From the NCBI GenBank assembly GCA_902591485.1, contig CACJAV010000012.1:7501-39758 (forward strand): a DNA stretch of 32,258 nt, in the 5' to 3' direction. Position 1 is the first letter of the stretch; every line of letters starts with the position of its first letter. Shown in pieces: positions 1-32,258 of the stretch. Position numbers and translations under genes: made by a program. The notes below the pieces were generated by a model. That model saw nothing but the letters and a program-made list of their open reading frames with translations. It made no database searches and was not told where the DNA came from. This DNA comes from an uncultured Alphaproteobacteria bacterium (GTDB lineage Bacteria > Pseudomonadota > Alphaproteobacteria > HIMB59 > GCA-002718135).

Positions 1-1
1 T

Positions 2-637
2 TATGCTGCCTCTTCTTCATGCTATGGATTACCAAAGAAATTTCCTACAAGTGAAAAAGAAAATATTGATTGTAGATATCCATATGCACTTACTAAACAT
101 TTGGGTGAGCAAATGATACTACATTGGTCAAAAGTATTTAAACTAAATGCTATTTCTCTAAGATTATTTAATGTTTATGGTCCAAGATCAAGAACTTCTG
201 GAACTTACGGTGCCGTATTTGGAGTTTTTCTTGCCCAAAAATTTGCAAAAAAACCATTTACAGTAGTAGGGGATGGAAAACAAAAAAGAGACTTTACTTA
301 TGTCAGTGATGTTGTTGATTGTTTTATAAAATCAGGTTTTTCAAATGTGTCTGATCAAATTTTTAATGTAGGAACTGGAAAAGCTAAAAGTATAAACAGT
401 CTTGTTAAATTATTAAAGGGAGAAGTTGTGTATATACCTAAAAGACCTGGAGAGCCTGATATAACCCAGGCTAACATTAAAAAGATTAAATCTTTTTTAG
501 GATGGGCGCCTAAGGTTAGTTTTGAAAATGGTGTTAAAAAAGTATTAGCTGAAAAAGCACAATGGAAAAATGCACCTTTATGGAATCAGGTTAAAATAAA
601 AAATGCCACTAAATTATGGTTTAAATATTTAAAATGA
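2..637 (+). CDS. NAD-dependent sugar epimerase/dehydratase (SDR), 5' truncated
   Basis: Partial extended short-chain dehydrogenase/reductase, probably a nucleotide-sugar 4-epimerase. The reading frame is open from base 2, upstream of the first in-frame ATG at 101. The first codons encode YAASSSCYG, the SDR active-site Ser region, followed by YPYALTK, the catalytic YxxxK at about residues 32-36 of the visible fragment. The ATG at 101 lies just after this motif, so it is internal and the gene begins left of the window. The C-terminal substrate domain has the family pattern LRLFNVYGPR and a RDFTYVSDVV segment. The N-terminal Rossmann GxxGxxG part is missing. The stop overlaps the next gene by 4 bp (ATGA), which suggests translational coupling. 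Exact substrate (UDP-Glc, UDP-GlcNAc or UDP-GlcA) cannot be told from the fragment. Confidence 0.9.
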   Translation, partial: YAASSSCYGLPKKFPTSEKENIDCRYPYALTKHLGEQMILHWSKVFKLNAISLRLFNVYGPRSRTSGTYGAVFGVFLAQKFAKKPFTVVGDGKQKRDFTYVSDVVDCFIKSGFSNVSDQIFNVGTGKAKSINSLVKLLKGEVVYIPKRPGEPDITQANIKKIKSFLGWAPKVSFENGVKKVLAEKAQWKNAPLWNQVKIKNATKLWFKYLK

Positions 638-2160
638 ATAAAAATTTAAAAATAGTTAATATTTCAAAGCTTCAATCATTAATTTTAAAATTAAAAAAAA
701 GGAAGAAAAAAATAGTACATTGTCATGGAGTTTTTGACTTAATTCATCTAGGTCATCTTAGACATTTCAATAAAGCAAAAGAATATGGTGATATTTTAAT
801 AGTAACAATAACTAGTGATGATTTTGTTAAGAAAGGTCCAAATCAACCAGTTTTTAACTCTTCTCAAAGATTAGAAACGTTGAGTAATTTGCAATGTATA
901 GACTATGTAGCATCTAATGATGATTATGATGCGGTTGATTTAATCAAAAAAATAAAACCAAATTTTTATTGTAAAGGATCTGACTATAAATATTTCAAAA
1001 GAGATTTAACAGGTAAAATCAAACTCGAATTAGAGGCATTAAAATCAGTTAAGGCTAAATTAATTATAACAGATGAAATAAGTTTTAGTTCAAGTAAACT
1101 TTTAAATGATCAACAGTTAACATTTAATGAAAAACAATTTAAATTAATTAATTATATTAAAAAAAAATATACATTTGATAATATAAAAAAAATTATCGAT
1201 AAATTCAAAAAAAATAGAGTTTTAGTCATAGGTGAAACTATTGTTGATCAATATGTTTTTTCAGAAGCAGTAGGCAAATCAGGTAAATCTACAATGATGA
1301 CTGTAAAAGATTTATATCAAGAAAAATATTTGGGTGGAGCGGGCATTGTTGCAAATCATTTGGCAGAATTTAGTGATAATATTGCGCTAGTTTCAATTTT
1401 AGGAGAACAAAAAAATCATCTAGCCTTTATTAATTCAGAATTGAATAATAAAATTAAAAAAAAATTTTTTTATAAAAAAAATTCATCTACAATCTTAAAA
1501 AAAAGATATGTTGACATTAACTCTAATTCAAAAATGTTTGGAGTCTATTCTTTAAATGATGATGAAATTGATCTCAATCTTGAAAAAAAAATCTATAACT
1601 ATTTAAAATTAAATCTAAAAAAATATGATTTAATAATAGTTTGTGATTACGGCCATGGTTTTATTACAAACAAAATTGCACAATTAATATGTAAAAATGC
1701 AAAATTCCTCTCCCTAAATGCTCAAATTAATTCAAATAATATTCGATATCACTCAATTGAAAAGTATAATAATATTCATTCATTAGTATTAAACGAAAAT
1801 GAAATTAGGCATGAAATAAGAAATAAATCTGATAAAATAGAAAATGTAATAAAGAGCCTAAAAAAGAAAAAAAATATTAGAGATTGTGTGGTTACCTTAG
1901 GTAAAGGAGGCTTAGTTTCACATAATGAGTCTAAAAAATTTAATTATTGCCCATCTTTTGCAACAAAAATTATTGACTCAGTTGGTTCGGGAGATGCTCT
2001 TTTAGCTACTTATTCTATGTGTGCTTTTAATAAAATTGAAATTAACTTAGGTATGCTTCTGAGCTCTTTATCTGCATCACAAGCTTTAGAAAAAATGGGT
2101 AATAGTAAATCTGTTAGCAAGAAACATATAATAAAAGTCCTGTCACATATTTTAAAATAG
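634..2160 (+). CDS. Bifunctional nucleotidyltransferase / PfkB-type sugar kinase (inverted HldE-like order)
   Basis: Residues ~25-155 form a cytidylyltransferase-like domain with HGVFD (31-35) and the nucleotide-binding HLGH (38-41). Residues ~180-500 form a ribokinase/PfkB kinase with GGAG (234-237), DYGHG (338-342) and GSGD (451-454), whose Asp would be the catalytic base. In E. coli HldE the kinase is first and the nucleotidyltransferase second, and here the order is reversed. By analogy it would phosphorylate a sugar phosphate and activate it as a nucleotide sugar in the cytoplasm, feeding the glycosyltransferases downstream. The real sugar (heptose or other) is unknown. It overlaps the preceding epimerase by 4 bp and is followed after 9 bp by a TIGR04372-like glycosyltransferase. 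Function class is sure, substrate is not. Confidence 0.88.
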   Translation: MNKNLKIVNISKLQSLILKLKKRKKKIVHCHGVFDLIHLGHLRHFNKAKEYGDILIVTITSDDFVKKGPNQPVFNSSQRLETLSNLQCIDYVASNDDYDAVDLIKKIKPNFYCKGSDYKYFKRDLTGKIKLELEALKSVKAKLIITDEISFSSSKLLNDQQLTFNEKQFKLINYIKKKYTFDNIKKIIDKFKKNRVLVIGETIVDQYVFSEAVGKSGKSTMMTVKDLYQEKYLGGAGIVANHLAEFSDNIALVSILGEQKNHLAFINSELNNKIKKKFFYKKNSSTILKKRYVDINSNSKMFGVYSLNDDEIDLNLEKKIYNYLKLNLKKYDLIIVCDYGHGFITNKIAQLICKNAKFLSLNAQINSNNIRYHSIEKYNNIHSLVLNENEIRHEIRNKSDKIENVIKSLKKKKNIRDCVVTLGKGGLVSHNESKKFNYCPSFATKIIDSVGSGDALLATYSMCAFNKIEINLGMLLSSLSASQALEKMGNSKSVSKKHIIKVLSHILK

Positions 2161-2169
2161 ATATATTTG

Positions 2170-3351
2170 ATGTTGAAAAGATTTTTTTTTAAAATTATTC
2201 TTTTTATTTTATTTCCTTTAATTCTTATTTTTTTGATGTTTATTAGATTAATAAGTCCATTTTTAATTATAAGAATAGGAATGATTCCAAATGTTACTGT
2301 GGGTGATTTTATTTTTGATACCCAATACTATTTATCAAAAAAAAAATTAAATAATAAAAAGTATTTTTTAGATTTTTTTTATTTACAATCTAATAAAAGT
2401 TCAAATATTGCTTATGAAAAAATATTAAAAAGAGAAATTATTATTCATAGAATATTTCACTTTATTGATATAATTAATCGAAAATATTTTAAATCAAGTA
2501 TTCACATTGTTAAAATTAGGATTGGAGGAGGTAGTCGTGATATTAAAGATTACATTCTTGATAGTAAAAATACTTTTTATTTTAATAAATATGAAGAAAA
2601 TATAGGCCTTAATTTTTTAAAAGGATTGGGAATAAAACCTAGCGATAAATTTGTGTGTATCATTAATCGAGATAATTTTTATAAACAAAAATTATCAAGT
2701 TTCAAAAAAAAAGATTGGAGTTATCATAATCATAGAAATTCAAGTATTAAAAACTATTTAAAAGCCGCTAGTAAACTTGAAGAAAAGGGATATTTTGTTT
2801 TAAGAATGGGTTTTGGTGTTTCTGAAAAAATGAATATTAAATCTAAAAAAATAATTGATTATGCGCTATCTGGAAAAAGGTCACCTCTATTAGATCTATA
2901 TTTATTTTCAAAATGTGACTTTGCCTTGGGGAGGGATGGTGGAATTATTTGTGCAAGTTATGTAAATAATAGACCATGTGCAATTGTAAATGTTACAAAT
3001 TTAGATCACGCTCCTATAAATAATAAAATAAATTTAATAATATTTAAAAGATTTTGGGACAAGAAGAAAAATAAATATTTAAAAATCAACGAAATTTTTA
3101 AAAATAAACTTTCAAACTTTTATCATTACAAAGATTATGAAAAAAATAATATCGAAGTTCATGAAAATACGGAAGATGAAATATATGAATTAGCTCTAGA
3201 AATGCATGATAGACTGAATAATATATCTAAATATAGTTATGAGGATAACATCTTACAAAATAAATTTAAAGAAATTTTTCCCAAGCGAATTGATACTTGT
3301 ATCGTAAGGTCAAGAATCGGTAAAAAGTATATAAAAGATAATCTTGAATGA
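2170..3351 (+). CDS. TIGR04372-type putative glycosyltransferase
   Basis: Membrane-associated protein of about 393 residues. A hydrophobic N-terminal segment (~residues 5-35) is followed by an IRIGMIPNVTVGDF stretch and, further on, by a DWSYHNHRNSSIKNYL motif, a GYFVLRMGFG strand and a region with FALGRDGGI. These are features I associate with the TIGR04372 family of putative glycosyltransferases found in surface-polysaccharide loci. A TTG codon lies immediately before the ATG at 2170, and I take the ATG as the start. The stop overlaps the next gene (GT2) by 4 bp. Family assignment comes from remembered motifs. Donor and acceptor are unknown. Confidence 0.75.
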   Translation: MLKRFFFKIILFILFPLILIFLMFIRLISPFLIIRIGMIPNVTVGDFIFDTQYYLSKKKLNNKKYFLDFFYLQSNKSSNIAYEKILKREIIIHRIFHFIDIINRKYFKSSIHIVKIRIGGGSRDIKDYILDSKNTFYFNKYEENIGLNFLKGLGIKPSDKFVCIINRDNFYKQKLSSFKKKDWSYHNHRNSSIKNYLKAASKLEEKGYFVLRMGFGVSEKMNIKSKKIIDYALSGKRSPLLDLYLFSKCDFALGRDGGIICASYVNNRPCAIVNVTNLDHAPINNKINLIIFKRFWDKKKNKYLKINEIFKNKLSNFYHYKDYEKNNIEVHENTEDEIYELALEMHDRLNNISKYSYEDNILQNKFKEIFPKRIDTCIVRSRIGKKYIKDNLE

Positions 3352-4034
3352 AAGAATTTAGTATTATCATCCCAGTTTATAATGAGGAAAAAAATATTGT
3401 TCCATTAGTTGAGCGTATTTTTGATTGCTTAGAAAATTATGAAAAAGAAATCATAATTGTTAACGATTGTAGCGAAGATGATACATTATTAGAATTAAAT
3501 AAAGTTAAAAAATATAAAAATTTAAGTATATTGAATCATCACATTAATCTTGGTCAAAGTGAGTCAATTAACACCGGTATTAAAAATGCTAAAAATGAAA
3601 CAATAGTTACTATTGATGGTGATGGACAAAATGATCCAGATGATATTAAAAAATTAATCAAAATATATTTTGAAAATGATAACATTAGTTTAGTTGGAGG
3701 GATTAGAGCAAAAAGAAAAGATAGTTTTATTAAAATTTATTCATCAATTTTTGCAAACAAAATAAGAATGTTTTTACTTAATGATGATTGCCCAGATACT
3801 GGATGTTCTCTAAAAGTGTTTAATAAGAAAATCTTTTTGTCCTTCCCTTTTTTTGACGGTATTCATCGATTTTTACCAGCTTTATTTATTGGTTTTGAGC
3901 ATAAGACAAGATATGTAGAAATTTCACATTTTCCTAGAAAGTTTGGTTATTCAAAATACGGAACAATTGATAGATTGATAAAAGGCATTAGAGATATAAT
4001 AAAGGTAATGAAAATAATCAAAAAAAACAAATAA
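3348..4034 (+). CDS. Glycosyltransferase family 2 (DPM1/ArnC-like)
   Basis: A 228-residue GT-A glycosyltransferase with the N-terminal FSIIIPVYNEEKNI nucleotide-binding strand (residues 4-17) and DGDGQNDPDD (90-99), whose Asp residues would bind the divalent metal and sugar nucleotide. It is short and has no obvious C-terminal membrane helices, like polyprenyl-phosphate sugar transferases of the dolichol-phosphate mannosyltransferase type. It overlaps the next gene, a LAB_N-domain membrane protein, by one base (TAATG). Pairing of such a GT2 with a small membrane partner is common in lipid-A/LPS modification loci. The likely role is transfer of a sugar to undecaprenyl phosphate at the inner membrane, which is inference from this pairing. 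Confidence 0.88.
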   Translation: MKEFSIIIPVYNEEKNIVPLVERIFDCLENYEKEIIIVNDCSEDDTLLELNKVKKYKNLSILNHHINLGQSESINTGIKNAKNETIVTIDGDGQNDPDDIKKLIKIYFENDNISLVGGIRAKRKDSFIKIYSSIFANKIRMFLLNDDCPDTGCSLKVFNKKIFLSFPFFDGIHRFLPALFIGFEHKTRYVEISHFPRKFGYSKYGTIDRLIKGIRDIIKVMKIIKKNK

Positions 4035-4333
4035 TGATTGAAACTTATATTAATAATTTATCTAATACAGAAATATTATTTTTAATAATAGGATTTGTTG
4101 GACAGGGTTTATTTGCATCTAGATTTATATTCCAATGGATATATTCTGAAAAAAAAGGTGAAAGCCATATACCTTTAATATTTTGGTACTTAAGTATTTT
4201 TGGTGGATTAGGTCTATTAACTTATGCAATCTTTAGGAAGGATCCTGTAATAATAGTTGGACAAATTTTTGGAATATTTATATACGTCAGAAATTTAATA
4301 TTAATCTATAATAAAGCTAAAAAACAACAATGA
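4034..4333 (+). CDS. LAB_N (lipid-A-disaccharide synthase N-terminal domain) membrane protein
   Basis: A 99-residue protein with about three membrane segments (roughly residues 12-32, 46-63 and 69-90). The pattern GFVGQGLFASRFIFQWIYSE followed by IPLIFWYLSIFGG and a late NLILIYN is typical of the stand-alone LAB_N family. Such proteins are membrane partners of GT2 transferases and ArnT-like enzymes in LPS modification. Their biochemical role is not well defined. It is translationally coupled on both sides: 1 bp overlap with the GT2 gene upstream and a 4 bp ATGA overlap with mmsA downstream. Confidence 0.85.
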   Translation: MIETYINNLSNTEILFLIIGFVGQGLFASRFIFQWIYSEKKGESHIPLIFWYLSIFGGLGLLTYAIFRKDPVIIVGQIFGIFIYVRNLILIYNKAKKQQ

Positions 4334-5817
4334 ATAAAATACAAAATTATATCAGTGGAAAATTACAGAGTATTTCAACTAATCAACTTGATGTGCATGA
4401 CCCATCAACTGGTGAAAAATTATCAACAGTAGTTTTATCTAACAAAGAAGATTTTATAAGTTGTATTCAGAGTTCAAAAAAAAGCCAATTAGAATGGGCT
4501 AAAGAAACACCTTTAAAAAGATCAAGGATACTTTCAAATTATAAAAATTTAATTGAAAATAACATATCTCTTCTTGCTGAAATAGTGTCCAAAGAACACG
4601 GCAAGACATTAGAAGATGCTAAAGGTTCAGTAATTAGAGGTTTGGAAGTTGTTGAATTTGCGTGTGGCATCCCGCATTTATTAAAGGGAGAATTTTCTCA
4701 AAATGTTGGCACAAACATTGATTCGTGGTCAATTAGATCTCCTTTAGGTGTTTGCGCAGGTATTACACCTTTTAATTTTCCTGCAATGGTACCTATGTGG
4801 ATGTATCCTATTGCCATAGCATGTGGAAATTCTTTTATACTTAAGCCATCAGAGAAAGATCCATCTTGCGCCATAAAGCTTGCTGAACTTTTTTCAGAAG
4901 CTGGCTTACCAGATGGTGTTTTTAATGTAATTAATGGAGATAAATTTATTGTTGATGAGATTTTAAATAGCAAAGAAATATCATCAGTGAGTTTTGTTGG
5001 ATCCACTAATGTTGCAAAATATATATATGAAAAAGCCGCAAAAAATCTAAAAAGAGTTCAAGCTCTGGGCGGAGCTAAAAATCATTTAGTTGTAATGCCT
5101 GATGCTAACTTAGATCAAGCGGTAGATGGCATAATTGGTGCAGGTTATGGCTCTGCAGGAGAAAGATGTATGGCTATCTCAGTTGCTGTTGCCGTAGGAA
5201 ACATCGGAGATGCTTTAGTTGATAAAATTAAATTAAAAGCTGAAAACTTAAAAGTTGCTCCATGGACAGACCCTGAGTCTGATATGGGACCACTAATATC
5301 TAAGGAACATAAAGAAAAAGTTGAAAGTTATATTTCTAGAGGGGAGAAAGAAGGAGCAAAATTAGTTTTGGATGGAAGAAATTTAAAGTTACAAGGTTAT
5401 GAAGAGGGTTATTTTGTAGGACCAACTTTATTTGATGAAGTTACAGCCTCTATGGATATTTATAAAGATGAAATTTTTGGTCCAGTCTTATCAGTAGTAA
5501 GAGTTGATACTTACGATCAAGCACTAAAATTAGTTAATGAACATCAATATGGAAATGGCTCTACAATTTATACATCCGATGGTGAAATTTCTAGAAACTT
5601 TACATCTAAGTGTGAAATTGGAATGGTTGGTATAAACGTTCCTATTCCAGTTCCAATGGCCTTTCATAGTTTTGGTGGATGGAAATCTTCACTTTTTGGG
5701 GATCATGCAATGCATGGAACTGAAGGAATACATTTTTTTACTAAATTAAAAACGGTTACAAGCAGATGGCCAAAAAGCATTAAAAGTGGTCCAGAATTTG
5801 TCATACCGACAAATTAA
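4330..5817 (+). CDS. mmsA: Methylmalonate-semialdehyde dehydrogenase (CoA-acylating)
   Basis: Full-length 495-residue aldehyde dehydrogenase of the MmsA/IolA subfamily. It converts (methyl)malonate semialdehyde plus CoA and NAD+ to propionyl- or acetyl-CoA with CO2 release, in valine, beta-alanine or inositol breakdown. Visible signatures are TPFNFP (146-151), FVGST (222-226), ALGGAKNH (245-252), where this subfamily has Asn in place of the usual ALDH general-base Glu, and the catalytic Cys280 in GSAGERCM. The start overlaps the LAB_N gene by 4 bp and the next gene begins 2 bp after the stop, so it sits inside the glycan operon although its chemistry is central metabolism. By eye its codons are less A/T-extreme than its neighbours'. 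A role in glycan precursor chemistry cannot be excluded but nothing shows it. Confidence 0.93.
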   Translation: MNKIQNYISGKLQSISTNQLDVHDPSTGEKLSTVVLSNKEDFISCIQSSKKSQLEWAKETPLKRSRILSNYKNLIENNISLLAEIVSKEHGKTLEDAKGSVIRGLEVVEFACGIPHLLKGEFSQNVGTNIDSWSIRSPLGVCAGITPFNFPAMVPMWMYPIAIACGNSFILKPSEKDPSCAIKLAELFSEAGLPDGVFNVINGDKFIVDEILNSKEISSVSFVGSTNVAKYIYEKAAKNLKRVQALGGAKNHLVVMPDANLDQAVDGIIGAGYGSAGERCMAISVAVAVGNIGDALVDKIKLKAENLKVAPWTDPESDMGPLISKEHKEKVESYISRGEKEGAKLVLDGRNLKLQGYEEGYFVGPTLFDEVTASMDIYKDEIFGPVLSVVRVDTYDQALKLVNEHQYGNGSTIYTSDGEISRNFTSKCEIGMVGINVPIPVPMAFHSFGGWKSSLFGDHAMHGTEGIHFFTKLKTVTSRWPKSIKSGPEFVIPTN

Positions 5818-5819
5818 AA

Positions 5820-6779
5820 ATGAATATACTAATAACTGGTTGCGCAGGTTTTATTGGATTTAGTTTATGCAAATATTTTTCTAAATTTGAAGACTACAAT
5901 GTTATTGGTCTTGATAATTTAAATAGTTATTATGATAAAAAACTTAAGATAGATAGATTAAAAATTATATCAAAATCAATAAAATTTATAAATGCTGATA
6001 TATGTGATAGAAAAAAAATTGGTCAAGTTATCAAATCAAATAAAATTACAGCATGTTTTCATTTAGCAGCACAAGCAGGAGTTAGATATTCAATCACCAA
6101 TCCTGATGAATTTTTTAATGCCAATCTTGAGGGTTTCTATAACGTAATTAATCAATGCAGATTGAATAAAGTAAAATATTTCTTTTTTGCTTCAAGTAGT
6201 TCGGTATATGGAGACTCAAAAAAATACCCTCAAAAAGAGACTGATAGAACTGATAATCCAATCTCATTTTATGCAGCTACAAAAAAAGCTAATGAATCAG
6301 TATCCTTCTCATTTAGTAAAATTTATAATATGAATATAACGTGTTTACGTTTTTTTACCGTATATGGTCCATTAGGAAGGCCAGATATGGCTTTTTTTAA
6401 TTTTGCTAACTCAATTAAAAAAAATAAAAAAATATATTTATTTAATAATGGTAATAATTTTAGAGATTATACATATATAGACGACGTAATTTTTTCTATA
6501 AAATCAATTTTTGATAAAAAAATAAAAAGTAAATTAAATAATTTTGAAATTATTAACATATGTTCTTCGAATCCAATTAAAACTACAAAAGTAATAAATA
6601 TTTTTGAAAAAATTATGAAGAAAAAAGCAAAAATAGAAAAAGTTGAAAATGCTCTTGGAGATGTAAAGAAAACATTTGGCAGTAATAATCGTATTAAAAA
6701 ATATACTAAAAATAAATTTACTGATGTTCGTACCGGTATAACAAAATATGTAAAGTGGTTTAATGAATATTATAAATAA
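5820..6779 (+). CDS. UDP-glucuronate 4-epimerase-like SDR
   Basis: A 319-residue extended SDR. The Rossmann motif GCAGFIG occupies residues 7-13, followed by VIGLDNLNSYYD, a stretch typical of UDP-glucuronate 4-epimerases. SSSSVYG (125-131) and YAATK (151-155) give the Ser/Tyr/Lys catalytic set, and TVYGPLGRPDMA is also characteristic of this subgroup. The expected reaction is interconversion of UDP-glucuronate and UDP-galacturonate, supplying uronic acid for the polysaccharide. It starts 2 bp after mmsA, and its 3' end overlaps the O-antigen ligase gene by 17 bp. Subgroup assignment is by motif recall. A related UDP-sugar is possible. Confidence 0.85.
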   Translation: MNILITGCAGFIGFSLCKYFSKFEDYNVIGLDNLNSYYDKKLKIDRLKIISKSIKFINADICDRKKIGQVIKSNKITACFHLAAQAGVRYSITNPDEFFNANLEGFYNVINQCRLNKVKYFFFASSSSVYGDSKKYPQKETDRTDNPISFYAATKKANESVSFSFSKIYNMNITCLRFFTVYGPLGRPDMAFFNFANSIKKNKKIYLFNNGNNFRDYTYIDDVIFSIKSIFDKKIKSKLNNFEIINICSSNPIKTTKVINIFEKIMKKKAKIEKVENALGDVKKTFGSNNRIKKYTKNKFTDVRTGITKYVKWFNEYYK

Positions 6780-8031
6780 TTCGAATTTTTGGTATTTTTT
6801 TCCTTCTTTATTTTTTTGTCTCTTAATACCTGCTTTGGTATCTGGCCCTTTTTTACCAGATTTGTTTTTATCTCTAATCGCATTATTTGGATTGTTTTTG
6901 TTTTTGAAAAAAAAAGATTTTAAAATACTTAAACATCCTTTTTTTATTTTTTTTATTTTTTTTTATTTTTATATTTTAATCAGCTCCTTTTTTTCAACAA
7001 ATATTATAAACTCTTTAAGTGTGTCATTGTTTTATTTTAGGTATCTTTTTTTCATAATTGGATCTATGTACATTTTAAAAAAAAATGAATATTTAATTAA
7101 TTATTTTTTTTATTCTTTATTTATAACGTTTTTATTTGTTTCTTCAGACGCATTGTATCAGTTAATTAATGGAAAAAATATATTAGGCTTTGTGAAACAT
7201 GGTGATAGATTAAGTGGTTTATTTGGAGATGAATTCATACTGGGAAGTTTTCTATCAAGATTATTTCCTTTATTAGTTGGTTTAATTATTTATCTTTATG
7301 CAAAACCAAAAAATTTATTTGTATATATCCTTTTTTTAATATTTTTTATTTTAATTGATATTTTAGTTTTTTTTTCTGGTGAGAGGGCTGCTTTTTTTTA
7401 TATTACATTGTCCACATTTCTAATGATTATTCTTTTAACAAATTTTAAGATAATACGCTTTATCTCAATTATAATTACAGCTTTATTCATAATTTTGTAT
7501 GGAAAAATTAACGATCAAATGAATAATAGAATGTTCACACAAACATTTGAAGATCTTGGAATTAGTTCACAAAATTCAGAAATACAACCAAATGTCTATT
7601 CCTCAAAATATAAGTCAATGTTTTTAACTGCATTAAATATGTTTGAGGATAATATTATATTTGGGCAGGGGCCAAATTCATTCGAAGTATTATGTGAGGA
7701 AAAAAAATTTCATGTTAATGATGGTTGTTCAACCAGCCCACATAATAATTATTTACAACTACTTGCAGAGAGTGGAATTATCGGATTTATCCCTTTTTTT
7801 GTTTTATTTTGTTTTTTTTCATATTTATTTTTTAAACATTTTTATAGAAAAATTTTTAACCATAAAAATAATTTAAATGATTATCAAATATGTTTGCTAA
7901 TTTGTGTGTTTATATCTCTTTTTCCATTTATTCCTACTTCAAATTTTTATAACAATTGGCTGAATGTAATTTACTATCTTCCAGTATGTTTTATTATCTA
8001 TAATCAAAATAAAAGTATTGATACAAAATAA
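6763..8031 (+). CDS. O-antigen ligase / Wzy-type polymerase family membrane protein
   Basis: A 422-residue integral membrane protein with about ten to twelve hydrophobic segments. The family pattern is visible: a GERAAFF segment in the middle, a large periplasmic loop containing FGQGPNSFEV, then SPHNNYLQLLAESGIIGF, the conserved His-containing segment of the PF04932 O-antigen ligase family. Such proteins act on the periplasmic face of the inner membrane, either ligating undecaprenyl-linked glycan to lipid A-core or polymerising repeats. Sequence alone does not separate the two. The start overlaps the preceding epimerase by 17 bp; no other in-frame ATG appears for about 90 codons, which supports this start. 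The ABC flippase gene begins at the very next base after the stop. Confidence 0.87.
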   Translation: MNIINNSNFWYFFPSLFFCLLIPALVSGPFLPDLFLSLIALFGLFLFLKKKDFKILKHPFFIFFIFFYFYILISSFFSTNIINSLSVSLFYFRYLFFIIGSMYILKKNEYLINYFFYSLFITFLFVSSDALYQLINGKNILGFVKHGDRLSGLFGDEFILGSFLSRLFPLLVGLIIYLYAKPKNLFVYILFLIFFILIDILVFFSGERAAFFYITLSTFLMIILLTNFKIIRFISIIITALFIILYGKINDQMNNRMFTQTFEDLGISSQNSEIQPNVYSSKYKSMFLTALNMFEDNIIFGQGPNSFEVLCEEKKFHVNDGCSTSPHNNYLQLLAESGIIGFIPFFVLFCFFSYLFFKHFYRKIFNHKNNLNDYQICLLICVFISLFPFIPTSNFYNNWLNVIYYLPVCFIIYNQNKSIDTK

Positions 8032-9756
8032 ATGTTTTTTAGAAAATTTTTTTACCTCCTTGATAATGATTATAAAAGCTTACCTCTCTTTGGTAGTTTA
8101 ATTTTATTTGTTACATTACTTGAAATATTAAGTCTTAGCATCTTAGGTATTTTGGTTACATTACTTGTAGGTCAAGAGCTTGAAAATTCAAAATTTTATT
8201 TTATATTCAATTTTTTTCAAAATTTTTTTCATAAAAATAATTCTACACTTATTTTTTGTGTAATATTATTAATTTTTTGGCTTTTGAAAACTATTTTAAT
8301 TATTTTAATTAATAATTTAATGATCAAATACTCCTTTAAGAAAGAATTAAATTTAAAATATAGAATATTAGAGTCTTTTACTAATATTGAATATCTAAGT
8401 TATATTAATAATCAAAGTTCTTTTTATGTAAATTCATATAACAGATACCCAGGTATTTTTAGAACTTTTTTTAAAAATGCTATTCAATTTAGTAGTGATT
8501 TGACTGTTACAATTGCATTAATATTTTTCTTAATTTACCTCAATCCAATTGTGACTATCTTGATAATTTTTGTTAATATTTTATTTATATTCTTTTACTA
8601 TAATTTCTTTCTAAAAAAACTAAAAGAATTTGGACAAATAAGTAACATTGGATTTCAAACATCCACTCAATATCTCCAAGAATATTTTAGAGGATTTAAA
8701 GAAATTAAAATCTTAAACAAAGAAATTTTTTTTAAAAAAAAATTAATAGAAGGTGCAAATTCTATAGTAAAAGGCGACTCTAAAATTCAAATTTATAATT
8801 TTATAAGTAGACCTATTTTAGAATTTATTTATGTCTCTTTAATAGCAATAGGTGTTATTTTTTTAATTTTGAGAAACCAAGATATACTCTCTTACCTTCC
8901 TTTTATTTCTATATTTGTTGTATCAGGTTTTAGATTGCTACCTTACATACATAAATTTAATATTTTTTTTGGATCAATTAAATCTTCTCAACATGCAATT
9001 GAGAGTCTTTATGAATATCTGATTAAAATTTCTGACTCAAAAACAGAGTTTAAAGATCATTATAATTATAATTCATTTAACAATATTAAGTTTGATGATA
9101 TCAACTTTTCTTATCAAAATGGAAAAAAAATATTTAACAAACTTAATCTAGAAATTGACAAAAACAGTTTTATTGGCATTGTTGGTAAATCAGGAATTGG
9201 TAAAACTACACTCATAGATTTACTTTTAGGTATTTTAAAACCAAGTTTAGGAAAAATATATATAAATAAAACATTGGTTAAAAATCACAGTCAATATTAT
9301 TTAAAAAATTGGCAAAATAAGATATGCTATCTCCCTCAAGATATTTTTATAAGTGATGATACATTATATGCTAATATAACTTTTCAGCATGAAATAAACG
9401 AATTAGAAAAAAATAAAGTAATTGATACTTTAAAAAAAGTAAATTTATATGATTGGTATAAAAATTTAGATTTGGGACTTGATACAATAGTAGGTGAAAA
9501 TGGACAATTTATTTCTGGAGGGCAAAAGCAAAGAATAGCTTTAGCAAGAGCTTTTTATTTTAACAAAGAAATTATTATTATGGATGAGTCTACAAACTCT
9601 TTGGACAATGAAAATGAAAAAATCATTATAGACGAAATAAAAAAAATATCCTCAGAAAAAACAGTAATATTTATTTCGCATAAAATTGAGTTATTAAAAA
9701 AATGTGATAGAGTTTTGCAAGTCTCAAATAATAATCTAGTAGACTATAAATTTTAA
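8032..9756 (+). CDS. ABC transporter with fused permease and ATPase, PglK/MsbA-like flippase
   Basis: A 574-residue half-transporter. Residues 1-330 form the six-helix export domain and ~350-574 the ATPase, with Walker A GKSGIGKT (385-392), signature ISGGQ (494-498), Walker B IIIMDE (514-519) and H-loop His550. The N-terminus and length resemble PglK, the lipid-linked oligosaccharide flippase of Campylobacter. It would flip undecaprenyl-linked glycan across the inner membrane for the ligase encoded immediately upstream with no intervening base. No Wzx-type flippase is present in the window, which fits this protein filling that role. Lipid A transport (MsbA) is the alternative. Confidence 0.86.
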   Translation: MFFRKFFYLLDNDYKSLPLFGSLILFVTLLEILSLSILGILVTLLVGQELENSKFYFIFNFFQNFFHKNNSTLIFCVILLIFWLLKTILIILINNLMIKYSFKKELNLKYRILESFTNIEYLSYINNQSSFYVNSYNRYPGIFRTFFKNAIQFSSDLTVTIALIFFLIYLNPIVTILIIFVNILFIFFYYNFFLKKLKEFGQISNIGFQTSTQYLQEYFRGFKEIKILNKEIFFKKKLIEGANSIVKGDSKIQIYNFISRPILEFIYVSLIAIGVIFLILRNQDILSYLPFISIFVVSGFRLLPYIHKFNIFFGSIKSSQHAIESLYEYLIKISDSKTEFKDHYNYNSFNNIKFDDINFSYQNGKKIFNKLNLEIDKNSFIGIVGKSGIGKTTLIDLLLGILKPSLGKIYINKTLVKNHSQYYLKNWQNKICYLPQDIFISDDTLYANITFQHEINELEKNKVIDTLKKVNLYDWYKNLDLGLDTIVGENGQFISGGQKQRIALARAFYFNKEIIIMDESTNSLDNENEKIIIDEIKKISSEKTVIFISHKIELLKKCDRVLQVSNNNLVDYKF

Positions 9757-9760
9757 ATTT

Positions 9761-10846
9761 ATGAAAGCCTTTATCAAAACAATATTTATGATAAAGAAAA
9801 TTATTTTTAGTAAAAAAGAATTTTTACTTCCTCTAAAAAAAAATATTTTGTTATTTGATGAAAATGGAAAAGATCAAATAAATTATTCTAAGATTATAAA
9901 ATCAGATTATGTAATTTTAAATACTAGATATGAAAAAATAAATTTAATGATCTTATTTTATTCCTTTTTTAAAAAAAATAAATATTCAAATTATTTATAT
10001 TTAAATACATATATAGAATATTGTGATCCTAAAATTATTATAACTTATATTGATACCTCAGCTAGATTAATTGAGATTAAAAAAAATTTTGAAAAAATAA
10101 TTATTATTTTTATTCAAAATGGATATAGGCAAAAAAGGTGGAATAAATCATTTGCTTTAATTGATAATAAAAAAAAAATAATTGATTATTATTTTGTGCA
10201 AAATGAAAACTGGCAAAACTATGTAAAAGATTATTTTTTCAAACAAGTTTATACTGTTGGCTCAATAACAAATAATAATTTTAAATATTGTTCCAATTTT
10301 AAGCAAATTAAATCCGTGCATTGGGTTTCTCAGTATCGTAAAAATAATAAAAATAATTTAGAACCTATTTTGCTAAAATATATAAAAAAAATCTGTTTAA
10401 ATTTTAATTTAAGTTTAGAAATTATATTAGCTCATAAATCAAAATATAAAGATGAGGTAAAATTTTATAAAGACATAATAGGAGAATGCGTTTTACAAGT
10501 AGATTCATATAATGCTGTAAATGAAGAATCTTTAATTGTTGGAATTGATTCAACTTTTTTGTATGAATCATTTGCAAGAGGTTTTAGAACTGCATTTTTA
10601 ACTGTAAGGAGTACGCAAAAAGACTGTGATGAATCTTATAATTTCGGTTGGCCAGGAAAATATTCAAAAGATGGTAATTTTTGGACATCAGAATTAGATG
10701 AACAAAAAATATTTAACATTTTTAAATATTTAATAAATATTAGTCATTCTAAATGGAAAAATGAAATTGCAAATTATGAGTCTATAATGCATTATGATCC
10801 GGGTAATAAATTTATTAAAAAATACTTATCAAAAATTACCAAATAG
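9761..10846 (+). CDS. Surface carbohydrate biosynthesis protein (TIGR04396-like putative transferase)
   Basis: A 361-residue soluble protein without signal peptide. It has alternating strand/helix pattern and a C-terminal segment GIDSTFLYESFARGFRTAF (261-279), followed by FGWPGK (295-300). This resembles TIGR04396-type surface carbohydrate biosynthesis proteins, which probably have a GT-B fold like CDP-glycerol glycerophosphotransferases or Kdo transferases. In such folds the GIDST..YE..ARG region lies in the donor-binding C-terminal half. The gene starts 4 bp after the ABC flippase, and the next gene starts 4 bp after its stop. Donor, acceptor and even transferase activity are inference. Confidence 0.65.
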   Translation: MKAFIKTIFMIKKIIFSKKEFLLPLKKNILLFDENGKDQINYSKIIKSDYVILNTRYEKINLMILFYSFFKKNKYSNYLYLNTYIEYCDPKIIITYIDTSARLIEIKKNFEKIIIIFIQNGYRQKRWNKSFALIDNKKKIIDYYFVQNENWQNYVKDYFFKQVYTVGSITNNNFKYCSNFKQIKSVHWVSQYRKNNKNNLEPILLKYIKKICLNFNLSLEIILAHKSKYKDEVKFYKDIIGECVLQVDSYNAVNEESLIVGIDSTFLYESFARGFRTAFLTVRSTQKDCDESYNFGWPGKYSKDGNFWTSELDEQKIFNIFKYLINISHSKWKNEIANYESIMHYDPGNKFIKKYLSKITK

Positions 10847-10850
10847 TATT

Positions 10851-11849
10851 ATGAAAAAGAATATTCTACTTATAGGTGGTGAAGGTTACATAGGTTCAGT
10901 AACAGCTTTGTATTTACTATCTAAAGGATACAAGGTTACAAGTTATGATAATTTAATTTTTAGCAATCATCATTCAGTTTTAAGCAAGAAATATAACCAA
11001 AATTTCAAATTTATATTTGGTGATTTGCAAAATCAGAAATTATTAAAAAAAGTAATAACAGAAAATAATATTAAGGTTATTGTTTTGTTAGCTGGTTTAG
11101 TAGGTGATCCTATTACAAAGAAATATCCAAAATATTCGAAGATAATTAATGATTATCTTGTTTCTAAAACAATTAATTTAGTCAAAAAAATCAAACTGGA
11201 TAATTTTATATTTGTTTCAACTTGTTCAAATTATGGATTAATAACAGATGATGTAATAGCAGATGAAAATTTTTATTTAAAACCCTTGTCTTCATATGCG
11301 AAATCTAAAGTTAGAGCTGAAAAGACTATCTTAAAATCTACGCCAAATAAATTTTATAGACCAACAATATTAAGGTTTGCAACAGCATTTGGAATTTCAC
11401 CTAGGATGAGATTTGATTTAACTGTAAATGAATTTACAAGAGAAATGTTTTTAAATAAAAAAATTGATGTTTATGATCCAGATACTTGGCGACCATATTG
11501 TCATGTTTTAGATTTTGCAAGAGCAATACAAAAAGTTTTTGAGTCTGATATTTCTAAAATTACTTTTGAAGTTTTTAATGTTGGAAATTCAATTAATAAT
11601 GCAACTAAAAGAATGATAATTGATTTAATTAAATCAAAAATAGATGACACAAAAGCTAATTACTTACGCAATTCAAATGATAAGAGAAATTACAGAGTAG
11701 ATTTTAGCAAAATACAAAAAAAACTTAGTTTTCAGACTAAATATTCAATAGAATATGGCATCGATGAAATATTGAATTTTTTAAAAGATGGTTTTTTTGA
11801 TAAAAAATTAGTAAATAAAAACGAATATGGAAATTATTTTTTAAAATAA
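10851..11849 (+). CDS. NAD-dependent epimerase/dehydratase (SDR)
   Basis: A 332-residue extended SDR. I place the start at the ATG at 10851, just before KNILLIGGEGYIGS with its GxxGxxG cofactor motif. An in-frame ATG at 10794 would add 19 residues and overlap the preceding gene by more than 50 bp. The active site reads STCSNYG, and YAKSK gives Tyr and Lys. TWRPYCHVLDFARAI is the conserved C-terminal substrate-domain motif. It is the first gene of the nonulosonate-type module (NeuB starts 7 bp after its stop), so it may act as the dehydratase or epimerase of that pathway. The Asp/Glu pair typical of 4,6-dehydratases (TDEVYG) is not present, so epimerase or reductase chemistry is more likely. 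Confidence 0.82.
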   Translation: MKKNILLIGGEGYIGSVTALYLLSKGYKVTSYDNLIFSNHHSVLSKKYNQNFKFIFGDLQNQKLLKKVITENNIKVIVLLAGLVGDPITKKYPKYSKIINDYLVSKTINLVKKIKLDNFIFVSTCSNYGLITDDVIADENFYLKPLSSYAKSKVRAEKTILKSTPNKFYRPTILRFATAFGISPRMRFDLTVNEFTREMFLNKKIDVYDPDTWRPYCHVLDFARAIQKVFESDISKITFEVFNVGNSINNATKRMIIDLIKSKIDDTKANYLRNSNDKRNYRVDFSKIQKKLSFQTKYSIEYGIDEILNFLKDGFFDKKLVNKNEYGNYFLK

Positions 11850-11856
11850 GTTTAAA

Positions 11857-12888
11857 ATGAGTATTTTTAAAAACAAAATTGATAGTACATATGTAATTGC
11901 TGAAGCTGGTGTAAATCATAACGGCAGTCTAAGAAGAGCTTTAGATCTAGTTGAAAAAGCTAAAAATTCAGGAGCTGATGCAATTAAATTTCAACTTTTT
12001 AATATTAATGAACAAGTTTCTAAGGATACTAAAACCGCCCCATATCAAAACAAAAATACTAATCAGCAATCTATGAAAAAAATGGCACTTTCTTATGACT
12101 TACCATTGTCTGCGCATAAAAAAATTAAAGATAAATGTGATAAATTAAATATTGATTATATGGCATCCTGCTTTGATTATGAAAGTGTTGATTTTATCAA
12201 AGATAAACTTCAAATTGATTATGTAAAAATTGCATCAGGTGAAATCACAAATATTAATTTACTTAAATATATATCAAAAAAAATAAATACAGTTATATTA
12301 AGTACGGGTATGAGTGATTTAAATGAAATAAACACCGCCCTTGGTATTTTAAAAAAAAACAAAAAAATTAAAATTGCAATTTTGCATTGTGTATCTTTGT
12401 ATCCAACAAAAGATAAATTATTAAATTTGAATTTCTTAAAAACATTACAAAAAAAATATAATCATATTTTGGGATTCAGTGATCACACTGTTGGATATGA
12501 TGCGGCAAAAATAGCAGTTTCACTTGGTTGTAAAGTTATAGAAAAACATCTTACATTAAATAAAAAAGATATTGGTCCTGATCATAAAATGGCACTCAAT
12601 CCAAATCAATTTAAAAGATTTGTGGCAAATATAAAGAAAACAGAAATTATGCTAGGATCTAAAAACAAAATTATTAATCAAAAAGAAATTGAAATGAGGA
12701 ATTTTGCAAGAAGAAGTATAGTTGCATCGAAGGATATAAAATCAGGCTCAACATTAAATAATAATAATATTACCCTTAAGAGGCCTGGAAATGGAATAAG
12801 TCCCTATCTATTTAAAAAAATAATTGGAAAAAAAACTATTAAATTTATTAAAAAGGACTCACTTCTATCATTAGATATGTTTAAATAG
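11857..12888 (+). CDS. neuB: N-acetylneuraminate/legionaminate synthase (NeuB family)
   Basis: A 343-residue nonulosonic acid synthase that condenses phosphoenolpyruvate with a six-carbon N-acylamino sugar. The N-terminal TIM barrel begins with YVIAEAGVNHNGS (12-24) and continues with ADAIKFQLF. GFSDHTVGYDAA lies near residue 205, and the C-terminal SAF (antifreeze-like) domain starts near residue 285 with FARRSIVASKDIKSG. All are hallmarks of NeuB, LegI and PseI. Length is normal. NeuC starts 2 bp after its stop. Whether the product is sialic, legionaminic or a related acid depends on the substrate made by the neighbours and cannot be read from this gene. Confidence 0.92.
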   Translation: MSIFKNKIDSTYVIAEAGVNHNGSLRRALDLVEKAKNSGADAIKFQLFNINEQVSKDTKTAPYQNKNTNQQSMKKMALSYDLPLSAHKKIKDKCDKLNIDYMASCFDYESVDFIKDKLQIDYVKIASGEITNINLLKYISKKINTVILSTGMSDLNEINTALGILKKNKKIKIAILHCVSLYPTKDKLLNLNFLKTLQKKYNHILGFSDHTVGYDAAKIAVSLGCKVIEKHLTLNKKDIGPDHKMALNPNQFKRFVANIKKTEIMLGSKNKIINQKEIEMRNFARRSIVASKDIKSGSTLNNNNITLKRPGNGISPYLFKKIIGKKTIKFIKKDSLLSLDMFK

Positions 12889-12890
12889 GA

Positions 12891-14003
12891 ATGAAGAAAA
12901 TTGCTTTTTTTTCAACATCAAGATCTGAATATGGAATAATAAAACCTTTAATTAGAAAATTACAAAATAACAAAAAATATAAAATATTATTTTTTGTTGG
13001 TGGCACTCATCTAAATCAACATTATGGTCTTACAAAATCAGAAATTAAGACTGATAAAATTAAAATAAATGATACATTTAATTATTTAGATAAATATTCT
13101 AAACAAGACATTAGCAATTCTTTTGCTAGAGCAACTAATAAAACAAATGATTTATTTATTAAATATACATTTGATTATGTTTGTATTTTAGGGGACAGAT
13201 TAGAACTTTTATCAATATTAATAAATAGTCTTATATATAATAAGAAAATAATTCATATTGGTGGCGGAGATACTACTGAAGGTGCATTTGATAACACAAT
13301 CAGGGATATGATTTCAAAAGCATCTTTTTTGCATTTTGTTTTAATAAAAAATCACAAGCAAAAGCTAATTCAAATGAACTGCAAAAAAAATTCTATTTAT
13401 GTTGTTGGTTCTTTAGCAATCGATACTATAAAAAAATTAAAATTTGCACCTAAAGCTACAATATTTAATAAAATGAACTTAAATATTAATTTAAAAACTG
13501 TAATATTTTCTTTCCACCCCTGTTATGCAGATTTAAAAAAAATTTCAAATATTGGTAATTTTTTTGAAGATATATTAAAGTTATTATTAGAATTAAATTT
13601 ACAAGTTATTTTAACTTATCCGGGTTTAGAAATTGAAAGTGATAACATTATAAAAAAAATTAATGAATTTAAAAAGAAAAATATAAAAAATTTATTTATA
13701 TATAAATCTTTAGGGATAGCTAATTTTAATAATGTCCTTAAAAATTCTGATTTAATAATCGGTAATTCATCTGCAGGCATTGTAGAAGCACCTTATCATA
13801 ATATACCAACTGTTAACATAGGTGACAGACAAAAAGGAAGGTTTTTTCATGAATCAATCATTGACTGTAGTTATAATCTTAACAAAATTAAAGACTCAAT
13901 AAGAAAATCATTAAAATATAAATTTAAGAAGCAAAAATATATTTATGGTAATGGAGACGCATCAGTTAAAATAATTAAAATATTAGATAATCAAATAAAA
14001 TAA
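12891..14003 (+). CDS. neuC: Hydrolysing UDP/GDP-sugar 2-epimerase (NeuC/LegG family)
   Basis: A 370-residue GT-B-fold epimerase that would release the mannosamine-type substrate of NeuB from a nucleotide sugar. Family features are KIAFFSTSRSEYGIIKPL at the N-terminus, ILGDRLELL (Asp102), and GNSSAGIVEAP near the C-terminus for nucleotide binding. The motif usually written HIHGGE reads HIGGGD here (122-127), and the usual IRH reads IRD (137-139). These are three substitutions in conserved pocket positions. With the CBS-nucleotidyltransferase at 16104, a GDP-linked substrate as in the Campylobacter legionaminate route is possible. Family is clear, substrate is not. Confidence 0.87.
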   Translation: MKKIAFFSTSRSEYGIIKPLIRKLQNNKKYKILFFVGGTHLNQHYGLTKSEIKTDKIKINDTFNYLDKYSKQDISNSFARATNKTNDLFIKYTFDYVCILGDRLELLSILINSLIYNKKIIHIGGGDTTEGAFDNTIRDMISKASFLHFVLIKNHKQKLIQMNCKKNSIYVVGSLAIDTIKKLKFAPKATIFNKMNLNINLKTVIFSFHPCYADLKKISNIGNFFEDILKLLLELNLQVILTYPGLEIESDNIIKKINEFKKKNIKNLFIYKSLGIANFNNVLKNSDLIIGNSSAGIVEAPYHNIPTVNIGDRQKGRFFHESIIDCSYNLNKIKDSIRKSLKYKFKKQKYIYGNGDASVKIIKILDNQIK

Positions 14004-14006
14004 ATA

Positions 14007-15059
14007 GTGAATCAAAAATTTTCAATTGCAGGACAATATGTTGATTTTGATAAATTCAAATCATCAAAAGTAAATTTTAGCCCTTATTTTTTAAATTCAG
14101 GTACGTTAACTATGAGTGGCAGGTCAGCTTTAATCTTATTATTAGAAAAATTTAATAAAAATAAATCAAAAAAAATATATTTACCTGGTTATGTTTGTGA
14201 GACTATCCCTAAAAACTTAATTAGTTTAGGTTTTAAAATACATTTTTATGATATTTTTCTTAATTCAAAAATTGATACATTATTTGAAGAGCAATCTATA
14301 GTTATTGTTGTTCACTATTTTGGTAATGAAAATAAAATTTCTAGTAAATTAAAAAATTCAAATTTAATAATATTAGAGGATTATACTCATTGTATGTTGA
14401 ATAATCTTAATGCTAAATTTAATAAAAGAAATGTTTTTATGTCACTTAGAAAATTCACAGGTCTCCCTTTTGGAGGTTGGACAAATATTAAAGAGAATAT
14501 AAATACTTTAAATAATGAAAAAATTTTAAAAAAAGAAAAAATAATTTATAAATATTTAAATCAAAAAAAAACATATATTAAAAATGAATCAGAATTTTCA
14601 TTGAAATTAGAAAATAAATTTTTAAAATTGAATAAAGATAATGAAATTTTATTAGATAAAAATATTTTAAATTATCCAATCCCTAAAATTTCCAATAATA
14701 TTTTGAGTTGCTATAATTGGAAAATAATTAGAAAAAAAAGAATAGAAAATTGGAAATATTTGAATAAAAATTTAAAAAATAAGTTCGATGTATTTCCAAA
14801 AAAAATTCAAGATAAAGTATGTCCATTATACTTTATAATTATAACAACAAAAAGGGATCAAATTCGAAATCATCTAATCAGCAAAAGAATATTTGTTGCC
14901 AATTCATGGAAAAAAATAAGCGATTTAAATTACCGTAATTTGACTAAATCAATATTTTTATTTAAAAATATTTTATATATTCCTTTAGATCAAAGATTAG
15001 AAAAATTTCAATTAAACATTATAATCCAGAATTTATTATTATTTTATGGAAAAAATTGA
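14007..15059 (+). CDS. Divergent DegT/AHBA-like PLP-dependent aminotransferase-fold protein
   Basis: A 350-residue protein starting with GTG. Weak but consistent fold-type I PLP features are present: SGRSALILLLE (37-47) as cofactor phosphate-binding helix, IYLPGYVCET (57-66), VVHYFGN (101-107), ILEDYTH (122-128) with the Asp that would contact the PLP ring nitrogen, and FMSLRKFTGLPFGGW (144-158). Lys149 in the last motif is the candidate Schiff-base lysine. It could act as the sugar aminotransferase of the nonulosonate module, as LegC does in legionaminate synthesis. It overlaps the FemAB/GNAT-like gene by 14 bp, which suggests amination followed by N-acylation, an inference. A catalytically altered homologue is the alternative. 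Confidence 0.68.
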   Translation: MNQKFSIAGQYVDFDKFKSSKVNFSPYFLNSGTLTMSGRSALILLLEKFNKNKSKKIYLPGYVCETIPKNLISLGFKIHFYDIFLNSKIDTLFEEQSIVIVVHYFGNENKISSKLKNSNLIILEDYTHCMLNNLNAKFNKRNVFMSLRKFTGLPFGGWTNIKENINTLNNEKILKKEKIIYKYLNQKKTYIKNESEFSLKLENKFLKLNKDNEILLDKNILNYPIPKISNNILSCYNWKIIRKKRIENWKYLNKNLKNKFDVFPKKIQDKVCPLYFIIITTKRDQIRNHLISKRIFVANSWKKISDLNYRNLTKSIFLFKNILYIPLDQRLEKFQLNIIIQNLLLFYGKN

Positions 15060-16101
15060 ACCATTATATCTAAAAAAAAAGAATTCAAATTATGTAAATA
15101 TTTTTTTAGAAAATAAAATTAAGAATTTTGCATGTGTATATAATCATGAAAAATATTTGAAATTAAACGAAAATAATATTGTTACGATAAAATTTCAATC
15201 AGGTAAAAATGTTTGGTTAAATACATATGAGATAAACACCATTGATAACAAGTTAACCAATAGTTCAATTAAATATTTTGATCTTCAAAGTCCTTATGGA
15301 TATTATGGCCCCTATACAAATAATATTGAAAAAACATTTATAGAAGATGCTAATTTTGCTTTCGATAATTGGTGTTTGGAAAATAATATTGTTGCAGAAT
15401 TTGTAAGATTTAATCCATTGATAAACAATTTTAATTTAAGAAAAAAATGTGAATTATTATTTGATAGAATGACTTTAAGTAATGATTTAGTTAAATTTAA
15501 AAAAAAAATAATTCCCTTTAATTCAAAAATTATGAATCAAATAAATAACTATAAAAATCACAATATTGTTATAAAAAAAAGTATAAACCAAGATGATTAC
15601 TTTAATTTTATTGAAATTTATAAACAAAAGATGCAATCAATCAGTGCAAATAATTTTTACTTATTTTCTGAAACGTATTTTATAAATTTATTTGAGTTTC
15701 TTAAAAAAAATGGTTTTCTGATTTTGGCATTTAATGATAAGAAAATAGTGGGCGGATCTATAATTTTGATTGATAATAAAAGTGCTTATTATCATTTGTC
15801 TGCAAATGCCGATAAGCAAATTTCAGGTCTAACAAACTCTTTAATATATAAAGCCATGCAATATTCCAGCTCTACAAATTTGAGTAATTTTTTTCTTGGT
15901 GGTGGAAATTCAAGTTCAGAACATGATAACCTATATAAATTTAAAGAAAAAATGGCAAATAAGAAACATAAATATTATATTGGAAAAAAAATACATAATA
16001 TTGATATGTATCAATATATTATAAAAAATTGGGAAAATAAATTTCCTAATTTGAAAAAAATGTATAATAAACATTTGCTCAAATATAATAATAAAGTTTA
16101 G
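15046..16101 (+). CDS. FemAB/GNAT-type acyltransferase
   Basis: A 351-residue protein with a FemAB-like N-terminal region (YGYYGPYTNN, then VAEFVRFNPL) and a C-terminal GNAT-type half with FLILAFNDKKIVGGSIIL (strand-turn-strand) and SAYYHLSANAD, typical of the GNAT_6/FemAB superfamily. Proteins of this kind in glycan loci usually acylate an amino sugar or attach amino acids. Its start lies inside the last codons of the divergent aminotransferase gene (14 bp overlap), and the PtmE-like gene begins 2 bp after its stop. I infer N-acylation of an amino group on the acidic sugar or its precursor. The acyl donor is unknown. Confidence 0.72.
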   Translation: MEKIEPLYLKKKNSNYVNIFLENKIKNFACVYNHEKYLKLNENNIVTIKFQSGKNVWLNTYEINTIDNKLTNSSIKYFDLQSPYGYYGPYTNNIEKTFIEDANFAFDNWCLENNIVAEFVRFNPLINNFNLRKKCELLFDRMTLSNDLVKFKKKIIPFNSKIMNQINNYKNHNIVIKKSINQDDYFNFIEIYKQKMQSISANNFYLFSETYFINLFEFLKKNGFLILAFNDKKIVGGSIILIDNKSAYYHLSANADKQISGLTNSLIYKAMQYSSSTNLSNFFLGGGNSSSEHDNLYKFKEKMANKKHKYYIGKKIHNIDMYQYIIKNWENKFPNLKKMYNKHLLKYNNKV

Positions 16102-16103
16102 AA

Positions 16104-17183
16104 ATGAAAAAAAATATCAAAAATCTGTGTATTAATAAAGATTATACAATTTCTAAATCAATGAAAAAAATCAATAAACTTGGAACCAGATGTTTATTCA
16201 TATTAAATTCAAACTCTCAATTTATAGGAACTATATCAGATGGGGATATAAGGAGGTCTATATTAAAAGGAGCAAATCTTAATCAAAGTATAGAAAAATT
16301 TTATAATTCAAAACCTATGGTTTTAAAAAAAAATGATAAAAATATTACAAAAAAAATTAATAATCTAAAAAACAAAAAATATTTAAATTTAATTCCTGTC
16401 TTGAATGATAAAAATAAAGTTGTAGATTTTGTTAATCTTGATAAAATTTATAAAGTTAAATCAACACTTAATCATACAAGTAAATTTCCATTAGTAATTA
16501 TTGCAGGTGGATTTGGAAAAAGGTTTCAACCTTTCTCTCATATCGTGCCTAAGCCTTTGTTACCAATTAATGGTAAATCTTTGTTAGAAATAATTATAAA
16601 CAAGTATCAAGAAAATGGTGGAAAGAAAATAATTTTATCTTTAGGTCATAAAGCAAATTTGATTATTTCATATTTAAAAAATATAAAATATTTTCATAAA
16701 TTAAATTTTATCAAAGAAACTAAACCCTTAGGAACAATTGGTAGTTTATCAAAAGCATCAAAATTTTTAACTAAAAATCAAAATATTACTGTAACAAATT
16801 GTGACACTATAATTTCTCATGACTACAACAAAATTTGTGAGTATCATTTAAATGAAAAAAATGATCTTACTGTTGTAGTTTGCAACAAAAGTTATAAATC
16901 TCCATATGGCTCTTGTATTTTAGATGAAAATCAAAATTTGATAAAAATGCATGAAAAACCAGAGTTCAAAATACTAGCTCATACTGGTTTTTATTTACTT
17001 AATACTTCGTTGATTAAATTAATTAAAAAAAATACATCAATTGATTTTAATGAATTTATCAAATTATGTATTGGAAATAAATCAAAAATAGGTGTTTATC
17101 CTATCTCATCAGATGAATGGTTAGATATCGGTGACTTAAGCAGATTTAATGACTTAAATTTTCTAAATAATGTTAAGATCTAA
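16104..17183 (+). CDS. CBS-domain nucleotidyltransferase, PtmE-like
   Basis: A 359-residue protein. Residues ~5-115 form two CBS repeats, with RCLFILNSNSQFIGTISDGD in the first, and ~127-350 a sugar-phosphate nucleotidyltransferase opening with VIIAGGFGKRFQPF and PKPLLPINGKSLLE. The CBS-plus-nucleotidyltransferase layout matches PtmE of the Campylobacter legionaminate pathway, which makes a GDP-linked hexosamine. That fits its place between NeuB/NeuC and the CMP-sugar synthetase. The CBS pair may bind a nucleotide regulator. Overlap with the next gene is 14 bp. The nucleotide used (GTP, UTP or other) is not determined by the sequence. Confidence 0.85.
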   Translation: MKKNIKNLCINKDYTISKSMKKINKLGTRCLFILNSNSQFIGTISDGDIRRSILKGANLNQSIEKFYNSKPMVLKKNDKNITKKINNLKNKKYLNLIPVLNDKNKVVDFVNLDKIYKVKSTLNHTSKFPLVIIAGGFGKRFQPFSHIVPKPLLPINGKSLLEIIINKYQENGGKKIILSLGHKANLIISYLKNIKYFHKLNFIKETKPLGTIGSLSKASKFLTKNQNITVTNCDTIISHDYNKICEYHLNEKNDLTVVVCNKSYKSPYGSCILDENQNLIKMHEKPEFKILAHTGFYLLNTSLIKLIKKNTSIDFNEFIKLCIGNKSKIGVYPISSDEWLDIGDLSRFNDLNFLNNVKI

Positions 17184-17877
17184 ATTTTTTGGTATAGTTC
17201 CTTTGAGAAAAGGTTCTATAAGACTTAAAAATAAAAATATAAGAAAAATATTTAGTAAAAGATTGATCGATTACACAATTGATGCTGTGATTAGATCTAA
17301 ATATGTAAATGAAGCAGTGATCACAACTGACTATGAATCAGTTATTAAAGCAGTAGAACAAAATGGAATACTTAAGACTATAAAACGACCAAAATACTTA
17401 TGCACTTCAAAAGCTTCTTTAATAAATGTTATTAATCATTCACTTAAGCATATAAAAAAAAATTTTAATATTTTACCAGAAAATTTAATTTTATTGCAAC
17501 CTACTTCACCATTTAGAACATCTAAAGATATTGATCAGGCAATAAAAATATTTAATGAGTCAAATAAAAAAAGTTTAATTTCAATATCTACACCATTAAA
17601 TTCTATAAATGATCAAATATTAATTCAGAATAATAAATATGAATTTTTAAACAAATATATACCAAAAGAATTTAAATATTCTAAAAATTATTTTATTGAT
17701 GGATCTATTTATATTATTAATACAAATTATTTTTTAAAGAAACAAATATTATGGGATAAGAATTCGATTTTATTTAAAATTAAACAGAGCCATTCAATTG
17801 ACATTGATACTAATTTTGATCTTGAACTAGCAAGATCTCTAGCATATTATTCAAAGATTAATTCAAATATATTTTAA
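17170..17877 (+). CDS. neuA: CMP-nonulosonate (acylneuraminate) cytidylyltransferase, NeuA/LegF-like
   Basis: A 235-residue enzyme that would activate the acidic sugar with CTP. The N-terminal motif is IVPLRKGSIRLKNKNI (9-24), related to the IPARxGSKxxxxKN CTP-binding loop of NeuA; the usual Lys after GS is Ile17 here. LLQPTSPFRTSKDID follows near residue 110, and a late IDIDTNFDLELA matches the family's C-terminal Asp motif. It is not KdsB-like: KdsB has an ARYxSTRxPGKP loop. It overlaps the PtmE-like gene by 14 bp and precedes the KdnB-like gene by 13 bp. Confidence 0.85.
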   Translation: MLRSKFFGIVPLRKGSIRLKNKNIRKIFSKRLIDYTIDAVIRSKYVNEAVITTDYESVIKAVEQNGILKTIKRPKYLCTSKASLINVINHSLKHIKKNFNILPENLILLQPTSPFRTSKDIDQAIKIFNESNKKSLISISTPLNSINDQILIQNNKYEFLNKYIPKEFKYSKNYFIDGSIYIINTNYFLKKQILWDKNSILFKIKQSHSIDIDTNFDLELARSLAYYSKINSNIF

Positions 17878-17890
17878 TAATCTATTAATC

Positions 17891-19075
17891 ATGAATCAAA
17901 ACTTAAGTAAATTTGAAATAAATAGCAGAGTAATATTTGGTAAAAATTCTTTAAAAGAATTAATTGAAGTTATAAAAAATGATTTTAAGTTTAAGCACAT
18001 TGGTGTTATCATAGATTACAATCTGTATAAAAATTCAAAAGAAACCAAAGTTTTTATCCATAAAATCAAAGAAAATTTTACTAAGCCAATTTTAGTATAT
18101 TATAAATTAAAACACGAGCCTACTTATGAATACTTAGATAAAATAAAATTTAAATTTAAAAAAAACAAAACTAGTTTAGTTGATTGTATTATTGGCATAG
18201 GGGGAGGAAGTTCTATAGATCTTGCAAAAGGTATCGCAACCTTAATTAAAAATCATCTTCCATCTAAGAAATATATGGGTTTCCCAACTAATATAAATAA
18301 ATCAATACCTGTAATAGCAATACCTTCTACTGCTGGAACAGGTACTGAACTTGCATATAATGCTGTATTTATTGATAAAAAAAATAATTTAAAACTTGGG
18401 ATAAATACAAAAAACAATTATCCTTTACTGGCCGTATTAGACCCAATACTTTTATCAACTTCTCCAAAAACAGTTTTAATAAACTCAGCTCTAGGAGCCT
18501 TAATCCGATCTGTTGAAACTTATGTATCACCAAAGGCTAACACAATAAGTAGAATGTATTCTAAAATTGCATTTGATTTAATTTATAATAACTTAATAAA
18601 GGTTATAAATAACAGGAAAGACTTTTCCTCTATCTTAAATTTACAATGGGGGGCATATTATTCAATGGTGGCTTTAAGTAATTCAACTTCAGGCCCAGCT
18701 GGAGCTCTAAGCTATTTTTTTTCTTTAAACTTTTCGATTCCACAAGGTTTAGGCTATTCTGTATCAGGAATTAATATTATTAATTTAAATCATAGGTTAG
18801 GTTTTTTTGGATATGGAGATTTTTATAATTTAATTAAAAAGAATAATTTTAAAAAACATTCTCAAAAATTAAAATCAAAATTATTTATAAGAAGTTTAAA
18901 TCGTCTTTTTAAGTTATATAATACTTTAGAATTCAAAAATTTTAATTTTAATACAAAAGATGAAATTAAAATTAATGAATTTTATAAAGTCGTCGAAGCA
19001 GCTTTTCAAAATAATCCAATGCAGTATAAAGAGAAGGATTTGACTATTTTAACAAAAAGTTTATTTAAAAAATAG
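17891..19075 (+). CDS. kdnB: KdnB-like iron-type alcohol dehydrogenase homologue with lost metal ligands
   Basis: A 394-residue group III (iron-containing) alcohol dehydrogenase homologue. The dinucleotide-type motif GIGGGSSIDLAKG (102-114) and IPSTAGTGTE (144-153) are intact. The four canonical metal ligands are not: Gly202 and Arg206 stand where the D..TH Asp and His occur, and Tyr275 and Gln285 replace the two later His (the second normally in a PHG motif). KdnB of Shewanella, an oxidase acting on C8 of Kdo, belongs to this superfamily and works with KdnA; here the next gene is KdnA-like, 2 bp downstream. Assignment to KdnB rests on that pairing. With the altered site it may be a non-metal enzyme, a binding subunit or inactive. 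Confidence 0.68.
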   Translation: MNQNLSKFEINSRVIFGKNSLKELIEVIKNDFKFKHIGVIIDYNLYKNSKETKVFIHKIKENFTKPILVYYKLKHEPTYEYLDKIKFKFKKNKTSLVDCIIGIGGGSSIDLAKGIATLIKNHLPSKKYMGFPTNINKSIPVIAIPSTAGTGTELAYNAVFIDKKNNLKLGINTKNNYPLLAVLDPILLSTSPKTVLINSALGALIRSVETYVSPKANTISRMYSKIAFDLIYNNLIKVINNRKDFSSILNLQWGAYYSMVALSNSTSGPAGALSYFFSLNFSIPQGLGYSVSGINIINLNHRLGFFGYGDFYNLIKKNNFKKHSQKLKSKLFIRSLNRLFKLYNTLEFKNFNFNTKDEIKINEFYKVVEAAFQNNPMQYKEKDLTILTKSLFKK

Positions 19076-19077
19076 TT

Positions 19078-20220
19078 ATGCCAGGCTATGAACTTATTAA
19101 TAATTCTGAAAAAAAAGCAGTTAATGAAATTTTTGATAATAAAGAATTATTTTACAACGGGAAAAGAGTAAAAAAATTTGAAAAAGAATTTGCGCGATAC
19201 ATTGGCTCAAAATACGCTGTAGCAGTATCGTCTGGGACAGCGGCTATCAAAATTGCTTTAAAATGTCTTGGCATCAAAGCTGGTGATGAAGTAATAACTC
19301 AATCATTTACATTCATAGCAACTTTAGAGGCTATAGTTGATGTAGGAGCAACTCCTATTGTAATTAATGTTGACGACTCTTTGAATATGGATGTTAAAGA
19401 ATTAGAAAAGCATATTACAAAAAAAACAAAAGCAATTATTCCTGTTCATATGTTAGGTGTTGCGGCAGAAATGTCTAAGATAAATAAAATTGCTAAGAAA
19501 TTTAAAATACCAGTTGTGGATGACAATTGTGAAGCTTTAGGAGCAAAATGGGGGAAAGATAAACTTGGCATACAGTCAGATATTTGCACGTGGAGTTTTG
19601 ATAATGGCAAAACCATAACTACAGGAGAAGGAGGAATGATAACAACAAATAATAAAGACTTAAGTATGTTGTTTAGAGAATATAGAGATCATGGACATCA
19701 AAACAATCCAAAATTTCCTAGAGGTAGAGATACTCATAGAATTTATGGTTTTAATTTTAGAACTACAGAAATAAATGCCGCTATAGGGATAGAGCAATTA
19801 AAAAAATTAAATTTTATAGTAAGAGAAAATAAAAAAAGATATAATATATATAAAAAAGAGCTTTTAAAAATAAAACATCTTAAATTGCGACGAATACCAA
19901 AAGCAAATATTCCTTTATGTGATTGCATTATATTTTCTATTGATGATTTAAACAAAATAAAAAAAATTCTTATAGAATTGAGTAAAAAAAATATCATTAC
20001 CAAAAACGTACCCGATGCAATTGAATGGCACTTTGCTAAATATTGGGATCATATTTTTAAGGAGCAAAAAATATCTAAGCAGCAATTGGAAACTAAATTT
20101 CTGAAATCATCTTATTATCTTGAGAGAAGCATAGCTATACCAATTTTTGTAAAAGAGGAATTAAAACAAACAACAAAAAAAGCTAGGGAATTAAGTCAAA
20201 TAATCAAATCTTTTGTATAA
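19078..20220 (+). CDS. kdnA: KdnA-like DegT/DnrJ/EryC1 aminotransferase
   Basis: A 380-residue PLP-dependent sugar aminotransferase. SSGTAAIKIALK (51-62) binds the cofactor phosphate, and VVDDNCEALGAKW (146-158) carries the PLP-ring Asp. FDNGKTITTGEGGMI (174-188) holds Lys178, the probable Schiff-base lysine. The MPGYEL beginning, the FDxxKTITTGEGGM motif and a C-terminal EWHFAKYWDH match what I recall of KdnA, which aminates the C8 aldehyde of Kdo in Shewanella. The gene follows the KdnB-like gene by 2 bp, as an oxidase-transaminase pair would. Here the substrate may be a nonulosonate or Kdo. A 71 bp gap follows. Confidence 0.8.
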   Translation: MPGYELINNSEKKAVNEIFDNKELFYNGKRVKKFEKEFARYIGSKYAVAVSSGTAAIKIALKCLGIKAGDEVITQSFTFIATLEAIVDVGATPIVINVDDSLNMDVKELEKHITKKTKAIIPVHMLGVAAEMSKINKIAKKFKIPVVDDNCEALGAKWGKDKLGIQSDICTWSFDNGKTITTGEGGMITTNNKDLSMLFREYRDHGHQNNPKFPRGRDTHRIYGFNFRTTEINAAIGIEQLKKLNFIVRENKKRYNIYKKELLKIKHLKLRRIPKANIPLCDCIIFSIDDLNKIKKILIELSKKNIITKNVPDAIEWHFAKYWDHIFKEQKISKQQLETKFLKSSYYLERSIAIPIFVKEELKQTTKKARELSQIIKSFV

Positions 20221-20247
20221 AAATACAATATTTGTAACTACTGGTAA

Positions 20248-20257
20248 TGATTATAAT
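20248..20257 (+). promoter_or_regulatory. Candidate -10 element before the 570-residue gene
   Basis: The 71 bp gap 20221-20291 is one of the few gaps in the left block. It contains TATAAT (20252-20257), a perfect -10 hexamer, with a TG dinucleotide just upstream. TTGTAA at 20232-20237 is only 14 bp away, too close for a standard -35. In DNA this A/T-rich such matches arise by chance, so the call is weak. Confidence 0.25.
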
Positions 20258-20291
20258 AAAAGAAACAATTTTTGAAAAAATTTGTTAAAAA

Positions 20292-22004
20292 ATGTTCAGT
20301 AAAAAAGAAGTAATTTTAGATTTTACAGATAATGGCAAATTAAATATTGATGACTTAAAATATTTAAATTCAAATTCTAATTTGATAAATGATAAGTTTG
20401 GCTTTTACTTAAATAAGTTAAAAGAATTAAATAAAAAACAAAAATATTTTTTTGTGTTACCTCTGTTTAGCTCAAATAACTTTGGAGATTTATATTATTT
20501 GATATGCAGAGTTGAAGTTTTAAAAAATAACATAAAAAATAACAATAAAATAAAGAAAATAATTGTAGATAACCTATATACAAAAGACATATTTCTTAAA
20601 ATTTTAAAAGAGCATTCAATTATATGTGATATTGAAATTAAAAATTATAGAAAAGATGACAGCATAATAAAAAAAATTACTATATTATTTTTTAAAGTTT
20701 TAATTGATTATTTTGCAAGTAGATTTATTCAATTTAATCACCAAATCACTAACAAACCAGTACTATTAGATTCCTTCTTATCTATAAAATCTAATAAAGA
20801 GGGTTTTATTGAAGATAATTATTTTGGACAATATGAACAATATTTAAAAAATGAACAATTAGATAATTTAATTATTTTTCCAAGACTAATTGAAAAGAAT
20901 ACTCTTAATTTTTTTAAATTATTTAATATACTAAAAAAAATTAAAAATCATAAAAGAAAATTTATAATTGATATAGTTCTTCTTAAATTTTCTGATTTTA
21001 TTTACTGTTTCTTTAATACAATATTAATTACTTTTAAAAAATATAACTTTGCAAAATATGAAAATTTAGATATTTCAGAATTTTGCAACAAACTTATCTT
21101 AAAAGACACTGCCAAAATTGATATTTTGATAAATTTTTATAGAATTAAATCTCTAAAAAGGTTATCTAAAAAAAATATTCGATTCAAAACAATTATAAAT
21201 TGGTACGAAAACCAAGCTATTGATAAAACTTCTATATTTTCATTTAAAAAATTTTTCCCAAATACTCCTATAAAAAGTTATCAAGGTGTTTTTCTATTTA
21301 ATGATTATTCTTCTATGTTTGTATCTGATTTTGAATGTGAAAATAATTTAGCTCCAGATATTTTATGCTGCATTTCTAATAAATGTATAAAAAAGTACAA
21401 TGATAAATATAAAATTAAAAATATTTTTCTTTCCCCTTGTTATAGATACTCATATTTATTTAATTTGAGGGTAAAAAATACATTAACCAAATCAAAAAAA
21501 ATATTAATCTCACTCACTCTTTTGAAAGATGAGATGCGTAATTTATTTTTAATTACAAACGAATTGTCTAGAGATGAATATAATTATGATATTACAATTG
21601 CTTTTCACCCTAGAAACCAAAACTATATGAATAAATTAGTAGATTCACACTTATCTATTATTTCGAAACAAAAAGTAAAAATCAGTAAACTTTCATCCAA
21701 TAAAATAATTCAAAATTTTGATTTAGTTGTTACTTATAACTCGAATATAGCTATTGAGGCATCAATTTTAAATATACCAGTAGCAATATATGCTAATAAT
21801 AAAGGCACCACTATGAATCCTTTATTAGCAGGAATTACTGAATCTGATTTTTTTGTTTTTTACGAATATAGCGATTTAAAAAATTATATAAATAAAGTCT
21901 TTAATAAAAAAAATACAAAAATAAATAAAATCAATGATGTAATCAAAAAAAATCAACTAATTATTCCAAATAATCAGAATACAAAAGAATTCTTTAACTT
22001 GTAA
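20292..22004 (+). CDS. Large uncharacterised surface-carbohydrate protein, TIGR04326-like
   Basis: A 570-residue protein with no signal peptide. The first half is very Lys/Asn/Ile-rich and has no motif I recognise, with one hydrophobic stretch near residues 225-250 that could be membrane-associated. The centre has NWYENQAIDK, followed by a YQGVFLFN segment, and the C-terminal third has ITIAFHPRNQNY, DLVVTYNSNIAIEASILN and VAIYANNKGT. This resembles TIGR04326-type surface carbohydrate proteins, with a GT-B-like C-terminal domain. As the last gene of the module after KdnB/KdnA-like genes, it is a candidate for transferring the acidic sugar made upstream. That is inference, and the family match is tentative. 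Confidence 0.6.
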   Translation: MFSKKEVILDFTDNGKLNIDDLKYLNSNSNLINDKFGFYLNKLKELNKKQKYFFVLPLFSSNNFGDLYYLICRVEVLKNNIKNNNKIKKIIVDNLYTKDIFLKILKEHSIICDIEIKNYRKDDSIIKKITILFFKVLIDYFASRFIQFNHQITNKPVLLDSFLSIKSNKEGFIEDNYFGQYEQYLKNEQLDNLIIFPRLIEKNTLNFFKLFNILKKIKNHKRKFIIDIVLLKFSDFIYCFFNTILITFKKYNFAKYENLDISEFCNKLILKDTAKIDILINFYRIKSLKRLSKKNIRFKTIINWYENQAIDKTSIFSFKKFFPNTPIKSYQGVFLFNDYSSMFVSDFECENNLAPDILCCISNKCIKKYNDKYKIKNIFLSPCYRYSYLFNLRVKNTLTKSKKILISLTLLKDEMRNLFLITNELSRDEYNYDITIAFHPRNQNYMNKLVDSHLSIISKQKVKISKLSSNKIIQNFDLVVTYNSNIAIEASILNIPVAIYANNKGTTMNPLLAGITESDFFVFYEYSDLKNYINKVFNKKNTKINKINDVIKKNQLIIPNNQNTKEFFNL

Positions 22005-22010
22005 TATTTA

Positions 22011-22040
22011 TTAAATTTGAAATTTTAATTTTTTTTTTTT
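22011..22040 (+). terminator. Weak candidate terminator at the end of the left operon
   Basis: Seven bases after the stop, a 5 bp A/T-only inverted repeat (22011-22015 with 22024-22028) is followed by a run of 12 T (22029-22040). The U-tract is convincing, the stem is not. The position, between convergent genes, fits termination of the long + strand operon. Confidence 0.35.
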
Positions 22041-22073
22041 GTTAATTGTTAAGTTTGGTTAAAATACAATGAG

Positions 22074-23774
22074 CTAATTTATTGTTAACATTTTTATTTC
22101 AAAATCTGAAAGTATCTTTTTCTTTGATGAAAAATTTTTGTTATTCTTTAATGGTTTTTCAATAAATGTATACTGATCTTTGGGATTACTTTTACATCCG
22201 GTCCCCGATAAGGGAATAAATGTTTTTTCTGTTTCTTGGTACTCTTTTAAAAAATTATTTTTATAAATTTCTGAGTAGTGGGTGAGAATTTTATTTCCTT
22301 CATCATCATTTATTTCTGCTCTTTGTATAAATTCCCATTCATCTTTAGGAAAATAAACATATAGAGGTAATACTCTCATCAATCCATCAATATCTTCTGA
22401 GCTTAGGTATGGTTTAGGCATACTCAAAACAGATGATGATGTGGTGTGTATAGTTATATGATTAGGATCAAGCCAACCATTTTTAATTGCCACTTCTCTT
22501 AAAACAGTTCCTCTGTAAGGAGTAAATATACTAACAGTTAATGTGTCGTAACCCTTAATTTCTCTTACAAGGTCTACTGTTTCCAAAACTAGCTCTCTTG
22601 TTTCTCCTGGAAAACCAATAATTAAATTAACACTAAATGCAATTCCACTATCAGCAATATCTTTAAATGATCTAATTATATCTTCATTGGTTGGTTTTCT
22701 CAGTAATACTTTATTTCTAAAACTTTCATTTCCACACTCAATACCAAATGATATTCTATATGAACCAACTTCATTTAATCTTTTAAGAAATTCTGGCTTA
22801 CAATTTTCTGGTCTTGTATTAAACCAAAACGGAATCTTAAACTCTTCATACATATCACAAAATTCATGTATTTCTTTACCTGGTCTAGCTAAAAAACTAT
22901 CATCAACAAAATATAAAAATTCAGGATTGTATAATCTTATTAATTCTACAATCTCTTTTCTAACATTTTGAATTGTTTTTCTCCTTAAGAAGCTTACTGC
23001 AACCCCATCATCTTTTACATGAGTATTATGCATTGGCGAATTGCAAAATGTGCACTTATATGGACAACCTCTGTAAGTCTCAACTGGTATTGTCTTGAAA
23101 ATTCTTCCACCCATTGGACGATAAAACCTTTTATCATCAAACAATGAATAATCAGGTTGAATTTCATTAATATCAACCAAAGCTTGTGGTGGCGCTTGAT
23201 GTATTTCACCATCTTCATCTTTGAAAAAAGTTCCTTTAATATTTTTAAGTGATTTTTTTAATCTAACAGCTTCTGCAACATCTAAAATAGTTTTTTCGCC
23301 CTCACCTTTTGATATTAAATTGATTTCTTTATGACTTAATACATATCGTGGATCTGCCGTCGGTAAAACTCCTCCAACAAGAGTAGTGAATTTGAAATCT
23401 AAATTTTCTACTGATCTTATCATATCTAATGCTTTGGGAAATGGATCCTCAACGACAGAATAAATTATAAGATTTGGTTTATATTCTTTAACCTTTTTTA
23501 CATAATCACCAATTAAATCAGTTTTAATCGATACTCCTAGATCATCTTCATCATTAAAATCTCTTGCTTGTAAGTAAATAGTTCTATTTTGTGGACTTGA
23601 GTTAACCTCAGGTGGCACGTATGATGTCGTATCAAATAAATCAACTTGATATCCTGACTTTTTTAAAACACTTGTAAAAATTGCAATGGACAAAGGAGGA
23701 ACTAACATTAAAGGTAGATTAGGATACACTAATAATATTTTTAACTCTTGCTTGCTAATAATTTTTGGTGCCAT
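22074..23774 (-). CDS. B12-binding-domain radical SAM protein
   Basis: A 566-residue class B-type radical SAM enzyme. Residues ~12-170 form a B12-binding-like Rossmann domain (LKILLVYPNLPLMLVPPLS start; the DxHxxG cobalt-ligand motif is absent, as in many class B members). The radical SAM barrel begins with CPYKCTFC (CxxxCxxC, 4Fe-4S ligands) and continues with FGIECGNESF and NLIIGFPGETRE. Related enzymes methylate or rearrange unactivated carbons in lipids, cofactors and natural products. The product here is unknown. It is transcribed away from the adenosyltransferase gene, with only 45 bp between the two starts. Its placement beside B12 uptake and processing genes supports cobalamin use, and the surrounding glycan genes make a sugar or lipid substrate possible. 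Confidence 0.85.
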   Translation of the reverse strand: MAPKIISKQELKILLVYPNLPLMLVPPLSIAIFTSVLKKSGYQVDLFDTTSYVPPEVNSSPQNRTIYLQARDFNDEDDLGVSIKTDLIGDYVKKVKEYKPNLIIYSVVEDPFPKALDMIRSVENLDFKFTTLVGGVLPTADPRYVLSHKEINLISKGEGEKTILDVAEAVRLKKSLKNIKGTFFKDEDGEIHQAPPQALVDINEIQPDYSLFDDKRFYRPMGGRIFKTIPVETYRGCPYKCTFCNSPMHNTHVKDDGVAVSFLRRKTIQNVRKEIVELIRLYNPEFLYFVDDSFLARPGKEIHEFCDMYEEFKIPFWFNTRPENCKPEFLKRLNEVGSYRISFGIECGNESFRNKVLLRKPTNEDIIRSFKDIADSGIAFSVNLIIGFPGETRELVLETVDLVREIKGYDTLTVSIFTPYRGTVLREVAIKNGWLDPNHITIHTTSSSVLSMPKPYLSSEDIDGLMRVLPLYVYFPKDEWEFIQRAEINDDEGNKILTHYSEIYKNNFLKEYQETEKTFIPLSGTGCKSNPKDQYTFIEKPLKNNKNFSSKKKILSDFEIKMLTIN

Positions 23775-23782
23775 GATTGAAT

Positions 23783-23788
23783 ATTATA
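23783..23788 (-). promoter_or_regulatory. Candidate -10 for the radical SAM gene
   Basis: In the 45 bp divergent gap, TATAAT reads on the - strand about 9 bases before the ATG, which would give a nearly leaderless transcript. On the + strand TATAAA (23799-23804) lies similarly close to the adenosyltransferase start. Neither has a clear -35. The whole gap is A/T, so confidence is low. Confidence 0.25.
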
Positions 23789-23819
23789 TATTAATATCTA
23801 TAAAATAAAAAATAAAAAA

Positions 23820-24383
23820 ATGGTTAGGTTAGATAAAATAACAACAAAAAAAGGGGACAGCGGAAATTCGTACTTTGGCAAAACTAAAATTAGTAAAAAA
23901 TCAAAAATTTTTTATATTTTGGGTGAATTTGATGAACTTAATTCTTCTATAGGTGTTGTTTTGTCATTTAGCGACAAAACATCTAATAATTTTAATAAAA
24001 CTCTTAAAAATATTCAAAATAAATTATTTAATATTGGGGCAGAAGTTTTAACATGTAATAATTTATCCAAATTTAATAAAAAAATTACAAAAAAAGAAAT
24101 TATTTATTTAGAAGAAAAATTATCGTATTTTAATAAGAAACTACCTCAAATTGATAGCTTTGTTTTACCAGGAGGTTCTAAAGTTTCAAGTACATTGCAT
24201 ATAGCTAGAGCAATTACTAGAAGAATTGAGAGAAATCTTGTTAAAATAGTTTCAAATACAAATAATTTTCGTGTAAATAAAAATATAATAATTTATTTTA
24301 ATAGATTGTCAGATTTATTTTTTGTTATGGCTAGATTTTATAATTTTAAAAAAAAGGTTAAAGAAGACTTATGGATACCTTAA
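23820..24383 (+). CDS. pduO: PduO-type ATP:cob(I)alamin adenosyltransferase
   Basis: A 187-residue enzyme that transfers the adenosyl group of ATP to cob(I)alamin, making coenzyme B12. The ATP-binding N-terminal loop reads ITTKKGDSGNSYFG (7-20; family TRTGDxGTT), followed by EFDELNSSIG. FNIGAEVLT, PGGSKVSSTLHIARAITRR and NRLSDLFFVMARF match the conserved core of PduO/MMAB. Length is normal. It shares a 45 bp divergent gap with the B12-type radical SAM gene and precedes the DUF6580-like gene by 48 bp. It indicates a need for adenosylcobalamin, although no adenosyl-B12-dependent mutase or reductase lies in the window. Confidence 0.9.
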   Translation: MVRLDKITTKKGDSGNSYFGKTKISKKSKIFYILGEFDELNSSIGVVLSFSDKTSNNFNKTLKNIQNKLFNIGAEVLTCNNLSKFNKKITKKEIIYLEEKLSYFNKKLPQIDSFVLPGGSKVSSTLHIARAITRRIERNLVKIVSNTNNFRVNKNIIIYFNRLSDLFFVMARFYNFKKKVKEDLWIP

Positions 24384-24431
24384 ATTTGAGATTATTTAAT
24401 AATTTTAATAATCATTTAGACAGTTAAAATA

Positions 24432-24947
24432 ATGAGAAGCAAATTTATATATTTTTTTTTATTTTGCATCACTTTAGTTCTATTTAGGATTACTCCTCAC
24501 CCGCCAAACTTTACACCAATTCTCTCCGCATCTATTATGGCACCAGTGGTACTAGGGAATAGGATTAATGGAATTGGTCTAGTTCTAGTTTCAATGTTTA
24601 TTTCAGATTTAATTCTTGGTTTTCATGTTTATCAGTTTGTAGTTTATTTTAGTCTGATACTTATATCTTTGTTTGTTTCATTAAGTTTAACTAGGTATAT
24701 CAGTGTAATTCTAGTCTCATTTATAGCAAGTTTAACTTTCTTTTTAATAACTAATTTTTCTGTTTGGGTAATTTGGGATTATTATCCTAAAACATTTTAT
24801 GGGTTAGTGGAGTGTTATACATTAGCTATTCCATTTTTTACAAATACTATCTTGAGCACCTTTGTTTACTCTTTAATTATTTTTTATATTTATAAAAATT
24901 TTAATTATTTTAAAAACAAAATATTAAATTTTAAGTTTAAAATTTAG
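24432..24947 (+). CDS. DUF6580-like putative transport membrane protein
   Basis: A 171-residue integral membrane protein with about five or six hydrophobic segments. The early RITPHPPNFTPI motif, VFxxD-type loop (SMFISDLILGFH), ITNFSVWVIWDYYPKTFYGL and CYTLAIPFFTNTILST are features I associate with the DUF6580 putative transporter family, which resembles ECF S components. Its place between a cobalamin adenosyltransferase and a riboswitch-controlled TonB receptor suggests inner-membrane cobalamin or corrinoid uptake, by inference. No ECF ATPase or T-component genes are in the window. The last 11 bp overlap the convergent TonB receptor gene. Confidence 0.75.
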   Translation: MRSKFIYFFLFCITLVLFRITPHPPNFTPILSASIMAPVVLGNRINGIGLVLVSMFISDLILGFHVYQFVVYFSLILISLFVSLSLTRYISVILVSFIASLTFFLITNFSVWVIWDYYPKTFYGLVECYTLAIPFFTNTILSTFVYSLIIFYIYKNFNYFKNKILNFKFKI

Positions 24948-26958
24948 ATTTTACACCAGCATGAATTTGTATTCCTGGTTCAGGATACGCATTAAATCTT
25001 TCTTGTGAATTCGAACTCGCAACTGCATAATTATGAAATTTTGAGTCAAATAAATTTTCAATAACTAGAAAAAAATTTAAATTTTTAGTTTCATAATCAA
25101 AATCTAAATTGATCAAGGTATGTGCCGGAATTTTGGTATTTTGAAAGTTTTCATCATCACTCTCCATTCTCATATCATCTTGGAATATTATTGTTGGCGC
25201 AATTACTGCTGATTGATTAATTTTGTACTTGAGAACACTTGTAAAAGAATACTGAGGTACCAGAGGAATATCTTTATCTTTAAAGTTTGTTGCATAATCA
25301 CCATGATTCTCTGATGTATATTTTGCTTTATTAAATGATCCACTATTTTTTATTGTAAGTTTATCAAAAAGATAAAATGTGGATGACAGTTCAATTCCTG
25401 ATCTTTTTGTATCACTTATATTAATATTTTTAAATTCATCGGCATCATATCCGATTTCATTTTTTGAGTCTATTATGTATCCTGATAGTTCAAAACTGTA
25501 ATTTACTGAATTCTTTTTTAATCCAATTTCATAATCAATAGATTTTTGCGTTTCTAACTCCAAAGAAGTATCACCCGATCCACCTATTCTATCATCAATA
25601 TTAGGATATCTAAAACCTGATCCATATCTGCCATATATAGAATAATTATTTGAAAATAACTTTTCTAAACCAAGGTAATACGCAAAATGATCACTTTGAT
25701 TTCCCATATTATTATGTTCATTTTGCCATCCAGCATAATCTGGTGCATTTGTATTTAAATAATCACCGATAGCTATTTTATTCTTTTGGAATCTTGCTCC
25801 AAATCCTAAATTTATATTATTGTTAATACTGATTGTATTTTGATTATACGCTGAAATGCTTGTTGACCAAGCATTATATGTATGAAGAGGAACTGCATTT
25901 TCATTTTTCTTTCTATATGACTTATAAATTGAATATTGAAAATCTAAGCCAGTTATTGATTCATTTCTCTTATTTAGTAACTTACTGTTACTTAATAATC
26001 TTGGACTAATTTGAAAATTATATAAAGCGGTATCATTATAAGATGGATAGCTTGTTGATTGTAGATCTGAATATGAATTTTTTAGTCTTATACTACTATC
26101 AATTATAAATTTTAAGTCGTTCTTAATTTGATTATTTAAACCAAAAGTTATCGACGAACCAATACTATTAATAAAATCATCTGGTGTATCTGACCCTCTT
26201 CTGTCATTGTATAACTGATCCTGATCTCTATCGCCAGGAGTACTCATTATTTGCTCACTAAAACTAAAAGTTAAAAATTGATTAGACTTATTTAGATCAT
26301 TAGATAAACTAAAAGACACATTATTTTGCATTTGCTCATTTTCATCTCTGTAACCATCAGTTTTTTTTGAATTTAATAATATTTCCAATTCATAATTATT
26401 AATTTTTTTATTTTGATTAAATATAAATTCATTTGAATTAAAGCTTCCAGTTTTGAATAAAATACTTTCTTTTTGTTTTTTTGCACTTGAGTCTGTAATA
26501 AAATTTATCGCACCTCCAATAGCGCCGTCCCCGTAAAGAACAGAAGCTGCATTACCTTTTATAACTTCAATTGTTTTTAAATTTTGAATTGGTATGCTTG
26601 CAAAATCGATTTCTGACATATCAATGTTATTTAATCTTTGCCCATTAACTAATACTAAAACATTGCTTTTTGCTTGTGCTCCCATGCCCCTTATATCTAT
26701 TGTTGATTTATTACTTGATGTATTTATTCCATAAATACTCCTATTTGTAATGCTTGGTTCAAGATCTAATAAATGGTTTATTGTTTTATTATTTTTGTCT
26801 ATTTCATATTGATTAATTGTTGAATATGAAGAACCTGGTAATGAAATTGAATTACTTTTAGAAAAAGGTAAAAAAACTGGTAATACTAATTCTAAAGAAA
26901 TTGCAATTTTAGGAAATAAAATAATTAAAAATATAAATAATTTAATATAAAAAGCCAT
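24937..26958 (-). CDS. btuB: TonB-dependent receptor, BtuB-like (cobalamin outer-membrane uptake)
   Basis: A 673-residue outer-membrane receptor with an N-terminal signal peptide (hydrophobic ~residues 4-20). The plug domain (~45-150) contains STIDIRGMGAQAKSNVLVLV, VNGQRLNN and VLYGDGAIGGAINFIT, all typical of BtuB-type receptors. The barrel is rich in aromatic/polar alternation and ends in Phe (GVKSKF), as outer-membrane proteins do. No classical TonB box is clear; SISLPGSSYS sits where BtuB has it. Two ATGs occur. I choose the one at 26956-26958 because AAGG lies 6 bases before it, whereas the ATG at 26962-26964 directly abuts the AAGG. A cobalamin riboswitch precedes it on the same strand. 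No TonB/ExbBD genes are in the window. Confidence 0.9.
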   Translation of the reverse strand: MAFYIKLFIFLIILFPKIAISLELVLPVFLPFSKSNSISLPGSSYSTINQYEIDKNNKTINHLLDLEPSITNRSIYGINTSSNKSTIDIRGMGAQAKSNVLVLVNGQRLNNIDMSEIDFASIPIQNLKTIEVIKGNAASVLYGDGAIGGAINFITDSSAKKQKESILFKTGSFNSNEFIFNQNKKINNYELEILLNSKKTDGYRDENEQMQNNVSFSLSNDLNKSNQFLTFSFSEQIMSTPGDRDQDQLYNDRRGSDTPDDFINSIGSSITFGLNNQIKNDLKFIIDSSIRLKNSYSDLQSTSYPSYNDTALYNFQISPRLLSNSKLLNKRNESITGLDFQYSIYKSYRKKNENAVPLHTYNAWSTSISAYNQNTISINNNINLGFGARFQKNKIAIGDYLNTNAPDYAGWQNEHNNMGNQSDHFAYYLGLEKLFSNNYSIYGRYGSGFRYPNIDDRIGGSGDTSLELETQKSIDYEIGLKKNSVNYSFELSGYIIDSKNEIGYDADEFKNINISDTKRSGIELSSTFYLFDKLTIKNSGSFNKAKYTSENHGDYATNFKDKDIPLVPQYSFTSVLKYKINQSAVIAPTIIFQDDMRMESDDENFQNTKIPAHTLINLDFDYETKNLNFFLVIENLFDSKFHNYAVASSNSQERFNAYPEPGIQIHAGVKSKF

Positions 26959-26960
26959 TT

Positions 26961-27027
26961 GCATCCTTTTTTGGTTTGATGCTTCAAGCTTTAAGCCGCA
27001 ATTTTTACCACGAAACTGCTAGGCATC
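26961..27027 (-). promoter_or_regulatory. Riboswitch expression platform sequestering the btuB ribosome site
   Basis: On the - strand the order is GATGC (27027-27023), GCATC (26982-26978) and GATGC (26965-26961). The last copy directly follows the AAAAAAGG ribosome-binding sequence and touches the start codon region. GCATC can pair with either GATGC. Pairing with the distal copy would leave the ribosome site open and pairing with the proximal copy would hide it. This is a plausible ON/OFF switch for translation, inferred from sequence complementarity. Confidence 0.5.
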
Positions 27028-27118
27028 ATTATTAATTAAATTGGCATTCTGACTTAGCTATTTTCAATACAGTTGCGGGCACAGTTAAGGATTCAAACCT
27101 TATTCCCCAATTTAAATA
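27008..27118 (-). promoter_or_regulatory. Cobalamin (B12) riboswitch aptamer
   Basis: Reading the - strand: GGGGAATAAGGTTTGAATCC, then ACTGTGCCCGCAACTGTA, then the B12-box-like AGCTAAGTCAGAATGCC (about 27059-27043). These match the conserved core GGGAA..GGTG.AATCC...CCCGCAACTGT...AGTCAGGA.xCC of AdoCbl-type riboswitches in order and spacing. It lies in the leader of the BtuB-like receptor and would repress uptake when cobalamin is plentiful. The outermost P1 strands were not identified. Confidence 0.93.
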
Positions 27119-27157
27119 ATTATTAATTTTACTTTTTTTCAAATTAATATCAACCTA

Positions 27158-27163
27158 ATTATA
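27158..27163 (-). promoter_or_regulatory. Candidate -10 of the riboswitch-btuB transcript
   Basis: TATAAT on the - strand, about 50 bases upstream of the conserved riboswitch core, is at the right distance for a transcript that includes the whole aptamer. The -35 region at 17 bp spacing (TTATAT) is a poor match. Confidence 0.35.
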
Positions 27164-27169
27164 CCTTTG

Positions 27170-27198
27170 TTGAAAAGATTATATAACTAGTTTAATAA
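27170..27198 (+). promoter_or_regulatory. Candidate promoter of the right-hand glycan operon
   Basis: TTGAAA (27170-27175) and TAATAA (27193-27198) are separated by 17 bp and lie about 20 bp before the first gene of the block. The -35 is reasonable, the -10 weak. It would be divergent from the riboswitch promoter. Confidence 0.3.
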
Positions 27199-27216
27199 AT
27201 ATGTATAAAGTAGATT

Positions 27217-28098
27217 ATGGGTAAAAATAAAAATGTTTTACTAATTGGTGGGGAAGGTTTTTTAGGTGCCCACATTTCTAATGAATTAATAAATCAAGGA
27301 TATATTGTAACAGTACTTGATATTAAAAAAAAAAATATTTTAGAAAATAAAAAAATCAAATATGTTCAAGGAGATGTCGCTAACTTAAAAGTTTTAAATA
27401 AATTAATTAAAAATTCATCTATTGTTTATCATTTTGCTGGAATAGCCAGTATTGAATATTCCTTTCAAAACCCCAGCAAAACAATTAATCAAAATATTAT
27501 TAACACAATTAACATTGTTGAATTATGCATTAAGCATAAAGTTAATAAATTTATATTTGCTTCATCTTTGTATGTTTATAACAATTTTGGATCATTTTAT
27601 AGGGCTTCAAAACAAGCTTGTGAGTTATTGATACAAACATATGCAGACCAATTTAAACTAAACTATATCTTTCTAAGATATGGATCACTTTATGGGACTA
27701 ATGCACAAGAGTGGAATGGAATAATGAATTATGTATCAACAATATATAAAAATAAAAAAATTACATATAATGGTTCTGGCAATGAAAAAAGAGAGTACAT
27801 CCATGTCAAGGATGCTGCGAGAATAAGTGTTGATATATTGAAAATTAAAAAAAATAATAATGCTTACATAATTTCAGGTAATCAAAACTTAACATCACGA
27901 GATCTAATAAAAATGATTTTTGAAATAATGGGCATTAAAGAAAATATTAAATTTACTAATAAGCCTAATAATTATCATTATGACTCAACCCCATATCGAT
28001 ATGTGCCTATTGCTGCGACAAAAATTACTGCAAATAATTTTAAAGATATAGGTCAAGGTATAATGGAAATAGTAACTGCATTAGATAATTCAGAATAA
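27217..28098 (+). CDS. NAD-dependent epimerase/dehydratase (SDR)
   Basis: A 293-residue extended SDR. VLLIGGEGFLGAH (7-19) is the GxxGxxG cofactor motif, ASSLYVY marks the active-site Ser strand and YRASK supplies Tyr and Lys. KREYIHVKDAAR is the usual C-terminal domain motif. Slightly shorter than most epimerases (about 310-340), with a trimmed acidic-sugar loop after YVY. It opens the right-hand operon, and the HAD gene starts at the next base after its stop. The pairing with a HAD phosphatase suggests a nucleotide-sugar or phosphosugar pathway, but the substrate cannot be told. Confidence 0.82.
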   Translation: MGKNKNVLLIGGEGFLGAHISNELINQGYIVTVLDIKKKNILENKKIKYVQGDVANLKVLNKLIKNSSIVYHFAGIASIEYSFQNPSKTINQNIINTINIVELCIKHKVNKFIFASSLYVYNNFGSFYRASKQACELLIQTYADQFKLNYIFLRYGSLYGTNAQEWNGIMNYVSTIYKNKKITYNGSGNEKREYIHVKDAARISVDILKIKKNNNAYIISGNQNLTSRDLIKMIFEIMGIKENIKFTNKPNNYHYDSTPYRYVPIAATKITANNFKDIGQGIMEIVTALDNSE

Positions 28099-28752
28099 AT
28101 GAAATTTTCCTATTTAACAAAAAATTTTGAAATATTTATTTTTGATTTTGATGGTGTTATTCTTGACTCAGTTGATATTAAAAATAAATTTTTTCGTAAA
28201 TTCTTTTTAGAATATGGTGTTGAAATTGGAAATTTGGCCTACAATCATCATATAAAAAACTTAGGTATTTCTAGGTATGATAAAATTGATTTTGTATATA
28301 ATAATTTTATAAAAAAAAAATTAGATATAAATACTAAAAAAAAAATATTAGAAAATTTTTCAAATAAAATTATTGAGTCTATCCAAATGGCTGATTTTAT
28401 AAGTGGTGTTAAAAATCTTTTAATTAATTTAAAAAAAAATAATAAAAAATGCTTTATTATTTCAGCCACCCCCTTTGAGGAATTAGAAAAAATAGTTAAT
28501 TTTAAAAATCTTAATGGTTTTTTTTTGAAACTTTATGGATCTCCAAAAAAAAAAATTCAAAACTACAACGACTTATCAAATGAATTCGGTATTAGTTCAA
28601 AAAAATCAGTTTATTTTGGAGACACAATAAATGATTTAAAATTTGCAAAACAAAAAAATATTAATTTTATTAGTATTGGAAAAAATTTATTAGAATATTC
28701 AGATGATTATATGCTTACATCCCTAATTGATTTTAGGGAGATAGTTTATTAG
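28099..28752 (+). CDS. HAD-superfamily phosphatase
   Basis: A 217-residue HAD hydrolase. Motif I is FIFDFDGVILDS (nucleophile and acid/base Asp), motif II FIISATP (Ser/Thr), a Lys in the GSPKKK region serves as motif III, and motif IV is VYFGDTINDL with the Mg-binding acidic residues. The helical cap follows motif I as in phosphoglycolate phosphatase-like enzymes. It probably removes a phosphate from a sugar or small metabolite in the operon's pathway. It contains homopolymer runs of A10 (28311-28320) and A11 (28545-28555). The next gene begins 6 bp after its stop. Confidence 0.85.
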   Translation: MKFSYLTKNFEIFIFDFDGVILDSVDIKNKFFRKFFLEYGVEIGNLAYNHHIKNLGISRYDKIDFVYNNFIKKKLDINTKKKILENFSNKIIESIQMADFISGVKNLLINLKKNNKKCFIISATPFEELEKIVNFKNLNGFFLKLYGSPKKKIQNYNDLSNEFGISSKKSVYFGDTINDLKFAKQKNINFISIGKNLLEYSDDYMLTSLIDFREIVY

Positions 28753-28758
28753 TAAAAA

Positions 28759-29841
28759 ATGAGTTATAATTTTAAAATTTATAAAAATAAAAGAGTGCTT
28801 ATAACAGGTCATACCGGCTTTAAAGGTACATGGTTGTCACTTTGGTTGCAAAGTATAGGTGCAGATGTGTTAGGGATTTCTTTAGGTGTTCCAACAATAC
28901 CATCAACTTACAATATAATTAAATTAAATAAAATTATTACGAGCAGATATGTAGATATTCTGAATTATAAAAAATTAGAAAAAACAATTTTAGATTTCAA
29001 ACCTGATTTTGTTTTTCATCTAGCTGCCCAGCCAATTGTGATGGAGTCTTACAAAAATCCAATATTAACTTTTAATACAAATGTAATTGGAACTTTAAAC
29101 ATATTAAATATTATTAAAAATATAAAATATAAAATCTCATTAATCTTAATTACAAGTGATAAAGTATATGAAAACAAGGAAACAAAAAGAGGATATACAG
29201 AAATCGATATTCTCGGAGGTTTAGATCCATACAGTGCCTCAAAAAGCATGACAGAATTTGGAATTAGAAGTTATATAAAATCCTTTTTAATTAACAAAAA
29301 AAATATTAAAGTTGGCATTGCTAGAGCTGGAAATGTTATTGGCGGTGGTGATTGGTCAAAGAATAGAATAGTTCCAGATATAATGAGGTCATTAAAAACA
29401 AAAAAAAAGCTAGTGATTCGTCATCCGAACGCCACTAGACCCTGGCAACATGTTCTTGAGCCCATAAGTGGATACTTAACTTTAGGACAAAAACTTAATA
29501 AAAATCACCACCTCTCTGGTGAAGCCTTTAATTTTGGACCTAAATATGCAAATATTATAACTGTTGAAGAATTAATTTCTAAATTTTCTTTTTATTCAAA
29601 CAATATAAAAATTAATATTAATAAGAAAATTGCTAGAGAATTTTATGAATCTACCTTGCTTAGTCTAAACTGTAGAAAGGCAAAAAAATTATTAAATTGG
29701 GAACCTATATTAAATATTAATCAGACAGTAAAATTGACATTCGATTGGTATAATGAATACTTTTATGGCAACAAGACTCTTATAAAAGAAAAAATGCTAT
29801 TTCAAATTAAAGATTTTATAAATCTTAAAAATAATAAATGA
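28759..29841 (+). CDS. rfbG: CDP-glucose 4,6-dehydratase
   Basis: A 360-residue SDR making CDP-4-dehydro-6-deoxyglucose. LITGHTGFKGTWLSLWL (residues ~11-27) is the characteristic RfbG N-terminus. FHLAAQPIV, TSDKVYEN with the Asp-Lys pair in place of the Asp-Glu of RmlB, and YSASK (catalytic Tyr/Lys) follow. NVIGGGDW and RPWQHVLEP are further subgroup signatures. Its partner rfbF lies two genes downstream. It overlaps the RmlC-like gene by 4 bp (ATGA). Confidence 0.93.
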   Translation: MSYNFKIYKNKRVLITGHTGFKGTWLSLWLQSIGADVLGISLGVPTIPSTYNIIKLNKIITSRYVDILNYKKLEKTILDFKPDFVFHLAAQPIVMESYKNPILTFNTNVIGTLNILNIIKNIKYKISLILITSDKVYENKETKRGYTEIDILGGLDPYSASKSMTEFGIRSYIKSFLINKKNIKVGIARAGNVIGGGDWSKNRIVPDIMRSLKTKKKLVIRHPNATRPWQHVLEPISGYLTLGQKLNKNHHLSGEAFNFGPKYANIITVEELISKFSFYSNNIKININKKIAREFYESTLLSLNCRKAKKLLNWEPILNINQTVKLTFDWYNEYFYGNKTLIKEKMLFQIKDFINLKNNK

Positions 29842-30260
29842 TAAAAAATAAGCTTTTAATTAATAAATTTCCAGTCATAAAAAATAAAGATGGATCTATT
29901 TATAAATTAGTTGACACAAGTCATTTTAAAAAAAAAAAAATATCAGAATCTTACATTTCAACAATTAAAAAAAATTCAGTAAAAGCATGGAAATATCATA
30001 AAAAAAATACATTAAATTTATTTGTTATTAAAGGAAAAGTCATTTTTGTCATTTTTACTAATGGAAAATTCTATAAATATGTTGTAGACGATTTATCATT
30101 TTCGAGGCTAACTATTCCAAATAAAATGTGGTATGGTTTTATGGGCTTAAATAGTAAAGAGTCTAAGATACTGTGTTTTACAGATTTTGCCCATAATGAA
30201 AAAGAAATGTTAAGAAAAAATATTGATGAAATATATTTTAATTGGGGTGAATATAAATGA
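29838..30260 (+). CDS. RmlC-like cupin, probable CDP-4-dehydro-6-deoxyhexose 3(5)-epimerase
   Basis: A 140-residue cupin related to dTDP-4-dehydrorhamnose 3,5-epimerase but shorter than the usual ~180 residues. Recognisable parts are ESYISTIKKNSVKAWKYH, which carries the substrate-pocket Lys/His, and LFVIKGKVIFVIF, the core beta strand. Between rfbG and rfbF it most likely epimerises the CDP-4-keto-6-deoxy sugar. A run of 13 A (29928-29940) encodes four Lys, residues 31-34. It overlaps both neighbours by 4 bp. A sugar 3,4-ketoisomerase-type reaction is an alternative. Confidence 0.75.
   Translation: MIKNKLLINKFPVIKNKDGSIYKLVDTSHFKKKKISESYISTIKKNSVKAWKYHKKNTLNLFVIKGKVIFVIFTNGKFYKYVVDDLSFSRLTIPNKMWYGFMGLNSKESKILCFTDFAHNEKEMLRKNIDEIYFNWGEYK
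29928..29940 (+). repeat. A13 homopolymer inside the RmlC-like gene
   Basis: Thirteen consecutive A, the longest mononucleotide run I noticed in a coding region of the window. It encodes Lys-Lys-Lys-Lys plus the first base of an Ile codon. The frame is open, so the gene is intact as read, but such tracts favour polymerase slippage. Confidence 0.9.
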
Positions 30261-31024
30261 AAGTTGTAATTCTTGCAGGAGGTTTTGGAACTAGAATCGC
30301 TGGTCCAGAAAATAACTTACCAAAGCCAATGCTAAAGATTGGTGAAAAACCTATTATTCATCATATAATGGATATTTACTCATACTACGGTCATAGGGAT
30401 TTTTATCTCGCATTGGGTTATAAATCAGAAATTATCAAAAGTTATTTTAAAAACTATTATTTGAATAATTCAGATATAAAAATAGATTTAAATAATAATA
30501 ATATTGAAGTATTAAATGAAAATAAGCTAGATTGGAATATCTCTCTAATAAATACTGGACTAAATTCACTTACAGCTAAGAGACTAAAACATTTAGAAAA
30601 ATTTATTGGAAATGAAACATTTTTAATGACATACGGAGATGGAGTTTCAGATATAGATATTGGTAAGTTGTTAGATTTTCATAAAAAAAATCAAAAAATT
30701 GCAACTGTTACAGCTGTTAGGCCAACAGCAAAATTTGGAGACTTAACTTTAGAAGAAAATATTGTTAAGTCATTCAATGAAAAGAATCAAATAAATCAAG
30801 GATGGATTAGTGGAGGATTTTTTGTTTTTGAGCCTGATATTTTTCATATGATTAAGAAAGAGGACAACCTCATGTTAGAGAGAACTGTTCTAAAAGAACT
30901 TGCAGAAAAAAATGAATTAATAGCTTATAAGCACGAGGGTTTTTGGCAGTGTATGGATACTCAAAAAGACTACCATTATCTTCAAGAACTTTGGGTCAAA
31001 AATCCGTATTGGTACAAGGTATAA
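30257..31024 (+). CDS. rfbF: Glucose-1-phosphate cytidylyltransferase
   Basis: A 255-residue enzyme making CDP-glucose from CTP and glucose-1-phosphate, the first step of the CDP-deoxysugar route. VVILAGGFGTRIAGPEN (3-19) with LPKPMLKIGEKPIIHHIM is the RfbF signature. TYGDGVSDIDI binds the metal, and VTAVRPTAKFGDL and GGFFVFEP are conserved. Near-normal length. It overlaps the RmlC-like gene by 4 bp, and the next gene starts with TTG 1 bp after its stop. Confidence 0.93.
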   Translation: MKVVILAGGFGTRIAGPENNLPKPMLKIGEKPIIHHIMDIYSYYGHRDFYLALGYKSEIIKSYFKNYYLNNSDIKIDLNNNNIEVLNENKLDWNISLINTGLNSLTAKRLKHLEKFIGNETFLMTYGDGVSDIDIGKLLDFHKKNQKIATVTAVRPTAKFGDLTLEENIVKSFNEKNQINQGWISGGFFVFEPDIFHMIKKEDNLMLERTVLKELAEKNELIAYKHEGFWQCMDTQKDYHYLQELWVKNPYWYKV

Positions 31025-31025
31025 T

Positions 31026-31967
31026 TTGAATATACTAATTATAGGCGGTTATGGATTTATTGGATATCGTATTGCAAAATTCTTAAAATCTAAACGACAT
31101 ACAGTTATTTTAAGTTCCTCAAAAAAAAAAATAATAAAGGATAAAGAATTTCCAATAATAAGAATTAGATATAAAGATTATGAAGAAATTAAAAAAATAA
31201 AAAAAAGCATTGATGCTGTTATTTATTGTGCAGGAATTGGAGCTAATCAATCAGAAGAAAACTATAAACTAGCAAAACGTATAAATACTGCAATGGCAGA
31301 AGACTTGGCAAAATTATCAATAAAACTTAATATTAAAAAATTTATCTATTTCTCTACTATACATGTTTACGGCAGTATTCTCTCAAAAAATTATAAAGAA
31401 AACTCTATTTTACTGAATAAACATCCATATGCAAAAACTAATCAGCTAGCAGAGAAATATTTAAAAAAAGTATCATTTAATTCAAAAAATACACTTTTTT
31501 TAATTTTAAGATTGTCTAATGCATTTGGCTTTCCAATAACATTGAAAAGTAATTCATGGAAACTTTTGATAAATGAAATGGTAAAAAAATTAATTAAAAA
31601 TAAACGTTTTAATCTAAGATCATCAGGCTATCAAAAAAGAGACTTTATTCCAGTGAGTGAGGTATGCAATGTAGTAAATTTTTTTCTAAATAGGGAAAAT
31701 AAGAAAAAACAAAATTATGAGATTTATAACATTAGCACTGGCAGATCATTATCAATTAGGAAAATTGCCGATATTGTTAAAAAGTTACTAGAAAAAAAAT
31801 CAAAATCAAAATTTAATATTTATTTTAAAAAATATAGAGAAAATGAAAAAATTTATGATTATACTATTAATAACAATAAACTTATTAAATCTGGATATAA
31901 ATTTAAATATACTTTAACTCAAGAATTAGAAAAATTATATTTTTTTTGTAAAAAAAATTATAAATAA
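31026..31967 (+). CDS. SDR sugar reductase/epimerase of the CDP-deoxysugar cluster
   Basis: A 313-residue extended SDR starting with TTG at 31026, the only start that keeps the N-terminal NILIIGGYGFIGYR cofactor motif. FSTIHVYG is the active-site strand and YAKTK has the catalytic Tyr/Lys. KRDFIPVSEV is the C-terminal domain motif. After rfbG, an RmlC-like epimerase and rfbF, the missing step is reduction of the C4 ketone, so a CDP-4-dehydro-6-deoxyhexose reductase is the natural guess. This is inferred from position. Confidence 0.8.
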   Translation: MNILIIGGYGFIGYRIAKFLKSKRHTVILSSSKKKIIKDKEFPIIRIRYKDYEEIKKIKKSIDAVIYCAGIGANQSEENYKLAKRINTAMAEDLAKLSIKLNIKKFIYFSTIHVYGSILSKNYKENSILLNKHPYAKTNQLAEKYLKKVSFNSKNTLFLILRLSNAFGFPITLKSNSWKLLINEMVKKLIKNKRFNLRSSGYQKRDFIPVSEVCNVVNFFLNRENKKKQNYEIYNISTGRSLSIRKIADIVKKLLEKKSKSKFNIYFKKYRENEKIYDYTINNNKLIKSGYKFKYTLTQELEKLYFFCKKNYK

Positions 31968-31969
31968 TT

Positions 31970-32258
31970 ATGCATCATTGTCCTTTGATTACTGTGATTG
32001 TAAATTGCTACAATGGTGAAAAGTTTATTGAAAAGTGCATATCCAGTATCTTAAATCAAAGTTATGATAATTTTGAAGTTGTATTTTGGGATAATTTATC
32101 GAGTGATAAATCTTTGGAGATAATTAAACAATTTGCAGATAAAAGAATAAAAGTTTTTAAAAATAAAATACATACTAATATTTCTATAGCAAGAAATAAT
32201 GCAATTAAAAAAGCTAATGGTGATTTTATATGCTTTTTAGATGTAGATGATTATTGGC
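31970..32258 (+). CDS. Glycosyltransferase family 2, 3' truncated by window edge
   Basis: The reading frame is open from the ATG at 31970 (2 bp after the preceding stop) to the window end, giving 96 residues. They show the GT-A pattern PLITVIVNCYNGEKFIEKCI, then SILNQSYDNFEVVFWDNLSS, then ARNNAIKKANGDFICFLDVD, with DVDDYW as the metal-binding acidic motif. It is the probable glycosyltransferase using the CDP-deoxysugar or another donor. The rest lies to the right of the window. Confidence 0.88.
   Translation, partial: MHHCPLITVIVNCYNGEKFIEKCISSILNQSYDNFEVVFWDNLSSDKSLEIIKQFADKRIKVFKNKIHTNISIARNNAIKKANGDFICFLDVDDYW

Follow-up and report, generated by a model that had tools for sequence, protein, structure and literature searches.

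In the 32,258-nucleotide stretch of DNA from an uncultured marine alphaproteobacterium that we analysed (the window), a DegT aminotransferase of the KdnA clade lies inside a nonulosonate locus, an assignment that is well supported, and directly follows the gene for an Fe-ADH-fold protein that has lost its metal site. We put the probability at about 0.4 that the local nonulosonate undergoes KdnA-type amination and is activated with CMP afterwards, with the carbonyl coming from the metal-free partner or from another enzyme. The end product is probably an aminated sugar of an unusual kind. The reference system, described in part by PDB titles and PMC5125639, is that of Shewanella, where C8 of Kdo is first oxidised by KdnB and then transaminated by KdnA. 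The product, Kdo8N, has been described from Shewanella (PMC3210612; PMC6357163).

The gene pair lies in a nonulosonate operon

The three central genes are on the forward strand and form intact open reading frames without stops. They encode a CMP-ulosonate synthetase of the NeuA/PseF type, not KdsB (17170–17877, 235 aa, PF02348 (CTP_transf_3)), the Fe-ADH-fold protein with its NAD motif (17891–19075, 394 aa, PF00465, 118 bits) and the DegT aminotransferase (19078–20220, 380 aa, PF01041, 295 bits). Gaps of 13 and 2 bases, respectively, separate them. The synthetase scores 98 bits with the PseF model against 29 bits with kdsB, and its best solved relatives are the CMP-Neu5Ac synthetases 6ifd and 1eyr.

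Upstream in the same run and on the same strand, we identified a NeuB-type nonulosonate synthase (11857–12888; PF03102, 262 bits; SAF domain), which at 369 bits lies slightly under the TIGR03569 equivalog cut-off of 399.65, and a NeuC/LegG-type hydrolysing NDP-HexNAc 2-epimerase (12891–14003; TIGR03568, 332 bits, above cut-off), whose best solved relative is 5xvs. A PtmE-like sugar-1-phosphate nucleotidyltransferase with CBS (PF00571) and NTP_transferase (PF00483) domains is encoded at 16104–17183. NeuB, a hydrolysing 2-epimerase and a CMP synthetase are the combination by which a nonulosonate locus is recognised, and all three are present in this one operon; the solved relatives of NeuB do not assign it to the Neu, Leg or Pse type. 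Open reading frames and family searches agree with the arrangement given in an earlier note on this DNA, in which a DegT gene and an Fe-ADH-family homologue adjoin behind a NeuA-like gene, with NeuB, NeuC and PtmE-like genes upstream. That note had called the pair fused to the pathway, which holds as operon linkage but not as gene fusion.

The remaining members of the run are less clear. The short-chain dehydrogenase/reductase (SDR) gene upstream of NeuB (10794–11849, forward strand) belongs to the epimerase/dehydratase family and resembles the solved protein 6vo6 (165 bits). It is not LegB, scoring 58.9 on the LegB model against a cut-off of 475, and its catalytic motif is STCSNYG, not of the dehydratase TDE type. 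No LegB above cut-off was found in the window genome (G000, a 1.4 Mb assembly, 83% complete) or in its relatives G008 and G019, these genomes being 77–83% complete. The gene at 15046–16101 (forward strand) is a candidate FemAB/GNAT-like acyltransferase, with a weak PF04339 match under the cut-off of that family. The protein encoded at 14007–15059 (forward strand, 350 aa) has no Pfam, NCBIfam or PDB match, and a profile comparison aligned it weakly with the KdnA-clade alignment over the PLP-lysine region (E 2.6e-4). By this similarity, it is probably a highly diverged PLP enzyme of the DegT type. Its homologues were seen only in the window genome, in G008 and, weakly, in G001.

The operon shares PtmE-like, NeuC/LegG-like, NeuB/LegI-like and CMP-synthetase genes with the legionaminic acid pathway (PtmE-LegB-LegC-LegH-LegG-LegI-LegF). 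However, it contains neither LegB nor LegC above cut-off and adds the KdnA-type transaminase and the Fe-ADH-fold protein.

The Fe-ADH-fold partner has lost its metal site

The AlphaFold model of the dehydrogenase shows a complete Fe-ADH fold (pLDDT 88) that matches solved Fe-ADHs at Z scores of 39–49; a previous model with a pLDDT of 44.7 was set aside, and FucO-like viral sequences were used for the second. The Z scores of 46–49 to FucO-type enzymes, against 39.7 to KdnB (5k8c), belong to a model built on an alignment rich in FucO-type sequences, so the ranking is not neutral. Among solved proteins, 5k8c is the 14th best match by sequence and the 36th best by structure. The NAD motif is fully kept (G104–S107, D110). 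The metal site, Asp/His/His/His in this family, reads G202, R206, G271 and Q285 in the window protein and in that of G008, with Y275 kept, and the more distant G019 protein has D, H, S and H and so has lost one ligand. All four ligands are intact in 19 of 19 KdnBs, in the homologue from G835 (a 2.0 Mb genome from another group in the phylum) and in every other Fe-ADH compared.

In the tree, the window protein forms a trio with those of G008 and G019, and KdnB groups with the G835 protein. Both clades are solid, and a topology that joins them is neither favoured nor rejected (AU p 0.47). We therefore did not file the window protein as KdnB. The earlier description of it as a KdnB-like homologue of group III alcohol dehydrogenases is borne out for the fold and the NAD motif, but not clearly for placement with KdnB and not for the metal site, whose loss the note does not mention. 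Judged from its sequence, ordinary Fe/Zn-type alcohol oxidation by this protein is unlikely, since all four metal ligands are lost.

Maleylacetate reductases, a subfamily of the Fe-ADHs, have the same fold and catalyse without metal (PMC5125639), and solved members match the window model at Z ~39.5. They are described as swapping the metal Asp for Asn or Arg, whereas the window protein swaps all four ligands, and their substrate chemistry is unrelated. By this precedent, the Fe-ADH-fold partner would most likely still bind NAD and substrate and supply the carbonyl by a metal-free route, which we propose because its metal site is gone.

The complete loss of the metal site also fits a second reading, in which the protein is non-catalytic and serves as a structural or regulatory partner while an SDR or an ADH encoded elsewhere makes the carbonyl. 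This would be compatible with any substrate. Candidates for making the carbonyl are the operon SDR and two Fe-ADHs with intact sites that the genome encodes outside this locus. Against it stand the complete fold with its kept NAD motif, the three ligands retained by the G019 relative and the selection acting on the gene: between the window and G008, the dehydrogenase has a dN/dS of ~0.14 and the aminotransferase one of ~0.07, and both are therefore under purifying selection. We regard a non-catalytic partner as a serious if tentative alternative.

The aminotransferase belongs to the KdnA clade

The placement of the aminotransferase is firmer than that of its partner. Its top solved relative is KdnA (5k8b) at 196 bits, the next scoring 178. 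For a maximum-likelihood tree, we combined the KdnA sequences of three Shewanella-type genomes with ArnB and WecE of E. coli, an annotated PseC, a perosamine synthase and others, but no LegC. The window protein falls inside the KdnA clade with 100/100 support against ArnB, PseC, WecE and perosamine synthases. There it belongs to a sub-branch (99/98) with the proteins of G008, G019 and G835 and a phage gene. The PLP lysine K178, D149 and the TTGEGG motif are invariant, and the hallmarks of KdnA are kept: the MPG[FYW]E start, VHM.G, DHGH, WH...W.H and GEGG. The earlier note had described the DegT protein as KdnA-like, and tree and solved match both place it with KdnA, not with C4-aminating enzymes. 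In the phylogeny that had been proposed for both proteins, the aminotransferase thus comes out with KdnA, whereas the dehydrogenase does not clearly come out with KdnB.

The window and Shewanella proteins differ in the C-terminal substrate segment, just before the conserved WH...W.H: TKNVPDAIEWH in the window against CFYWYVNNWH in Shewanella. A KNxPDAxxWH-type segment is common to the window, G019 and phage homologues, and G835 has the near variant KILPEAYTWH. The Shewanella-type FYWYxNNWH, which the window protein does not have, is taken here as a sub-branch feature, not as an established definition of the family.

The neighbourhood favours a nonulosonate as the likely substrate

The window pair resembles that of Shewanella oneidensis (5k8b, 5k8c; Kdo8N) in its adjacent Fe-ADH-fold and DegT genes, in the clade and motifs of the DegT protein and in the linked CMP-ulosonate synthetase. 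It differs in its reversed gene order and in having a NeuA-type enzyme with NeuB and NeuC where Shewanella has KdsB. We found the order kdnA-kdnB-kdsB in two of the three Shewanella-type genomes read; in the third (L215), we saw no kdsB next to the two genes. The G835 pair (L060/L062) is closer in arrangement, with the dehydrogenase first, a transaminase of the same sub-branch (~40% identical) and NeuB in the run kdnB-kdnA-glycosyltransferase-NeuB-cytidylyltransferase, although its dehydrogenase keeps the metal site and falls in the KdnB clade. The window genome and G835 are unrelated, and both link a KdnA-type transaminase to nonulosonate genes. The G019 pair is ~3.4 kb away from a second gene of the KdsB type and close to an HpaI-type aldolase, with NeuB ~12 kb off in the same locus. 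This second KdsB-type protein is 33% identical to the housekeeping KdsB of the genus and scores above the cut-off of a Kdo cytidylyltransferase subfamily.

The pairs whose wider surroundings were read lie near an ulosonate synthase or CMP-ulosonate synthetase gene (kdsB twice in Shewanella, the KdsB paralogue in G019, NeuB in G835, NeuA/NeuB in the window), and the common thread is an ulosonate awaiting CMP activation. In terms of the comparison of NeuB/NeuA with KdsB that the earlier note proposed, NeuB/NeuA accompany the pair in the window and NeuB does so in G835, and KdsB-type genes lie near the pair in G019 and in two Shewanella-type genomes.

The G019 arrangement is one of the observations that would fit action on Kdo itself, giving Kdo8N as in Shewanella, with the nonulosonate neighbours incidental and activation by an unlinked housekeeping KdsB or by the NeuA-type enzyme. 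The DegT protein is of the KdnA clade, KdsA is present in nine of nine genomes of the genus and a housekeeping KdsB in the window genome. However, that KdsB is on another contig, and the CMP enzyme standing 13 bases upstream of the pair is of the NeuA/PseF type. The C-terminal substrate segment is likewise unlike that of Shewanella KdnA and like the NeuB-linked G835 type, and presence in 3 of 110 family genomes sets the pair apart from core Kdo genes. We consider Kdo an unlikely substrate: neighbourhood and altered substrate segment favour a nonulosonate. Action on some other ulosonate is conceivable as well. The proposal that the pair acts on a nonulosonate is supported to this extent, chiefly by its own surroundings and by the NeuB-linked G835 pair, while the presence of Kdo genes in the genus speaks on the other side.

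Beside the G019 pair (L034:14525–18670), we also observed genes for an SDR, a PhyH dioxygenase and a protein without family match together with the HpaI-type aldolase and the second KdsB-type cytidylyltransferase. This set suggests another 3-deoxy-ulosonate, formed by aldol addition of pyruvate.

Predicted substrate and position of the amine

The known chemistry of KdnA and KdnB acts on a primary alcohol. For a nonulosonate substrate, analogy with Kdo8N leads naturally to an amine at C9, provided that the substrate keeps its C9 alcohol. That it does so is plausible, because no LegB scores above cut-off and the operon SDR is more similar to 6vo6 than to a dehydratase. In the amination that we favour, the DegT protein would act on a free 3-deoxy-2-ulosonic acid and aminate a carbon close to its end that has been oxidised. 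This acid is most likely the nonulosonate that the adjacent NeuB produces, and the neighbouring NeuA-type enzyme would activate the aminated sugar with CMP afterwards. With the C9 alcohol retained, the product would be a 9-amino-9-deoxy sugar. From homology and gene context we infer the substrate, the position of the amine, the direction and mechanism of the dehydrogenase and the order of these steps relative to CMP activation. The most specific version, in which a metal-free Fe-ADH-fold enzyme oxidises the terminal alcohol of the nonulosonate, the KdnA-type transaminase installs a C9 amine and the CMP-activated sugar enters a surface glycan, is possible but doubtful.

Alternatively, a 9-deoxy nonulosonate might be aminated at C8. 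One sugar with an exocyclic amine, 8-amino-3,5,7,8,9-pentadeoxynonulosonate, is known chemically from the O-antigen of Flexibacter (Tenacibaculum) maritimus (PMC3210612), and we found no genes described for its biosynthesis; the pathway to legionaminate, a 9-deoxy sugar, includes PtmE and LegG (PMC3438082), and redox chemistry at C8 of a nonulosonate is known from Acinetobacter, where an enzyme pair epimerises pseudaminic acid at this position (PMC12053666). Nonetheless, these 77–83% complete genomes yielded no 4,6-dehydratase dedicated to a 6-deoxy precursor, and a primary alcohol is the group on which KdnA and KdnB are known to work, so we hold amination at C8 to be distinctly unlikely. Least probable is that the DegT protein serves a legionaminate-like pathway as its C4 transaminase, in place of LegC or PseC, with an unrelated function for the Fe-ADH-fold protein: PseC and LegC are its best NCBIfam models and the operon has no other clear LegC, but the 233 bits reached with each are far under the cut-offs of 423.5 and 420, the tree sets the protein with KdnA outside ArnB, PseC and WecE (100/100), and no LegB dehydratase that could provide a 4-keto-6-deoxy sugar was found in the window genome, G008 or G019.

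As to the earlier suggestion of a new, unusual aminated sugar, the F. maritimus compound shows that amination of a nonulosonate is in itself no novelty. If amination of the local nonulosonate is correct, it would link the Kdo8N chemistry of Shewanella to sialic-acid-like sugars, predict that marine bacteria display a zwitterionic nonulosonate with an amine, and provide gene candidates for sugars such as that of F. maritimus. A metal-dependent ADH fold would also have shed its metal site beside a KdnA-type partner, with relatives that have four, three and no ligands. If a C9 amine is made by the metal-free route, the sugar would be new as a natural product and the Fe-ADH fold would have gained a new mode of catalysis.

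Distribution of the pair

In the window genome, G008 and G019, the three family genomes that carry the pair, the two genes are adjacent and in the same order. Identity to the window proteins is 93% (dehydrogenase) and 96% (DegT) in G008, and 42% and 51% in G019; with adjacency kept in both, the association is therefore not chance. The pair is rare in the genome samples of the whole class, phylum and order. NeuB is present in all three pair-bearing genomes, which is weakly informative because it was found in 56 of the 110 family genomes, and co-occurrence of pair and NeuB within the family is not significant. That NeuB shares the operon with the pair carries more weight than its mere presence. 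Literature searches returned no gene pair of this kind, the original papers on Kdo8N biosynthesis being outside their reach.

Scans of viral contigs gave no relatives of the window dehydrogenase or of KdnB. One phage contig carries a KdnA-clade aminotransferase beside terminase-like genes (L052:1–1140); the contig ends there, with no partner visible. A DegT match on an Embleya plasmid sides with KdnA in the tree (88/72), with no obvious Fe-ADH-like partner among the open reading frames read. In the contig of the window (C12), a run of ~5 kb upstream of the window reads N (L036). A pair of epimerase and HAD-phosphatase-like genes at 27217–28752 of the window recurs in G835 beside a NeuA-like gene (L063:2715–4273). 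The NeuB homologues of three further genomes, G056, G060 and G098 (L176, L175), contain one in-frame TGA each.
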